Shown in pieces: positions 1 through 64,000 of a stretch of DNA of 64,000 nt. Where the stretch lies: positions 62,001 to 126,000 of the forward strand of contig JALCQD010000004.1 in assembly GCA_022651005.1 (NCBI GenBank), read 5' to 3'. Below the pieces are notes generated by a model. The model saw only the letters and a list, made by a program, of their open reading frames with translations. It searched no databases and was not told the DNA's origin. A program made the position numbers and the translations under genes. Source of the stretch: Bifidobacteriaceae bacterium. Its GTDB lineage: Bacteria; Actinomycetota; Actinomycetes; Actinomycetales; Bifidobacteriaceae. Within the stretch, counting starts at the first letter, position 1, and every line of letters begins with the position of its first letter.

Positions 1-2109
1 GCGCACATGGTGACGCAGCAGGGCTTTAATGCGCTGCTCAAGATTGTGGAAGAGCCTCCAGAGCATGTGATGTTCATCTTCGCGACGACAGAGCCAGAGA
101 AAGTCATCGGCACCATTCGTTCGCGCACGCATCACTATCCTTTCCGCCTGGTACCGTCCGAGATTATGGGACCGTATCTGGAAAAGGTCTGCAATCAGGA
201 GAAAATTACGCCCGCTTCCGGTGTTCTCAAACTCGCCATGCGTGCTGGTGGTGGGTCGGTACGCGACACTCTGTCGGTGCTTGATCAGCTCATGGTTGGC
301 TCTGTCGACGGAACTATTACGTATGAGTCCGCCAGCGCGCTACTTGGCTTCACGCCGGAGGCGCTGATCTCGGATGCCATCGATGCCGTCATCGACAAGG
401 ATGGATCTGCGCTGTACTCGGCAATCGAGAAAGTGGTGGTAGGTGGTTTCGAGCCTCGCCGATTTGTAGAGGATCTTCTTGCAAGAGTGCGTGATCTTCT
501 GGTGCTGACGCTCGCCGGGAAACAGGCAGTGCAGGTGTTCAACGAGGACACTGAGGGCGAGGACACGAGTTCGCTGTCTCGGCAGGCCAAGGCTTTGGGC
601 TTGAGCAAGCTAACGATGATCGCGCAGAAGATCAACGACACGTTGGCTACGATGTCCGGAGCGACATCCCCGCGGCTTCGTCTTGAACTGCTGGCGGCTC
701 AGCTGCTCGCAGCCGTCGACGAGCCAGCGTGGACGGCTGCTATGCCGAGCGCGGGAGCGCAGAACGACTCTCAGAACCAAGCGTCGATGCAACCGCAGCA
801 CATTCAAGATGGTGAGCAGCAGCAGTCTGGATCTCGCGGAGGATTCAATCCTCCGGCGCAGCCGAAAGCTGCTGGTCCTACGAGAGTCCAGCCCGGCCGA
901 GCCATGCAGCGATCTGGGCAGCAGGCTCACGGGCAGGCGCAGGAACCGCAGGCTCCGGCCCCATCGTCGAATTTGCCGTCCGTGCCTGAGACACCTCAGA
1001 AGCCAGCGCAGACGGTGGCTGATTCTGGCGGCGCGCCAGATACCTCGAACATGTCCGACATGGATCTGTGGAAGAGCGTTCTTGCACAGATGCCTCGAGA
1101 CTTGAGCGGCTATGTGGAATCGTCGAAGGTCCCCATTGTGGAGTTTTCTACGAATGCGCTCGGCGGCAAGCACATCGTGTTCACGTTTGATACCCCTTTG
1201 TCTCAGCACGCTTTTGCTCTCGCAGTGACGGGTCAGAACCGCAGCGTTCCGGGTTTAGTGCAGAACGAGGTTCGCAAGGTCTTTGGCAAGACCGCCTCCA
1301 TTGCGCCTAATAACGTAGCGGCAAACGGAGAGGCCGTGCAGACGGTCAATTCGATGAGTCCTCAACAACGCGCTGCGGTAAAGAGATCCATCGCTCTGAG
1401 TGCCATGAAGGCCGCTGCAGGAGCAGCCCTTCAAATGCCTGCGGAGGAACAGCGTGAGCCCAGGACCGCGTCCGCGGAGACGCATGCAGATGCGGATTCC
1501 GATGCGGAGGCGCACCGACGTCAGAACGAGCTGCCTAACGAAGCCGAGTCTCCGGCCACAGCCCAGAATTCTGCCGTTTCTACTGCCGAATCTAGAGAAG
1601 TAAACGAACCTGAACCGGAAGAGCCTGACGTTGCCGACGACCCGTGGGCAGAAGAACCAAGTGCGGCGGTGAATGATGAGACCGGAACACAATCTCTGGG
1701 GCCTGATGGTGCACAGGAAGAAGCGGTTCAGTCTGAACGTCATGTGAAACATATCGAGGTTCCCGAGGCAGACGATGAGGATGACCCCTGGGCGCATCCA
1801 GAACCTGAGCCCACACCCGAACCCGCACAGCAGCCAATCAGCCCTGCGAATGAAACTGCTGGCGAGCAGCGGAATAGTGCTCCTCAGCCATTTCAGCGGC
1901 AACCAATGCAACCTCAGCAGGCAGTGCAATCCGCGCGCCCGGAGCAGTCACAACAGTCCGTGACTCCTCAGGTGGATGCGGAAGAAGACACATACTCCAT
2001 GAACGATGCGTCGTTGGGCGCGTCCGACGTGGTGGATTTGGATACTCTCAAGACGATATTGGACGTGAAGTCGGTGAGGGAAATTTCCTCTGGGGATGAA
2101 AGTCAGTAA
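1..2109 (+). CDS. dnaX: DNA polymerase III subunit gamma/tau, 5'-truncated
   Basis: This is the C-terminal 702 residues of the clamp-loader ATPase subunit that loads the beta clamp and couples polymerase cores to the helicase. The reading frame is open from base 1, so the gene begins outside the window; the Walker A motif and zinc module are missing. Visible near the start are AHMVTQQGFNALLK (the sensor region after the DEAH box) and the sensor 1 stretch FIFATTEPEKV, followed by the helical lid and collar up to about residue 240. After this comes a long Pro/Gln-rich and then acidic linker typical of actinobacterial tau tails. The end, about residues 670-700, is a short conserved-looking segment (DVVDLDTLKTILDVK). 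recR follows after 87 bp, the usual dnaX-recR pairing. Confidence 0.95.
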   Translation, partial: AHMVTQQGFNALLKIVEEPPEHVMFIFATTEPEKVIGTIRSRTHHYPFRLVPSEIMGPYLEKVCNQEKITPASGVLKLAMRAGGGSVRDTLSVLDQLMVGSVDGTITYESASALLGFTPEALISDAIDAVIDKDGSALYSAIEKVVVGGFEPRRFVEDLLARVRDLLVLTLAGKQAVQVFNEDTEGEDTSSLSRQAKALGLSKLTMIAQKINDTLATMSGATSPRLRLELLAAQLLAAVDEPAWTAAMPSAGAQNDSQNQASMQPQHIQDGEQQQSGSRGGFNPPAQPKAAGPTRVQPGRAMQRSGQQAHGQAQEPQAPAPSSNLPSVPETPQKPAQTVADSGGAPDTSNMSDMDLWKSVLAQMPRDLSGYVESSKVPIVEFSTNALGGKHIVFTFDTPLSQHAFALAVTGQNRSVPGLVQNEVRKVFGKTASIAPNNVAANGEAVQTVNSMSPQQRAAVKRSIALSAMKAAAGAALQMPAEEQREPRTASAETHADADSDAEAHRRQNELPNEAESPATAQNSAVSTAESREVNEPEPEEPDVADDPWAEEPSAAVNDETGTQSLGPDGAQEEAVQSERHVKHIEVPEADDEDDPWAHPEPEPTPEPAQQPISPANETAGEQRNSAPQPFQRQPMQPQQAVQSARPEQSQQSVTPQVDAEEDTYSMNDASLGASDVVDLDTLKTILDVKSVREISSGDESQ

Positions 2110-2196
2110 CGAGGATAAACGAGGATAATTGACTCGGGCAATCCGGGTAAGACGGGCACCTCGGAAGAGAATAAATGAGGAAAGGGACGGCAGCGC

Positions 2197-2799
2197 ATGG
2201 CGTTGATGTATGACGGAGCGATTCAGGATCTTATCGATGCTTTCGCCAAGCTGCCAGGCATAGGTCCCAAGGGTGCGCAACGCATTGCGTTCTACTTGCT
2301 ATCTGCCGACAAGCATGAGGTGACGCACTTGGCAGAGACCATTACAACGGTTCAGGAAAAGGTGAAGTTCTGCGAGATCTGTGGCAATGTCACGGAATCA
2401 AGTCCGTGTGCCATTTGCCTGGATCCGCGCAGAGATGCGTCTCAGATTTGCGTGGTGGAGGAGCCCAAGGACGTCATGGCCATCGAGCGCACGCGTGAAT
2501 TCCGAGGGAAGTACCACGTGCTCGGTGGCGCCATCAACCCCATGGCAAATGTGGGCCCTGGAGATTTGCGCATCAAGGAACTGTTGGGGCGTCTGGGTGA
2601 TGAATCCGTCAAGGAAGTGATTTTGGCGCTTAACCCGAACATTGAGGGTGAAGCGACAACAACGTATCTTTCACGGTTATTGGATCCGGTGGGAGTGAGG
2701 GTGACGCGGCTTGCCTCTGGTCTTCCGGTGGGTTCCGATCTCGAATACGCCGATGAAATCACTCTGGGGCGTGCCTTCTCGGGTCGTTCAGAGGCATAA
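2197..2799 (+). CDS. recR: Recombination mediator protein RecR
   Basis: RecR is a 200-residue protein that works with RecF and RecO to load RecA onto gapped single-stranded DNA. A helix-hairpin-helix lies at residues 18-30 ([14 protein letters not shown]). A four-cysteine zinc finger uses C59, C62, C71 and C74. A Toprim domain follows from about residue 82 ([14 protein letters not shown]) and runs to about 175. Length and domain order match the family. The ATG follows a purine-rich stretch (GGAAAGGGAC). It lies downstream of dnaX in the same direction and is probably co-transcribed with it. Confidence 0.97.
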
Positions 2800-2964
2800 G
2801 CGGAACGCGGCGAGACGGCCGAGTGGAATGACGACGTGGAATGCGCGGAACTCCCTCTCGTCTGAAGAGTGGACACAGAATGGACTGGAATCGCCCTTTT
2901 TCCATGCGGTTTCATACAATGAACAGACATCTATAGTGAATGAGCTGTGGAATAAGGACATCGC

Positions 2965-3783
2965 GTGGCACTTATCGTTCAGAAGTATGGCGGTTCCTCC
3001 GTGGCCGACGTCGACTCCATCAAGCGAGTCGCTCGTCGGATTATTGAGACCAAGCGGAAGGGCAATGACGTCGCCGTCGTTGTGTCCGCTATGGGAGACA
3101 CAACGGATGATCTCATTGACCAAGCCATGAGTCTCAACTCTCGTCCTCCGGGGCGCGAGATGGACATGCTTCTCACCGCCGGAGAGCGCATCTCCATGAG
3201 TCTGCTCGCCATGTCGATCTACGCGCAGGGCGAGTCTGCCAACTCATTTACCGGCGCTCAGGCAGGTTTCATGACGGACACAAAGTTTGGTGCCGCGCAT
3301 ATTCGTGCCGTCAAGCCCGATCGCGTTCTCAAGACCATCAATCAGGGGAAAATCGCCATCGTGGCGGGATTCCAGGGCATCAATTCAGACGGTGATTCCA
3401 CCACGCTGGGGCGCGGTGGCAGCGATACGTCTGCCGTAGCGCTCGCTGCGGCGTTGAATGCCGACGTCTGTGAAATCTATACCGATGTCGATGGCGTTTT
3501 TACCGCCGACCCTCGCATCGTTCCTACGGCCCGCAGGATTCCTTCCGTCTCATACGAATCCATGCTGGAGTTGGCAGCGAGCGGCGCGAAGATCCTTGCA
3601 CTGCGTTGCGTCGAATACGCTCGCCGCTTTGAGATGCCGATTCATGTGCGCAGCTCCTTTTCGAGTCGCCCGGGAACGCTGATTCTTCCAGAAGGCGTCG
3701 ATACGAGTTCGATTCCCAACGTTGGTACCGATACGCCCCGAGCGGCGATGCCAGCTCCACGTGCGGCCAGTAACGAAAGGTAA
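2965..3783 (+). CDS. lysC: Aspartate kinase, catalytic (alpha) part
   Basis: This protein phosphorylates L-aspartate, the first step of the lysine, threonine, methionine and diaminopimelate pathways. The 272 residues contain only the amino acid kinase domain: VQKYGGSSV at the N-terminus (ATP/aspartate binding), the FITAGE-equivalent [10 protein letters not shown], and [18 protein letters not shown]. The start is GTG. In corynebacteria and mycobacteria the kinase and ACT domains form one chain of about 420 residues, with an internal start giving a separate beta subunit. Here the kinase stops after a short Ala/Pro tail, and the ACT part is an independent gene 4 bp downstream in another frame. 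The two products presumably associate as an alpha2beta2 enzyme. asd follows. Confidence 0.93.
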
Positions 3784-3787
3784 GTCC

Positions 3788-4366
3788 ATGAGCGAACAGA
3801 ACACACCGAAGTCCAAGTCAATGGGCGAGCTCTTCCCGGATCTCGTGGGTCCCGAAGCTCCTGTCATTTCAGGCGTCGCACACGATCGCACAGAGTCGCA
3901 GATCACCCTGCGCCACATTCCGGACCGCACCGGCATGGCGGCGGACGTCTTTGAGTCACTGGCCCAGGCGGGCGTCAACATCGACATGATCGTTCAGGCG
4001 GCAAGTACCGAGGGAACGGCAGATATTTCCTTCACCATTCCTGAGTCCCAGATCGATCTCACTGTCAAGAGTCTTGACACCATCAAGGATGACATCGGTT
4101 TTGAAGCTCTTAACGTGGACCGCAAGATCGGCAAGATTTCGCTCGTGGGCGTCGGCATGAAAACGCATTCGGGCATTACCGCACTCTTCTTCAAGGCGTT
4201 GGCGGACGAATGCGTCAACGTTCTCATGATCTCGACGTCAGAAATCCGTCTGTCCGCTGTCGTGAGTCTCGACGACTTGGACAAGGCGGTCCGCGCTGTT
4301 CACTCTGCTTTTAACCTGGATTCCGACAAGGTGGAGGCAGTGGTCTACGGCGGAACCGGACGTTAA
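3788..4366 (+). CDS. Aspartate kinase, ACT-domain regulatory (beta) part
   Basis: This 192-residue protein corresponds to the C-terminal regulatory half of aspartokinase. It carries two ACT domains, about residues 38-105 (ITLRHIPDRTGMAADVFESL) and 115-185 (KISLVGVGMKTHSG, then LMISTSEIRLS). The end AVVYGGTGR matches the end of single-chain aspartokinases. ACT domains bind the feedback inhibitors lysine and/or threonine. The ATG lies 4 bp after the alpha stop, with AAAGG at the end of the alpha gene as ribosome binding site. An N-terminal extension of about 30 residues replaces the linker of the fused enzyme. A frameshift artefact is unlikely because both halves have complete ends and a proper start. 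Confidence 0.9.
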   Translation: MSEQNTPKSKSMGELFPDLVGPEAPVISGVAHDRTESQITLRHIPDRTGMAADVFESLAQAGVNIDMIVQAASTEGTADISFTIPESQIDLTVKSLDTIKDDIGFEALNVDRKIGKISLVGVGMKTHSGITALFFKALADECVNVLMISTSEIRLSAVVSLDDLDKAVRAVHSAFNLDSDKVEAVVYGGTGR

Positions 4367-4479
4367 ATAGACGCTCAATAAGACGCCGAACGCGCAAGTA
4401 GAGCAAAAACGGTAAGGTAACGGTAAAGCGGTAAGCGCGGCGCAAGCGGCCCGCACAGGTGCAATAGGGAGTCATCAGA

Positions 4480-5577
4480 ATGGCACGAATCAACGAAACA
4501 GGCGTGAATGTAGCAGTTCTTGGGGCAACCGGGCAGGTCGGAATGGTCATGCGTTCCATCCTTGCCGAGCGAAAGTTCCCCGTGAAGGACCTGCGTTTCC
4601 TGGCTTCCGCGCACTCTGCCGGAACTGTTCTGGAGTGGGAAGGCCACAGCATCACCGTTGAGGACGTTGCCACGGCAGACCTCCACGGCATCAATATCGC
4701 CATCTTCTCCGCAGGTGGCTCTACTTCTAAGCAGTGGGCTCCGAAGTTTGCCGCAGCCGGCGCTTTTGTGGTGGACAACTCTTCCGCATGGCGTATGGAC
4801 GAGGACGTGCCGTTGGTCGTTTCGGAGGTCAATCCTGACGATCTCGACGTCATCCCCAAGAAAATCGTCTCCAACCCCAACTGCTCCACCATGGCCATCA
4901 TGCCTGAAATGAAGGCGCTCGACACGGCTTTCGGTCTGACGCGCCTCATCGCGTCCACCTATCAGGCTGTTTCCGGTGCCGGCCGCAACGGTGTGCTGCA
5001 GCTCAAGAACGAGGCAACCGCTGCTATCGAGCAGGGTGCCGACAAGCTCGTGTTCGACGGTGACGCCATCGACTTCCCCGAACCCACCAAGGTGGTGCGC
5101 ACCATTGCCTTCGACGCCGTGCCCTTCATTGGCTCAATCGTGGACGACGGCTCGGAGGAAACCGACGAAGAGCAGAAGCTGCGCAACGAATCGCGCAAGA
5201 TTCTGCACCTTCCTGACCTGCCCGCCTCCTGCACCTGCGTGCGTATCCCCGTGTTCACGGCGCATGGCATGAGCGTCAACGCGGAGTTCAGCAAGGACGT
5301 CACCCCGGACGAGGCTCGCGCCGTTCTCGCAAAGGCTCCGGGCGTTGTGCTCGCCGACATTCCAACCCCGCTTATGGCGGCTGGCAAGGATCCGAGCTTC
5401 GTGGGCCGTATTCGCCAGGATCAGGCGGTGCCCGGCAAGAAGGGCCTGTCCATGTTCATCACCAACGACAACCTCCGCAAGGGCGCCGCGCTCAACGCAG
5501 TGGCCATCGCCGAAATCATCGCCAGCAAGCACTTTGATGTGACGAGTCCGAAGCTCGCGCAAGCACAGCAGGCCTGA
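4480..5577 (+). CDS. asd: Aspartate-semialdehyde dehydrogenase
   Basis: This enzyme reduces aspartyl phosphate to aspartate semialdehyde with NADPH, the step after aspartokinase. The 365-residue protein has the nucleotide-binding loop GATGQVG (residues 15-21), the active-site cysteine C135 in SNPNCSTMA, and the SGAGRNG loop (residues ~163-169). It has a proper ATG and lies 113 bp downstream of the ACT subunit gene. Alpha, beta and asd probably form one transcription unit for the aspartate pathway, with the next gene only 20 bp away. Confidence 0.97.
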   Translation: MARINETGVNVAVLGATGQVGMVMRSILAERKFPVKDLRFLASAHSAGTVLEWEGHSITVEDVATADLHGINIAIFSAGGSTSKQWAPKFAAAGAFVVDNSSAWRMDEDVPLVVSEVNPDDLDVIPKKIVSNPNCSTMAIMPEMKALDTAFGLTRLIASTYQAVSGAGRNGVLQLKNEATAAIEQGADKLVFDGDAIDFPEPTKVVRTIAFDAVPFIGSIVDDGSEETDEEQKLRNESRKILHLPDLPASCTCVRIPVFTAHGMSVNAEFSKDVTPDEARAVLAKAPGVVLADIPTPLMAAGKDPSFVGRIRQDQAVPGKKGLSMFITNDNLRKGAALNAVAIAEIIASKHFDVTSPKLAQAQQA

Positions 5578-5597
5578 GTCGGGAGTCAAGAAACCAT

Positions 5598-6215
5598 ATG
5601 TCGCGCACATCGGATGAGGTCCGCACGCAGCTGAGTCGCATCGTCGCTCTGGGATACCCAGACGTGGCGGATATGAGCGACGCTGCTTTCGTTGCCCTGG
5701 CCACACCCCTGCTCGACGTTCTCGATAACGTTGAAATTGACGACGGTGTGCTGCTCGTTCCCACGCGGGAACTCGTGTCGCCTGAATCGCTTATCGCTCG
5801 TACCAGCATTGAGCGCAATGCCGGATTCACCACGATGCCTCCGCGCGACATTGCCAGCTTCCTGCCGACGGAGTTCGCTCCTCCGGAGGGACCTTTCTAC
5901 TTGGTTATCGGTCCGCACACCGGCACCGCTTACACCAACCGCGAGCCCGATGTGGCGCGCAAGCTCATTGATTCGGATGGGCGATTGCCCTTGGCCCTCG
6001 AGGAGGGCCTTGCCATCGCGACGCAACATCCCGATTGGCTCGTCAAGAAGAACGGCTTCAATTTGTTGGGCTCTCGCTCGGCAGATGGTCGCGTTCCCAG
6101 CATTTGGATGAGTCAAGGGGCGCCCCGTTTGGGAGCTGTGTGGCCGACGAGCAAGCACACGTGGTTGGGCAACGCTTACTGCTCAGCGCGTCGAGGTGTC
6201 TCGCTTTTTGCGTGA
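5598..6215 (+). CDS. DUF5701-family protein of unknown function
   Basis: This 205-residue soluble protein has no signal peptide or membrane segment. I recognise it as a DUF5701-type protein from the pattern of N-terminal helices (TSDEVRTQLSRIVALGYPDVADM), a central conserved stretch (FYLVIGPHTGTAYTNREPDVA) and a C-terminal WLGNAYCSARRGVSLFA. No catalytic motif can be named. It starts 20 bp after asd on the same strand, so it is likely translated from the asd transcript. Its function is unknown. Confidence 0.75.
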   Translation: MSRTSDEVRTQLSRIVALGYPDVADMSDAAFVALATPLLDVLDNVEIDDGVLLVPTRELVSPESLIARTSIERNAGFTTMPPRDIASFLPTEFAPPEGPFYLVIGPHTGTAYTNREPDVARKLIDSDGRLPLALEEGLAIATQHPDWLVKKNGFNLLGSRSADGRVPSIWMSQGAPRLGAVWPTSKHTWLGNAYCSARRGVSLFA

Positions 6216-6290
6216 TTGCCGTAGTGCTTTCTCATAGGTTGGTACGGCTGCCCTCTCCGCGGGCGGCGAGTGGAGTGCCGACGATTTCGT

Positions 6291-6306
6291 CAGTCCTCGG
6301 GGACTG
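6291..6306 (+). other. Short hairpin downstream of the DUF5701 gene
   Basis: CAGTCC and GGACTG form a 6-bp stem with a TCGG tetraloop. There is no following T-run, so it could be a weak terminator for the asd transcript or part of the leuA leader. Confidence 0.4.
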
Positions 6307-6390
6307 CGCAGAGCAGCAGTTTCAGATGACGAATCGTTGAATATCGCGACTTAAAAACCGAAGATTACACGTTTAAATTCAGGAATTTAG

Positions 6391-6411
6391 ATAAGCTGGA
6401 GAACAGCTTAT
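6391..6411 (+). promoter_or_regulatory. Perfect palindrome directly upstream of the leuA ribosome binding site
   Basis: ATAAGCTG (6391-6398) and CAGCTTAT (6404-6411) are exact inverted repeats of 8 bp around GAGAA. The AAGGAG ribosome binding site starts 3 bases later (6414-6419) and the leuA ATG is at 6422. In DNA this is a plausible repressor operator; in RNA it is a hairpin abutting the Shine-Dalgarno sequence. No leucine-rich leader peptide was seen in the 206-bp gap. Confidence 0.55.
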
Positions 6412-6421
6412 TCAAGGAGAC

Positions 6422-8314
6422 ATGATGATTCAGGAACCAACTCAGGAATCAGTATTCGAGCTCAATAAGGTCGCTGCGGCTTCCAACGGTGGCAACAACG
6501 ATCCCTCGCTCCCCAAGGCGCGCTTTGTGGGACTTCCGCAGAAGCCCAGCAAGATGCCGTACAACAAGTATGTCGAGTACAGCCATCAGGTGCCCTTCAG
6601 CTTCCCGGAGCGCACGTGGCCCAACAAGACGCTCAAGCGCGCGCCGCGCTGGTGCTCCGTTGATCTGCGCGATGGTAACCAGGCACTGGTCAACCCCATG
6701 GATCCCGAGCGCAAACTTCGTTTTTGGAACATGCTCATCTCCATGGGCTATAAGGAAATCGAGGTGGGCTTTCCCTCCGCTTCCGAGACGGACTACTCGT
6801 TCATCCGCATGCTCATTGAGCGCGAACTCATTCCCGACGACGTGACCATCGCCGTGCTGACTCAGGCGCGCGAGCATCTCATCCGCAAGACGTATGAATC
6901 ACTGAAGGGTTGCAAGCGCGCCATCGTGCACTTCTACAACTCCGTCTCTGTGCTGCAGCGCGAGGTGGTGTTCCGCAAGGACAAGGCAGGCATCAAGAAG
7001 CTCGCCACCGACGCCGCCACCCTGTGCAAGGAGCTTGAGGGAGACGCCGAGGGAATCGATATTTCCTACGAGTATTCGCCGGAGTCCTTCACGGGTGCCG
7101 AGCCGGAGTATTCGCTCGAGGTGTGCGATGCTGTGGCTGACATCATCAAGCCCACGCCGGGTCATCCTATGATCATCAACATCCCAGCCACGGTCGAAAT
7201 GACGACGCCGAACGTGTTCGCTGATCAGATCGAATACATCTCCACGCACCTGAAGAACCGCGACTCCATCGTGCTGTCGCTCCACCCGCATAACGACGAG
7301 GGCATGGCTGTCGCTGCCACCGAACTGGCGGTGCTTGCAGGCGCCGACCGCGTCGAGGGCTGCCTGCTGGGCAATGGTGAGCGCACGGGCAACGTGGATC
7401 TGGTGACGCTCGGTCTCAATCTGCTGACGCAGGGGATCGATCCGCAAGTGGATCTCAGCAATATCCCTGAGATTCGCAAGACCGTCGAATACTGTAACCA
7501 GGTGCAGGTGTCCGAGCGCCACCCGTACGTGGGCAACTTCGTGTTCACGGCATTCTCCGGTTCGCACCAGGATGCCATCAAGAAGGGCCTCGAGGCCCGT
7601 CGCGTTGCCGCCGAGGAACAGGGTGCAGCGCTCGACAGCTTCGTGTGGCTCGTCCCGTACCTGCCGATTGATCCGAAAGACATCGGCCGCAGCTACGAGG
7701 CCGTAATCCGCGTCAATTCGCAGTCCGGCAAGGGCGGCATGGCCTACCTGCTCAAGACGAATCACAACCTTGACCTGCCTAAGCGTCTGCAGATCGAATT
7801 CGACAAGGTGGTGCAGGGCTATGCCGATTCCACCAAGAAGGAAGTCAAGGACGACGACATCTGGCATCTCTTCAAGGACGAGTATCTGCCCAGCGAAGAG
7901 GCGCACGAGGGTGCCGTGGATTCCTCGCTCGCTTCGTGGGGTCGCCTCAAGCTCATGGGCGTCTCGGTGTCGTCCGGCGATGAGGGTTCGGATACGGTGC
8001 TCAAGGCCAAGATTTCCGATCGTGGAGCAGGCGCCGCTGGCGAACCGGTTGTGCGCGAAATCTCGGGCGTTGGCAATGGCCCGATTGCAGCGTTCCTGAG
8101 TGCGCTGGCCGGCATTGGCGTTGATGCCTCCGTGCTGGATTACCAAGAGCACACCATGACGTCGAGCACCGACGCAACCGCCGCCTCGTACGTTGAGGCT
8201 GAAGTTGGAGAGGCCGACAACACTCGCGTGATGTGGGGCGTGGGCATCGATTCCTCGATCTCCAACTCCGCGTTCAAGGCGATTATCTCCGCCATCAATC
8301 GTTTCGAGCGGTAA
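6422..8314 (+). CDS. leuA: 2-isopropylmalate synthase
   Basis: This enzyme condenses acetyl-CoA with 2-oxoisovalerate, the committed step of leucine synthesis. The protein is 630 residues, the long actinobacterial form. The catalytic TIM barrel begins with the metal-binding DLRDGNQAL (R83, D84) and contains the metal ligands in SLHPHNDEGMAV and the loop GNGERTGN. The C-terminal ~130 residues form the leucine-binding regulatory domain. Two ATG codons (6422, 6425) follow AAGGAGA, so the exact start is ambiguous by one codon. leuC and leuD are in this window but 36 kb away, so the leucine genes are dispersed. Confidence 0.96.
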   Translation: MMIQEPTQESVFELNKVAAASNGGNNDPSLPKARFVGLPQKPSKMPYNKYVEYSHQVPFSFPERTWPNKTLKRAPRWCSVDLRDGNQALVNPMDPERKLRFWNMLISMGYKEIEVGFPSASETDYSFIRMLIERELIPDDVTIAVLTQAREHLIRKTYESLKGCKRAIVHFYNSVSVLQREVVFRKDKAGIKKLATDAATLCKELEGDAEGIDISYEYSPESFTGAEPEYSLEVCDAVADIIKPTPGHPMIINIPATVEMTTPNVFADQIEYISTHLKNRDSIVLSLHPHNDEGMAVAATELAVLAGADRVEGCLLGNGERTGNVDLVTLGLNLLTQGIDPQVDLSNIPEIRKTVEYCNQVQVSERHPYVGNFVFTAFSGSHQDAIKKGLEARRVAAEEQGAALDSFVWLVPYLPIDPKDIGRSYEAVIRVNSQSGKGGMAYLLKTNHNLDLPKRLQIEFDKVVQGYADSTKKEVKDDDIWHLFKDEYLPSEEAHEGAVDSSLASWGRLKLMGVSVSSGDEGSDTVLKAKISDRGAGAAGEPVVREISGVGNGPIAAFLSALAGIGVDASVLDYQEHTMTSSTDATAASYVEAEVGEADNTRVMWGVGIDSSISNSAFKAIISAINRFER

Positions 8315-8341
8315 GAGTTGGGTTTCTAGCGTTCGTTTCTT

Positions 8342-8392
8342 ATGAAAGTGGCCTCTGAACAATCCTATAAGGAGTTCAGAGGCCACTTTCAT
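8342..8392. terminator. Bidirectional hairpin terminator between leuA and the PBP gene
   Basis: A perfect 19-bp inverted repeat (8342-8360 with 8374-8392) has a 13-nt loop and lies between the convergent 3' ends. It lacks a long T-run on either side, but its length and position fit a shared terminator. Confidence 0.75.
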
Positions 8393-8428
8393 GTTCGCTG
8401 ATGCATGTTTTCGATGACGACGTGAGCG

Positions 8429-10837
8429 TTACTTTTGCGACGTGCTGCCGTTTGATTTTCCAGTGGTCGACGACGATTGCCCGGAATTGCTCTTGTTGTT
8501 TGACGTCGAGCCACTTGAATTATTCGAGTTTGAATTCGAGTTCGAATTGGACTTGGAATTATTGGAGCCCGAGGTGGAGGAGTCGGATCCGGAGTTTGAA
8601 TTCGCCCCGGAATTGGACGCCCCGGAGGAGTCAGAAGAGGAAGAATCAGAATTTGTCCCTGACGCGTTTCCGCTTCCATTCCCATTCCCCGATCCAGACG
8701 TTGTGTTCCCCTCGGTTCCCGAGGAATTGCCGGTTCCAGACGACGAGTAATTCTTATTCGTGTATCCGTAGGAGTAGGAGGAAGAACCCGTTCCGGTGCC
8801 GAAGTTGCCGTTGGGGCCGCCGATTTTACCCGTGTCAGTAGCGGTGGGGAAGGTCTCGACGGCAAGCCCTTGGAACGCCTGACGAGAGTACAGGGTGTAG
8901 AGATGCGCGGGGTAGGCGGAACCGTAATAGCCGCCGTACGATGTGGGCACCTTCTGCGGATTACCTTTGGAGTCTGGGTACCAGACGCCGAAAACGGTCA
9001 CCATGTTGGGAGTTGACCCGACGAAGGACACGGCGGTGCCATCGTTTGAGGTTCCCGTCTTGCCTGCGATTTCGCGCCCCAGCGATGACGCCTCGCGTCC
9101 CGTTCCGCTGGTCACCACGCCCTGCATGGCCTTGAGGACGAGAGCGGCGTTGGACGCGGAGAACACACGCGTCGACGACGTATCCGCGTTATAGAGATTT
9201 TTCCCAGCCGCGTTCTTCACGGCCTTGACGACGTGCATCGTGGTTTTGAGGCCGTCGTTGGCGATGGTGGAATGGCCCTGCGCCAAGTCCCATGCTGTGA
9301 GTCCGTTGATGCCGAGCACGTTGTAGGGCGAGGTTTCGTCGATATCTTCGGAGATGCCAGCCTTGTGCGCGGTCGACGCGGTCACCTGCGGCGTCAGATC
9401 CTCATTGAGATCCATGAACACAGTGTTCACAGATTTTGCCGTGGCTGTGTAAAGATTGATGTAGCCGTAGCTCACACCGCCGTCGTTGCTCACGGACTTC
9501 GTGAGCCCAGAGAACGTTCTCGGAGAATTTCCGTTGAACACCGTGTTGAAGCTCACGCCCTTTTCGGCTGCGGCTATGAGCGCGAACGGCTTCATGGTGG
9601 AGCCGGGCTGGAATTGTGCTTGCGTGGCGTTGTTCAGCGGATGCTTGAGATAGTCAGAGCCTGCGTAGACCGCATACACCGATCCGTCCTGGGGATTAAC
9701 AGAGATACCGCCCTGCTGCACTCCGTCGGGAACTCCGTACAGGTGCGTGGCGCCCACGGTTTGCATTTCGGCCTGGCGCGTTTTGTCAAAGGTGGAGATG
9801 ATCGAGTAGCCGCCGGTCTCAATCTCATTTTCGGTGAAGGCCTTGTTCTTAGTGAGCTCGGACTTGACCATCTGCAGCAAGTATCCCTTGTATCCCGAAT
9901 ACACGTTACTGAGGGTGTACTTGATGGTGGAGGGGAATTTCGCGTCCTTGAACTGTGTGGCGGTGATGTAGCCGTCCTCTTTCATGATGGAGAGCGTGCG
10001 CTTCCAGCGTGCCTTCGCCATGGATTTGTTGACGGCCGGATCCCAGTTATTGGGGGAGGGGATGATTCCCGCGAGAAGTGCCGCCTCGGAATAGGTGAGT
10101 TTTTCAGCCTTCTTGCCGAAGTAATTTTCGGAGGCAGCCTCAATACCGTAGGAGTCGCGACCCCAGTAGATCACGTTCATGTAGTTGCACAGCACCGCTG
10201 ACTTATCTTGCGTCTGCGCAATCTTGAGAGCCATCATGGCCTCTTTTATCTTGCCCAGATATGACTCGGTTTGGCCGAGATAGTAACGCTCGGCGTACTG
10301 CTGGGTGATGGTGGAGCCGCCTTGGCGCGAACCAGTGGTCACGTTGTTCAGCAGCGCGCGGCCAATGCCGCGGAAGTCAAGCCCGTTGTCCGTCCAGAAG
10401 GTGCGGTTTTCGGAAGATACCACAGAGTTGCCCACATAGCCGGGAAGAGCGGAGCATTCGATGATGTCGCGGTTCTGCTGTGCAAGGGTTCCGATGGGCG
10501 TAGTGCCGTCCGAGTAGTACACGGTTGTTTTCTGCGACAGCGCGACGTCTTCGGGATCGGGAACCTGGGTGGTGAAATAGAGTACGGCAAAGGCGATGAT
10601 TCCAAGCCCGATGAGTGAGCCGAGAACGATGAGCGTCCATTTGATGATCGGATGCTTGGAACGTTTGCGATTCTTGCGCTTATTACCTTTCCTGCCGCCG
10701 GTATCACGGTGGGCCCCGGCATAGGAGGAAGAAGATGACGCGGTGGAGCGGCGAGTCCGCGACCGCGGTGACCTTGACGTCGTCGCCTCTGTTTCATCGG
10801 AAGGCAAGGACGAAGTTTTTCTGGTCTTCGAAGGCAT
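8429..10837 (-). CDS. Bifunctional class A penicillin-binding protein
   Basis: This membrane enzyme polymerises lipid II glycan strands and cross-links the peptides. The 802 residues comprise a basic, Ser-rich cytoplasmic tail (1-60), one membrane helix (about 65-88), a GT51 glycosyltransferase domain and a transpeptidase domain. The GT51 domain shows ENRTF with catalytic E143 and RQGGSTITQQ at 171-180. The transpeptidase domain shows STMK at 413-416, SVN at 469-471 and KTGT near 600. From about residue 690 the protein ends in a long tail made almost entirely of Ser, Asn and Gly, without a PASTA domain. It is convergent with leuA and divergent from an LTA-synthase-like gene 136 bp away, so two envelope genes share an intergenic control region. 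Confidence 0.93.
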   Translation of the reverse strand: MPSKTRKTSSLPSDETEATTSRSPRSRTRRSTASSSSSYAGAHRDTGGRKGNKRKNRKRSKHPIIKWTLIVLGSLIGLGIIAFAVLYFTTQVPDPEDVALSQKTTVYYSDGTTPIGTLAQQNRDIIECSALPGYVGNSVVSSENRTFWTDNGLDFRGIGRALLNNVTTGSRQGGSTITQQYAERYYLGQTESYLGKIKEAMMALKIAQTQDKSAVLCNYMNVIYWGRDSYGIEAASENYFGKKAEKLTYSEAALLAGIIPSPNNWDPAVNKSMAKARWKRTLSIMKEDGYITATQFKDAKFPSTIKYTLSNVYSGYKGYLLQMVKSELTKNKAFTENEIETGGYSIISTFDKTRQAEMQTVGATHLYGVPDGVQQGGISVNPQDGSVYAVYAGSDYLKHPLNNATQAQFQPGSTMKPFALIAAAEKGVSFNTVFNGNSPRTFSGLTKSVSNDGGVSYGYINLYTATAKSVNTVFMDLNEDLTPQVTASTAHKAGISEDIDETSPYNVLGINGLTAWDLAQGHSTIANDGLKTTMHVVKAVKNAAGKNLYNADTSSTRVFSASNAALVLKAMQGVVTSGTGREASSLGREIAGKTGTSNDGTAVSFVGSTPNMVTVFGVWYPDSKGNPQKVPTSYGGYYGSAYPAHLYTLYSRQAFQGLAVETFPTATDTGKIGGPNGNFGTGTGSSSYSYGYTNKNYSSSGTGNSSGTEGNTTSGSGNGNGSGNASGTNSDSSSSDSSGASNSGANSNSGSDSSTSGSNNSKSNSNSNSNSNNSSGSTSNNKSNSGQSSSTTGKSNGSTSQK

Positions 10838-10973
10838 AGGCTCTACCGTAGCCGGACTCTTTGGGAAAGGTCAGGTTCAGTGTGGGGATATCCACTGGAT
10901 TCGTACTTTTCCAAGGTTTCACGTGCCGTGCCGATGATATAGTGTCTTAGTTTCAATCCGAGGCAAAGACGGG

Positions 10974-13256
10974 ATGAAAGTGTCGATACAGAATCAGGAC
11001 GCAATGGATGCGAAGGGTGCAGAGAACGCGGCCGCGGCAGATGATGCGCAGAGCACGCTGACCGAACATACCGTCTCCAGCAAGCCCTTCGGACATAGGC
11101 AACGCGCCTTTGCCATGTGGTTCTATATTCTTGCCTTCTTCGCAGTGGACGTTCTCGGCGTGATGCTGCTGCAGTGGTCGGTCACCACAGTGGAGCCCTT
11201 CATGGGATTCCTCAATTGGGTCAATCTCATCTTCACTGCGGGGCGCTTTGTGTTTGTCCTCAACCTCATCATTCTGGGCTTCTTCTACTTTGCCATCATC
11301 GCCCTCGTCAATCGTTTCTGGGTGGCAACTCCCATCTTCATCTTCCTTGTCACCGTCATTTCTGTGGTGGAACGCATGAAAGTGATGGTGCGTCACGAAA
11401 CCGTTCTGCCATCCGACGTCAAAATGGCGGGCACCAATACCGGCAATCTTGCGGAATTCATCCCGGCAGGAAGTCAGGGGCTCTTTATCAAGATTCCGCT
11501 GTTCCTGCTGGTTTTCACGCTACTATGTGTCATCATTGCGCGCCGCGATGGTAAGGCGCGTCTCGTCACTGCTCGCAACCGCGGAGTCCATATTGTGGCG
11601 CGGCTCCTTTTGATCATTGCCCCCATCGGTTTCATCGTGGCCTACGCGGCGTCGCTGGGCACTGTGGGCACCTGGGCATATAACGCTTCTGAAACTCTCG
11701 GAGACGCACCACGTCTGTGGGACTCCGTGGAGGATGCTCAGGGAAACGGAACGCTTATCGGATTCCTGCGCTTTACCAATCCCAAGGTCATGGATCAGCC
11801 AAAGGGGTACTCGGCCGCAACGATGAAGGAGATTGCTGCGCGGTACGAAAAGGAAGCCGACTCCATTAACAAGGATCGCTCCTCGGAAATGACGGACAGC
11901 TCTGTCATCATGATTCTGTCCGAGTCCTACTCCGACCCCACTCGCGTGCCCGGGCTGAAACTCAACAAGGATCCGATGCCCAATATCCGAGCCATCAAGA
12001 AGTCAACGACGTCCGGCCTCATGCTGAGTTCTGGATACGGCGGCGGCACAGCGAATCTTGAGTTCCAAGCCGTCACGGGCCTGAGCATGGCCAACTTCGA
12101 CGCCTCCCTGAGCTCTCCGTATCAACAGCTGGTGCCGAAGATGAAGTGGACGCCCACCTTCAATCAGTTCTGGAATGCGTCGGCGTCAGGGTCTCTCGCC
12201 TTCCATCCATATGTGTCGTCCATGTATTCGCGCTCCACGAATTATAAGAAGTTCGGATTCGCGCACTTCTGGACGCTCGATAAGCCGGATGTCATTGCAC
12301 ATCAGGATCACATCGACCGCTCGCCGTACGTGTCTGACGAGTCGGCATACGATTCCGTGCTCGAGAAGATTACGAACAAGTCGCGGGACAACAAGTTCTA
12401 TCAGCTCGTCACCATGCAGAATCACATGAGTTACGACAACTGGTATGACGACAACGAGTTCGAGGCTTCGTCGACAACGGGTTCCTCGCTCGGCCCTGAC
12501 GAGAACCAGCAGATCAACACGTATTCCAAGGGCGTGAGCTACACCGACAAGGCCACGAAGAAGTTCCTCGCCAGTCTCAACAAGATCAAGAAGCCCATTA
12601 CGGTGATCTTCTATGGAGACCATCTGCCCGGCATCTATGCCTCCGCGAGCCAGGATTCCAACAACTCCATTGCGTTGCACGAGACCGATTACTTCATCTG
12701 GTCCAACACTGCGTCCGCCTCGAGCGGGCACAAACTCTCTGCCGACGACTCCGCATACACCTCTCCGAACTTCCTCATGGCCGAAACCGCGCAGCACATG
12801 GACGCAAAGGTGTCGCCGTATCTGGCGTTCCTCACGGAAATGCACGAGGCCGTGGCAGCCATGGAGCCCCCGGTCGCTAACCGCATTCAGCAATGGCAGA
12901 GGATTCCGGCGGGCCAGTCGCTGAACCTGAACTCTGATGGTGACCAGATCGATACCACCAAACTGTCGACAGCCGATAAGCAACTGCTCGCAGATTACAA
13001 GCTGATTCAGTACGACATCACTGACGGGAAGAACTACCTCAAAGATCTCGACTTCATGGAGCTGCCGAACGAGATGTCGGTGGCAGGCGGTTCCTACACC
13101 ACCACCGAGTCAACGACCGATGCTGGGGCTCAAGCCGCAAAGGAAGCGGCACAGCAGAAGGCAGCGAAAGACAAGGCGGCGAAGAAGACCACGTCGAGTT
13201 CGGATTCGGATTCTTCCGATGCAAGCGATGAATCCAGCGATTCGAGCAAAAAGTAG
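10974..13256 (+). CDS. LTA synthase-like membrane phosphoglycerol/sulfatase-fold transferase
   Basis: This 760-residue polytopic protein has about five N-terminal membrane helices (residues ~45-230) and an extracellular alkaline phosphatase/sulfatase-fold domain. The domain opens with IMILSESYSDPTR (metal-binding Glu). The nucleophile threonine sits in GGGTANLEF, as in LtaS-type enzymes, and late metal ligands are in FYGDHLPG. The last ~50 residues are a charged, low-complexity Lys/Ala/Ser/Asp tail. The likely role is transfer of a glycerol- or other polyol-phosphate unit from a lipid donor to a cell-surface glycan or lipoteichoic acid. The exact acceptor cannot be told from sequence. It is divergent from the class A PBP gene. 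Confidence 0.85.
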   Translation: MKVSIQNQDAMDAKGAENAAAADDAQSTLTEHTVSSKPFGHRQRAFAMWFYILAFFAVDVLGVMLLQWSVTTVEPFMGFLNWVNLIFTAGRFVFVLNLIILGFFYFAIIALVNRFWVATPIFIFLVTVISVVERMKVMVRHETVLPSDVKMAGTNTGNLAEFIPAGSQGLFIKIPLFLLVFTLLCVIIARRDGKARLVTARNRGVHIVARLLLIIAPIGFIVAYAASLGTVGTWAYNASETLGDAPRLWDSVEDAQGNGTLIGFLRFTNPKVMDQPKGYSAATMKEIAARYEKEADSINKDRSSEMTDSSVIMILSESYSDPTRVPGLKLNKDPMPNIRAIKKSTTSGLMLSSGYGGGTANLEFQAVTGLSMANFDASLSSPYQQLVPKMKWTPTFNQFWNASASGSLAFHPYVSSMYSRSTNYKKFGFAHFWTLDKPDVIAHQDHIDRSPYVSDESAYDSVLEKITNKSRDNKFYQLVTMQNHMSYDNWYDDNEFEASSTTGSSLGPDENQQINTYSKGVSYTDKATKKFLASLNKIKKPITVIFYGDHLPGIYASASQDSNNSIALHETDYFIWSNTASASSGHKLSADDSAYTSPNFLMAETAQHMDAKVSPYLAFLTEMHEAVAAMEPPVANRIQQWQRIPAGQSLNLNSDGDQIDTTKLSTADKQLLADYKLIQYDITDGKNYLKDLDFMELPNEMSVAGGSYTTTESTTDAGAQAAKEAAQQKAAKDKAAKKTTSSSDSDSSDASDESSDSSKK

Positions 13257-13349
13257 CGTTCTCACGCCTCTCTGAGCGGTTGATGCCGTGGTGTATCATT
13301 GAACAGTTGCTCTGCGCTCGTGAAAAGTCGCGAGTCGGGGCACGCGCTA

Positions 13350-13402
13350 CACCCTCCTGTCACGGAAAGTCCGTGACCTTTATGACCGAAGGAGGTGGGT
13401 GA
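13350..13402 (+). promoter_or_regulatory. Structured rpsF leader, candidate S6:S18 autoregulatory element
   Basis: Just before rpsF, CACCCTCCT (13350-13358) can pair with the Shine-Dalgarno AGGAGGTG (13390-13397) with one bulged C. It encloses a perfect 8-bp hairpin with a 3-nt loop (13359-13377). A CCG triplet (13386-13388) lies unpaired next to the Shine-Dalgarno strand. A bulged CCG beside the rpsF start is the hallmark of the described S6:S18-binding mRNA motif. Assignment to that motif is inference from this layout; the pairing itself is visible in the sequence. Confidence 0.65.
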
Positions 13403-13698
13403 TGTCTGCGCATAAGTACGAAATGATGCTGATTGTCGATCCACAGGTTGATGACGCCAGCGTCAAGAAGCTTGTCGAGAAGTATCTCGAAGTGGTGACC
13501 GCTGAAAAGGGCACCGTTGACAACACTGATTTTTGGGGACGTCGCAAGCTCGCTTACGAAATCGATGGAAAGACCGAAGGCATTTATGTCGTCGTCAACT
13601 ACACCGCTGAGCCCGCTACGAGCGATGAGCTCGATCGTCAGCTGAACCTGAACGAATCCATCGTCCGCACGAAGATTATTCGCAAGGACGCCAAGTAA
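13402..13698 (+). CDS. rpsF: 30S ribosomal protein S6
   Basis: S6 is a 98-residue small-subunit protein that binds 16S rRNA as a heterodimer with S18. The sequence [18 protein letters not shown], the central [17 protein letters not shown] and the end [11 protein letters not shown] are typical. I place the start at the ATG at 13402 rather than the in-frame GTG three bases earlier, because MSAHKYE fits the family and AGGAGG is well spaced. It heads the operon rpsF-ssb-rpsR-rplI. Confidence 0.97.
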
Positions 13699-13757
13699 AA
13701 ATCTGATCTGGGAATCCCAGAAACCGTTAAGGAACTCGTTAGTCGGAAGGCAAGAAA

Positions 13758-14390
13758 ATGGCAGGCGAAACAGTCATTACTATTGTTGGCAACGTCACCG
13801 CTGACCCCGAATTGCGCACCATCGCAAGTGGGGCAAGCGTCGTCAATTTCACCGTCGCTTCGACGCCGCGTACCTACAACCGCCAGAGTGGCCAGTGGGA
13901 GGACGGAGACGCCCTCTTCATGCGCTGCTCGGCGTGGCGTGAGCTCGCTGATCATATTCAGGCGAGTATCACCAAGGGCATGCGCGTCATCGTGACGGGC
14001 CGTCTCAACCAGCGCAGCTATCAGACGCAGCAAGGTGAGAACCGCACTGTGGTCGAGATGCAGGTGGACGAGATCGGGCCGAGCCTTCGCTACGCGACCG
14101 CCGCTGTGACGCGTATTCCGCGTGGCCAGGGTGGTCAGGGTTATAACGGTGGCAATAACGTCTACGGTCAGAACCAGAACAACGCCGCTCCTTCCGGTTA
14201 CACCGGTGGGGCGAACGCTCCGGCACAGGGTGCACCTGCCGCCGGTCAGTCCGGTTCGAGTAACGGCTCCTCGGAACCGTGGGCCTCGTACGGGAATTTC
14301 GATTCTTCGTCGGGCTTCGGCACCTCGGGTACGCAGCAGGGCGGCAATGATCCGCTCGGCCAGGGCCCCATGGATGAGCCGCCTTTCTAA
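13758..14390 (+). CDS. ssb: Single-stranded DNA-binding protein
   Basis: SSB coats single-stranded DNA and recruits repair and replication enzymes. The 210-residue protein has an N-terminal OB fold (about 1-115) beginning [21 protein letters not shown] Gly/Gln/Asn/Ser-rich flexible linker follows, and the acidic tip MDEPPF corresponds to the partner-binding DDIPF-type end. It lies between rpsF and rpsR, the usual ribosomal-operon copy. Confidence 0.97.
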
Positions 14391-14509
14391 AAAGGTGCGA
14401 CGACGCCGGTGAGAATCGGTGAGCCGCCATCCCAGGCCGTTCCAATCGCTGCCATTCCTTCGGGAATCCCATCAGAAACTTTTTAGGCTAAAGAAATCAG
14501 GAGTACAAA

Positions 14510-14758
14510 ATGTCACGTAAAAGGCCACAGCCGCCGGTAAAGCCCTTCAAGAAGAAGCCAAACCCGCTCAAGGCTGCCAAGGTTAAGGAAATCGATTACA
14601 AGGACGTCGCTCTGCTGCGCAAGTTCATCTCTGATCGCGGCAAGATCCGTTCGCGTCGCATCACTGGTGTGACCGTTCAGGAACAGCGCGATCTCGCCAA
14701 GGCCATCAAGAACGCACGCGAAATGGCGCTTCTGCCGTACGCGTCCAACGGTCGCTGA
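14510..14758 (+). CDS. rpsR: 30S ribosomal protein S18
   Basis: S18 is an 82-residue basic protein that pairs with S6 on the platform of the 30S subunit. [18 protein letters not shown] and the conserved RRITG followed by [19 protein letters not shown] are diagnostic. It has no CxxC zinc motif. It is third in the operon, with a good AGGAG before the ATG, and rplI follows after 12 bp. Confidence 0.97.
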
Positions 14759-14770
14759 GAGGAGTAGGAC

Positions 14771-15223
14771 ATGGCAAAAGAAACTAAGGTCATCCTGCGC
14801 AAGATCGTCTCCAACCTGGGTCGTCCGGGCGACGTCGTCGAGGTCAAGCCCGGCTACGCGCGCAACTTCCTCATCCCGCAAGGCCTCGCCTTCGCGTGGA
14901 CCGAGGGTGCTGCTTCCCAGATCGATCAGATGCAGCGCGCTCGTCGTGCCAAGGAACTCGCCTCTCGCGAGGACGCTGTTGCCGCTAAGGCACAGCTCGA
15001 TGGCACCACGGTCGAGTTCGCCGCCAAGGTCTCCGAGTCCGGTAAGCTCTTCGGCGGAATTTCTGCCGATAAGATCGCTTCCGAGCTGGGCAAGAAGGGC
15101 GTGGCGGTTGACGCCAAGCTCCTCAAGTTCGACCCGATCAAGACCGCCGGTGAGTTCGCGGCTTCCGCACAACTCCATCCGGAGATCACTGCTCAGTTCA
15201 CGATCAAGGTCGTCGCTGAGTAG
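14771..15223 (+). CDS. rplI: 50S ribosomal protein L9
   Basis: L9 is a 150-residue large-subunit protein with two domains joined by a long helix. The N-terminal rRNA-binding domain contains [20 protein letters not shown] (residues ~17-36). The helix is Ala/Lys/Arg-rich (about 50-75), and the C-terminal domain begins near [16 protein letters not shown]. It is the last gene of the rpsF operon, followed 18 bp later by a strong terminator. Confidence 0.97.
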
Positions 15224-15241
15224 GTAGTACTGCTTCAGTAA

Positions 15242-15290
15242 ATAAAAGCTCCCGAGCCGTCGCATTTATTGCGCGGCCGGGAGCTTTTAT
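15242..15290. terminator. Terminator after rplI, shared with the convergent MIF-type gene
   Basis: A 13-bp inverted repeat (15242-15254 with 15278-15290) has the arms ATAAAAGCTCCCG and CGGGAGCTTTTAT. The A- and T-tracts at the outer ends make it work in both directions. Confidence 0.85.
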
Positions 15291-15327
15291 ATCTCTGTAT
15301 ATTCGTTATCTGTATATCTCGGGCACC

Positions 15328-15678
15328 TCAGAAATTGCCGCCGTTCCAACCCCAGTCGCCGGTCGCCGTCTCGCGGATATAGACACGATCCTGTGGGATG
15401 GAGAGTTCTTTGTCGAGCGTGGCCAGGATTGCTGCGCTGAGCTTTTCCCAAGTGGAGGCGTCGACGCTGTTGCGCCCGAAGACATTGACCTCCACGTAGG
15501 CCGCAGGCTTAGTGTCGTCGCCAGCAAAGTAGATGGGGACGTTATCGTCGAAGGGGCACATGAGCCAGCTCTCGGACTTTCCGGGAAGAAGTGAGATTGC
15601 CTGGCCGAAAGCGGTCTTAATACGGTCTCTCTGCTCTTTGGTGGTGGAGGCGCTGGTGTGGGTGAAAATTACTGGCAT
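15328..15678 (-). CDS. MIF-like tautomerase superfamily protein
   Basis: This 116-residue protein resembles macrophage migration inhibitory factor. The N-terminal Met-Pro would expose the catalytic Pro1 after methionine removal. The C-terminal part, IPQDRVYIRETATGDWGWNG followed by NF, aligns with the human MIF segment around SPDRVYINYYD and GWNNSTFA. The length equals MIF (about 115) and not the 60-residue 4-oxalocrotonate tautomerases. The predicted fold is a trimer with phenylpyruvate/dopachrome tautomerase-type chemistry; the natural substrate is unknown. A secretion signal is absent, and so is the MIF CxxC redox motif. It stands alone, convergent with rplI. Confidence 0.82.
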   Translation of the reverse strand: MPVIFTHTSASTTKEQRDRIKTAFGQAISLLPGKSESWLMCPFDDNVPIYFAGDDTKPAAYVEVNVFGRNSVDASTWEKLSAAILATLDKELSIPQDRVYIRETATGDWGWNGGNF

Positions 15679-15859
15679 TGGAGGTTCTCCTCAGTAAAAC
15701 GGTGAGCGGCAAACTGGTTGCTGCTGTGTACAGAAAATTTCTTTCATTCTAGATGGGAGAGCGCACGCACACGCTGAAGTGATTCACAGCATGTGGAGAT
15801 GAGGCGCGATTCGGGCATGTGTGCCCCCACTGCCTTTCGCACGTGTGTACATTGGCGAT

Positions 15860-16366
15860 GTGAAAAATCTGATCGCCCAGCTTGTGAAGTTCGGCCTCGT
15901 AGGCGGCATCGCCTTCGTTATCGACTACGGAATCATGAACATTCTTGTTGCTGGGTTCCATGTGAATGCAACGCTTTCGGCGACCATTTCATTCACCATA
16001 TCGCTTGTTTTCAATTACATTGCGAGCATGAAGTTCGTCTTCACTCGCCGTGACGACATGGCGAAGTGGATGGAGATGCTCATCTTCCTCGTGTCGTCCC
16101 TGATTGGCTTGGGAATCAACGATCTCATCATCTGGTACGCAACGTCAGTGATGTTGCCTGCGGGATCACTCACCAGCCAACACGGAAAATACGTGCTGTA
16201 CACGAATATCGCGAAACTCGTTGCCACAGTGATCGTGTCCATATGGAACTTCGTCATCCGTAAATGGTTGCTCGACGCCCCCGTGGAGGGAAAGCAGGCG
16301 AGTCCGGCTGCGCGCGCCATCGGCAAGTGGTCCATCGAGCACACGCCGAAGAGCCGAGCGCGTTAA
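15860..16366 (+). CDS. GtrA-family membrane protein
   Basis: This four-helix membrane protein of 168 residues belongs to the GtrA family, which often helps move polyprenyl-phosphate-linked sugars or modifies surface glycans. The helices are at about residues 6-28, 33-52, 62-85 and 110-132, with the family pattern KFGLVGGIAFVIDYGIMN at the start and FVIRKWLL near the end. I take the GTG at 15860 because the protein then begins MKNLIAQLVKFG like family members. An in-frame GTG at 15821 would add 13 residues, and neither has a strong ribosome binding site. The partner glycosyltransferase is not adjacent. Confidence 0.8.
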   Translation: MKNLIAQLVKFGLVGGIAFVIDYGIMNILVAGFHVNATLSATISFTISLVFNYIASMKFVFTRRDDMAKWMEMLIFLVSSLIGLGINDLIIWYATSVMLPAGSLTSQHGKYVLYTNIAKLVATVIVSIWNFVIRKWLLDAPVEGKQASPAARAIGKWSIEHTPKSRAR

Positions 16367-16447
16367 TTCCCCTAAAGGTGTGCGTCTTGCGTCTCTGTAC
16401 CTGATCTAAGTTCGGTCGTGCCCCGTCACACCTCTCCAGAGTCCTCC

Positions 16448-16589
16448 AGTTGTGCCTCGCTTCCTCAAGTTGTGCGATTGGGGCGTGAGTTGTGACTCGC
16501 CTCCCCGAGTTCTGAGACGGTTAACCCTTGATTTCCCAATCGCACAACTCTCCGGAATGGAGCACAACTCCCGCCCCAATCGCACAACC
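16448..16589. repeat. Array A of 20-bp-periodic TTGTGC boxes in two opposing arms
   Basis: Forward boxes AGTTGTGC, AGTTGTGC, AGTTGTGA and AGTTCTGA start at 16448, 16468, 16488 and 16508, exactly 20 bp apart. Reverse-complement boxes GCACAACT, GCACAACT and GCACAACC start at 16542, 16562 and 16582, again 20 bp apart. The inner three boxes of each arm are symmetric about 16528.5, separated by a 26-bp core (16516-16541) ending ATTTCCCAATC. Positions 16469-16494 and 16563-16588 form a 26-bp inverted repeat with one mismatch. The array lies between the convergent gtrA-like and MFS genes. I do not recognise it as a known element. Confidence 0.85.
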
Positions 16590-16638
16590 CGGGAGAAGAG
16601 GGAGAGAGGGGAGAGGCGAGGCGAAGGACGCGAGTCGT

Positions 16639-18111
16639 TTACAGCGACACTTCCGTCAGCATCGGGCGCTCGGTGGAGGTCCGAATCTGCTTGAATCCGA
16701 TGAAGGCGATGGCCATTGCCGCAATGGCGAAGGCGAACACGGTGGCGAAGCCGCCCTTGGAACCGAACTGATCGATGTAGCCACCCGCCACGGAGGAGCC
16801 CATGGAGCCGCCGATGGCGTTCATCGCGCTCATCCAGGCCACGGCCTCGGTGAAGCGAGCGGGCGGAACCAAGTGCAGCACAATCTGGTTACCGTTGACC
16901 CACGTGGGTGCCTGGCACACACCGATGATCAAGTAAATGATCATGATCATCCACAGGTGCGACGTGAAGATGAAGGAGCACATGCCCACCACGAGCACGG
17001 CGAGGCAGAAATAGAAACGCTTCCACAGCGGAATCTGCCAGTGCTTGGCGCCGTAAATCGTCACGCCAATAAGAGAGCTGATGGAGAAGCACGCGAACAC
17101 GAAGCCCGTAAACTGCTGCATGTTCTGTTCCTTCGCCATGGCGATCACGGAGATCGAGGTAGCGGACTGGAACGCTCCCAATCCAAACCATGTGGCGCAC
17201 AGGGATAGCAGGCCCGGACCCATAATCGAATCGGACTTGCCTCCAAAGTGCAGGTGCTTCAGAACCCGTGCCGCTCGTCCTGGAGTCTTGCCTCCAGTGG
17301 TAGCTCCCTCGGCTTCTTCTGCCGCGATCGCGTCTTGCACGGCTACGAACTCATTCGTCGCTGCGGTGCCCGCGACGGCTGCGGGAGATGAAGCGGGTTG
17401 CGAAATCCTACGGGATAATTCTGCCCGGTATTCCTTGCGTGACAGCCCGGCTGCGCGCGCCAAATCGGTCTGTGACGGAGGCTCAGTGGAAACTTCGCCC
17501 AGGAACATGAGAGCGCCGATAACAACGCACACTCCCGTGAACGAAAATGCCAGAATGCCGGAAATCACGGCGAGAATTGAGGCAAGCGGGTTGCCCACAA
17601 CCCAGAGGCACTCGTCGAAGATCGAAGACAGGCTCAGTGCAGTCTCAATCTTGCGGGGTTCGCCCTTGAGCGCGTGCGTCCAGCGCGTGCGGCTCATGGC
17701 GCCCCACGGTGGAATCGCCGCGAGGAAGGGCGCAATCATGAACAGAAGCCACACAGGTGCGTGGGTGGTAATCGACGTGACCATTGCAATGGCCGCAACC
17801 ATCCACACTGCAATCGTAGGAATGGACACCTTGCGCTGCCCGAAGCGATCCACCAGCTTCCCGAGAACTGGTCCGAAGACGGCAAGCGCAATCGCCTGCA
17901 CGGCTGTCAGTGTTCCTGCGAGACCGTACGAGCCGTAGTAGTGCTGGACGGAAATGGTGATAGTCATGCCGATCATGGGATAGGGCATGGCGGCCACGAC
18001 CGCACCAACGGCGAAACGTGGCGAATGGGGGGTGGAGAGCAATTCCGCGTATCCGGAAAAGAGCCTCTTATAGAGCTCAGAACGCACCTGTCTGAACGAC
18101 GCTCTCTTCAT
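16639..18111 (-). CDS. Major facilitator superfamily transporter
   Basis: This 490-residue protein has about 12 membrane helices in two halves separated by a cytoplasmic loop (about residues 215-285, rich in Ala, Glu and Arg). The MFS motif GKLVDRFGQRKVS lies in the loop between helices 2 and 3. The overall pattern is that of MFS drug/metabolite efflux carriers of actinobacteria. The substrate cannot be inferred. The ATG is preceded by AGGAGG. The gene is monocistronic: array A lies downstream of it and a 255-bp gap upstream. Confidence 0.85.
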   Translation of the reverse strand: MKRASFRQVRSELYKRLFSGYAELLSTPHSPRFAVGAVVAAMPYPMIGMTITISVQHYYGSYGLAGTLTAVQAIALAVFGPVLGKLVDRFGQRKVSIPTIAVWMVAAIAMVTSITTHAPVWLLFMIAPFLAAIPPWGAMSRTRWTHALKGEPRKIETALSLSSIFDECLWVVGNPLASILAVISGILAFSFTGVCVVIGALMFLGEVSTEPPSQTDLARAAGLSRKEYRAELSRRISQPASSPAAVAGTAATNEFVAVQDAIAAEEAEGATTGGKTPGRAARVLKHLHFGGKSDSIMGPGLLSLCATWFGLGAFQSATSISVIAMAKEQNMQQFTGFVFACFSISSLIGVTIYGAKHWQIPLWKRFYFCLAVLVVGMCSFIFTSHLWMIMIIYLIIGVCQAPTWVNGNQIVLHLVPPARFTEAVAWMSAMNAIGGSMGSSVAGGYIDQFGSKGGFATVFAFAIAAMAIAFIGFKQIRTSTERPMLTEVSL

Positions 18112-18366
18112 AAAAATCGATTCCTCCTCTTTTCTCGTTCCCCTCAGTAGTTACATGAGTAATGCTTGGGTTGTGATGGTGTGCGGTTTTATTGCGCGAT
18201 CCGCGTTGATCTTGTGAGACGTGCCCTGAGCACAACGTGTCACCTTTGCTGGGCTACTCGTTCAAGCGCGCTGCCAGTCTAGAACCTTCTGTTCTGCAAC
18301 ACACGGTATCTTTAAAGAAGAATGACGTTATTTCTCACGGCGAAAATGCCCGGAAGGGGTCCACGA

Positions 18367-19056
18367 ATGCAGACCACCACCATTCATCTCGTACGGCACG
18401 GCAAGGTTGAAAATCCTGAGCATGTGATCTACGAGCGGCTGCCGGATTACCACCTTTCCGAGCGTGGTGAGCGCATGGCCGAAGCGACGGCTCAGTACAT
18501 GGCTGCCAACAGGCATATGTCAGATGCGGTGGCGCTGTTTTCCTCGCCTCTTGATCGCACGATGGAGACGGCCGCGCACGTCCGCGACGCTCTCAACGAG
18601 CGGCGTGCGGCGGCTGAAGTGGCAGGGAACGGTGAACAGGGTGAGACGCTGTCTCTGCTGGGAATCACGCAGGATGAGCGATTGATTGAGGCAGGTAACG
18701 AGTTTCGCGGTCGACGCATCGGATATGGTGCGGGCGCGTTGTGGCGGCCAAGTAATCTGAGGCTTCTTCTGCGCCCGATGAAACCCAGCTGGGGGGAAAG
18801 CTACGCTAGCATTGCCGAGCGCATGACCGATTTTGCCTTTGAGAAGGCGGACGAGTTTGCGGGGAAGGCAATCATTGTGGTGAGTCACGAGTCGCCCATT
18901 TGGACGTTGCGCACAAAACTGGTGACGGGGAAAGCGGAGTCAAATGTGCTGAAGCGCAAGACGGCGCTCGCTTCCGTCACGTCGTTGGTACTGGAAGTGG
19001 GCACACATAAGCTGGTGGCTGTGTCGTACATGGATCCTGCAGCGAACGTCGAATAA
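18367..19056 (+). CDS. Histidine phosphatase (phosphoglycerate mutase-like)
   Basis: This 229-residue protein carries the phosphohistidine motif VRHGKVEN (R10, H11, G12) and a second catalytic His in VVSHESPIW. This is the histidine phosphatase branch 1 layout. The catalytic Glu region is DERLIEAGNEFRG. It is not a recognisable glycolytic mutase, so it is more likely a phosphatase acting on small phosphometabolites. I take the ATG at 18367 rather than the in-frame ATG at 18322, because GGAAGGGG precedes it and family proteins start right before the RHG motif. The next gene lies 150 bp downstream. Confidence 0.85.
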   Translation: MQTTTIHLVRHGKVENPEHVIYERLPDYHLSERGERMAEATAQYMAANRHMSDAVALFSSPLDRTMETAAHVRDALNERRAAAEVAGNGEQGETLSLLGITQDERLIEAGNEFRGRRIGYGAGALWRPSNLRLLLRPMKPSWGESYASIAERMTDFAFEKADEFAGKAIIVVSHESPIWTLRTKLVTGKAESNVLKRKTALASVTSLVLEVGTHKLVAVSYMDPAANVE

Positions 19057-19206
19057 TAGCGGCGAGTAGGGCGGCTGGGCGAGGAGATCAGCACGACGGC
19101 GTTCGCCGCGCGTGAGATGCGTCACTCCCGATGGCGCAGGGGCGCGCAGTCTGATAGTACTGAGGTAGAAGAAACGTGTGCGCAAGGTGGCGCAAAGGAG
19201 ATTGAC

Positions 19207-20085
19207 ATGACTGATACTGAAAAAGCCTTCGATTTTGATACGGTGCAAGCCGCCTTCGCTGCCTCTGAGGCGTTGGCACCTGCGGTGGAGGAGATTTCGC
19301 AACTGATTGAGTTGTGGCCGCTTGATGATGCCGCGCGCATCGATAACGACGTCAAGTACGGCGAGGAGTTGCAGGTACGCATCACTCGCGAGATTGCGGC
19401 ACGCCTGACGAGCCAAGACGTCACCATCGCCGATTCCGAGTATGTGTATGAGGGTGGCGTCGAGGAGATTCCAGGGCGGCCGCGTGCCATTGCGACGGCT
19501 CTGCTGGCCGCCAACGATGCGTATGACGACTCTTCCGATTACTCCGAGGATCTCGATGCGGCGCATATCGCCGATATCGGTGCCACGTTGGGGCTCGAAT
19601 GGAACGATGCTGACGTTGAAGAGCTCAAGCGTGTAGTGAGCACGGCGACGCACGCCGCCACCACGACTCCGGCAGCAGACATCGCCGCGCATGTGGCAGT
19701 GAGTGCTGCGGCGTACGCGAATATGTTGGCGGTAGGGGAGTCTGAGGGCTTTGAGGCCGCGGCCCTGCTCTTTGCGAACGAGCTCAATGAGATTCAGGGT
19801 CTGCCGCACGTGTTCATCGACGTTGACGGAGCAGATCGATTCCGGGAGCTAGCCAAGAACATTGCCTCTGGCACTGATACGCATGCTGCCTCCGAATCCT
19901 TCATTGCGGATTATGCGACCGCTGCCATCGCGGAGTGCGCAAAGCACCGCGAAGACGTGTTGTGGGATCCCGCAGAAGCCAAGAAGACTGCCAAGGAAGC
20001 CGATGAGGCAAAGAACAAGGCAGCGCTCGCAGCAAAGTTTGCTCACGTTGATAACGATGCCGGCAAGGAGCACATCGAGCTGTAG
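19207..20085 (+). CDS. Acidic, alanine-rich hypothetical protein
   Basis: I do not recognise this 292-residue protein. It is strongly acidic and Ala-rich, apparently all-helical, with no signal peptide or membrane helix. Its end (residues ~250-290) is a charged helix rich in Ala, Lys and Glu. A conserved-looking stretch is LPHVFIDVDGADRFRELAKN. The ATG at 19207 follows AAAGGAGA closely. It lies 150 bp after the histidine phosphatase on the same strand and ends at a strong terminator. No function can be proposed. Confidence 0.7.
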   Translation: MTDTEKAFDFDTVQAAFAASEALAPAVEEISQLIELWPLDDAARIDNDVKYGEELQVRITREIAARLTSQDVTIADSEYVYEGGVEEIPGRPRAIATALLAANDAYDDSSDYSEDLDAAHIADIGATLGLEWNDADVEELKRVVSTATHAATTTPAADIAAHVAVSAAAYANMLAVGESEGFEAAALLFANELNEIQGLPHVFIDVDGADRFRELAKNIASGTDTHAASESFIADYATAAIAECAKHREDVLWDPAEAKKTAKEADEAKNKAALAAKFAHVDNDAGKEHIEL

Positions 20086-20179
20086 CGGTTGTTGCAGTGG
20101 CAGTAGCTGCGGCGATGACCGTGCATACGGCCGCGTAGCAGGAAACATATGAGGGAACATACAGCAGAGAAACTGTGGA

Positions 20180-20226
20180 AAAGAGGGGGTCTGCGCTGCC
20201 ATTGCGGCAGTGCAGACCCCCTCTTT
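20180..20226. terminator. Bidirectional terminator after the acidic hypothetical gene
   Basis: A perfect 15-bp outer stem (20180-20194 with 20212-20226) has a further GC-rich inner stem. It starts with AAAGAG and ends with CTCTTT, giving T-rich exits in both directions, between the convergent hypothetical and DUF805 genes. Confidence 0.85.
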
Positions 20227-20257
20227 AAAGGTGAGTGCTTCTTGTTGCGGAAGAGCC

Positions 20258-21568
20258 TCAGTTCTGGGAATAGCCCGAGGATGGACCCTGGTCCTGATCT
20301 GAGTCCCCGTCCGGGTCCGAATTCGAGTCTGATTCTGCGTCAGAGCTGGTACTCGGAATTGTGCCCTCGCCCTGCTGCTCAAACGGAGTCGTGTATGGAT
20401 TCGACACCGTCGGGACATCTGGCGTTGCGGGACTCAAAGGAGCTGCAGGAGCCACAGGCGCTCCGGGCGCTGCGGCAGGTGTATTGAGCGGAGTTGTGGG
20501 TGCAGGGCTCTCTGGCGTCTGGAAAGCGTTGGGATGGAACTCCTGCGGTTGCTGGAACTGCGGTTGAGCTTGGGCTGGCTGATAGGCGCTTGGCGACTGG
20601 TAGTCAGGTCCTTGGTAGCCCTGGTTGTTGGGTGGGTTGTTGGGCGTGAATGAAGAGTTTGAAGCACCGGGAGCCGCTGCATATCCCGGAGCGAACTGAA
20701 TAAAGGCATCTGGCGGATACACCGTGTACTGGGCGGGCAGACGCGGGCTGTCAAAGCGAGCGCCGTCGACCTTGCTGCCAAGCAGCGTGAACACGAGATT
20801 GAGGATTCCTCCAGCCAGCGAGAAAAGGCCACCTATTGCGCCCCATGCAAAGAATTTCATCATCATGGAGGCCACGACGCTGCCATACAGAGCTGAGTAA
20901 TCGTCGGAACTGGCGGCGAACAGGGCTGTCATGGACGTTGTTTCGCCGGAGTCAAGGCCGGTGGAGTCATAGCCGTATCCTCCGAGCCCCGAGCCGTAAT
21001 CGGATCCGGACGCCATGAGACTGACAAGGGAGAAGAGCGATCCGAAGACGTTGATAATGCCGACGACCACGATGACGGAGCCGATGACCTGGAGACCAAT
21101 CGACAGCAAATACAGCAGGCCAGAATGGTTGGAATCATGGTAACGGCGTACCGTGAGTGCCCAGATGGGGACGATGGTCGCCAGCATGAAAACTCCCATG
21201 AGCAAGCTGAGGACAACGATGACCATGGTGCCTGCTCCGCTGTCGGGAAGCACGGATACGAGAGCGAACCACACAACGTAGATGATGGCGAACCACATCA
21301 TCATCCACCAGTACTCGCTGCGGGAAGCGCGGCCCGAGAACGTGGCGTACTTCTTGAAGAAACGTGCGAAGGCCTGCCCAGGGTTCGTCCCATACGCAGG
21401 CTGACTGAGTGCAATGCGATTGTTTTCCAGCTGAGGAGCGTTCGGTTGCATGGCAGGAGCGGAATATGGGTTGTACTGCGGCGGCTGTGCCTGCGGCGCC
21501 TGTTGATATTGCGGCTGTTCGGGCTGTACCGGTTGCCCGTACTGCGGAGGATTCTGTGGCTGTGTCAT
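20258..21568 (-). CDS. DUF805 membrane protein with Pro/Gln-rich flanks
   Basis: This 436-residue protein consists of a disordered Pro/Gln/Tyr-rich N-terminus (1-60), a DUF805 domain and a Pro/Ala/Thr-rich acidic C-terminal tail (about 290-436). The DUF805 domain is marked by FSGRASRSEYWWMMMW and VRRYHDSNHSG and carries about four to five membrane helices (about 80-280). DUF805 proteins are inner-membrane proteins of unknown function. The long low-complexity tails are unusual compared with the ~120-residue stand-alone domain. It is monocistronic. Confidence 0.85.
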   Translation of the reverse strand: MTQPQNPPQYGQPVQPEQPQYQQAPQAQPPQYNPYSAPAMQPNAPQLENNRIALSQPAYGTNPGQAFARFFKKYATFSGRASRSEYWWMMMWFAIIYVVWFALVSVLPDSGAGTMVIVVLSLLMGVFMLATIVPIWALTVRRYHDSNHSGLLYLLSIGLQVIGSVIVVVGIINVFGSLFSLVSLMASGSDYGSGLGGYGYDSTGLDSGETTSMTALFAASSDDYSALYGSVVASMMMKFFAWGAIGGLFSLAGGILNLVFTLLGSKVDGARFDSPRLPAQYTVYPPDAFIQFAPGYAAAPGASNSSFTPNNPPNNQGYQGPDYQSPSAYQPAQAQPQFQQPQEFHPNAFQTPESPAPTTPLNTPAAAPGAPVAPAAPLSPATPDVPTVSNPYTTPFEQQGEGTIPSTSSDAESDSNSDPDGDSDQDQGPSSGYSQN

Positions 21569-21669
21569 CTCGCGTGCCTGTCTTTGCTTGTTATGAGTAA
21601 GTTCCCTGATTATTTCACAGGCCGCGGTGAATTTGGTTGAGCTGAGAAGAAAAAACGCTGAGAAATAGC

Positions 21670-22512
21670 CTAAAAGTCGTCTCCGGTGGCCAGATCTCTT
21701 TCTGAGGTCTCGCTGGAATCGACGTCACCTCGCACCCCTGCTCCAAGGATGCAGCGTTCCGCCAGTGTCAGGATCAGCAGAAGTGCTCCGGTCATGATGA
21801 CGATGATGAGCGTGGCGGCAAAGATGAGTGGTGTGCGGAAGGAATTAAAAGCGGATTGCAAAACGATGCCCAAGCCGTTGCGCGCGCCGAGGTATTCTGC
21901 GGTGGCGGCCGTTGCGAAGACGTAGGCGGCGGCGATGCGCAGTCCACCGAAAATATGGTGTGCGGCGACGCGTAGCTTCACATGGAACAGCGTCCATGAC
22001 TGTGTGGCTCCGCAGGTGAGGGCCACGTCGGAATAGAACTGAGGTACGGCGGCGAGTCCACGGTATGTCTGTACAGCGATGGGGAATGTTGAAAACATCG
22101 CCACCATCACGATTTTTCCGAGAGGCTCAAAGCCAAACCAAATAACAAACAGTGGGGCAATGGTGATCAACGGCAGCGTCTGGCACATGGCCAGAAGAGG
22201 CGAGAACACCGCTGAAAACAGGCGGGAAAGATACAGCATAATTCCCATCCCAATTCCTACGGCAATCGAAACTGCGAATCCCGCAATACCCTCTGTGAGC
22301 GTGATGGCAGTGGCTGGTCCCAGTACGTCCCACGACGAGGTGAGAGACAGCACGATATTTGACGGTGCCGCAAGGACGCGGTCGGAGACGTTTCCAAGGT
22401 CGACGGCCAGCTCCCACACTGCCAACAGCAGCACTATTGTCAGCGCTCCCACAAGAATGCGTACGCGCTGCTGATGTCGACGCACCGTTGGAGTTACGTT
22501 TTTCTCTGTCAC
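21670..22512 (-). CDS. ABC transporter permease, thiamine-precursor/nitrate-sulfonate type
   Basis: This 280-residue permease has about six membrane helices. The conserved inner loop YRGLAAVPQFYSDVALTCGA is the EAA motif that docks the ATPase, as in SsuC/ThiX-type permeases. It starts with GTG and overlaps the stop of the upstream substrate-binding gene by 4 bp (22509-22512), so the two are translationally coupled. No ATP-binding subunit follows; the next gene downstream is the unrelated DUF805 gene. The transport partner must be encoded elsewhere or shared. Confidence 0.88.
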   Translation of the reverse strand: MTEKNVTPTVRRHQQRVRILVGALTIVLLLAVWELAVDLGNVSDRVLAAPSNIVLSLTSSWDVLGPATAITLTEGIAGFAVSIAVGIGMGIMLYLSRLFSAVFSPLLAMCQTLPLITIAPLFVIWFGFEPLGKIVMVAMFSTFPIAVQTYRGLAAVPQFYSDVALTCGATQSWTLFHVKLRVAAHHIFGGLRIAAAYVFATAATAEYLGARNGLGIVLQSAFNSFRTPLIFAATLIIVIMTGALLLILTLAERCILGAGVRGDVDSSETSERDLATGDDF

Positions 22513-23555
22513 TGCGTTGCGCTCACATAGTGATTTGTTGCAAGCTTTGTGGCTTGGGGTGCGCTGGAGGGATTCTTACCGTTGTCAGCTTTATAGACAC
22601 CCTTCTTCCAAAGGAAGTCGATGTATTTCTGGGCAGACGAAGTGTTGGTGACGCCGAGATTACTCGTAGATCCCCAATATTTTCCGTTGACGATGGTGGC
22701 CATAGAAGCTCGGGTGAGCTTTGGGTCAAGATTTGCATCTTTCGCCTGTTCCACGAGGATGTCGGCTGCTTTCTGTGGGTGCGCCAGAGCGTAGGCGTAT
22801 CCGCGTTTCGTAGCAGTGATGAACTTCTGCAGGGCAGCAGTATGGCTGCTGGCCCAGGTGGAATTGACGGCGAATCCAAGTTGATCGGGATTGCCGGGAA
22901 CGCCCCAGTCGGAAGCGACGAAGCAGGTGAGCTTTGGTCCGTTGAGACGAGATTCCACTCCCTCCCACGTTTCATAGAAACCGCCGAAATCCCCCTTGCC
23001 GCTGGTGAGCGTTTGGAAAGTGGAGGTTCCCACAGTCGCGGTGTCGAAAGTGCCTGTACCCCCGGCTGTTGTGATCATCTGTTTCAGTACGGCGGTTTGC
23101 TCAGCCGAGCCGAAGGTGACGAAGGTTTTGCCGTCAAAGTCTTTGGGAGTCGTGATATCGGTGCGGCTCGCCAACGCGCACCAGCGCGCCACCTGTTTTT
23201 GGGTGAGATCAAAGACGAATTTCAGGTGCGAGCCTTGTTCGTCAAAAGCGGCCACGTTGCTCAGCGTGGTGAAGCCGACGTTGGCGACGTTTGTCTCGAC
23301 TGCTGTTTCTGCCCCCGCCTGAGACGTGGGGAGGATGGAGACGTCGACGCCTGCGTCCTTGTAGTAACCGAGCTTTTGCGCTACGTACAGACCCACGTGA
23401 TTAGTGTTTGCCGTCCAGTCGAGCATGAAGGAGATTTTTTCGGGGGAAGAGGAAGAGCCTGTATTGGAAGCGTCTGAAGCGTTCGAGCCACACGCTGCCA
23501 TAGGAACAAGGAGTGCTGCGGATGTGAGGAGAGCCAGAGTTTTTCTGAGCCTCAT
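22509..23555 (-). CDS. ABC transporter substrate-binding lipoprotein, NMT1/ThiY-like
   Basis: This 348-residue lipoprotein has a signal peptide ending in the lipobox VPMAAC, with the lipidated Cys at about residue 22, followed by a Ser/Asn-rich linker. The mature domain begins ISFMLDWTANTNHVGLYVAQ, the signature of NMT1/THI5-like proteins that bind thiamine pyrimidine precursors. Related proteins bind nitrate, sulfonates or riboflavin. It is first in a two-gene operon with the permease. I looked for a TPP riboswitch in the 5' region and did not find its conserved segments, so thiamine-linked function remains an inference from family. Confidence 0.85.
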   Translation of the reverse strand: MRLRKTLALLTSAALLVPMAACGSNASDASNTGSSSSPEKISFMLDWTANTNHVGLYVAQKLGYYKDAGVDVSILPTSQAGAETAVETNVANVGFTTLSNVAAFDEQGSHLKFVFDLTQKQVARWCALASRTDITTPKDFDGKTFVTFGSAEQTAVLKQMITTAGGTGTFDTATVGTSTFQTLTSGKGDFGGFYETWEGVESRLNGPKLTCFVASDWGVPGNPDQLGFAVNSTWASSHTAALQKFITATKRGYAYALAHPQKAADILVEQAKDANLDPKLTRASMATIVNGKYWGSTSNLGVTNTSSAQKYIDFLWKKGVYKADNGKNPSSAPQATKLATNHYVSATQ

Positions 23556-23859
23556 CGGAGGTCACCTTACCTTCTGCGCGGGTGCGCATGTGCAGCGGCC
23601 AATGCGCCGGAGGCGAGAAGGTGATGAGCTCGCACAGCGAAGTGACCGTGATGGGTACGTCATTTCTGCGGTTGCTGCCCCAACCGCACCTTTTTCTACA
23701 ATACTCGGGGTGTGAACTTCCATACGATGCACCGGGGGTCTTTGCCTTTCGACTATCGATGTCTTGTTATCGGTGTTTTGCGTTACTCTTATAAAGGATT
23801 GAGAGTCCATTGTGGGTTCCACGCTGTGTCCTGCAGCGAGAGAGAAGAGGAAGACTCTG
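23556..23859. other. Divergent intergenic region, thiY-like gene / surface protein gene
   Basis: These 304 bp separate two divergent genes, so both promoters should be here. A TATAAA at 23790-23795 is a possible -10 element for the surface protein, with TTGTTA (23764-23769) at a non-ideal 20-bp spacing. I see no riboswitch, repeat or small gene. Confidence 0.4.
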
Positions 23860-26800
23860 ATGACCAGTTTTCAAGGGCGCAAAAATATCTTTATGACGCG
23901 CGGAAAGCGCCGCGGAGAGACACTGATTGCACTGCTCGTCGCCGTTGCGATGTGCTTTGGGGTAGCAAACGTTATTGCTCCCTTCGCGTCGGCTGCAGAT
24001 ACTGGGACGCAGCTGGTGAAAGAATCTTTCAGCGGTGCGAGTGTGAGTGACCCCAATTGGGTTGCAGTCGGTGGGTCGAGAAGCGCCATCTGCCTGACGG
24101 CAGCTGTGAAAGATGATCCAGCGCCTGCTGGTGGATCTAATCTCGCCGGGTGCACAGGTGCTAATACTTCGGGGACCTCTGATCTCATTGGCAAGGAAAA
24201 TGGTTATCTTCAGTTGACGGACAACGCTGAAAAAAAACAGGGAACGCTTCTCTACAACCGAGCGATCCCTGCGAATAAGGGACTATCCGTTGACTTCGAC
24301 ATGGCAATGTACGGTGGAACGGCGGCGGATGGCATTGGCTTTTTCCTCACCGATGGTTCTGCTGACTTGTCAGCTCCAGGGGCAATGGGCGGTGGCCTTG
24401 GCTATGCGTCGTTCCGCACGGATCCGAACACTATTCCGGAGACGGAAGGCGTAGCCAATGGTCAGTTTGGCGTGGGTCTTGACCAATATGGAACCTTCAG
24501 CTCGACTAAGACGGGCGGCATAGACTGTGCTGCCAATGACAGTAAGGTTTTGGGGGCTAGTGTTCAGGCAAATACGGTCGCTCTCCGAGGCCCTGGAAGT
24601 GGCAACTCGGGATATTGTGCGATTGAAGCCACACGTCTTGGCGTTAATAGTGACGTTCTTAAGTCAGATGCTCCCGCAGCGGGTGAGCGGCCCGAAATGA
24701 AGCATGTCAATATCACAGTGAGTGTTCCCGACAATGACAGTCAGTGCTCTGCTACGAATTCGAATGCTACTGATTGCGCAGTGGTGACGGTTTCCATCGA
24801 TGACACGAAGTATCTCTCCGCTCCCCTGACAGCACCCCTGTCTCCTACCGTGAAGTTTGGCATCGCGGGTTCCACCGGCGGATCTTTTTCCGTCCATCTC
24901 ATCGGCAATGTGGCTGCGAGCACCTTAAAACCGCTGGACGATATAACGCTGGTGAAGAGCGTCAACCGTGACACTACGAACGGAGGCGAAAATAAGGAAG
25001 CCTTCGGAGAAGGCGAGACGATTCCCTATTCGTATTTCGTGCGGAACAATACTGAAGCGAACCTGACGGATTTTGATTTCACCGATACTGATGTCGATGC
25101 ATCGAAGATTTCGTGCCCTGAAAAAGAATTGGCGGCAGGCGCCTCGATGACATGTGTGGGTATTCGGAAGACTGGCGTTACCGCAGAGGAATTAGAGGCG
25201 GGCGGAGTGCCGAGCACAGCGACGGTAAACGCTAAAGAGACAACGTATTCTGCAACCAGCTCCTTGACCGTTCCCACGGGAGAAGAGCGCGGCATCGCGG
25301 TAAATAAGGTGTTGACAGGATCCGGTGCACGTCAGGTCGACGCAAATGCAAAGTATTCCATTGCTTATTCGTATTCTGCGGGCAGCTATCAGTACTGCGA
25401 CACTACGGGCAAGGCGCAGACGTCGACTAATGCTGCGGCATATGCTGCAAGTTCTGGAACGATCGATATTGTGGCTGGTGAGTCTCATCAGATCGAGAAT
25501 ATCCCTGTGGGCGCCACGGTTACGTTTTCAGAGACCAAACCTGAGAACTCCGACAAGTCAAAAACCCTCCAGTGGCAGGCTCCTAAGCTACCTGAGCCAG
25601 TAACTGTCGGTTGTGGGGATAGCAATGTCGCCACGGTGACGAACACCGTATACAAAGGTGTCACCGTGACATACGACGGCAACGGGGGGACTGGCTCCGT
25701 TGCGCCTGCGACGGTGTGGATTAATTGGAACCGCTACACCTTGGCTAATAATGGCTTCGCGCGTGACGGCTACACCTTTGTCAGGTGGTCAACTCAGAAA
25801 GACGGTGGCATCACATATGCCGCCGGTGCAAAAATATTCATGGTGAAGGACACGACGTTGTATGCGCAGTGGAGCGCGGATGATGCCGAGATCACGTATG
25901 CTCCCGGTGGCGGTACGGGAGCAATGGCTAATACAACGGGGCACACAGATGAACAAGTCAATGTCTCAGGTAACAGCTTCACCCGCGCCGGGTACACGTT
26001 TGTGGGATGGGTCGGCTCTGATGGCACCTCGTACCAGCCCGGAGAACAAGTGAAATTGCCTGCAGGCGGATTAACGCTCACAGCTCAGTGGAGTGTAAAA
26101 GCATTCCTCGTGTACAGCAAGAACGCATTCTGGGTCAAGGGTGTAACGCTACCTACCGAGGGGCTCACGGATTCCATCGTTAAAGCTGCAGAGTCCCAGT
26201 TCACACATGACGGCTATACCTTCAAGGGGTGGAATACCAAGAAGGATGGTTCGGGCACAGCATATGCGGCCGGAGACGACGTCAAGCTGGGCCCCGGTGC
26301 CAACCTGTTGTATGCACAGTGGGCGGCCAACCCGGCCTTTATCAAATATGAGGCGAGTGGAGGGCTCGGTGCAACGGCCACAACAGAGAGCGCGACGGGC
26401 GCCACGGCGAAGTTTGCGGTGAATGGCTTCACACGCAATGGATACACCTTCACCGAGTGGAATACGGCGGCAGACGGAACTGGGACTGTGTACAACCCCG
26501 GTGACAACATCACGATGCCGGTGGGAACCACCACGGTATATGCCATATGGGCTGCCAATTCGGCAACCTTGACGTATGACGGCAATGATGCACAATCAGG
26601 TACCACTGCTCCCACGGCAGGAGTAACAGACGAGTCTGTGGACATTGCGTCAAACGGTTTTGTGCGTAAGGGATATACGTTTGCAGGCTGGAACTCGGCG
26701 GCAGACGGGTCCGGCACAGCTTATGCCGCAGGCGATGGCTATACGCTTCCTGCCGGCGGAACCACGTTGTATGCGCAGTGGACTAAGGATGCCGAAACTC

Positions 26801-27183
26801 CGGTGACGCCATCAAAGCCCACAACCCCTGTGAAGCCGACGGAACCGGTGACTCCCACGAAGTCTACAACACCGACAACACCGTCGACGCCCGCCAAGCC
26901 GTCGACGCCAAGGGCTCCTTCGACTCCTGTGACTCCAACGACGCCAGGGGAACCGTCAGAGCCTGCAACTCCTGCAGCTAAGACTCCTGCAAAGGTGACG
27001 GTCACACTTCCGACAACTCATTCGGAACCGACAGCTGCACCTGCGGCCGCGCCCGCCGCAAAGGCAGTGCTCGCGGTAACGGGTGCGGGAATTCCCGTCT
27101 GGGCATATGTGACGCTCGGAGTGACATTCGTGACGGCGCTCGCGATGGTGATCGTGGCACGTCGTCGTGAATCGAGGAAGTAG
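23860..27183 (+). CDS. Cell-wall-anchored surface protein: lectin-like domain, DUF5979-like domain, five InlB-type repeats
   Basis: This 1107-residue secreted protein has a signal peptide ending around ASA (residue ~45). A legume/L-type lectin-like beta domain follows, about 50-350 (LSVDFDMAMYGGTAADGIGF). Next are a conserved-cysteine Ig-like segment (~365-475) and a DUF5979-type domain (~480-610). Five InlB B-repeat/Flg_new modules follow (~615-985), each with a GYTF-x-x-W core and ending TLYAQW or similar. A Pro/Thr stalk leads to the sorting signal LAVTG (about 1071), a membrane helix and the basic tail RRRESRK. LAXTG is the motif of class E sortases. The start is set at the ATG at 23860; the in-frame GTG at 23812 would add 16 unlikely residues. 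The probable role is adhesion to host or diet glycans. Confidence 0.88.
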   Translation: MTSFQGRKNIFMTRGKRRGETLIALLVAVAMCFGVANVIAPFASAADTGTQLVKESFSGASVSDPNWVAVGGSRSAICLTAAVKDDPAPAGGSNLAGCTGANTSGTSDLIGKENGYLQLTDNAEKKQGTLLYNRAIPANKGLSVDFDMAMYGGTAADGIGFFLTDGSADLSAPGAMGGGLGYASFRTDPNTIPETEGVANGQFGVGLDQYGTFSSTKTGGIDCAANDSKVLGASVQANTVALRGPGSGNSGYCAIEATRLGVNSDVLKSDAPAAGERPEMKHVNITVSVPDNDSQCSATNSNATDCAVVTVSIDDTKYLSAPLTAPLSPTVKFGIAGSTGGSFSVHLIGNVAASTLKPLDDITLVKSVNRDTTNGGENKEAFGEGETIPYSYFVRNNTEANLTDFDFTDTDVDASKISCPEKELAAGASMTCVGIRKTGVTAEELEAGGVPSTATVNAKETTYSATSSLTVPTGEERGIAVNKVLTGSGARQVDANAKYSIAYSYSAGSYQYCDTTGKAQTSTNAAAYAASSGTIDIVAGESHQIENIPVGATVTFSETKPENSDKSKTLQWQAPKLPEPVTVGCGDSNVATVTNTVYKGVTVTYDGNGGTGSVAPATVWINWNRYTLANNGFARDGYTFVRWSTQKDGGITYAAGAKIFMVKDTTLYAQWSADDAEITYAPGGGTGAMANTTGHTDEQVNVSGNSFTRAGYTFVGWVGSDGTSYQPGEQVKLPAGGLTLTAQWSVKAFLVYSKNAFWVKGVTLPTEGLTDSIVKAAESQFTHDGYTFKGWNTKKDGSGTAYAAGDDVKLGPGANLLYAQWAANPAFIKYEASGGLGATATTESATGATAKFAVNGFTRNGYTFTEWNTAADGTGTVYNPGDNITMPVGTTTVYAIWAANSATLTYDGNDAQSGTTAPTAGVTDESVDIASNGFVRKGYTFAGWNSAADGSGTAYAAGDGYTLPAGGTTLYAQWTKDAETPVTPSKPTTPVKPTEPVTPTKSTTPTTPSTPAKPSTPRAPSTPVTPTTPGEPSEPATPAAKTPAKVTVTLPTTHSEPTAAPAAAPAAKAVLAVTGAGIPVWAYVTLGVTFVTALAMVIVARRRESRK

Positions 27184-27210
27184 TACGCAATAAGTAACCC
27201 GAAAGGGAAT

Positions 27211-27250
27211 GAGGGCGGTGGGTGTCGTATGGCGCTCGCCGCCCTCTTGC
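27211..27250 (+). terminator. Terminator after the surface protein gene
   Basis: GAGGGCGG (27211-27218) pairs with CCGCCCTC (27239-27246) and is followed by a short TTG. It lies 28 bp after the stop and before gltX, and supports placing the gltX start downstream of it. Confidence 0.6.
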
Positions 27251-27318
27251 TATCTGCAGCATCGCGGTCATGGCCGCCGCCTTCTAGCGCGTCCCCGCGT
27301 AGCGCAAAAATAGAGAAC

Positions 27319-28836
27319 ATGACTGAAGAAAATACCAAGCCGCAATTGCCTGAGAACGTTCGCGTTCGTTTCTGCCCGTCACCAACTGGAACCCCGCACG
27401 TGGGAATGGTGCGTACGGCACTGTTTAACTGGGCCGCTGCCCGTCACACGCACGGAAAGTTCGTTTTCCGCATTGAGGATACCGATAACGAGCGTGATTC
27501 CAAGGAAAGCCTTGATCAAATCCTCGAGGCGCTCGATTGGCTGGGCATCACATGGGACGAGGGCGTCAACGTCGGCGGACCCGACGAGCCGTACTTCCAG
27601 TCGCAGCGCACGGATATTTACAAGGATGTCGCTGCCAAGCTGCTCGCTGCAGGATATGCCTACGAGTCGTACTCGACTGCCGACGAAATCGCCGAGCGCA
27701 ACGTTGCTGCCGGCCGTCCCAAGGCTTTTGGCTACGATGGCTACGACCGTACCCTCACCGACGAGCAGAAGGCCGCGTTTAAGGCAGAGGGCCGTAAGCC
27801 CGCGCTGCGCATCAAGATGCCGGAGACGGACGTTTCCTTCGACGACCTCATCAGGGGTCACATCGAGTTCAAGGCGGGTTCGGTTCCCGACTACGTCATC
27901 GTGCGCCCCAACGGTGATCCGCTCTACACGCTCACCAACCCCGTTGACGACGCGATCATGCGTATCAACGTGGTGCTGCGCGGCGAGGACCTCCTGAGCT
28001 CTACTCCGCGCCAGGTGGTGCTGTACGACTACCTCAAGAAACTTGGCGTCGCGGAAACAACCCCATTGTTCGGCCACCTGCCGTACGTGATGGGCCAAGG
28101 CAACAAGAAGCTGTCCAAGCGTGACCCGGAGTCCAACCTCTTCCTCCACCGCGAAAACGGCTTTATTAAGGAAGGTCTGCTGAACTATCTGGCGCTGCTC
28201 GGATGGTCCATCGGCCCCGATCGCGACGTGTTCAGCATGGACGAAATGATTGAGAAGTTCGACGTGCGTGACGTCAAGGCGAATCCTGCACACTTCGACA
28301 TCGATAAGGCCGTTGCCATCAATGCCGAGCACATCCGCATGCTTGACCCTGACGACTTCCTGCGTCGCTCCGTGTACTACTTGCACCGCGACGGTGTTGT
28401 ATCCGCTGGCAGTTGGGATGAGCTGACCGGCCACGAGCGCGAGGTGTTGACGGCCGCTGCGCCGCTCGTGCAGCCGCGTGTACGCCTGCTGGGTGAGGTT
28501 CCTGGCATGATGGCGAGCTTGTTGAGCGACGACGAATACATCGCTCCCGCGCCTGATGCGCGCAAGCAGCTCAAGGCTTCGGCCGGCGAGGTGCTCACCG
28601 CGGCCATCGCGGCGCTCAGCGATGTTCCCGAGAACGAGTGGAAGGCGGAGAGCCTGCACGAGTTGCTCACCCAGAAGCTCGTTGAAGAAGGCGGATACAA
28701 GCCACGTCTGGCCTTCGGGCCAGTGCGAGTGGCGGTGTCTGGCCGCCGTGTGTCTCCGCCGCTTTTCGAATCTCTTGAGATTATCGGCAAGGACGTGACA
28801 CTGGCGCGACTCGCCAACTTGCAAAAGGATCTCTAA
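27319..28836 (+). CDS. gltX: Glutamyl-tRNA synthetase
   Basis: This class I synthetase of 505 residues charges tRNA-Glu. It shows the HIGH-type motif [11 protein letters not shown] near the N-terminus, [11 protein letters not shown], and the KMSKS-type motif KLSKRD. The C-terminal half forms the anticodon-binding domain. The ATG at 27319 is chosen; upstream in-frame codons lie in the preceding terminator region and encode a non-family extension. The gene is followed after 58 bp by a tRNA-Glu gene and then tRNA-Gln. In bacteria lacking GlnRS the enzyme also misacylates tRNA-Gln for correction by GatCAB. Whether that applies here depends on the rest of the genome. Confidence 0.96.
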
Positions 28837-28894
28837 CCCTGTATATTTCTAATCCGTTGCGTATTATGCAGTTTTGTGCGCAGCGGATGGATTA

Positions 28895-28967
28895 GCCCCC
28901 ATCGTCTAGCGGTCTAGGACATCGCCCTCTCACGGCGGCAACATCGGTTCAAATCCGATTGGGGGTA
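28895..28967 (+). tRNA. tRNA-Glu (anticodon CTC)
   Basis: The cloverleaf has acceptor strands GCCCCCA (28895-28901) and TGGGGGT (28960-28966) with discriminator A. The anticodon loop is CTCTCAC with anticodon CTC at 28929-28931. The T-arm is ATCGG-TTCAAAT-CCGAT. CCA is not encoded. It lies directly downstream of gltX. Confidence 0.96.
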
Positions 28968-29037
28968 CGAGGTTGCAGTACTCGGCCAAGTGACTTACAC
29001 TTTGTGCTGGGTCGCGCAGGAGCACTGCAAATCCCAT

Positions 29038-29112
29038 TGGGGTATGGTGTAATTGGCAACACAGCAGTTTCTGGTACTGTCATTCTTGGTTCGAGTCCAG
29101 GTACCCCAGCCA
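29038..29112 (+). tRNA. tRNA-Gln (anticodon CTG)
   Basis: The acceptor strands are TGGGGTA (29038-29044) and TACCCCA (29102-29108), with discriminator G and an encoded CCA (29110-29112). The anticodon loop is TTCTGGT, with anticodon CTG at 29071-29073. The T-loop is TTCGAGT. It is 70 bp after tRNA-Glu and likely on the same transcript. Confidence 0.95.
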
Positions 29113-29135
29113 TTAAAAGCAAGAAGTGTTGATAG

Positions 29136-29170
29136 CCGCTGATCGCGAAGAGTCGCGCAGCGGTTTTTTT
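29136..29170 (+). terminator. Terminator after tRNA-Gln
   Basis: CCGCTG (29136-29141) pairs with CAGCGG (29158-29163), with an inner CGCG/CGCG stem, followed by seven T residues. It is a classical intrinsic terminator on the plus strand. Confidence 0.85.
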
Positions 29171-29234
29171 ATTCTTTCTAGAGTTTTGCGTGCTTGGTGA
29201 GTATGGGCATGCGTCTGTGGGCAGGCGTCTTCAG

Positions 29235-29436
29235 AGTTGTGCCATGCTTCGCGGAGTTGTGTCACTCTCTTTCGAGTTGTGCGTCGCTTCTGTGACTTGT
29301 GCACCTATTCAGCTGCCATTTTCCAGAGGCACAATTCGCTCGAACGTGTCACAACTCGAAGGAGAGTGACACAACCCAATTGGACGTGGCACGACTCGAT
29401 AAAGTGACGCACAACTTACCGAAGCGACGCACAACT
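29235..29436. repeat. Array B of 20-bp-periodic TTGTGC boxes in two opposing arms
   Basis: Forward boxes AGTTGTGC, AGTTGTGT, AGTTGTGC and ACTTGTGC start at 29235, 29255, 29275 and 29295. Reverse boxes GCACAATT, TCACAACT, ACACAACC, GCACGACT, GCACAACT and GCACAACT start at 29329, 29349, 29369, 29389, 29409 and 29429. Every step is exactly 20 bp. The first four reverse boxes mirror the forward ones; two more extend the right arm. The 26-bp core is 29303-29328 and contains ATTTTCCA. One spacer pair (29263-29274 with 29357-29368) is also complementary, 11 of 12. The array fills most of the 418-bp gap between tRNA-Gln and the convergent nuclease gene; no gene is visible there. Confidence 0.87.
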
Positions 29437-29530
29437 CAGAGGGGGAAGAGAGATGGGTCCAGGTGGAATTGATCACTAAACACCTGTGATTGATCCCACA
29501 TGGACCCATGGAGTCTTCAGTACCGAGTCT

Positions 29531-30868
29531 TCAGTACCGGGGCTTTATCTCGCAGGCCTTGCCGTCGCCGTCACGATCCAGCGCGCGGGAATAGCCCTTG
29601 TCTCCCTTGTGGATTCCGTGGTGAACGGCCTTCCAGACTGCTGCACAATTCTTGTAGCGCACGGTGGCCGTTTTCTTCGCGGGAGCCTTTTTCTTTGAGG
29701 ACTTTTTAGTCGATTTCTTCTTGGTTGTCTTCTTTTTAGTAGATTTTTTAGAAGATTTCTTTGTTGACTTTTTCTTTGAAGACTTTTTGGTTGTCTTCTT
29801 TTTTGCTGGTGCTTTCTTCTTTGTCGACTTCTTTTTAGAGGACTTCTTCTTGGTGCTCTTCTTTTTGGTGGATTTTTTGGTTGTCTTCTTCTTGGCCTTT
29901 TTTGCGGGAGCCTTTTTCTTGGAAGATTTCTTGGATGATTTCTTAGTAGATTTCTTTGTCGACTTTTTCGCCGTCTTCTTGGTCTTCTTGACGACCTTCT
30001 TCGTGCTCTTCTTTGAGGTCGTCTTCTTCGAGCTGCTCACGGCTGCCTTGTTGACTACGCCGCTCTTGGTGGGAATCGACTGGCTGGGGCACGTCGACAG
30101 GATTCGTGCCATGGCACTCTTCTCAGCGGAGGTGACCCACAGCTTGTAGCGTTGCTTCACGCCAATCTGGCGCGCGACATATTCGCAACGGAACGCCTTG
30201 TTGCTCGGAAGCCACGACGCGGCATCACTGGCGTTCTTCTTCATGTTTGTGGGGCCATCTACCGCTAGGAGGTTGTAAGGATCGTTGGCGAGCTTCTTCC
30301 GGGTGCTGGAGCTGAGTTTTTGCGCGCCTGTCTGCCACGCGTCGGAAAGCGCCACCACGTGATCGATTTGAACCTTGATGCTCGTCTTCGTGCCGCGCAC
30401 AAAGTGAATCGTCTTCTTTGTGTAGGGATCTTTCAGTGTGCCCGAGGTGATGACACAGTTGTGCGTCTTCTTTTTAAACTTTTCACCGGTGAGATCACGC
30501 TTGAGGACATCGTTGCGCGTATCGCAGCCGTTGTGGTTGACGTCTGCCCATGCAGGACCGAACTTCGCACGCGAGTAGCCGGTCTTGGGCGCGCGGCCTT
30601 TGACAGGGAGCTTGTTCAGCGCAGTCCGGGCGTTGCCCTTGCGTGCGGCGGCTGTGGTGACTGTGCCGGTCGTAGTAGTGCGTAATTCTCCCGAAACGGC
30701 AGTGTTCTTAGCAGCACTTTGCGCGACGACGTGCGTGGACTGATGTGTGGCTGCGGCCGCGTGTACGAATCCGATAGCCGCGATGGCAATGCCGAGGAAA
30801 GCGAGAATTCCGCAGACAAGTGCCGCGATCTTTCCCTTGGATAATGTGGTGTGTGTTGTGTTACGCAC
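29531..30868 (-). CDS. Secreted HNH nuclease with histone-like lysine tail and Excalibur domain
   Basis: This 445-residue protein has an N-terminal membrane helix or signal (about 10-35) and a GmrSD/DUF1524-type HNH nuclease domain (about 85-265). The HNH core shows QIDHVVALSDAWQTGAQ and LLAVDGPTN. A tail of about 130 residues is made almost only of Lys, Ser, Thr and Ala. The protein ends in an Excalibur calcium-binding domain with DRDGDGKACE. The start is GTG with AGGAG 9 bp upstream. The protein should act outside the membrane on DNA; the polylysine tail could bind DNA or anionic wall polymers. It is a close paralogue of the gene immediately upstream, 59 bp away, probably in one operon. Confidence 0.88.
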   Translation of the reverse strand: MRNTTHTTLSKGKIAALVCGILAFLGIAIAAIGFVHAAAATHQSTHVVAQSAAKNTAVSGELRTTTTGTVTTAAARKGNARTALNKLPVKGRAPKTGYSRAKFGPAWADVNHNGCDTRNDVLKRDLTGEKFKKKTHNCVITSGTLKDPYTKKTIHFVRGTKTSIKVQIDHVVALSDAWQTGAQKLSSSTRKKLANDPYNLLAVDGPTNMKKNASDAASWLPSNKAFRCEYVARQIGVKQRYKLWVTSAEKSAMARILSTCPSQSIPTKSGVVNKAAVSSSKKTTSKKSTKKVVKKTKKTAKKSTKKSTKKSSKKSSKKKAPAKKAKKKTTKKSTKKKSTKKKSSKKKSTKKKAPAKKKTTKKSSKKKSTKKSSKKSTKKKTTKKKSTKKSSKKKAPAKKTATVRYKNCAAVWKAVHHGIHKGDKGYSRALDRDGDGKACEIKPRY

Positions 30869-30927
30869 GATGGCGTGCTCCTTTAAATAATTTGCGATGA
30901 GTCAATAAGTGTGTTTCGGTCTTCGGA

Positions 30928-32493
30928 TCAGTAGTTGGGGCGAGTTTCACAGGCCTTACCATCGCCATCTCGGTCGAGGTGGCTGCCGTAGCCAGGATCG
31001 CCACGGTAGATTCCATGACCAAGCGCGTTCCATACTGCCTTGCAGTTCTTGTAATAAGGGTTGCTGCTAGTGGTCGTTTTCTTCGGTGTTACCGTCTTCT
31101 TAGGAGCAACAGTCTTTTTGGGAGTTGTGGCCTTCTTGGGTGTGCTTGTTGTTTTCTTCGGCGTCGCAGATTTTTTAGCTGTGGCGGACGAAGACGAGGA
31201 GGACGAGGAGCTATTCGGCGATGACTTTTTCGGCGCCGTTGTTTTCTTTGGAGTGACTTTCTGTGGCGTTGCCGTGGAATTTGCTGTTTTCTTCGGAGTT
31301 GACTTCGATGCCGCTGCGCCCGCTGCTGCGCCGGCGATGGCGCCAGCCGCAGCAGAAGAAGACCCTGCAGTGGACTTTTTATCGGTCGTCACTGTGGAAG
31401 TAGATGGTGACTTCGTTGTTGAACCGGTGGAATTCTTGGCGTCGTCTGCTGTGGATTTGACGGTAATGTTTCCCGCACCGTCGCCCTGTGGAACTTTCTG
31501 GCTCGGGCAGGTACTGAGCACTGTGGCCATGGCGGATTTCTCGCTTGAGGTGACCCACAGTGAGTATTTCTGCTTTACGCCAATCTGACGAGCCACGTAG
31601 GCACAACGGTACGCCTTGCTTGCTGGCAGCCATGTTGCTGCGTCGCCGTCGGATTTTTGCTCGTTCGAGGAACCGTCCACGGCGAGAAGGTTGTAGGGGT
31701 CGTTTGCCAGTTGCTTGCGCTGATCAGCGTTGAGTTTCTGAGCTCCGGTCTGCCAGGCGTTGGACAACGCCACCACATGGTCGATCTGAACTTTTGTGCT
31801 GGTCTTTTGCCCGCGTACGAAGTGAATGAGCGTCGCCGTATACGGATCCTTGAGCGTTCCAGTGAGAACGATGCAGTCATGCGTGCCGTCCTTGAAGGTT
31901 TCGCCGGTGAGATCGCGCTGGAGGATGTCGTTGCGCGTATCGCAGCCGTTGTGATCCACGTCAGACCACGCGGCGCCGAATTGATCACGCGTATAGCCGG
32001 TCTTGGGCGCCCGGCCCTTGACGTCGAGCGTATCGAGCACGCTGAGGGCAGTTCCCTTTGCTGGAGTGGTGGCAACAGTGGGAGTATCTGCGTCGTCGAC
32101 GGCTGCGTTGTCCGCAGCGTCAGAATTAGTGGCGGCAGTTGATGAGGAGACGCTCGCGGCTGCTGGCGTGCGCGCTGGTGTCGTCGGGGTACCTTGGGTT
32201 ATTCCCACAATAAAGGCGACGGCCGCTATGCCAAGCAGTATGCCTGACAGTGCTTTCGACCGCTTCTTTATGATTGCTGCAACGAGCAATATGAGCGCCA
32301 TGATGAAGGAGACCATGCCAAGCACTGCGCCGACCATCCCTGTTGCGGGAATCAAGGAAAAAATTATAGAGACTACCGTGGCAATAGCGGTCACAATGCC
32401 GAGACGGGGTAGGGGATTTGCGGAACTCAGTGGGTTAAATATATTGGCATGGACAGTTCTATCTGTCTCAACATCTGCACCATGGCGGGCCAT
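30928..32493 (-). CDS. Paralogous membrane-anchored HNH nuclease with Lys/Pro/Ser-rich tail and Excalibur domain
   Basis: This 521-residue protein has two to three N-terminal hydrophobic helices (about 33-110) and an Ala/Thr-rich linker. The DUF1524-type HNH domain (about 165-345, QIDHVVALSNAWQTGAQ) is nearly the same as in its downstream neighbour. A tail of Ser/Ala and then repeated PKKT/PKKS units follows, and a terminal Excalibur domain shows DRDGDGKACE. The nuclease domains are strongly conserved between the two copies, while the N-termini and tails are unrelated, so selection has kept the catalytic part. The substrate is presumably extracellular DNA. It is probably the first gene of the pair's transcript. 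Confidence 0.87.
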   Translation of the reverse strand: MARHGADVETDRTVHANIFNPLSSANPLPRLGIVTAIATVVSIIFSLIPATGMVGAVLGMVSFIMALILLVAAIIKKRSKALSGILLGIAAVAFIVGITQGTPTTPARTPAAASVSSSTAATNSDAADNAAVDDADTPTVATTPAKGTALSVLDTLDVKGRAPKTGYTRDQFGAAWSDVDHNGCDTRNDILQRDLTGETFKDGTHDCIVLTGTLKDPYTATLIHFVRGQKTSTKVQIDHVVALSNAWQTGAQKLNADQRKQLANDPYNLLAVDGSSNEQKSDGDAATWLPASKAYRCAYVARQIGVKQKYSLWVTSSEKSAMATVLSTCPSQKVPQGDGAGNITVKSTADDAKNSTGSTTKSPSTSTVTTDKKSTAGSSSAAAGAIAGAAAGAAASKSTPKKTANSTATPQKVTPKKTTAPKKSSPNSSSSSSSSSATAKKSATPKKTTSTPKKATTPKKTVAPKKTVTPKKTTTSSNPYYKNCKAVWNALGHGIYRGDPGYGSHLDRDGDGKACETRPNY

Positions 32494-32646
32494 GACACTA
32501 CTCCTTTTACACCTGTCTCAATGGATCTTCAATGGATTCATCTCTCTCCGTTGAGGGACAAGCATTTGGAACACCCTCGCGCCTGAGATTACTCTCGCGT
32601 ACTGACCACAGTGCGCATTCTTTTTCCCTGCAATTTTGGAGCGTTC

Positions 32647-33228
32647 TTACCTCCCACGCAGCACTTCATGTTGAACGAAGTCAACGACGTCTTCTGGGGA
32701 CAGGTCATTGGAACGGATCACGATAGTTTTGATGGCACCGAGTATCCCCGAAAGGTAAAACTGCCTGGAGAGTTCATATTTTGGTGACCCGGGGACTGGG
32801 TTCTGAGCTTTCTTGGAGCGGGGGAAAATGAGTGGTTCGAGGTAGGGCCACATGCGATCCTTGGCCTGCTCCGCGAAAGCGGGGTCACCGTGGGGTCCCA
32901 GCAGAACTTTTGCATAGGGGAGAAAGTCAGATCCCATGAGGGCGAGAAGACCCTTGAAACCGTTCTTTTCCGAAAAATCGAGTGTGCCATTATGAGTTGC
33001 CTTGGTCAACAGCACGTCTCGGGTTTCGAGGAGATCGTTTTCGATCCGTGTGAGCACATCACGCACATTCTGAAAATAGAGGTAGAACGTGGCGTGGTTG
33101 TAACCGGCCTTTGCGGTTATCTCGCGCACCGAGATCTTTTCCACGGGTTTTTCTTCGTACAGACTCCAGAAGGCCTCTTTGATGCGGCGAACGGTTTCCT
33201 TCGTCACCTCTGGATTCTTGCGCGCCAT
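32647..33228 (-). CDS. TetR/AcrR-family transcriptional regulator
   Basis: This 193-residue regulator has an N-terminal helix-turn-helix (about 10-55): EKISVREITAKAGYNHATFY followed by LYFQNVRDVL, a textbook TetR pattern. The C-terminal ligand and dimerisation domain is diverged. It is divergent from the ABC exporter genes, so it most likely represses that exporter and itself. A near-perfect inverted repeat lies in the shared 232-bp gap. The ATG is preceded by GGGAGG. Confidence 0.9.
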   Translation of the reverse strand: MARKNPEVTKETVRRIKEAFWSLYEEKPVEKISVREITAKAGYNHATFYLYFQNVRDVLTRIENDLLETRDVLLTKATHNGTLDFSEKNGFKGLLALMGSDFLPYAKVLLGPHGDPAFAEQAKDRMWPYLEPLIFPRSKKAQNPVPGSPKYELSRQFYLSGILGAIKTIVIRSNDLSPEDVVDFVQHEVLRGR

Positions 33229-33261
33229 TGCTGCCTCCCTTGCTGCTTGGTACCACAGTGA

Positions 33262-33348
33262 ATCACTCGATAAACGTCACGAAATTATCGATTGCTGATG
33301 CATTCCATCTCAATTATTCTTCTAATCGACGACATACTGTCGAGTGAT
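33262..33348. promoter_or_regulatory. Inverted repeat in the TetR/ABC exporter divergent region
   Basis: ATCACTCGA (33262-33270) recurs as its exact reverse complement TCGAGTGAT (33340-33348), 69 bp apart. One copy lies near each gene's probable promoter. They could be two sites for the adjacent TetR regulator; this is inference from position. Confidence 0.45.
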
Positions 33349-33460
33349 AAATGAATGAGCATTGCACCAGAAGGGGTATTGCTGATGATGGTGACGATAT
33401 GACACCATGAAAGTAGGTCACACCCGTGGGCAATGGAGCAATCAACAGAGGAGCGATCCG

Positions 33461-34162
33461 ATGGCGTTTTTGGAATTCAATGATGTGGTGAAGAGGTACG
33501 GAGAGGGCGAATCCGCCATTTCCGCGCTTGACCATGCGACCTTCACGGCCGAAAAGGGCGAGTTGACAATCATCCTAGGAGCATCGGGCGCCGGAAAATC
33601 TACGGCCCTCAACATTCTTGGCGGTATGGATCACGCCACCTCGGGCGACGTCATCATCGACGGAACGAACCTTGCGAAAGCGACGGACGCGAAGCTCACC
33701 GAGTATCGCCGCACGGATATCGGTTTCGTGTTCCAGTTCTATAACCTGGTGCCCAATCTCACGGCACTCGAAAACGTGGAACTCGCCACCCAGATATGCC
33801 CCGACGCGCTCGACGCCACAGAGACCTTGGAGAAGGTTGGCCTGGGGGATCGTCTTGGCAACTTCCCGGCGCAGCTTTCCGGCGGCGAGCAACAGCGCGT
33901 CTCCATCGCCCGCGCCATCGCGAAGAATCCCAAAGTTCTTCTGTGCGACGAACCAACCGGCGCTCTCGATTTCGCCACAGGAAAGCAGATTCTTCAGCTG
34001 CTGCAAGACGCATCGCGCGCCAGCGGCATCACCGTACTCATCGTGACGCACAATTCTGCGCTCGCACCCATGGGGGACCGTCTGGTGCGATTCCGCAGCG
34101 GCAAGGTCACCGAAGTGAGCGAGAACAAGGCCCCGACTCCGGTCGCTGACATCGAATGGTAA
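33461..34162 (+). CDS. ABC transporter ATP-binding protein, MacB/LolD type
   Basis: This 233-residue ATPase partners with the FtsX-like permease downstream. Walker A is GASGAGKS, the signature [16 protein letters not shown], and Walker [13 protein letters not shown]. This is the subfamily that drives MacB-type export or mechanotransmission rather than substrate channels. The start is the ATG at 33461 with AGAGGAG 7 bp upstream; an in-frame upstream codon at 33407 is rejected. The permease begins 31 bp after its stop. Confidence 0.94.
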
Positions 34163-34193
34163 CGGGCAGCGCGACGAGAAGAAGGCATACGAA

Positions 34194-36869
34194 ATGAAGC
34201 ATTCTGCACTGTGGAAAGACGCCTGGCGCGCAATCTCGAAAAACGGTAAGCGCTTTGCCGCCATTGCCATCATCTGTGCTGTGGGCGTCATGATGCTCAA
34301 CGGGCTGAGCGCTGTTGGCGTCGATATTCGTGGCGGTCTCGATGAGTTCTTTGACGAGACGTCCATGCACGACGTGAGCGTTGTGTCGACAATGGGCTTG
34401 GAGAAGTCCGATATCACGGCCTTGCGAAAGGTGGACGGCGTTGCGAAAGCGGCGGGCGTGCACATGCAAAGCTCGTACACGAAGGTTAACGGCAAGCAAG
34501 AGTCGGCCACCGTGACCGCCCTCAATGAGCAGGGGCTGGATAAGCCGTCGGTAAGTTCCGGTCGGCTGCCCACTGCCGCGCATGAAGTCGCCGTCACGGA
34601 GCACTATCTCTCTGATTCCGGCAAGAAAATCGGTGACACCCTGACATTCACAAGGGCGGATACAGATACTGACGCCACGTTCTCTTCCGGCGAATACACC
34701 ATCGTCGGGGAGGTCTCCGACCCCACAGATATCGTCAACCCCAAGGGGCCGCTCGCCATAACAACGGGTAGCAAAACTATCTACTCGCTCTTTACTGACT
34801 CTGCGGCAGTAACGGGTGACAACCCCTACACCTCCGCCATCGTGACGTTCAAGGGCGCCGCCGCGCTCGATACGTATGGCGACGACTACGCACACGTCAT
34901 TGATACTGGCACCAAAAGTATCGAAAAAATTCAGAGCGCCCGAGAGAAGGCGCGCACAGACGAGATCAAGTCTGACGCGCTCGACAAGCTCGCGACTCAG
35001 GAAGACAAGATCGACGCACAGAAAACAAAGCTCGATGCACAGAAGGCCACGATCGACGCGCTGCCCGACGCCATGCCGCAGAAGGCCGCTGCGGAATCCG
35101 AGATCGCGCAAGCCGAGAAGAAAATCTCAGATGCGGAGTCAAAGATCTCCGATGCAAAAGCCGACATCAACGACATGGATTCGGCTCAATGGCATATCCG
35201 CGATCGCAACGCGCTCAGCAGCTATGCCGACGTGAAGACCGAATCGAGCCTCATCATGAGCGTGGGCAAGGCGTTCCCGGTGCTCTTCCTCGTCATCGCG
35301 ATTCTGGTGAGCCTCACCGCCATCACGCGCATGATTGAGGAGGATCGTCAGCTCATCGGCACCTACAAGGCCCTGGGATATACGCGTGGCGAAATCGTCA
35401 CCAAATATGTGCTGTACTCGTTCATGGCCTGCTTCGTGGGCGGCGTGATCGGCGACGCCCTCGGCATCTTCGGATTCCCCTACGTCATGACGCATAAGCT
35501 GATCGGCAATCTGTACACGCTGGCCCATTACCCGCTCATCATCAATTGGGCCACGGGCATCGGCGGAATACTGCTCTTCGTCGTGGCGATCGTGGGCTCT
35601 GCCATCATCGTGAGCGCGGGAGAGTTGCGGCTCAATCCCGCTACTCTCATGCTGCCCAAGGCCCCCAAAGCGGGCAAGACCATCTTCCTGCAGCGCATCG
35701 GCGTCGTATGGAATCACCTATCGTTCTTGGACAAGGTGACGGCGAGAAACCTCTTCCGCTACAAATCTCGTGCCGCCATGGTGATTGTCGGTGTGCTTGG
35801 CTGCACGGCTCTGGTGACCATTGGCTTCGGCATGGGCAACTCCGCCCTGACACTGATGCCGCGCCAGAATGCCGAGATCTCGACGTACGACGCGCTCACG
35901 GTCACCTCCAACGACGATCACAAGAAGTCGCAAGAGGATCTCACCTCCAGCGATCATGTGAAATCCACCTTGTCCATCCGCGTGGAATCCGCCACGCTGT
36001 CTCGCAGCGGCTCCGAAGACAGCAATACCTTCACGGCTCAGATGATTGTGGTGCCGAACGGAAAGACGCTGAATGGTTATATCAACGTCCATCAGACGGA
36101 CGGAACCGCCATCGCGCTCAAGGACTCGGGGGTGGTGGTCACCGAAAACGCGGCCAAGAACCTCGATCTCAGCGCGGGCAGCACGGTGAACGTGGAGGAC
36201 ACGGCTTTGCAGACAGAGGCTGCCAAGGTTACGGCCGTGGCGCGCAATTACACGGGTAATTACGTGTATATGAGTCAAAAGGCGTACGAAAAGCTGTATG
36301 GCAGCGACGAGGATTTCGCCGCCAACGCCGACCTCGTTCAGCTGAGCGATTCTGACGATGCCGATGCTCAGATTGCCTTCACCGACGACCTCGGCGGGCA
36401 GAGCGAGTATCTCTCCGTGGTCAACAACGCCAAGACCCAGGCCAACTTCACGAAGAGCTTCATGATCTTCTTCGTGCTCATCGGCTTCATCGTGGTGATG
36501 GCGGCCGTGCTGGCGTTTGTGGTGCTGTACACATTGGCGTCCACGAACATCTCGGAGCGTGAACGGGAGCTTGCCACCATTAAGGTGCTCGGCTTCAGAA
36601 ACCACGAGGTGCATAGCTACGTCAACAAGGAGATGACGCTTCTCAGCATCTTTGGCATTATCCTCGGCCTGCCGATTGGCTTTTACTTGCTCGACCTGCT
36701 GCTGAGTACGCTCAACATGCCGGGAATGAACATCGTGGCGAATGTGCAGTGGTTCGTGTACGTTGGCGCGGCGGCGCTGGCGTTGATTTTCACCTGGTTG
36801 GTGAGTCTCACCACGAATCGTGCACTCGACCACATCGACATGGTGGGAGCGCTCAAGAGCCCGGAGTGA
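34194..36869 (+). CDS. FtsX-like ABC transporter permease with coiled-coil extracytoplasmic domain
   Basis: This 891-residue permease has an N-terminal membrane helix (about 17-40) and a large extracellular domain. That domain contains a long coiled coil (about 250-325, repeated QKTKLDAQKATIDA-like heptads). Three helices (about 360-480) make up the first FtsX domain. A second extracellular domain and three C-terminal helices (about 750-880) make up the second. Proteins of this shape export peptides or lipids or transmit ATPase motion to surface partners. With the ATPase and the divergent TetR regulator it forms an inducible export module, possibly for resistance to an antimicrobial. The substrate is unknown. 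Confidence 0.9.
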   Translation: MKHSALWKDAWRAISKNGKRFAAIAIICAVGVMMLNGLSAVGVDIRGGLDEFFDETSMHDVSVVSTMGLEKSDITALRKVDGVAKAAGVHMQSSYTKVNGKQESATVTALNEQGLDKPSVSSGRLPTAAHEVAVTEHYLSDSGKKIGDTLTFTRADTDTDATFSSGEYTIVGEVSDPTDIVNPKGPLAITTGSKTIYSLFTDSAAVTGDNPYTSAIVTFKGAAALDTYGDDYAHVIDTGTKSIEKIQSAREKARTDEIKSDALDKLATQEDKIDAQKTKLDAQKATIDALPDAMPQKAAAESEIAQAEKKISDAESKISDAKADINDMDSAQWHIRDRNALSSYADVKTESSLIMSVGKAFPVLFLVIAILVSLTAITRMIEEDRQLIGTYKALGYTRGEIVTKYVLYSFMACFVGGVIGDALGIFGFPYVMTHKLIGNLYTLAHYPLIINWATGIGGILLFVVAIVGSAIIVSAGELRLNPATLMLPKAPKAGKTIFLQRIGVVWNHLSFLDKVTARNLFRYKSRAAMVIVGVLGCTALVTIGFGMGNSALTLMPRQNAEISTYDALTVTSNDDHKKSQEDLTSSDHVKSTLSIRVESATLSRSGSEDSNTFTAQMIVVPNGKTLNGYINVHQTDGTAIALKDSGVVVTENAAKNLDLSAGSTVNVEDTALQTEAAKVTAVARNYTGNYVYMSQKAYEKLYGSDEDFAANADLVQLSDSDDADAQIAFTDDLGGQSEYLSVVNNAKTQANFTKSFMIFFVLIGFIVVMAAVLAFVVLYTLASTNISERERELATIKVLGFRNHEVHSYVNKEMTLLSIFGIILGLPIGFYLLDLLLSTLNMPGMNIVANVQWFVYVGAAALALIFTWLVSLTTNRALDHIDMVGALKSPE

Positions 36870-36914
36870 TCGGGGAGTAATCGCTGGCGTGGGCAAAATC
36901 CTCCCATCGGATGA

Positions 36915-36960
36915 TTGCCGAACGGGCTTCCATCGCGCTCGATCCGTGCTCGTTCGGCAA
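36915..36960. terminator. Inverted repeat after the ABC permease gene, possible terminator
   Basis: TTGCCGAACG (36915-36924) and CGTTCGGCAA (36951-36960) are exact 10-bp inverted repeats with a 26-nt loop, 45 bp after the stop. No T-run follows on the plus strand. The remaining sequence up to the mvk gene shows no gene. Confidence 0.5.
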
Positions 36961-37153
36961 AAATAATCGGATTCAGCTATCGCTTGCATCGGGAACCGGG
37001 CAGAATACCTCAAGGAAGTGTGCCGACTCGACGTGGTCTGTCCGGTTTCTGATTTTGATGTCAGTAAGCCAGAAGGATTCCTCTCCTCTTCGACTCTGCG
37101 CGCTACAAGCGGTGATGATGGCGATTTAGGCGGTAGTGAACTCGGAGGTCCAG

Positions 37154-38119
37154 GTGCACGCAGAATTCGGAGCTCAGTCTCACGTGGTCGTACACGACGA
37201 GGCGGGTGCGGATGGTAGCAAGACTACGCACGGCAAGACCATTTTGATTGGCGAACATTCCGTGGTGTATGGCTATAACGCTCTGTGCATGCCGCTCAAG
37301 GAACTCACACTCACGACGACGGTGAAGCCGGAAGATGCCGGCCCCAGCCTCTTCACGAATCATTATCATGGACTTTTTTCACAGGCTCCCGCCGACTATG
37401 ACGGACTCCACTTCCTCGTGGATGGCCTGATTCTCGATCAGCACCTTCCCGAGAAGGTATCGCTCAACTACGAGGGCGAGATTCCAATGGAGCGGGGTCT
37501 AGGCTCTTCCGCAGCCGTTGCGCTCGGAACGGTGCGCGCCATCAACTCCTACTATTCTCTCGGAATGGATGAGTCGGACATCGTGACATGGGCCAACAAG
37601 GCAGAGAACATCACGCATGGTTCGGCGTCCGGTCTCGACGTGGCCACCGTCAAAAGCGATCATCTCGTATCCTTCAACAAAACCGACGGCCCCCAGGAAA
37701 TTACCAGTGAACTGGGTGCCTACCTAGTGATCAGCGATACAGGTGAGCTCGGCAGCACAAAAGCAGCGGTAAGCCAGGTACGTGAACAAATCGGAGCGAG
37801 TGCCGCCAAGAAATCCAGCATGGATCGCTTGGGCGATCTCGCCGACGACGCTATTGAGGCGTGGAGCGGCCGCGATGTGAGCCAATTGGGAAGCATCTTC
37901 AATCGTGCCCAGGAAATTCTGCGCGACTTCGCGCTCTCCACGCGTGCCATCGATCGCATCAACGCGCTGGCGCTCGCCAACGGAGCCGTGGGCTCCAAAC
38001 TCAGTGGTTCGGGCCTCGGCGGAGTGGTGATTTCCCTTGTGCGTGACTCGCGGACGGCGCAGCGACTGCACGACCAGCTGAGTTCCGTAGCCCGCAACGT
38101 GTGGGTTGAGGCCATCTGA
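37154..38119 (+). CDS. mvk: Mevalonate kinase
   Basis: This GHMP kinase of 321 residues phosphorylates mevalonate to 5-phosphomevalonate. HGKTILIGEHSVVYGYNA marks the N-terminus, and the ATP loop is MERGLGSSAAVALG. The third motif is KLSGSGLGGVVISL. I place the start at the GTG at 37154 because GGAGGT lies 4-5 bp upstream; an in-frame GTG at 37136 would add six residues. It is first in a four-gene mevalonate operon, its stop overlapping the next start by one base (TGATG). Confidence 0.93.
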   Translation: MHAEFGAQSHVVVHDEAGADGSKTTHGKTILIGEHSVVYGYNALCMPLKELTLTTTVKPEDAGPSLFTNHYHGLFSQAPADYDGLHFLVDGLILDQHLPEKVSLNYEGEIPMERGLGSSAAVALGTVRAINSYYSLGMDESDIVTWANKAENITHGSASGLDVATVKSDHLVSFNKTDGPQEITSELGAYLVISDTGELGSTKAAVSQVREQIGASAAKKSSMDRLGDLADDAIEAWSGRDVSQLGSIFNRAQEILRDFALSTRAIDRINALALANGAVGSKLSGSGLGGVVISLVRDSRTAQRLHDQLSSVARNVWVEAI

Positions 38120-39243
38120 TGATTTCGGGGGGTTCCCAGCCGGCCTCCGCGTCGGTTGACGCCCTGGTACGTTCGGAAGTTGCGGTGCGTTCGCGAGCAG
38201 CGGCACATTCCGCGACTGCCCGCGCGCACACCAACATTGCGCTCGTCAAATACTGGGGCAAAAAAGACGCTGCGCTGCGCCTCCCCTTCACCTCCAGCAT
38301 CTCCATGACGCTCGAGAGGTTCTACGCGGACACGAGCTTCACGCTCTTGCCGTCAACGCAGGAATCGGAATTCATTCTCGACGGTGCACCGGTGCCGCCT
38401 CATCGCGCCGCTCGTGTGCTGGACTACGTCGCCGCCATGCAGCAGCGACACGGCGTGAGCGGTCCCTTCCGCATTGAATCGGTCAACCACGTGCCCATCA
38501 GCGCGGGGCTCGCCAGCTCGTCGTCCGCCTTTGCTGCGCTCGCCGCCGCCTTTGTGGGAGCGTATGGGCTTGGATCGCGCGAATTGTGCGAGGCGACAAA
38601 GAGCCCGGTAAAAACCTCAGGGCCAGTGGATCGCACCGAGCTATCCCGCATGGCACGGCTAGGATCTGGGTCTGCTTCCCGATCCGTGTTCGGCGGCTTC
38701 GCAAAATGGGAACGCGGCACTGACGACGCCACGTCCGTCGGCGTCTCTCTTGACGAAAAACCGCAGCTCGATCTGTGCCTTACCGCCATTGAGATCGACA
38801 CTGCGCAAAAATCCGTATCGAGCACCGCGGGGATGCGCCGCGTGGTGGAGACCTCCCCGTACTACCCCGTGTGGGTGGAAAACACAGAGCGCGCGTGCTC
38901 TCAAATGGAGGACGCCATCGCTGCCGCGGACTTCACGGGCATCGGCACCCTGGCCCAACAGAACGCCCTTGACATGCACGCCCTCAATATGACGGCTCAC
39001 CCGGGATTCACGTACTTCCAGCCGGAGACGCTCACCGCCATCGCGACGGTGGAGGCGCTCAACAATGACGGTGTGGAGTGCTACTTCACCATTGACGCGG
39101 GTCCCAACATCAAGGTGCTGTCACGGTCAGAAAATGTGGAAGAAATCTCGCGCCGATTCCGTGCGCTCATGCCCGCTGTTACGATTGCATCGACTTCCTT
39201 CGGACCAGGGGTCGAGTATCTGCAAGCGCAAGTAAGGGAATAA
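38119..39243 (+). CDS. mvaD: Diphosphomevalonate decarboxylase
   Basis: This enzyme converts 5-diphosphomevalonate to isopentenyl diphosphate with ATP. The 374-residue GHMP protein shows the family mark ALVKYWGKKD, and GLASSSSAFAALAAA as phosphate loop. The catalytic aspartate region is FTIDAGPN near the C-terminus. The first ~35 residues are a low-complexity extension ahead of the conserved AHTNIALVKYWG. The ATG overlaps the mvk stop by one base, and pmk starts 1 bp after its stop. Confidence 0.94.
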   Translation: MISGGSQPASASVDALVRSEVAVRSRAAAHSATARAHTNIALVKYWGKKDAALRLPFTSSISMTLERFYADTSFTLLPSTQESEFILDGAPVPPHRAARVLDYVAAMQQRHGVSGPFRIESVNHVPISAGLASSSSAFAALAAAFVGAYGLGSRELCEATKSPVKTSGPVDRTELSRMARLGSGSASRSVFGGFAKWERGTDDATSVGVSLDEKPQLDLCLTAIEIDTAQKSVSSTAGMRRVVETSPYYPVWVENTERACSQMEDAIAAADFTGIGTLAQQNALDMHALNMTAHPGFTYFQPETLTAIATVEALNNDGVECYFTIDAGPNIKVLSRSENVEEISRRFRALMPAVTIASTSFGPGVEYLQAQVRE

Positions 39244-39244
39244 C

Positions 39245-40315
39245 GTGATTACTGAGAAAGCTCCTGGGAAGCTTTATGTTGCCGGCGAATATGCCATTCT
39301 TGAGGCAACGAACCCTGCGATCTTGGTTGCTGTTGATGAGTTCGTGACGGTGATGCTCACCGAGTCCGATACCACGGGAACCATTCACTCCAAGCAGTAT
39401 GCGCAGGATTCCATCCACTGGACCCGTAGGGGCTCCCAGATGATTGTGGATAACCGCGACAACCCATTTCATTACATTCTTTCCGCCATCAAGTTCACGG
39501 AGCAGTACGTGGCCGAGAACGGTGGCACCCTCGCCGTCTACAATCTCACCATCAACTCCGAGCTTGACTCGGCCGACGGCAAGAAATACGGCCTCGGTTC
39601 CTCCGCAGCCGTAACGGTTGCCACGGTCAAGGCGGTGCTGCATTTTTACGGCGTGGAGCTGGAGAAGTCGCTGGTCTTCAAGTTGGCGGCCATCGCGCAC
39701 CTCACCGTACAGGGTAACGGCTCGCTGGGTGACGTGGCAGCCAGTGTCTACGGTGGCTGGCTTGCGTACAGGTCGTTTGACCGCGAGTGGTTACGTTCGG
39801 CCGTCTCCTCGCGCCGTCTCACCGACGTGGTGAACGCGCAGTGGCCCGGACTGACGATTCAGTCGCTCAAGCCCGTAGAAGGTCTTGAACTGATTGTGGG
39901 ATGGAGCCAGAAGCCCGCGTCGACCTCGCAGCTGGTGGAAAAGACCGATGAGGAAAAGGACGACAACCGCACGCAGTACAACCAGTTTGTGGCCGATTCG
40001 CGTGACTGCGTGGAGCAGATCATCGCTGGCTTTGAAGCGGGGGATGGCCACGCCATCAAGCAGCAGATTCGGCGCAACCGTGCGTTGTTGCGCTCTCTCA
40101 GCGACTTCAGCAACGTTCCGATTGAGATTCCACGGCTCACGACGCTGATCGACATTGCCGAAAAGTATCACGGTGCCGCCAAGACGTCAGGCGCAGGCAA
40201 TGGAGATTGTGGCATCGTGATTGCCGACCAGAACACAGACGTCGCAGCGATGAAGGCCGAGTGGCAGGCCAACGAGATCCTCCCGCTCGATCTTCACGTG
40301 CATCAGGTGAGCTGA
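39245..40315 (+). CDS. Phosphomevalonate kinase
   Basis: This kinase turns 5-phosphomevalonate into 5-diphosphomevalonate. The 356-residue GHMP kinase begins APGKLYVAGEYAILE, as in Gram-positive MvaK2. It has the ATP loop KKYGLGSSAAVTVATVKA and the C-terminal KTSGAGNGDCGIV. The start is GTG immediately after the mvaD stop. Its stop overlaps the fni ATG (TGATG). All three kinase-fold enzymes of the lower mevalonate pathway are thus coupled in one mRNA. Confidence 0.93.
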   Translation: MITEKAPGKLYVAGEYAILEATNPAILVAVDEFVTVMLTESDTTGTIHSKQYAQDSIHWTRRGSQMIVDNRDNPFHYILSAIKFTEQYVAENGGTLAVYNLTINSELDSADGKKYGLGSSAAVTVATVKAVLHFYGVELEKSLVFKLAAIAHLTVQGNGSLGDVAASVYGGWLAYRSFDREWLRSAVSSRRLTDVVNAQWPGLTIQSLKPVEGLELIVGWSQKPASTSQLVEKTDEEKDDNRTQYNQFVADSRDCVEQIIAGFEAGDGHAIKQQIRRNRALLRSLSDFSNVPIEIPRLTTLIDIAEKYHGAAKTSGAGNGDCGIVIADQNTDVAAMKAEWQANEILPLDLHVHQVS

Positions 40316-41490
40316 TGCACGAGGTGATGTGGACCGACGGGACGGAAGATGCTGGTGGCGCTGGTGGCAGCGTTGTTAGCAGTCGCAGCGGCGTTAGCAG
40401 TGGCAACGGCCGTGCCCAGGAGCCGTTGAGTCGTTCCGCGCGCCGCAAGAACGAGCACTTAGCTCTCGCTCGAAAATTCTACGACGCCGAGGCGCGTAAC
40501 GATTTCGATGAGGTGCACCTCATTCGGCGCACGTTACCGGGAACAACAGTGTCTGCAGACTCGATCCGTACTGAATTCTTCGGGGTGCCCGTGGCGGCGC
40601 CGTTCTTCATCAATGCCATGACGGGTGGGTCCAGTAAATCGGCCGAGATTAACGCAGCACTTGCCCGTGTGGCCGCACGTCACCACATAGCGATGGCGCT
40701 GGGATCGGCGAATATTGTGTCCCGCGAGCCGGAGGCGCTGGCGACCTTCTCCGTGGCGCGCGAGGAAAACCCCGATGGTGCCTTGCTGGTCAACGTGAAC
40801 CCCACCACGCCGCTTGACACTGTGAAGTTATTGGTGCGAGAGCTGAAGCCGGCAGCGGTGCAGGTTCACGTCAACGCTGTGCAGGAGCTTGTGATGCCCG
40901 AGGGCGATCGCGATTTCCAATGGCTGCGGCACATTGCCAATATCGCGGAGAACGTTGAAGTGCCGGTGATCGTCAAGGAAGTGGGGTTTGGTTTCGATGA
41001 GCACTCGTTAGAGCTGCTCCTTGACGCCGGTATTCGCATTGTTGACGTGGCAGGAGCAGGCGGAACCAATTTCGCACGCATCGAGAATTCTCGGCGCAGC
41101 GCTCGTGACTTCGACTATCTCGACGGCATTGGGCTGTCAACAGTAAAGTCACTCTTTAACGCGCGCAGGGTGAACCGTCGGCAGGGACATTCCGCGCCGT
41201 TGACGGTCATCGCGTCCGGTGGCGTGCGCAACCCACTTGACGTAATCAAGTCCCTTGCACTGGGGGCAAAATTCGTGGGAGTGAGTAACGGCTTCCTTCA
41301 GGTTTTACGAACTCAGGGTGAAGAGGCTCTGGACGAGGCTGTGACCCGGTGGGTGGATCATGTGGCAGGGTTGACGGCGCTGTATGGTGCACGTTCTCTC
41401 AACGAGATTCGCGACGTTCACTATTATCTCGGGACTGATCTCGTATCGTATTTGGAACAGACTGGGCCACACGCGGCGCAACTGCTCTGA
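40315..41490 (+). CDS. fni: Isopentenyl-diphosphate delta-isomerase, type 2 (FMN-dependent)
   Basis: This enzyme interconverts isopentenyl and dimethylallyl diphosphate. The 391-residue TIM-barrel flavoprotein contains FFINAMTGGS, the HVNAVQELVMPEGDR stretch with catalytic and Mg-binding residues, VKEVGFG, and the phosphate/FMN site ASGGVRNPLDVIKSLALGA. The first ~40 residues are Gly/Ser-rich. The ATG overlaps the pmk stop, fixing the start. HMG-CoA synthase and reductase, which would complete the pathway, do not follow and must lie elsewhere. Confidence 0.93.
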   Translation: MHEVMWTDGTEDAGGAGGSVVSSRSGVSSGNGRAQEPLSRSARRKNEHLALARKFYDAEARNDFDEVHLIRRTLPGTTVSADSIRTEFFGVPVAAPFFINAMTGGSSKSAEINAALARVAARHHIAMALGSANIVSREPEALATFSVAREENPDGALLVNVNPTTPLDTVKLLVRELKPAAVQVHVNAVQELVMPEGDRDFQWLRHIANIAENVEVPVIVKEVGFGFDEHSLELLLDAGIRIVDVAGAGGTNFARIENSRRSARDFDYLDGIGLSTVKSLFNARRVNRRQGHSAPLTVIASGGVRNPLDVIKSLALGAKFVGVSNGFLQVLRTQGEEALDEAVTRWVDHVAGLTALYGARSLNEIRDVHYYLGTDLVSYLEQTGPHAAQLL

Positions 41491-41528
41491 GGCGTTTTGT
41501 ACGTCGTCCAGACAGTACTCTTAAAGGC

Positions 41529-41891
41529 ATGGGACTTTTCGCAAAACTCAAAGGCGTGTTTGCAAACTCTGCTGCTCCGCAATTCCTCGGTGACGATGGC
41601 TCTCTCGTCGTGCTGCATGACGACTCCATCGAGCGCATCTGGGGACGCGTGGGCGGATCCGCTGCGGCCGATGCTGAGCCACGCCACGAGGTGTGGGAAT
41701 TGGACGAGGTGGAGGCAGAGCTGTCCATTCGCGCCGATCTCATGACAATCACAAGGGGAGAGCGGCGCTGGCAGATTCCCGTGGCGGAGGCGAGCGTGAG
41801 CGCAAATGCCGCGGCCCTCTTCATCAACCGCGTCAACGAGGCCTCTCATGGTGCGGCGCTCAATGTGGCGACCTTCGTTCATCCGCGCTGA
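41529..41891 (+). CDS. Small hypothetical protein
   Basis: This 120-residue soluble protein lacks a signal peptide, membrane helix or recognised domain. It alternates beta-strand-like stretches (GSLVVLHDDSIERIWGRV, ELSIRADLMTITRGERRWQI) and ends in a helix, which might suggest a small PH- or barrel-like fold. It begins 38 bp after fni on the same strand, so it may ride on the mevalonate transcript. I do not recognise a family. Confidence 0.65.
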   Translation: MGLFAKLKGVFANSAAPQFLGDDGSLVVLHDDSIERIWGRVGGSAAADAEPRHEVWELDEVEAELSIRADLMTITRGERRWQIPVAEASVSANAAALFINRVNEASHGAALNVATFVHPR

Positions 41892-41962
41892 TTATCTGCT
41901 CATTCACTGTGCTTAGAACGTGAAACTGGATACCGGGTAGGGACGCCAGTACCCTTAGAGGC

Positions 41963-43390
41963 ATGGAAAATGTGAATGAGTCTGCGCATCAACCACTGTC
42001 TGTGTCTGCCAGGTTGGGGCGCTTGCAGTTCCATCGCTCTGGAAAGTTCCGCGTCCTGCAGTTCTCGGATATCCAAGACGGCCCCAAGGTCTCGCCAGAT
42101 ACCATTCATCTCATTGCCGCCACGTGCGACGCAGCGCGTCCGGATTTGGTGATCTTCACCGGTGATCAGATAGCCGGATACGATCCCGCGTTCCTCGCCA
42201 CCTACCGCAAGCGCCGGTGGGCCACAGCATGGGACGGCGTGTACGCCACATCGCGTGCCGTGGGCAAGGGCGTCAATAATCTTATGGAGGCCGCAACCCC
42301 CAACCGTAAGAAGCTGTCGGGCGACACTATGACGCCCAGCGAGATCTCCGAAAAGCGTCAGCACGAGGAGGATCCCTACGCCCTCACCCGTGAAATGGTG
42401 CGCAAGCAGGCGGCTCAATTTCTCGCCCCGCTCATCGAGCGTGGCATTCCCTTCGCCATCACCTATGGCAATCACGATTTTCAGTGCGGACTCGAGACGT
42501 CGGATCTCGACGCCATCTACCGCGAGTTTCCCGGCTGCCTCAACCCCGAGGCGTCGGGAACGTCGTCGTTGCGGGCACGTGCCGTCCCCGGTTCCGGCAT
42601 GCGCGACCAGGTGGCGTACGCTTGCGAGCCCGGAACTTTCGCTTTGCCTGTGAGCTCGCTCGAGCACGACAACAACGTCATCGGCCTCGTCATCGCCGAC
42701 TCTGGGGACTATGCGCCCGCGGGTGGCTACGGCACTCCCTCTGAGAGAGCCGTTGAATGGATTGAGCGTGTGCCGAGCGCGTTGAAGACGAAGTCGATTA
42801 TTTTCCAGCACATTCCGCTGCCGCAGTTTTACCGCCTGCTGCGCCCCGTGCCGGCGACCACCGCGTATGCGATTCAGGGGTACCGTACCTACGACAAGCA
42901 ATGCTATGTGATTGATGACACCGTTGCGCAGCCCGGAGGCTATTTAGGGGAGGGCGTGAGCTGCCCTGACACCGATGCCGGTGAATTCGACGCCATGAAG
43001 CGCTCAGATGGTTACTTCGGACTTTTTGCGGGTCATGATCACCGCAACGCCTACGTGGGAACCGTCGATGGCATGCTGCTGGGCGCCACTCCGACGTGCG
43101 GCTTTGGATCGTATGGGCCCCCTGCGCCCCGCCGAGCTGCGCGACTTTTTGAGTTCGACATCCGGCACCCGTACAGCCCGCGCACTCAGCTGCTCGAGTT
43201 CGGCGAGATTGTGGGCAAACCATCATCCCGCGCCGTGTACACTTTCGCGATGAGCCATCTGCCGAAGGGGCCGAGCGACGCCACGAATTTACTTCGGAGG
43301 CCGGGATTCCTCGCATGGGCAGCGGCGGCCATAGCGGGTTTAGGCGCGGCGTTCCTCGGATCCCTCGGAGATAAGGGCGACAAGCGGTAA
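41963..43390 (+). CDS. Calcineurin-like metallophosphoesterase
   Basis: This 475-residue protein has all five metal-site motifs of the family: QFSDIQDG, FTGDQ, YGNHDF, FQHIP and AGHDHRN. It is of the DUF/Dcr2-like phosphoprotein or phosphodiesterase group, with a long insert between motifs 2 and 3 (about residues 75-150). The C-terminus has a hydrophobic helix (about 448-468) followed by a short charged tail, so the protein may be tail-anchored in the membrane. The substrate is unknown. It converges closely on the IclR regulator gene (22 bp). Confidence 0.87.
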   Translation: MENVNESAHQPLSVSARLGRLQFHRSGKFRVLQFSDIQDGPKVSPDTIHLIAATCDAARPDLVIFTGDQIAGYDPAFLATYRKRRWATAWDGVYATSRAVGKGVNNLMEAATPNRKKLSGDTMTPSEISEKRQHEEDPYALTREMVRKQAAQFLAPLIERGIPFAITYGNHDFQCGLETSDLDAIYREFPGCLNPEASGTSSLRARAVPGSGMRDQVAYACEPGTFALPVSSLEHDNNVIGLVIADSGDYAPAGGYGTPSERAVEWIERVPSALKTKSIIFQHIPLPQFYRLLRPVPATTAYAIQGYRTYDKQCYVIDDTVAQPGGYLGEGVSCPDTDAGEFDAMKRSDGYFGLFAGHDHRNAYVGTVDGMLLGATPTCGFGSYGPPAPRRAARLFEFDIRHPYSPRTQLLEFGEIVGKPSSRAVYTFAMSHLPKGPSDATNLLRRPGFLAWAAAAIAGLGAAFLGSLGDKGDKR

Positions 43391-43412
43391 GGGGAGTCGG
43401 AGCCTCTCGGGT

Positions 43413-44225
43413 TTAGTGAGTTCCGGCTTTGACGAGCGCTTCGGACAGGTACTTGCCCGCAGCCATCACGATTGGAGCATAGAGGCGTCCGGGCTGCGTG
43501 CCCATGCGCTCCTGCGGTCCAGAAATTGAAATGGCCGCGATGACCTGGCCTGAAGCGTTGCGAATAGGAGCGGATACCGAAGAGACGCCCGGTTCGCGCT
43601 CTCCCATGGACTGAGCCCATCCGCGCTTACGAATGGTGGCGAGTTGTGTTGCGGAGAACTTCGCGCGGCGCAGTCCCTGATGAAGACGGTCTGATTCCTC
43701 CCACGCGAGGAGAATCTGTGCGGCCGAGCCCGCTTCCATGGAGAGCACGGCGCCCACGGGTATGGAGTCGCGCAGGCCCGAGGAGCGTTCGACGGCGGCG
43801 ATGCAGATGCGCTGGTCGCCCTGACGGCGATAGATTTGCGCGGATTCCCCGGTGCGCTCGAGAAGCGTGTTCAAAACGGGGCCGGAAGCGGTGAGAAGAC
43901 GATCTTCACCGGCTGCTGCGGCGAGTTCCGCGAAGCGTGATCCGAGGACGAAGCGGCCGTGCTGGTCGCGGGCAATAAAGCGGTGACGTTCCAGAGCAAC
44001 AGCAAGACGATGTGCGGTGGGGCGAGCGAGCCCGGTCTCCGCTACGAGGCTGGCAAGTGTTGTGGGGCCATTCTCGAGTGCATCGAGAATCTTCGCTGCC
44101 TTATCCAGTACTCCGACGCCAGAATGAATAGTATTTTCCTCATTATGGGAATGGTCACTATTCGAGACGGTCTGCGAGATTGTGAATTCTGCGTTTTGCG
44201 AGGGTTCTTGTGAGATAGGGTCCAT
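43413..44225 (-). CDS. IclR-family transcriptional regulator next to leuCD
   Basis: This 271-residue regulator has a Ser/Asn-rich N-terminal extension (1-35). An IclR-type winged helix follows (about 37-95; [20 protein letters not shown], then [16 protein letters not shown]), and a ligand-binding domain. It is divergent from leuC with 105 bp between, the same arrangement as NdgR/LtbR of other actinobacteria, which control leuCD. That role is inferred from family and place. I take the ATG at 44225 (MDPISQ); the longer frame to 44285 would run into the leuC control region. Confidence 0.88.
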
Positions 44226-44330
44226 AAAAAGAGTATGCCATCTCATATATCGAAATGCAAGTGTTTGAAATGTGGCACGCGACAATACTGGAGCTTTGAC
44301 AAGAAGAAGTTACGCAATAAGGAGGATGTC

Positions 44331-45734
44331 GTGGGAACGACGTTAGCCGAAAAAGTCTGGGCGGACCACCTCGTTCGCAAGGGCGAAAATGGCGAGCCCG
44401 ATCTGATTTTCATCGACCTTCAGCTCATGCATGAGGTCACGAGTCCGCAGGCATTCGAGGGATTGCGTAACGCCGGCCGCAAGCTGCGTCACGTCGAGAT
44501 GACTCTGGCGACGGAGGATCACAACACCCCCACCGTCAACATCGACCTGCCGATTGCAGACAAGACCTCCGCTACGCAGATTTCGACCCTCGAGGCCAAC
44601 TGCAAGGAATTCGGAGTGCGGCTGCACAAGCTGGGTGACGCGGATCAGGGCATCGTGCACGCAGTGGGTCCACAGCTGGGCCTTACGCAACCGGGCATGA
44701 CGGTGGTGTGCGGTGATTCGCACACGTCGACGCACGGCGCGTTTGGAGCGCTTGCGTTCGGCATCGGCACCTCAGAGGTGGAGCATGTGATGGCCACCCA
44801 GACCCTGTCACTCAAGCCTTTCAAGACCATGGCAGTGAACGTGGAGGGTGAGCTTCCCCCGGACGCATCCGCCAAGGACATCATCCTGGCCATTATCGCC
44901 AAGATCGGTACTGGCGGTGGCCAGGGCCATGTGATCGAATACCGTGGCGAGGCCATCCGCAAGCTGTCCATGGAAGCGCGCATGACCATCTGCAACATGT
45001 CCATTGAGGGTGGCGCCCGCGCTGGCATGATTGCACCCGACGAAACGACGTTCGCCTATCTCAAGAACCGTCCGCACGCACCGCAGGGTGAGATGTGGGA
45101 TCAGGCCGTGGAGTACTGGAAGTCGCTGCGCACTGACGACGATGCCGTTTTCGACAAGGTTGTCACCATCGATGCCACAAAACTCGGTCCCTTCGTCACC
45201 TGGGGCACCAACCCCGGTCAGGGTGTGCCGATCACGGGCGAGATTCCCGATCCTGAGACCATTGCCGACTCCGAGGATCGCGTTGCCGCCGAGCGTGCCG
45301 TCGAGTACATGGGCCTCACGCCTGGAACTCGCATGAAGGACATTCCCGTGGACACCGTGTTTATCGGTTCCTGCACCAATGGCCGCATTGAAGATCTGCG
45401 CGCCGCAGCGTCCGTTATCAAGGGGCGTCACGTGGCGAAGAACATTCACCGCGTGCTCGTGGTTCCGGCATCGTCGCGCGTCAAGCTCCAGGCTGAGCGC
45501 GAGGGTCTCGATAAGATCTTCACCGACTTTGGTGCAGAATGGCGCAACGCCGGCTGCTCGATGTGCCTGGGCATGAACCCGGATCAGCTGGTGGCGCACG
45601 AGCGCTGCGTATCCACGTCGAACCGCAACTTCGAAGGTCGCCAGGGCAAGGGTGGGCGCACACATCTGGCGTCGCCGATCGTGGCCGCTGCGACCGCCGT
45701 CAAGGGCACCATTGCCAGCCCGGCGGATCTGTAA
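44331..45734 (+). CDS. leuC: 3-isopropylmalate dehydratase large subunit
   Basis: LeuC with LeuD isomerises 2- to 3-isopropylmalate. The 467-residue length is exactly typical. It contains the iron-sulfur cluster cysteines in [14 protein letters not shown] and [14 protein letters not shown], and the substrate loop [14 protein letters not shown]. The start is the GTG at 44331, since GGAGGA is 4-5 bp upstream and the product begins [13 protein letters not shown]. leuD follows 11 bp after the stop. Control is probably by the divergent IclR protein. Confidence 0.96.
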
Positions 45735-45745
45735 GGAGAAACGTT

Positions 45746-46423
45746 ATGGAAAAGTTCACTGTTCATACCGGAGTAGGCGTTCCGCTGCGCAAGTCGAACG
45801 TTGACACCGATCAGATCATTCCAGCCGTCTTCCTCAAGCGCGTCAAGCGCACGGGATTCGAGGATGCGCTGTTCTACGCTTGGCGTCGCAACAAGGATTT
45901 CATTCTCAATCAGGACGCCTACCGCAACGGTTCCGTTCTGGTGGCGGGCCCAGATTTTGGCATTGGTTCCAGCCGCGAGCACGCGGTGTGGGCGCTGCAC
46001 GATTACGGCTTCAAGTGCGTCATCGCGCCACGCTTCGCCGATATCTTCTATGGCAACACGGCCAAGAACGGCGTTCTTGCTGCGATCATGCCGCAGGAGT
46101 CCATTGAGCTGCTGTGGAAGCTGCTGGAAGAGGAGCCCGGCCGCGAGATTACCGTGGACCTCGAAAAGCGCAATGTGACCTGCGGTGACGTCACGCTGCC
46201 GTTTGAGGTGGACGATTACGTTCGCTGGCGCCTCATGAACGGCTACGACGACATCGATCTCACGCTGCAGCACGAGGACGACATTGCCGCGTACGAAAAG
46301 ATGCGTGCCAAGCGCTTCCCCTTCAAGCCAAAGACGATTCCGGCAAAGCACCTTCCGGAGGAAACCATCAAGTCTGAGCGAGAGCCGGACATCACTTGGG
46401 CGGGGCCGCTCAGCGATCGCTGA
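45746..46423 (+). CDS. leuD: 3-isopropylmalate dehydratase small subunit
   Basis: This 225-residue partner of LeuC carries the swivelling domain: [20 protein letters not shown] near the start and the substrate-recognition loop [19 protein letters not shown]. The ATG at 45746 has AAGGAGAA upstream; longer upstream frames lie inside leuC. The operon ends at a terminator 60 bp later. Confidence 0.96.
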
Positions 46424-46482
46424 GGCGACCGGAGTGACAATAATGCGGCTTTTCGATTGGATGTAGCCGCGGTATTTACAAA

Positions 46483-46518
46483 GGGGTCGAGAACGCGCAA
46501 GCGTTTCCGACCCCCGTT
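46483..46518. terminator. Terminator between leuD and the SGNH hydrolase gene
   Basis: GGGGTCG (46483-46489) pairs with CGACCCC (46508-46514), with an inner AACGC/GCGTT stem, followed by CGTTTT. It lies between convergent genes. Confidence 0.8.
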
Positions 46519-46567
46519 TTGTGAGAGAAGATGTGTGTAAGCGGGCAATCTTCAGCCCACCGGTGCC

Positions 46568-47317
46568 TCAGTCCACCAGCGCCTTCAGCAAGGGCTTGTG
46601 CAACTTTCCGGCGGTGGCTTCTGCGATGAGGACGTATCCCAGAGCGCTGGGGTGGAAGTGATCGCTTGCCCAGAAATCGGCGCTGTCAGCGTGGAGTTGG
46701 TCATGCGTGAGATCGACGTAGATGGCTCCATACTTTTCGCAAATCTCGGCGCTGTCGGCCGTCTGGGCATCGATGCGGCGTTCCACTTCCTTGCGGAGCG
46801 CGTGCCCGAGAGAGGGACTTTTGTACAGCTGTCCTGAGCTCAATACCACAACGTGACGTGCGAGAGTGGTGGCCGTGCGCACGACGGCGGTGAGGTCGTC
46901 CTTCCAGTCGGCGGGGCTTCGACGCGCCATGATGTCGTTGGAACCGGCGCAGATGAGAAGGATGTCGATGGGCGTACCCCCTTCCGCGACGGCTGGGAGC
47001 ATGCGATAGCGCACGCGGCGCATGGTGGCACCGAGTTTGCCGTCGAGAGACCATTCGATGGGACGTTCGATGTCGTTGGCGAGAGCGCTGGCAAGATCGG
47101 GAACGAGGCTGTGCAGAGTGGAGTCAACGCCGCAGCCGGCGACCATTGAATCTCCGAGGGCCACAACGCGTAAGGCGGGGCGCTCGGCCGTTGCGGGCAA
47201 TGCGCCGTGGCCGGCGGCGACGCCGTGGTGCGGTCCCTCGGGCTCCGGGGCTAGCTCCACGTGATGCTGGGCAAAGAGTGCCTCTGACAGAACAACTGCC
47301 TTTTTGAAGATTCCCAT
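46568..47317 (-). CDS. SGNH/GDSL-family hydrolase
   Basis: This 249-residue esterase or deacetylase-like protein has the GDSM block with the nucleophile Ser (VVALGDSMVAGCG), the CAGSNDIM block and the C-terminal DHFHPS (Asp/His of the triad). It has no clear signal peptide, so it is probably cytoplasmic. The ATG at 47317 (MGIFKKAVVL) is preferred over the upstream in-frame ATG at 47356. The substrate is unknown. Confidence 0.87.
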   Translation of the reverse strand: MGIFKKAVVLSEALFAQHHVELAPEPEGPHHGVAAGHGALPATAERPALRVVALGDSMVAGCGVDSTLHSLVPDLASALANDIERPIEWSLDGKLGATMRRVRYRMLPAVAEGGTPIDILLICAGSNDIMARRSPADWKDDLTAVVRTATTLARHVVVLSSGQLYKSPSLGHALRKEVERRIDAQTADSAEICEKYGAIYVDLTHDQLHADSADFWASDHFHPSALGYVLIAEATAGKLHKPLLKALVD

Positions 47318-47536
47318 AAAGACTCCAGACACGCTGCATGGTGGATGAGATAACAACCGACATCGTGCGCCATGCTCTAAAACTCATCAAACTGTCTATT
47401 TATACTGTGTGGTTCTATCACGAGGCCCCGAGCAAGAGACCTCTTAAAAGTCGCGCGAATGCCCATAAAGTGTTGAGTCTTAGCCCTGAGCTTTGCTTCA
47501 CGTCCTCCCCACATGGATTGTGGGAAACTGATAAGC

Positions 47537-48907
47537 ATGGTGAATGGAATTGACAGCTCGATGATGACAAATGTCGTCAAGGCATCCCAGCAGGGTGATG
47601 ATGTGATTCGCGTTTTCGGTGGCAAGCCTCTTGAGGGCTCTATTCGCGTGCGCGGCGCAAAGAACTTCGTGAGCAAGGCGATGGTGGCGGCGTTGCTCGC
47701 ACCAGGAACGTCGGTCTTGAAGAATGTGCCTGAAATTCGCGATGTTCAGGTGGTCTCCGATTTGCTGCGCTTGCACGGCGTGAACGTTAATGTGGATGGC
47801 TCCAAGGGAATCGTCACCATTGACGCCTCCCACGTGGAGCTCGCCGACGTGGCCGATGTCGATACGCTGTCCGGTTCCTCTCGCATCCCAATCCTTTTCT
47901 CAGGCCCACTGCTGCACCGTCTCGGCGAGGCCTTCATTCCCGCGCTCGGTGGCTGCCGCATCGGCGATCGTCCCATCGACTTCCATCTTGAGACCCTGCG
48001 TAAGCTCGGCGCCAACGTCAACAAGGAGCACGAGGACGGCATCCATATCACCGCCCCCAACGGCCTTCACGGTGCAAAAATCCATCTCCCCTACCCGTCG
48101 GTAGGAGCAACTGAGCAGACGCTGCTGGCGGCCGTGCAGGCGGACGGCAAGACGGAACTCTCCGGCGCCGCTATCGAGCCCGAAATCATGGATCTTGTGG
48201 CCGTGCTGCAGAAGATGGGCGCGCTCATCTCCGTGGACGTGGATCGCACCATCCGCATCGAGGGCGTCTCAAGCCTCAAGGGCTATACGCACACCTCTCT
48301 TACCGATCGCATCGAGGCTGCTTCCTGGGCTTCGGCAGCGCTCGCGACGCACGGTGACATCTTCGTCAAGGGCGCGGATCAGGACGACATGATGACCTTC
48401 CTCAACGTCTTCCGTCGCATCGGCGGCGAATTCTACGTGACGGACGAGGGTATCCGCTTCTGGCATCCGGGCGGCGACCTCAAGCCCGTGGCCATCGAAA
48501 CTGATGTGCACCCCGGCTTCATGACGGATTGGCAGCAGCCGCTCGTCGTGGCGCTTACGCAGGCCAAGGGCCTGAGCATTGTGCACGAGACCGTGTACGA
48601 AAATCGCTTTGGCTTCACCAAGCCGTTGGTGCAGATGGGCGCCACCATCCAGCTGTACAAGGAATGCCTCGGTTCCCTGCCGTGCCGCTTCCAGCAGCGT
48701 AACTTTGAACATTCCGCAGTGATCTTCGGACCCACCCCGCTCGAGGGACAGGATATTGACGTCCCGGATTTGCGCGGCGGCTTCAGCCATCTGATTGCAG
48801 CGCTGACAGCCAAGGGCGAGTCCACCATTCACGGCATCTCGCTCATTGACCGCGGATATGCAGACTTCCGCGGCAAACTGCGTGCTCTGGGTGCTGAAAT
48901 CATCTGA
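47537..48907 (+). CDS. murA: UDP-N-acetylglucosamine 1-carboxyvinyltransferase
   Basis: MurA adds enolpyruvate to UDP-GlcNAc, the first committed step of peptidoglycan synthesis. The 456-residue protein has RVRGAKNFVSKAMVAALLA at the N-terminus (the usual catalytic Lys-Asn pair). The active-site cysteine lies in LGGCRIGDRPIDFH, so the enzyme should be fosfomycin-sensitive in principle. An in-frame ATG at 47513 would add eight residues; 47537 is my choice. It is followed by a strong terminator. Confidence 0.95.
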   Translation: MVNGIDSSMMTNVVKASQQGDDVIRVFGGKPLEGSIRVRGAKNFVSKAMVAALLAPGTSVLKNVPEIRDVQVVSDLLRLHGVNVNVDGSKGIVTIDASHVELADVADVDTLSGSSRIPILFSGPLLHRLGEAFIPALGGCRIGDRPIDFHLETLRKLGANVNKEHEDGIHITAPNGLHGAKIHLPYPSVGATEQTLLAAVQADGKTELSGAAIEPEIMDLVAVLQKMGALISVDVDRTIRIEGVSSLKGYTHTSLTDRIEAASWASAALATHGDIFVKGADQDDMMTFLNVFRRIGGEFYVTDEGIRFWHPGGDLKPVAIETDVHPGFMTDWQQPLVVALTQAKGLSIVHETVYENRFGFTKPLVQMGATIQLYKECLGSLPCRFQQRNFEHSAVIFGPTPLEGQDIDVPDLRGGFSHLIAALTAKGESTIHGISLIDRGYADFRGKLRALGAEII

Positions 48908-48938
48908 CACAAACCGCCTTTATGGCAGTGATATAACG

Positions 48939-48989
48939 ACGGTTCGGCCCTTGGATTCCCTTGAGAATTCCAAGGGCCGAACCGTTTTC
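48939..48989 (+). terminator. Terminator after murA
   Basis: A perfect 17-bp inverted repeat (48939-48955 with 48969-48985) runs into TTTT on the plus strand, 32 bp after murA. Confidence 0.85.
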
Positions 48990-49051
48990 AAAAACGTTCA
49001 ATGCGGATTGTAGGATAAACGGCGGAGCAATCTTCTACGAAGGGTTTTTCA

Positions 49052-50059
49052 ATGCCAGCAGTTCGACTTCAGGATGTCGCGAATCTCGCGGGTGTTTCGC
49101 TGAAGACGGTTTCCAACGTTGTACGAAACAAGCCGCATGTGAGCCCTGCCACGCGCAAACGCGTGCAGAAGGCGGTAGACGAGTTGGGCTACGTTCCCAA
49201 CATGACGGCGCGTCGTCTGGCCACTGGCCGCACGGGCATGCTCGAGCTGGCGTTTCCTGACATTCAGGCGCCCTATTACGCAGAACTCGCTGCGCACATG
49301 TTCGACGAGGCAAAGAAGTACGATTATCGACTTTTGATTGAGCAGACCAGAAATCTTCCTGAGAATGAGCGTGCCGTGTTGGCGGATCGCGAACAGGGAC
49401 TCGTTGACGGCGTCATTTTCGAACCGGTGAGCCTCGAGACCTCTCAGATAGCCCTCCTGAAGGGCGATCTTCCCCTCGTGATGCTCGGGGAGGTGGAGCC
49501 GCCGATGACGGTGGATCACGTCGCCATCGACAACATCGCCGCGGCAAAGACCGCAACGGAGCACCTGCTGAAGCGTGGACACAAGCGTGTTGCCTTCCTG
49601 GCGAGTGAAGAGGTCAATTCCAGCACGGTGAAGCGGCGTCTCACGGGGTACGAGGCGGCGCTGCGGGAGGCTGGCATGGATCCGGACCCGCAGTTGTACA
49701 TCGCCATGGAGAAGCCGACCACGGACGGCGCGGGGGATGCCGTGGTGGCGGCGCTGAACCACGGTGTGGAGTTCGACGGCCTGTTCTGCTACAACGACAT
49801 GTTCGCCATCGGAGCCATGAACGCCATTCAATCAGTGGGTCTGCAGGTGCCTGGAGACATTGGCGTGGTGGGGTGGAACGACATCACCATGACGAAGTAC
49901 TCCATGCCGTCTTTGACGACGATTGCGCCAGACGTTGATGCGCTGTGCTCGACCGCGCTTGCCATGATGATGGAGCGCATCAAGGGCTACGACGGCATTG
50001 GTAGGCACAGGACTGTGGATTATCAGTTGCGGGAGCGCGACAGCACGAAGGTCATCTGA
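49052..50059 (+). CDS. LacI-family transcriptional regulator
   Basis: This 335-residue repressor has the LacI helix-turn-helix and hinge (VRLQDVANLAGVSLKTVSNV, residues ~4-23). A periplasmic-binding-protein-like sugar-sensing domain follows, ending with CYNDMFAIGAMNAIQ and VGWNDITMTKYSMPSLTTI. It is probably a regulator of sugar use; the nearest sugar gene set is the sulfatase locus 2.5 kb downstream. It could instead control distant genes. It is separated from murA by a terminator and has its own start region. Confidence 0.92.
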   Translation: MPAVRLQDVANLAGVSLKTVSNVVRNKPHVSPATRKRVQKAVDELGYVPNMTARRLATGRTGMLELAFPDIQAPYYAELAAHMFDEAKKYDYRLLIEQTRNLPENERAVLADREQGLVDGVIFEPVSLETSQIALLKGDLPLVMLGEVEPPMTVDHVAIDNIAAAKTATEHLLKRGHKRVAFLASEEVNSSTVKRRLTGYEAALREAGMDPDPQLYIAMEKPTTDGAGDAVVAALNHGVEFDGLFCYNDMFAIGAMNAIQSVGLQVPGDIGVVGWNDITMTKYSMPSLTTIAPDVDALCSTALAMMMERIKGYDGIGRHRTVDYQLRERDSTKVI

Positions 50060-50164
50060 GGTCTCTGCGTTTCTGCGTGTTCCTGTGTTCCGGCGTTTGC
50101 GTGCGTTTGTGCGTTGCGCGACGTGCTTTCTTGTCTTTTCGCAGCCTTGGAGCACAATAGAGAC

Positions 50165-51067
50165 ATGGCCTCACCCGGAAAACCCTCCCCAGGAAAATCT
50201 GTCGCTCCGCTCAGCAACGAGCAAGTGGCAGAACTCAGGAAATCGCATAAGCTCATCAACCCCACGCACTATTTGACGGGGGAAATGCACAAGCCCAACC
50301 TCGAGGAAATCAACGAGCAGGATCCCCAGCAAACCAAGTGGCTCCTCGACGCGGCATCTCTCATGATTCGTTCCCGCGCGAAGGTCTATGCCTGGGGTGC
50401 AGAACACATTCCGGCGGAGGGCGTCTATATCTGTGCCGCCACGCACGTGACTCAGTTCGACGTGTTCATTCCCATGATGACGATGTTTCATCTCGGCCGT
50501 CGGCCCCGTTTCATGGCAAAAGAGGAGCTCTCGCACTGGCCGTTTGTTGGCTGGGCGCTGCGGCACGTGGGCATGCAGCCCGTTCCTCGACGCAAAGGCA
50601 TGGCACGCGCCATCGAGGATGAGTCCATCAAGATTTTGACGCAGGGCCGTCCGCTGACCATCTGGCCCGAGGGAACAGTGTCACGAGATCCGAAGAAGTG
50701 GCCCATGTCGCTGAAGAAGGGAATGGCGGAGATAGCGCTGATTTCCTCCAGGCGTCTTGGGTACCCTGTCCCGATTTTCCCCACCATCACGTGGGGCGCC
50801 GCCAATATTCATCACATCTGGCCGTGGCCGCGCAAGAATGTTCTCTTGGCGTTTGATAACGCAGTGGACTATTCGGATCTGCTGAGGGATGCCGATACGT
50901 GGGAGAATGGCCAGCCGCCGGCCGTGGCCGTGAACGAACTCACGGAGCGTGTGCGTCGTCGCATGGAGATTGTGATGGCCGAAATTCGCGGGGAGGAGCC
51001 ACCCTCAGAGGGTATGTGGGATTACCGCACCATGTCGCGCGTGCCCCGCCCGGAGATTCGTGGTTGA
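50165..51067 (+). CDS. 1-acyl-sn-glycerol-3-phosphate acyltransferase (PlsC type)
   Basis: This 300-residue acyltransferase probably makes phosphatidic acid from lysophosphatidic acid. The catalytic H-x4-D box appears as THVTQFDVF, the phosphate-binding EGT block as WPEGTVSRDPKKW, and the later proline block as YPVPIFPTIT. The ATG at 50165 is preferred; the longer frame begins in the LacI downstream region. It has no clear membrane helix, and an extended N-terminal part precedes the acyltransferase domain. Array C follows. Confidence 0.88.
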   Translation: MASPGKPSPGKSVAPLSNEQVAELRKSHKLINPTHYLTGEMHKPNLEEINEQDPQQTKWLLDAASLMIRSRAKVYAWGAEHIPAEGVYICAATHVTQFDVFIPMMTMFHLGRRPRFMAKEELSHWPFVGWALRHVGMQPVPRRKGMARAIEDESIKILTQGRPLTIWPEGTVSRDPKKWPMSLKKGMAEIALISSRRLGYPVPIFPTITWGAANIHHIWPWPRKNVLLAFDNAVDYSDLLRDADTWENGQPPAVAVNELTERVRRRMEIVMAEIRGEEPPSEGMWDYRTMSRVPRPEIRG

Positions 51068-51072
51068 TTCTG

Positions 51073-51234
51073 AGATGTGAGTCGCTCACCTGACGTGTGC
51101 GTCTACCAATCAAGTTGTGCGATTACCAACTAACTTGTGCGATTGGGGCGTGAGTTGTGCGACGGCGCCGCCGCTATTTCCCAATCGCACAAGTCGACTG
51201 AACGTAGCACAAGTCAGGTGAGAGCAGCACAACG
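51073..51234. repeat. Array C of 20-bp-periodic TTGTGC boxes in two opposing arms
   Basis: Forward boxes AGATGTGA (weak), ACGTGTGC, AGTTGTGC, ACTTGTGC and AGTTGTGC start at 51073, 51093, 51113, 51133 and 51153. Reverse boxes GCACAAGT, GCACAAGT and GCACAACG start at 51187, 51207 and 51227. All steps are 20 bp. The 26-bp core (51161-51186) begins GACGG and ends ATTTCCCAATC, as in array A. Positions 51135-51159 are identical over 25 bp to 16470-16494. It lies between the convergent plsC-type and DUF202 genes. Confidence 0.85.
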
Positions 51235-51291
51235 CACGATGACAACGTACGATGCCAACGCACACTTTATGAAGGTAGCGACGAGACGAAA

Positions 51292-51897
51292 TCAGTGCAG
51301 CTCGCCCATGATGATCGTGATGAGAATTATGACGCTCGATAGGCTCAGCGTCAGGGCGAGCGTCAGGGCCCAGCCCCAGTGCAGAACGCTCACGCTGGGG
51401 GAGTAGTCGTGGCCCCTCGGGTGCGCGCGCGTAGTCATCTCGGAGATGGCGGCGGAAGCTGTGCCGCTAGCGGTGCTCGCTGCGATATCAGAGGTGAGGG
51501 CAGCAGAAGATGTATCTGAGCGTTCATGGCCAGCGCGGTCGGCGTAGCCTGTGTGATCCGCGCGGTCTCCACGAAGCTCGCGTTCGCGGCGTGCTCGCTT
51601 ACGTTCCTTGACGGAACCGTCTACGTGCTCGAAGTGACGATATACGGATTCGCGGTCTCGCCCTGCAAAGATCAACGCCACAAGTGCAACTCCTGCGAGA
51701 ATGACGATGACGGCATCCCATCCAGCGGGCATATCCATACTCGTCTTCAGAATGCCGGCAAGAGCCACGCATCCGGAAAGAAAAGTGCGGCGCCACGACA
51801 GAGTGGTGCGCTCTATCTGGAGCCCTACATCCACGGGGGTCAGCGGGTGCAGGTGTGACGCCTCGCTCGTGGTCTTGTTATGAACCGCCTCAGCCAA
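51292..51897 (-). CDS. DUF202 membrane protein (downstream of pair)
   Basis: This 201-residue protein has a DUF202 helix pair at about residues 28-80 (DVGLQIERTTLSWRRTFLSG) and a third helix near the C-terminus (about 172-198). They are separated by a charged and then Ala/Ser/Thr-rich insert (about 85-165). It starts with TTG and overlaps the end of the neighbouring DUF202 gene by 8 bp, so its translation is probably coupled. The function of DUF202/YidH proteins is unknown. Confidence 0.78.
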   Translation of the reverse strand: MAEAVHNKTTSEASHLHPLTPVDVGLQIERTTLSWRRTFLSGCVALAGILKTSMDMPAGWDAVIVILAGVALVALIFAGRDRESVYRHFEHVDGSVKERKRARRERELRGDRADHTGYADRAGHERSDTSSAALTSDIAASTASGTASAAISEMTTRAHPRGHDYSPSVSVLHWGWALTLALTLSLSSVIILITIIMGELH

Positions 51898-52285
51898 GGG
51901 AAATCCCGATTCCCAGCAGAATACCGATCACCACGAGGAGCGCACCCACCGCGTATTCCTCGAACATGGAGTTTGGAAGCGGCTTATTTTTGCGCATCGC
52001 ACGCTCGGTGAGGCCGCGCTTGATCCAGGCGAACGGCGGCATCACGATTCCGGCCACCAGCAGCAGCACTGATACTGCGAGCTTGATGCCGTCGGGAATC
52101 TGCAGCGTCACCGCGTGAAAGGCCACGCCTGCCGCGATGAAAGCCATGGAGGTACGAATCCACGCGAGGAAGGTGCGTTCGTTAGCCAGCGAGAAGCGGG
52201 GATCGGGTTCGTCGCCCTCCTCGAAGACCCAGCGGGGTCGTCTTTGCTTGACGTCTTGCGTTTCGCTTGTGTCGCTACTGCTCAT
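51890..52285 (-). CDS. YidH/DUF202 family membrane protein
   Basis: This 131-residue protein contains the DUF202 signature (FSLANERTFLAWIRTSMAFI) and three membrane helices (about 38-60, 66-88, 105-127). I take the ATG at 52285 (MSSSDTSE); an upstream in-frame ATG would add 14 atypical residues. It is the first gene of a two-gene DUF202 operon. Such pairs are common, but their role is not known. Confidence 0.82.
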   Translation of the reverse strand: MSSSDTSETQDVKQRRPRWVFEEGDEPDPRFSLANERTFLAWIRTSMAFIAAGVAFHAVTLQIPDGIKLAVSVLLLVAGIVMPPFAWIKRGLTERAMRKNKPLPNSMFEEYAVGALLVVIGILLGIGISLG

Positions 52286-52332
52286 TGATTCTCGCTCCAA
52301 ACATTCCAAACAGGTAAAACAGTTCACATATA

Positions 52333-52394
52333 AAAATGGCTGTGGCTCTCATCCCTTACATCCGTTAAGAATATACGGGACGGGCGCCACAGCC
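52333..52394 (-). terminator. Terminator of the sulfatase transcript (minus strand)
   Basis: Reading the minus strand, GGCTGTGGC (52394-52386) pairs with GCCACAGCC (52346-52338), followed by ATTTTTA. The loop is long (39 nt), but the T-run is convincing. Confidence 0.7.
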
Positions 52395-52486
52395 CGGTTA
52401 TTGCACAGATTACAGAACCAGATCCCAACCCATCCGGGAGAAGTTCCCCTTCTAGAGAGTCTCCATCCCGAATGAGAGGATTCACA

Positions 52487-54016
52487 CTACTTGTTGGCTT
52501 CTGCCTTCTTCTTCTGATCCTTGTAAGTGGACTCGTCGAGGCCGCTCATCGTGGGGTCATAATCCAACGTGCCAACGTTGAACATCTCGGTCATCCAGTG
52601 GAAGAACTTGTCTCCACGGGTGCGAAGGCGGTTGTACAACGTCTTCATGAGCTCGTCCTGAGGTCCCTTGAGCAGAACATCGTCGTAACGGTTGTTGAGC
52701 TCGTACGGATCGGCGTTGAGATCATAGAACTCGTTGCGCGACTCCGGGTTGACGACCAGCTTGTAATCCTTGGTGCGGATCATGCGCTGGGCCAGCGGGA
52801 AGTGGTGGCCGTGGAACTCGCAGAGCACGTACGGATCCCATGCCGGGTGCTCGCCACGAACGATGGGGAGCAGCGAGCGGGAGTCGACGGCGGGCGAGGT
52901 ATCCAGTCCGGCGATGTCGAGGAATGTTGCCGGCAGATCCAGCAGCGTCACGAAGTCGTCGCGCACCTGAGGCTTGCATCCGGGAACGCGGATGAGGCCG
53001 GCGGTGTGGTAGATGTCGTCATACATGGCTGGTCCCTTGTCGTGCAGACGGTGCGCGCCAGTGAACTCGCCGTGGTCAGAGCTGAAGACGATGGCAGTCG
53101 AATCATCCAATCCCAGACGCTTCACGGCGTCCATGATGCGGCCGAACTCCATGTCCACCATGGAGACGTATCCGTAGTAGGCGGCGATGAGCTTGCGATC
53201 CTGCTCTTCGGTCATCGTGTCGAAAGCCCAATGACGGGAGTAGTTCTTCTGCACCGGAGGCTTGTCGGCGAAGTCTTCGGCAACGCTCGGCGGCAGCTTG
53301 ATGTCAGCTGGGTCGTACATGTCGAAGTACTCATCCGGGATGATGTAGGGAAGGTGCGGTGCCGAGTAGGACGACAGCAGGAAGAAGGGCTTGCCGTCTT
53401 TCTTGTTGTCGGCTGCATAGCGCTCGAGCATCTCGATGGTGCGCGTTGCGAGGTAGTGCTCGTACGTTGCCTCAACGGGCTGCTGCAGGCGGGCGGCGAT
53501 GAGGTTGCCCGGCTGGCCGTTGGGGAAGGTGCCGCGGTAGCGATCGGTAATGGAGTACGGCGGGAAGTTGTTGTCCGCCAGGTACTTGAGATAGTCAGGA
53601 TGAGTGATGTCGTTGTGCCATCCCTTGTAGTCCTCACCATCGAAGCCGTAGTAGTTGGCATTCTTGTGAGTGCCTGCGTGCCACTTGCCCACGAGACCGG
53701 TGTTCCAGCCGTGCTTCTTGAGCTCCTGCGGGAAGGTCCACTGACCATCCTTCATGTCTTCCATGTAGCCCACGTTGCGCTCCTCATTGGCGAGCAGCTT
53801 GTGACGGAAGGGAGCATAACCCGTGTAGAGCGACGCGCGAGCAGGCGTGCAGATTGCCGAGGGGGTGAACCAGTCGGTGAAGCGCGTGCCCGTGTTGGCG
53901 ATCTCGTCGAGCGTCGGGGTCTTGCAGATGTCGTTACCGTAGCAGCCAAGCGTATCCACGCGGTGCTGATCGGTCATCAGCATCAGGATGTTCATTGGCT
54001 TCTTTTCGTCAGCCAT
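52487..54016 (-). CDS. Type I sulfatase (formylglycine-dependent)
   Basis: This 509-residue hydrolase removes sulfate esters, probably from sulfated sugars. The formylglycine site is C56-T-P-A-R60 followed by ASLYTG. Metal ligands are in MTDQHRVDTLG near the N-terminus and in FSSDHGEFTGAHRL. It is cysteine-type, so it needs oxidation by an anaerobic maturase, which is encoded 2.8 kb away. There is no signal peptide, so it acts in the cytoplasm on an imported sulfated sugar. It lies downstream of the sugar transporter (74 bp) on the same strand. By analogy with B. breve ats genes, GlcNAc-6-sulfate from mucin is the likely substrate; this is inference. Confidence 0.92.
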   Translation of the reverse strand: MADEKKPMNILMLMTDQHRVDTLGCYGNDICKTPTLDEIANTGTRFTDWFTPSAICTPARASLYTGYAPFRHKLLANEERNVGYMEDMKDGQWTFPQELKKHGWNTGLVGKWHAGTHKNANYYGFDGEDYKGWHNDITHPDYLKYLADNNFPPYSITDRYRGTFPNGQPGNLIAARLQQPVEATYEHYLATRTIEMLERYAADNKKDGKPFFLLSSYSAPHLPYIIPDEYFDMYDPADIKLPPSVAEDFADKPPVQKNYSRHWAFDTMTEEQDRKLIAAYYGYVSMVDMEFGRIMDAVKRLGLDDSTAIVFSSDHGEFTGAHRLHDKGPAMYDDIYHTAGLIRVPGCKPQVRDDFVTLLDLPATFLDIAGLDTSPAVDSRSLLPIVRGEHPAWDPYVLCEFHGHHFPLAQRMIRTKDYKLVVNPESRNEFYDLNADPYELNNRYDDVLLKGPQDELMKTLYNRLRTRGDKFFHWMTEMFNVGTLDYDPTMSGLDESTYKDQKKKAEANK

Positions 54017-54090
54017 TGTTTTTCCTTTCTTGATGGGACGTACCAAATGTTGGGTTGCGGCACGCCCCGTTTTAGTGAATAAGTACGGAA

Positions 54091-55590
54091 TCAGTTCTCG
54101 AGCTTGTCCATGTCTTCGAGCTCAAGGTTCTTTGTTTCAGGAACAAGCTTGATAACGAAGAACAGACCTATGAGCGCCATGATGCCGTAGATGATGTAGG
54201 TGGTACCTATCGACCACGCCGCAAGCACCGGGAAGGACAGCGTCACAATAAAGTTGGCCATCCACTCTGCAGAACCTGCAATGGACGTTGCCGCGCCACG
54301 CATCTTGTTGGAGAACATCTCGCCCACAAGGACCCACATGATGGGACCCCAGGTGCCGGCGTAGCTGAAGACGTAGAGGCAGAGGGCGATGAGGGCGATG
54401 ACGCCGAGGACCGGGTGATCCGCGAGATCGGGGCTGCCGTCAGCGGCCTTGGGGGCGGTCAGCATGATGGAGGCGACAGCTGCGAGGGAGACGACCATTG
54501 CGGCGGAGCCGAAGATCATCAGCGGACGGCGGCCGATGCGATCGATGAGGATCATGCCCAAGATAATGGCGCACACCTTGACGCCGGTAAGAATCAGCGT
54601 CTGCTGCAGTGCCTGCTGCTCACCAAAGCCAACCGTGGCGAAGATGGTGGTGGAGTAGTAGAAGATGGCGTTGATGCCAACGAACTGCTGGAGCGCGGCC
54701 AGTGCAACACCGATCCAGACGACCTTCTGCAGGTTGTGACCGGACTTGGTGAGGAGCACCTTGAAGCCGGAGCGCTTGGTGTCGGACTTCAAGGAGTTCT
54801 GGATGCCGGCGATGCGGGCGTCCAGTTCATCGGAGTCTTCGCCAGTGGTCTTAGCAAGAGAAGTCTTTGCTTCGTCGATCTTTCCTGCGAGCACCAGATA
54901 ACGAGGAGACTCGGGAACCAACAGAGAGGTGATGAAGTAGATGATGCCGCCAATGGCGACGGAGAGGAAGGCCCACTGCCACGCTTCGAGGCGGATGCCC
55001 ATCAGCGTGAGGCCGCTCGCCGACTGCGGCATGGTGGAGCCCTTGGCGGGAACGTCTGCGGAGCCAACGAGCCAGTTGCCGAGCAGGCCGCAGACAAACA
55101 GGCCAATGATGATGAAGAACTGGCGCAGAGAGACCAGCATGCCGCGAAGGTCGGCGGGTGCTGTTTCTGAGATGTAAGCCGGGGCGATGGTCATTGCTGA
55201 GCCCATTGCGATGCCTGACCAGAAGCGCCAGAAGAGGAACATGCCCATGGAGTTGCCAATGAAGACAATGCCGATGGACGAAATGATGAAGAGAACCGCA
55301 GCGATAATCATGATGGGCTTGCGGCCGATCTTATCGGAGAGGCGACCTGCGATGAAGGCACCGAGCACTGCGGTGAGGACGCCGAACGCGATGGCGAATC
55401 CGATGAGGCCGTTGCTGGCCTTTGTGTGATACTGCAGAGCGTTCTTCACGACGTTAAGGGCCATCGAATCCCAGCCGAACATCAAGCCCGACAGAGAAGC
55501 GACGACGGCGACCCATACTGAATAACGCCGTGCGGCGTGCTCAGCGGGTGTGTATGTTGGTTTAGCGCTTTCAACGCTTACACTCGACAT
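54091..55590 (-). CDS. MFS sugar transporter (sugar porter family)
   Basis: This 499-residue, 12-helix carrier has the sugar porter signatures GRLSDKIGRKP, PESPRYLVLAG, DRIGRRPLM and the C-terminal PETKNLELEDM. It is likely a proton symporter. Its place directly upstream of the sulfatase, with an anSME gene divergent from it, suggests that it imports a sulfated sugar, as AtsT does in B. breve. The ATG at 55590 follows AGGAG, and a perfect palindrome lies just upstream of that ribosome binding site. Confidence 0.9.
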   Translation of the reverse strand: MSSVSVESAKPTYTPAEHAARRYSVWVAVVASLSGLMFGWDSMALNVVKNALQYHTKASNGLIGFAIAFGVLTAVLGAFIAGRLSDKIGRKPIMIIAAVLFIISSIGIVFIGNSMGMFLFWRFWSGIAMGSAMTIAPAYISETAPADLRGMLVSLRQFFIIIGLFVCGLLGNWLVGSADVPAKGSTMPQSASGLTLMGIRLEAWQWAFLSVAIGGIIYFITSLLVPESPRYLVLAGKIDEAKTSLAKTTGEDSDELDARIAGIQNSLKSDTKRSGFKVLLTKSGHNLQKVVWIGVALAALQQFVGINAIFYYSTTIFATVGFGEQQALQQTLILTGVKVCAIILGMILIDRIGRRPLMIFGSAAMVVSLAAVASIMLTAPKAADGSPDLADHPVLGVIALIALCLYVFSYAGTWGPIMWVLVGEMFSNKMRGAATSIAGSAEWMANFIVTLSFPVLAAWSIGTTYIIYGIMALIGLFFVIKLVPETKNLELEDMDKLEN

Positions 55591-55604
55591 TACAAACTCC
55601 TTTG

Positions 55605-55632
55605 TTTTCTATTGCCACGTTGCAATAGAAAA
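55605..55632. promoter_or_regulatory. Perfect palindrome upstream of the sulfatase-locus transporter
   Basis: TTTTCTATTGC (55605-55615) and GCAATAGAAAA (55622-55632) are exact 11-bp inverted repeats around CACGTT. The palindrome starts 2 bp before the AGGAG (minus strand 55602-55598) of the transporter gene. A dimeric-repressor operator is the natural reading. No second copy was noticed on the epimerase side. Confidence 0.65.
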
Positions 55633-55915
55633 GTGTAGGGCCTCTCGGCGTGTTTTGCAAAATCGGGCTCCGCGTTTGCCTATCATTCCAACCGTTTTGA
55701 AGGTTCTAATATTCTAGCTGTGCACGTTCACAACAATGGTAAATCCACCGGATTGAGATCGTGGGAAACGAATTTCTAGCGCTGTAGAAATGAAAAATGA
55801 AAGCGTGTATCGTGGGCGTCAGCAGGACACAGGGAAGATGCCTTGCGGGCTCAAGAATGCGCCGGGTTGTTGTAGTGTGGCGAAAGTAATCGGTACGGAA
55901 AGTTGGGAACGGATT
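55633..55915. other. Divergent intergenic region of the sulfatase locus
   Basis: This is the rest of the 325-bp gap between the transporter and epimerase genes. An open frame running in from 55790 continues into the epimerase gene but looks non-coding. Apart from the palindrome I see no clear element; promoters for both directions must be here. Confidence 0.4.
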
Positions 55916-56866
55916 ATGAGTGACAAAGACGTCGTCATAGATAAGGACCTCATTGAGGACAACGAGCGCATTGCGCGCGCCAAGGTTGTCGATGACGTGG
56001 ACTGGCCGGGTCCGCGCGGACCTCAGCAAGAGTTGCACACGGACGAGGTCTCGTTGACGGTCACTCCTCACGACGCGGGGCGCATCAGCTCCATCAAGGC
56101 CTTCGGCCATGAGATCCTTCGGCAGTATCAGCCTGGCATGCGCGTTTTCCAGTACGGAGCTTTTCCCATGACTCCGTGGGTGGGTCGCATCGGTGGAGGC
56201 CTGCTGTACTCGAAGGGACGCACCTATCAACTGCCGCTCAATCAGCCGCCCTTCTCTATCCACGGCCTTGGCCGCTTGGGTGAGTGGGCAACGGACGAGG
56301 TTATTGATACCCCCGAGGAGCAGAAGGCGAGTTTTAGTCTCGATCTCTCTCCGTGGTGGCCATGGCAGGCAACCACCTCCATGAGCGTTGAGGTCAAGAA
56401 GGCCAGCGTGCGCATCACCGAGACACTCGCTGCCGCGACGCCAGCGAGTGGCAAGGCCGAGGACTTCCCGGGGCAGCTCGGTTTGCATCCCTGGTTCCGC
56501 AGGCATCTCAACGACGACGAGTCCGACGAAGAGGCCTCGCTCGAGTTCTACCCCGATTGGCAGGCACAGCGCGGCGCGAATGGGTTGCCCACTGGTCGGC
56601 GCATCGCCCCCATGCCCGCTCCCTGGGATGACACGTTCGGTTTCTTCCCGACGCTGGCGGCGACGCTGGTCTGGGAAGATCTCGAAATGCACATCTCCAC
56701 GAGCCACTCCTACGCAACCGTGTTCTCCCACCCGAAGGACGCTATTTGCGTAGAGCCGCAAACCTCTATTCCTAACGCGGTCAACGCGGCGCCCGGAGTG
56801 GACGTAGTGAGCCCCGACCGCCCGCTTACCCTCGTCACCGATCTCACGTTCTTCTCTACGAAATGA
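55916..56866 (+). CDS. Aldose 1-epimerase family protein
   Basis: This 316-residue protein resembles galactose mutarotase-like enzymes: an all-beta fold with ISSIKAFGHEIL, FPMTPWVGRIGGG, FSIHGLGRLGEW (catalytic His region), GLHPWFRR and CVEPQTSIPNAVN (catalytic Glu region). It would interconvert sugar anomers or act on a phosphorylated sugar. I choose the ATG at 55916 (MSDKDVV); upstream residues look non-coding. The anSME gene starts 12 bp after its stop, so the two form an operon divergent from the transporter and sulfatase. Confidence 0.85.
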   Translation: MSDKDVVIDKDLIEDNERIARAKVVDDVDWPGPRGPQQELHTDEVSLTVTPHDAGRISSIKAFGHEILRQYQPGMRVFQYGAFPMTPWVGRIGGGLLYSKGRTYQLPLNQPPFSIHGLGRLGEWATDEVIDTPEEQKASFSLDLSPWWPWQATTSMSVEVKKASVRITETLAAATPASGKAEDFPGQLGLHPWFRRHLNDDESDEEASLEFYPDWQAQRGANGLPTGRRIAPMPAPWDDTFGFFPTLAATLVWEDLEMHISTSHSYATVFSHPKDAICVEPQTSIPNAVNAAPGVDVVSPDRPLTLVTDLTFFSTK

Positions 56867-56878
56867 GGCATCACACCA

Positions 56879-58258
56879 ATGGCTGATCTGAAAACGGCAA
56901 CGAACGACGCCGGCTCGTGGCAGAAAACTGGCAACCGTGCGGCTCGACGCAAGAACGCAAAGAAGTCGACGGGTGGCCGTCCCCAAGATAATCCGTTGCG
57001 TCCGCTGTTCACTCGTTCGGCACCCCGCGTGCACTTCTCGGCTCTGGCAAAGCCCGCAGGTGCGGCATGCAATCTGGACTGCACATACTGCTTCTTCCTC
57101 TCCAAGGAGCTGCTGACCGAAACCCAGCAGATGAGCGAAGAGGGTCTGCGCACCTACCTCATGAACTTCCTCGACTCCCAACCCGACGGCGACGTCACCA
57201 TCGAGTGGCAGGGTGGCGAGCCCACATTGCGCGGCGTGGACTTCTTCGAGCATGCAGTGGCCCTGGCGGAGCAGCTCAAGCGTCCCGAGCAGCGCATCCA
57301 TCACGCAATTCAGACCAATGGCACTCTGCTGGACGACCGTTGGGGCAAGTTCCTGGCAGATAACCACTTCCTCGTGGGCATCTCCATTGACGGCCCGGAG
57401 GAATACCACGACATCTACCGCGTCAATCGTGCTGGTCACGGCACTCAGAAGCAAGTGATTCGCGGCTGGAACATCCTGCAGAAGTACAACGTGGACACCA
57501 ACATCCTCTGCACGGTGCACGCCGGCAACGAGGATCACGCACTCGAGGTATACCGCTACTTCAGGGACGAGCTCGGTGCCCAGTACATCCAGTTCATTCC
57601 GATCGTGGAACGTGTCACGCGTGCGGAACTGCCGTTGGCCGAGGCCGGCTGGCACGACAAGCACACGAAGCGCCCGCTCTACCGTCAGGAGGGATCGGAC
57701 GTCACCTCCCGCTCCGTGGAACCCATCAAGCTAGGTCATTTCCTCTCTGCCATTTACGACGAGTGGGTGCGCCGCGACGTGGGCAAGGTGTTCGTGCAAC
57801 TCTTCGACGTGACCTTGGGCAATGCCCTGGGCGAATACACGCTGTGCACGCACGCCCCCGTCTGCGGTGGTGAGGTGGCGGTTTTGCACACTGGCGAGAT
57901 CTACGCGTGCGACCACTGGGTGGAGCCCGGTTACGAGCGTGGCAACGTGGCAACAAGATCTCTGGCAGACGTGGTCGCTTCTCCCGAGCAGCGCGAATTC
58001 GGCATGGATAAGTTCACGGGGCTGTCTGAGCAGTGCAAGAAGTGCCCGGTACGCTGGGCCTGCAACGGCGGATGCCCCAAGGACCGTTTCATTCCGGCAA
58101 AGGACGGTGTGCACCAGCAGAACTACTTGTGCCCCGGCTACTACCAGTTCTTCAACCACATCCAGCCAGACATCGAGATCATGGCGCGCATGGTGCAGAA
58201 CAACCAGGAAGTCTCCGCCATCATGGAAATGAAGAAGCGGGAAGATTTGGCCGCATAA
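56879..58258 (+). CDS. Anaerobic sulfatase-maturating enzyme (radical SAM)
   Basis: This 459-residue radical SAM enzyme oxidises the sulfatase active-site Cys to formylglycine without oxygen. The radical SAM cluster is C64-x3-C68-x2-C71 (CNLDCTYC). A SPASM domain for auxiliary clusters covers about 310-420, with CGGEVAVLHTGEIYACDHWV and CKKCPVRWACNGGCPKDRF. A Lys/Arg-rich N-terminal extension of about 50 residues is present. The Cys-type sulfatase in the same locus is the obvious substrate. Confidence 0.93.
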   Translation: MADLKTATNDAGSWQKTGNRAARRKNAKKSTGGRPQDNPLRPLFTRSAPRVHFSALAKPAGAACNLDCTYCFFLSKELLTETQQMSEEGLRTYLMNFLDSQPDGDVTIEWQGGEPTLRGVDFFEHAVALAEQLKRPEQRIHHAIQTNGTLLDDRWGKFLADNHFLVGISIDGPEEYHDIYRVNRAGHGTQKQVIRGWNILQKYNVDTNILCTVHAGNEDHALEVYRYFRDELGAQYIQFIPIVERVTRAELPLAEAGWHDKHTKRPLYRQEGSDVTSRSVEPIKLGHFLSAIYDEWVRRDVGKVFVQLFDVTLGNALGEYTLCTHAPVCGGEVAVLHTGEIYACDHWVEPGYERGNVATRSLADVVASPEQREFGMDKFTGLSEQCKKCPVRWACNGGCPKDRFIPAKDGVHQQNYLCPGYYQFFNHIQPDIEIMARMVQNNQEVSAIMEMKKREDLAA

Positions 58259-58416
58259 GGGGTTGCGTAAGGTCGGTGAGTATGTAAGCGCCGGCCGCCG
58301 CGCTCCTTAATGCCTCTGTGCCTGGGTGGGGACGCCTGAGATACGCCTGAAACGGTTGTGCGAAGGTGTCCCGGCCGCTGCGTGGCAGACGGCACGTAGC
58401 GGTAAGGTAATGAATC

Positions 58417-59415
58417 ATGGCGCAAATCACTGTTCTAGGTGCCGGTGCGTGGGGAACCGCGTTCGGCCAAGTTCTTGCGGATGCCGGCAACTCGGTCACT
58501 ATGTGGGCCAAAGAGTCTCAGATCGTTGACGACATCAACAACAATCATCGCAACTCCTCCCGTCTGCCGGTTGTCGACCGTCTGCCTGACGGCATGACGG
58601 CTACGGGAGACCGCGCGGCCGCAGTGGAACACGCGGAGATTGTTGTGGTAGCCATCGCGGCGCAGGCGGCACGCGGTGCGCTCGCAGATTTCAAGGATTT
58701 CATCCCGTCCACTGCCATCGTGGTGTCTCTGATGAAGGGCATCGAGCGATGCACAGAGAAGCGCATGGACCAAGTGGTGCGTGAGGCCCTGGATTTGCCA
58801 GAGGCCCGTTTTGCCGCGGTGTCCGGTCCCAACCTCTCCAAGGAAGTCGCCATGCGCCAACCTGGGGGAACCGTGGTGGCCTCCGTTGATTTAGCAGCGG
58901 CGCACACCGTGGCGCGTGCGTGCTCGACCACGTATTTCAAGCCCTTCGTCACCACTGACGTCATCGGACTTGAGATGTGCGGTTCGCTCAAGAACGTAGT
59001 GGCGCTTGCCGTGGGCATGGCACGCGGTGCTGGCAACGGCGAGAATACGGCCGCGATGATCGAGACGCGAGGACTTTCCGAGCTTACGGCTCTCGGCCTT
59101 GCGGCGGGGGCAAAGGCGGAGACCTTCCAGGGACTTGCGGGCTTTGGAGATCTCGTGGCGACCTGCGGTTCGCCCCTGAGCCGCAATTTCACCTTCGGAT
59201 TCAACCTCGGCAAGGGGCTGAGCGTGGAGGAGGCAACGAAGGAATCCAACGGCGTGGCGGAGGGTGTCCCAACAACGGGTGCCGCAGTGGCGTTGGCAGA
59301 GAGCCTGGGAGTGAAAATGCCGTTGGCGCGTGCCATGAGTCGCGTGATCAACGACGGCTATTCCTTCAAGCAAATGATGGCGGAGCTGTTCGGTTCCGAG
59401 ATCACGTCCGAATAG
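58417..59415 (+). CDS. gpsA: Glycerol-3-phosphate dehydrogenase [NAD(P)+]
   Basis: GpsA makes sn-glycerol 3-phosphate from dihydroxyacetone phosphate for phospholipid synthesis. The 332 residues show the Rossmann loop GAGAWGTAFG (8-17), the SGPNLSKEVA block and CGSLKNVVALAVGMARG with the catalytic lysine. The length is typical. ddl follows 107 bp later on the same strand. Confidence 0.96.
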   Translation: MAQITVLGAGAWGTAFGQVLADAGNSVTMWAKESQIVDDINNNHRNSSRLPVVDRLPDGMTATGDRAAAVEHAEIVVVAIAAQAARGALADFKDFIPSTAIVVSLMKGIERCTEKRMDQVVREALDLPEARFAAVSGPNLSKEVAMRQPGGTVVASVDLAAAHTVARACSTTYFKPFVTTDVIGLEMCGSLKNVVALAVGMARGAGNGENTAAMIETRGLSELTALGLAAGAKAETFQGLAGFGDLVATCGSPLSRNFTFGFNLGKGLSVEEATKESNGVAEGVPTTGAAVALAESLGVKMPLARAMSRVINDGYSFKQMMAELFGSEITSE

Positions 59416-59522
59416 ATTCGAATAGATTCTTCAGCGCGGCGGGCAGTGCTCTTAACGGTGCTTCCCAAAACGGTGCTTCCCAAATTAACGTTCAGCAGGT
59501 GTGGTGAAAGGTAGAGGCAAGT

Positions 59523-60674
59523 ATGGCCAAGCAGAGGGTCGCAGTTCTTTTTGGAGGACGGGCCGACGAGCATTCCATTTCGTGTATTTCTGCAGCGAGT
59601 CTGCTGCGTGCCATCGACCGTGACCGTTTTGAGCCGGTGCCGATCGGCATCACAAAACAGGGCCAATGGGTCATCAACGACGTGGATCCGCGCACGTGGA
59701 GTCTCGACAACGGGGATATGCCGGAGGTGACGTTGACACCGACGTCACGCCTCGTAGTTGCCGATGTGTCGAAAGGTGGAGACGGTTTCTTCGCCACGGC
59801 TCCAGGGGCTTCTGGGACCTCTGCCGAGGCTCAGCTCGAGTCTCTTGGCCATATCGACGCCGTGTTCCCCGTGCTGCATGGTCCCTATGGTGAGGATGGC
59901 ACCGTTCAGGGCATGCTCGAGATGATGAACGTTCCCTACGTGGGATGTGGCGTGTTCGCCTCGGCTGCGTGCATGGACAAGCACTACACCAAGATTCTTC
60001 TCGCGGCTGCCGGGGTTCCCGTGGCTCCTGGCATTACGGTGGATGCTCGTCTGTTCGACGATGCCTCTCACTTTGCGGCGAATCAGGACGATCTCGCGGC
60101 GCGTGTGGCGGCGGCCGATCTCGTCTATCCGTTGTTCGTGAAGCCGTCACGCGCTGGGTCGAGCTTCGGTGTAAGCAAAGTCGAGAAGCCTGAAGAGCTG
60201 GCGGCTGCTGTGTACGAGGCGGCACCGCACGATTGGCGCGTTCTCATTGAGCAGGGAATAGAGGGGCGCGAGATTGAGTGCGCAGTTCTTGCCGCCACGA
60301 AGACCGGTGCGCCGCGCACGAGCTGGCCGGGCGAGGTTGTGCTCGATGCGCGCGCCGCAGATGACGATGCCTTCTACGACTTCGACAGCAAGTACACGGA
60401 TTCCGCGGCGTCGCACGTGGAAGTGCCTGCGCACCTTCCCGAAGACGTGCTCCAGCGTGTGCGTGACACTGTGGCTGCGGCGTTTACAGCAGTTGATGGC
60501 ACAGGCTTGGCGCGGGTGGATACCTTTGTGCTTCCCAGCGGCGAGGTGATGGTCAATGAGATCAACACGATGCCGGGATTCACGTCCATTTCGATGTATC
60601 CGCGTGCGTGGGAGGCCTCGGGATTGCCGTATGAGAAGGTCATCATGGAACTCATCGAGGGTGTGCTGGCGTAA
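59523..60674 (+). CDS. ddl: D-alanine-D-alanine ligase
   Basis: This ATP-grasp enzyme of 383 residues makes the D-Ala-D-Ala terminus of the peptidoglycan stem peptide. [15 protein letters not shown] opens the protein, [17 protein letters not shown] lies in the middle, [16 protein letters not shown] binds ATP, and [17 protein letters not shown] carries the metal ligands near the C-terminus. The ATG has AAAGGTAGAGG upstream. Confidence 0.96.
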
Positions 60675-60700
60675 AGGTTGCGTGCCGTCACGCTCACAGC

Positions 60701-60729
60701 TTGATAGAAATCTAATTCTGCTGTACTCT
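60701..60729 (+). promoter_or_regulatory. Predicted rpmB promoter
   Basis: TTGATA (60701-60706) and TACTCT (60724-60729) are spaced by exactly 17 bp, 85 bp ahead of the rpmB start. They fit sigma-A-type -35 and -10 elements well. Confidence 0.6.
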
Positions 60730-60813
60730 AGTGAAGTTGCGTGTTCAGGCTGGCTTAGCGTCATCTTGACACCGGAAGACTTGAGTCAGCAATTAGGTAT
60801 AGGAGAGCACATC

Positions 60814-61011
60814 ATGGCAGCTCGTTGCGCAGTGTGCGGCAAGGGACCGCAGACCGGTTACAGCGTTTCACATTCACATATCCGCACGAAGCGTCGCTTC
60901 ATGCCGAACCTCCAGACGGTTCGCACCGACGCGGGCGATGGCAGCACCATCCGCCTCCGCGTGTGCACTTCTTGCCTGAAGGCTGGCAAGATTGCGCGTG
61001 CTACCGCCTGA
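60814..61011 (+). CDS. rpmB: 50S ribosomal protein L28
   Basis: L28 is a 65-residue large-subunit protein. It begins [20 protein letters not shown] and ends with [13 protein letters not shown]. The two CxxC pairs (CAVC and CTSC) make this the zinc-binding form, which is often duplicated by a zinc-free form elsewhere in actinobacterial genomes. The ATG at 60814 follows AGGAG. It has its own promoter and terminator. Confidence 0.96.
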
Positions 61012-61029
61012 TTGGCGTTTAGACTTCTA

Positions 61030-61057
61030 CCCGAGGGCTCAACCCCTCGGGTTTTTT
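61030..61057 (+). terminator. Terminator after rpmB
   Basis: CCCGAGGG (61030-61037) pairs with CCCTCGGG (61044-61051), followed by six T residues. It is a classical intrinsic terminator. Confidence 0.92.
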
Positions 61058-61108
61058 ATATTCTGAGTATGTGAGGAACGCGAACAGAGCGTGTTTAAGG
61101 GAGGTCTC

Positions 61109-63445
61109 ATGAGTGTTGGTTTGGACAGTCTGATGTCGTCCGTCCTCAGCAATACGAGACGTGCCTCAAGTCTCAAACGCTTCGGCATTCTCACAGTGGA
61201 GGACGCTCTCACATATTATCCCTTCCGCGTCACCGACCCCGTTCCCCAAGGAGGGCTTCGGTCGGCAAAGGTGGGGGAGCCGATCGCTTTTCGCGCCCGC
61301 ATTGCGCAGGCGCGGGCTATCCCTCTGCACGCTCGCTCGGGGTCTCGTCTCGAAATAACGGTGGAGGATTCGGAATTCACGGAATCTGGTCCCTCTGGCA
61401 TTGCCCAACTGGTGTTCTTCTCGTATAAGAAGAACTACATCACGTGGATGCTCTCCAAACTGCGCACGGGTGAGGAAGTGGTGGTGTGCGGCACTCCAAC
61501 GGTATTCAATAACACGCTGCAGTTCGCTCATCCGGAGGTGCTCGTCATCGGAGAAGGGTTCGATGCCGGCACCGCCGACGAGGCGCTCGAGAAGGTCACC
61601 AAGCCAGTTCCCGTATACCACGCAACAGCTCGCTTCTCTTCGGAGCGTATCCACGAGTGCATTCTCGAGGCGCTCACGGCTCTGGAGGATCAAGGGGAGG
61701 GTGTCCCTGACATCATTCCCGAGTCCGTACGTGAGGTCACGACAGACGAAAACGGCCGCGTCCTGCTCTCGCGCGGTGACGCCTTCCGTGCCATTCATCG
61801 CCCGGACTCCGTGGCCGCTTTTCATCGCGGCATTTACACCATGCGATTCGAAGAGGCATTTGTCTCTCAAATCTCACTGTTGCATACACGCGCTGCTACG
61901 CAGAAAACAGATGCCTTCCCCTGCCCGGATGTCACAGCACAACCGGACTCGTTGCCCGCGCGCCTTCTGGAATCCCTTCCGTTTGATCTGACGGACGGCC
62001 AGCGTGAGGTGACTTCACAGATCTCCCATGATCTCGCGAGCGTGCATCCCATGCAACGCCTCATGCAGGGCGAGGTGGGATCCGGCAAGACCATCGTGGC
62101 ACTTCTCGCGATGCTGCAGGTCGTCGATGCCGGGTACCAGAGCGTACTGGTGGCGCCTACTCAGGTGTTGGCGGAGCAGCACTATCGCAAGATCACGGAG
62201 CAGTGTGAGGCCTTGGGGGCAGTGCTCGACGGGGATGTGCCACCCGTGGTATTGCTCACGGGAGCGCTCAAACTCGCGCAGCGGCGTAGAGTATTGGCGT
62301 TGGTGGCGAGCGGGGAGCCATGTATCGTCATCGCCACGCATTCCGCATTTTCCAAGACTTTCCAGGCGCCCAAGCTTGCGCTTGCCATCATTGACGAGCA
62401 GCATCGCTTCGGCGTGGAGCAGCGCGATGCTCTCACCTCCAAATCCGAGCGCACGCCGCACTTGCTGGTGATGACGGCGACGCCCATTCCGCGAACCGCC
62501 GCCATGACATGGTTCGGGGACCTCGAGATTTCTGAACTCAAAGGACTTCCGGGGGGACGCAAGCCGATTTCGACCTTCGTCATTCCCGAAGCCGACAACA
62601 AACTCATGGCCACCATGCTGTGGCATCTGCGTAAGCGCATCGATGCGGGGGAGCGGGCGTACGTGGTGTGCCCCGCCATCGATGAGGCGAGCGCCGCTGG
62701 TGAACCAGGGGATGCCGAAGTCTCGGCGAAGAAGTCTGCACATAATGCCGCGGCAGAAATCGGTGCGGACTACGTGGATCTTTTCGATGATGCCGGAATG
62801 GATGACACCGAGGCCGCAGAGCCCAAGCCGCCACTGCATTCAGTGGCCGAAATCTCCACTCGTTTTGCCGCCTTGCCACAGTTCTCGGGCATTTCTGTTG
62901 CCACACTGACAGGACGCGACGACGAGGAGACCAAGACTCGCGTGATGGCGGACTTTGCCAGCGGTGCCACGCCTTTGCTTGTGTCCACCACTGTGATTGA
63001 GGTGGGAGTGGACGTTTCGGCTGCCAGCTGCATCGTGATTTTCGATGCAGACCGCTTCGGGCTTTCCCAGCTGCATCAGCTGCGTGGCCGCGTGGGGCGT
63101 GGAGGCACACAAGGATGGGCATTCCTGGTGTCGCGAGCAGAGCCTGATTCCGTGGCGGCGCAACGACTCGAGGTAATTCGCACGTCTACGGACGGTGCCA
63201 CCATCGCGCAGGCGGACATTGAACTGCGTGGAGTAGGCGACGTCCTCGGAGACGCACAATCCGGCGGCAAGTCATCGTTGAAGCTGCTACGCGTGGTCAA
63301 GGACGCTCCATTGATTACGCAGGCGCGTGAAGAGGCACAGAAGGTATTGGATGCCTCTGGCGGTGATCTCAGTGCCCAGCCGCAGCTTGCAGGAGCCATT
63401 CTGGACTTCATGCACGGCAAGGAAAAGTATTTAACGAGGACATAA
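61109..63445 (+). CDS. recG: ATP-dependent DNA helicase RecG
   Basis: RecG remodels stalled replication forks and branched recombination intermediates. The 778-residue protein has an N-terminal wedge domain with an OB fold (about 60-170). The SF2 helicase motifs follow: Walker A GEVGSGKT, DEQH in IIDEQHRFGVEQRDAL, TATPIPRT, and the TRG-region motif VI RGRVGRGGTQGWAFLV. A ~60-residue acidic insert lies between the two RecA lobes (around residues 530-590). The ATG at 61109 follows AAGGGAGG; the in-frame GTG at 61091 is less likely. rsmD follows, a common pairing. Confidence 0.95.
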   Translation: MSVGLDSLMSSVLSNTRRASSLKRFGILTVEDALTYYPFRVTDPVPQGGLRSAKVGEPIAFRARIAQARAIPLHARSGSRLEITVEDSEFTESGPSGIAQLVFFSYKKNYITWMLSKLRTGEEVVVCGTPTVFNNTLQFAHPEVLVIGEGFDAGTADEALEKVTKPVPVYHATARFSSERIHECILEALTALEDQGEGVPDIIPESVREVTTDENGRVLLSRGDAFRAIHRPDSVAAFHRGIYTMRFEEAFVSQISLLHTRAATQKTDAFPCPDVTAQPDSLPARLLESLPFDLTDGQREVTSQISHDLASVHPMQRLMQGEVGSGKTIVALLAMLQVVDAGYQSVLVAPTQVLAEQHYRKITEQCEALGAVLDGDVPPVVLLTGALKLAQRRRVLALVASGEPCIVIATHSAFSKTFQAPKLALAIIDEQHRFGVEQRDALTSKSERTPHLLVMTATPIPRTAAMTWFGDLEISELKGLPGGRKPISTFVIPEADNKLMATMLWHLRKRIDAGERAYVVCPAIDEASAAGEPGDAEVSAKKSAHNAAAEIGADYVDLFDDAGMDDTEAAEPKPPLHSVAEISTRFAALPQFSGISVATLTGRDDEETKTRVMADFASGATPLLVSTTVIEVGVDVSAASCIVIFDADRFGLSQLHQLRGRVGRGGTQGWAFLVSRAEPDSVAAQRLEVIRTSTDGATIAQADIELRGVGDVLGDAQSGGKSSLKLLRVVKDAPLITQAREEAQKVLDASGGDLSAQPQLAGAILDFMHGKEKYLTRT

Positions 63446-63446
63446 A

Positions 63447-63479
63447 AAAGGAGCTGCGACCATAAGTCGCAGTTCTCCT
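63447..63479 (+). terminator. Hairpin after recG overlapping the first copy of a 39-bp repeat
   Basis: AGGAG plus CTGCGAC (63454-63460) pairs with GTCGCAG (63466-63472) plus CTCCT, with two unpaired T residues. It begins right at the recG stop. It is likely a terminator, although it is not followed by a T-run. Confidence 0.55.
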
Positions 63480-63552
63480 GTTCGCCGTGTGGTTTGCTGT
63501 TTGCTGTAAAGATGGCTGCGACCATAAGTCGCAGTTCTCCTGTTCGCCGTGT
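63453..63552 (+). repeat. Two direct copies of a 39-bp hairpin-containing repeat
   Basis: Positions 63453-63491 and 63514-63552 are identical over 39 bp. Each contains the stem CTGCGAC/GTCGCAG followed by TTCTCCTGTTCGCC. They are 61 bp apart, between recG and rsmD. The intervening 22 bp contain a TTGCTG duplication. Confidence 0.85.
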
Positions 63553-63614
63553 GTTTATGCGGTTGGTGCCGCCGTTTTCTCTTCGCTCCTCCCCCTGACA
63601 GCTATCATGTTCAT

Positions 63615-64000
63615 ATGCGCGTAATTTCCGGACGATTCAAAGGTTTCTCCCTCGACACCCCGAAAACCGGAACGCGACCCACGACGGATCGTGTAAAAGA
63701 GGCTCTCTTCTCTCATTTGGACAACAGCGGATTCCTCGAGGATGCCCGTGTGCTTGATCTTTTCGCAGGAACCGGCGCACTCGCTTTCGAGGCCTTGTCG
63801 CGTGGAGCGAGCAGCGCGGTTGTCGTGGACGCGGCGCCCGCAGCCGTTGCGTTGCTGAAGCAGGCAACGGCGCGCGTGAAAAAGTTGGGTGCGTGGACTC
63901 CCGACGTGCAGATTTCAGTTCGGCGGGGCAAGGCGGAAACTGTTGCGGCGCGGCTAGGAGAGGGCGATGACTACTCGCTCGTGTTCCTTGACCCACCCTA
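63615..64000 (+). CDS. rsmD: 16S rRNA (guanine966-N2)-methyltransferase RsmD, 3'-truncated
   Basis: The first 128 residues of the enzyme that methylates G966 of 16S rRNA are present; the gene runs off the window without a stop. It starts MRVISGRFKGFSLDTPK. It shows TRPTTDRVKEALFSHL, the SAM-binding DLFAGTGALAFEALSRGA, and ends at the catalytic DPPY (the tyrosine codon is incomplete). The ATG is chosen from this conserved N-terminus. Its place after recG is typical. Confidence 0.93.
   Translation, partial: MRVISGRFKGFSLDTPKTGTRPTTDRVKEALFSHLDNSGFLEDARVLDLFAGTGALAFEALSRGASSAVVVDAAPAAVALLKQATARVKKLGAWTPDVQISVRRGKAETVAARLGEGDDYSLVFLDPP

Follow-up and report, generated by a model that had tools for sequence, protein, structure and literature searches.

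The stretch of DNA analysed here (the window, 64,000 nucleotides at G000:C4:62001-126000 in a Bifidobacteriaceae genome, G000, of 2.16 Mb) carries three mirror-image arrays of short boxes, which look like parts of an undescribed nuclease-plus-repeat system that is organised like a REPtron but built from unrelated parts. By sequence comparison we demonstrate the arrays and their geometry, their linkage to a nuclease-like gene, the agreement of box and period with the nuclease tree, the dispersal of the arrays, and the conservation of their boxes at two orthologous sites. The same comparisons support the view that the arrays would be DNA bound by protein, selected for its rotational phase and associated with a family of nucleases. 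The three arrays in the window, with their neighbouring genes, are arranged as follows.

Element 1, 16448..16589, minus strand (assigned from the core motif GATTGGGAAATC): four forward boxes, a 26-bp core and three reverse boxes, at 20-bp steps.
Element 1 box starts: forward 16448, 16468, 16488, 16508; reverse 16542, 16562, 16582.
Element 1 core, 16516..16541, minus strand: asymmetric; the minus strand reads GATTGGGAAATCAAGGGTTAACCGTC.
Element 1 neighbours, convergent: a GtrA-type gene on the plus strand, ending at 16366, and an MFS gene, 16639-18111, on the minus strand.
Element 2, 29235..29436, minus strand: four forward boxes, core and six reverse boxes.
Element 2 box starts: forward 29235, 29255, 29275, 29295; reverse 29329, 29349, 29369, 29389, 29409, 29429.
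Element 2 core, 29303..29328, minus strand: the minus strand reads CTCTGGAAAATGGCAGCTGAATAGGT.
Element 2 neighbours: gltX and two tRNA genes upstream of the element, convergent with a GmrSD_C/Excalibur-domain gene, 29531-30868, on the minus strand.
Element 3, 51073..51234, minus strand: five forward boxes, core and three reverse boxes.
Element 3 box starts: forward 51073, 51093, 51113, 51133, 51153; reverse 51187, 51207, 51227.
Element 3 core, 51161..51186, minus strand: the minus strand reads GATTGGGAAATAGCGGCGGCGCCGTC.
Element 3 neighbours, convergent: an acyltransferase gene on the plus strand, ending at 51067, and a DUF202 gene, 51292-51897, on the minus strand.

These loci lie where the first-pass annotation of the window had placed them. 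Checked directly on the letters, their coordinates and layout are as it claimed, and its boxes every 20 bp, forward on the left and reverse on the right, hold at all three elements, with some boxes degenerate (6/8 positions matching). Same-strand pairs of AGTTGTGC boxes (≤1 mismatch) at a spacing of 20 number 14 in the window, against an expectation of ~0.04 given by a simple count from 37 and 34 boxes per 64 kb, and 20 and 40 are the only spacings at which more than one such pair occurs. A blind scan of the window for mirror arrays of any box placed elements 1, 2 and 3 in the top ranks. A weak mirror-array score at 29690-29890 (25, 42-bp period, AGAAGATTTC) falls within the GmrSD_C gene and is probably due to chance. 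That gene, beside element 2, combines an Excalibur domain with a C-terminal GmrSD domain.

The proposal that the three loci belong to a dispersed family is borne out across the genome, where a two-box pattern gave 46 matches versus 1 for the reversed control. The matches resolve into 12 elements, all with AGTTGTGC boxes at 20 bp in two mirror arms, and a separate search for the inner boxes (≤3 mismatches) recovered 11/12 of them with no convincing addition. Located by the innermost forward box, the elements are the following.

Contig C1: 188585, 189799, 195861, 240517 and 454891.
Contigs C2 and C3: C2 at 166321, 571501 and 635541; C3 at 130875.
Window: 16508, 29295 and 51153.

Each arm carries ~3-6 boxes, and the 34-bp distance between innermost boxes, first noted in elements 1-3, is kept in 12/12 copies. 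A directional alignment of the 12 cores reads AGTTGTGC-GATTGGGAAATCA...CGTC-GCACAACT, which confirms the asymmetry earlier ascribed to the core and gives each element a direction. The spacers had been called mostly not conserved, a description that requires refinement: they are non-random. Most repeat units are either box+GATTGGG or box+NNCG, and the left-arm spacers of a locus match its right-arm spacers more closely than those of other loci (best pair 10.1/12 vs 8.5 permuted, 0/5000). This likeness is partly off register, suggesting copying between the arms; in-register pairing of the arms alone is marginal (p 0.058). The neighbours are, by domain, unrelated core genes of the gltX, ilvD, gmk, carA, nusB, dnaG, gdhA, ribH and typA types. 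Neither defined ends nor recent movement was seen for the AGTTGTGC family, whose copies are dissimilar beyond the boxes. In G001, a member of the same genus, the gltX locus has a spacer of similar length without boxes, and in G002 synteny differs, so that neither offers a clean empty site.

Among the 189 Bifidobacteriaceae genomes compared, the AGTTGTGC family is confined to the source species. A search of relatives with the same box, which the first-pass annotation had suggested, found the array above control in none of the 188 other genomes; the relatives use other boxes. Pattern matches elsewhere (83 in the collection of named genomes, 12 in viral contigs) fall in unrelated taxa at about the chance number, and a plasmid search with one element gave no match.

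In the ilvD-gmk interval, two of the 12 elements lie on either side of an intact gene of 294 codons (L032 4801-5685, G000:C1:188800-189684). The first reading, made from the window only, described the arrays and missed this linked gene because it sits outside the window. Its product is a Vsr/EDxHD-type nuclease-like protein (MTES_1575/DUF559), and a divergent one, with a weak Pfam match and a long branch. Pfam finds MTES_1575 in 22/28 homologues and DUF559 in 15/28, mostly under the curated cut-off, and Transposase_17 in none of the 28. The homologue profile matches PDB 3r3p, annotated as 'Mobile intron protein' (E 2e-5), and 3hrl; we take 3r3p to be the EDxHD homing endonuclease I-Bth0305I. 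Residues E178, E220 and D236 are invariant, D209 is present in 27/28 and H226 in 24/28, a set in which the E, D, H, D catalytic pattern of EDxHD/Vsr-like nucleases can be recognised, the residue roles being putative and assigned by analogy. MTES_1575 has been described as a Vsr-family REase domain (PMC3710099). In five close pairs dN/dS is 0.06-0.20, indicating purifying selection.

The linkage recurs with different boxes. G001 has a 35%-identical homologue in the same ilvD-gmk interval, flanked by arrays of another box, GTTGCGATGAATT, at 20-bp steps. The gene lies in opposite orientations in the two species (L032 4363-6014; L149), as if by inversion between the flanking arrays or by two insertions. 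G002 has different genes in this interval. Within G000 the nuclease paralogues are four in all. The one at C1:145412 is accompanied by a separate box, GGTGCTGCA, which recurs every 20 bp on both its flanks and at three further loci. Around the paralogues L159 (G000:C4:186126), L161 (G000:C5:65048) and L162-L164, the flanks hold shorter inverted repeats with motifs of their own (for example TCGCACTCGGTGA, GACTTTTGCTGCAA and CGATTTTTGTGAACTT), in which a multi-box period is not clear.

Homologues of the nuclease were found in 106/189 genomes of the family. Mirror periodic arrays (z>4) occur at 15/56 nuclease flanks in other family species, compared with 0/58 flanks of homologues outside the family but in the same class and 0/23 control flanks; a sizeable part of the 28 homologue loci has no array by the detector used. 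A flank-to-flank similarity score of at least 15 was found at 11/28 nuclease loci of other species vs 1/62 control genes. As homologues across the class lack arrays, the array link is limited to Bifidobacteriaceae, and the nuclease fold does not need arrays. The array periods are 19-20, 42 and 62 bp, or about 2, 4 and 6 helical turns, and the period class agrees with the nuclease tree (8 changes vs a shuffled mean of 19.1, with 0/200 shuffles as low). Box similarity likewise tracks nuclease similarity across 21 loci (Mantel r 0.56, p 0.0005; p 0.057 within the 42-bp class alone). One nuclease clade (L177, L178, L185 and L186) has palindromic boxes of the CTTGGCGCGCCAAG type at 62-bp steps, and in L185/L186 ATTCTT motifs lie between them.

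The 42-bp arrays provide an independent view of helical phasing. Their box, TGAGAGGCAG, forms 57 array arms in G052 and 50 in G082 (control 0), with about 25-28 dispersed arrays in each of the two genomes. Across 32 elements from six genomes, the innermost boxes lie 77-78, 87-89 or 99 bp apart and at no other distance, a periodicity of 10.6 bp (Rayleigh R 0.96, 0/5000); related copies are not independent in this test, but the pattern looks the same when each distinct value is counted once per genome. G052 and G082 share two orthologous elements (L228/L240 and L230/L241), whose flanking genes align at about 70-85%. In each pair 39/40 box bases are kept, while spacers and core have drifted and the core has gone from 78 to 88 bp, a shift of roughly one turn of the helix. 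The first-pass annotation had read the spacing of about two turns as selection for a protein bound along one DNA face; the periods of 20, 42 and 62 bp in related families and the 42-bp cores quantised at ~10.6 bp support this independently.

We propose that each element would act as a multi-site DNA platform, on which the cognate Vsr/EDxHD-like nuclease (C1:188800-189684) would bind boxes side by side on one helix face, the 20-bp step of about 2 turns presenting the same face at every box. The two mirror arms would then meet across the core at one fixed rotational angle. The source unit would be the nuclease gene plus the arrays on either side of it, and the remaining arrays would be dispersed, non-autonomous sites, mostly at gene 3′ ends. 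Taken together, we regard this account as probable; that the cognate nuclease is the box binder is its simplest reading and quite likely. That nuclease cleavage spread the array copies is a weaker proposition, which we hold tentatively. A candidate role for the sites is the organisation of, for example, the chromosome or transcript ends, and the stability of orthologous boxes fits more readily with use by the host than with pure selfishness.

The arrays might instead be sites of another host DNA-binding protein, involved in nucleoid structure, transcription end or a replication roadblock, which the nuclease genes merely adjoin or exploit. The retention of boxes at orthologous sites would be expected from such a protein, as would a BIME-like placement: 9/12 elements lie between convergent genes vs 7/34 of the window's spaced gene pairs (Fisher p 0.0013), a count that rests on gene calls made in this analysis. 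However, the convergent bias is weak in G052/G082 (6/18 classified), box and period change with the nuclease subfamily, and each of two paralogues in the same genome has a box of its own. A host protein of general function should stay with a single box, so this variation with the nuclease argues against it, and we consider a host protein of this kind unlikely.

Another explanation takes the nuclease to be a defence or toxin-like enzyme, held inactive on the host chromosome by arrays that serve as operators and as decoy or self-marking sites. Vsr-REase domains are found in conflict systems (PMC3710099), the phage nuclease Odn requires iterons to cleave (PMC8263062), and PADLOC returns weak matches to a methyl-directed REase and AbiEi. 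No defence model scored strongly, however, and neither a methyltransferase nor a partner gene was noticed beside the nuclease gene in G000; the purifying selection on the nuclease gene does not discriminate between the readings. A defence role is in our judgement improbable.

Transcribed arms could also pair as RNA hairpins, acting as terminators, stabilisers or processed RNA, an alternative that the first-pass annotation had kept beside protein binding. Predicted folding is strong on both strands (z -2.8 to -14) and the arrays lie near gene 3′ ends, but such folding is what any mirror array would show. Across the 12 elements, box pairs have no compensatory change above shuffles, and the cores of the 42-bp arrays step by ~10.6 bp, one turn of B-DNA, which an RNA loop would not need. 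The hairpin reading is accordingly disfavoured, and we give it very little weight. A structured RNA element was rejected on covariation and on the lack of an Rfam match, and an intrinsic terminator on the absence, by eye, of a U-tract after the arms at element 1.

It is equally hard to credit that the arrays are remnants of ordinary MITEs or of transposon ends carrying several transposase sites, since the G000 copies vary in box number and lose their similarity past the boxes, orthologous sites keep their boxes, and the G052/G082 arrays have no target-site duplications (shared flank words are no longer than permuted ones). Terminal inverted repeats together with target duplication were found only in G001, where the loci L248-L256 contain a ~520-bp MITE with a mirror array inside. 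This MITE has terminal inverted repeats GGGTTAATACTCAAATTGTGGGTCTTA (GGGTTAATACTCAAAT...), apparent 8-bp target duplications and about ten copies at 75-93% identity. Judged by these sequence features, the dispersed array copies of G001 were spread by a conventional MITE, which is another route of spread.

A cognate nuclease on phased arrays, as preferred here, resembles several known systems in part. BIME/RIP elements of enterobacteria are inverted repeats around an asymmetric core that lie at gene 3′ ends and bind protein. The arrays share these features, protein binding being putative for them, but BIME/RIP consist of palindromic REP units without 20-bp box phasing. Plasmid iterons, bound by RepA, are direct repeats in phase with the helix. 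The arrays resemble them in their helix-phased direct repeats, and a repeat-dependent nuclease, Odn, exists (PMC8263062); in contrast, iterons are origin-linked, have no mirror arms around a core and are not dispersed over the chromosome. With EDxHD homing endonucleases such as I-Bth0305I, which forms a dimer on a site nearly 60 bp long (PMC3943268), the nuclease shares by profile a related catalytic domain (PDB 3r3p) with the same E, D, H, D, but it is associated with neither intron nor intein and its putative targets are multi-copy intergenic arrays.

The closest parallel is the REPtron, an enzyme gene flanked by inverted extragenic repeats that are also dispersed, with single or few enzyme copies, each with its own repeat; the enzyme, RAYT (TnpA-REP), is an HUH tyrosine transposase whose substrates are palindromes of 20-40 nt with a GTAG tag (PMC2817692, PMC8266576). 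Our arrays have a gene between two repeat copies for the nuclease of G000 and for many, not all, homologues, and are dispersed between genes (12 in G000; about 25-28 in G052 and G082). They differ in both enzyme and repeat: the protein is of the Vsr/EDxHD type rather than an HUH (Y1) transposase, and in place of a 20-40 nt GTAG palindrome there are boxes of 8-10 bp, palindromic in a single clade only, set in phase with the helix in mirror arrays that span about 120-200 bp. A search of the open-access literature found no earlier description of the arrays, nor any paper linking DUF559/MTES_1575 with repeats. Departing from the REPtron in these two respects and lacking such a description, the arrangement looks new in kind.

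To our knowledge, REP-RAYT is the main known case of dispersed repeats served by a DNA-processing enzyme of their own. If our account is true, the arrays would represent a second, independent solution, which uses a restriction- or homing-type nuclease and the rotational phasing of DNA. It is possible, if still doubtful, that Vsr/EDxHD-type nucleases which spread and maintain phased mirror arrays of their own form a hitherto undescribed class of genomic parasite or symbiont, in which box and period co-evolve with the enzyme across the family. Such a system would have gut bacteria that attract wide interest as its hosts, and it would provide the large uncharacterised protein family MTES_1575/DUF559 with a testable function. 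It would also supply natural pairs of enzyme and site with differing specificities, and a clear way to test DNA-looping geometry as it evolves.
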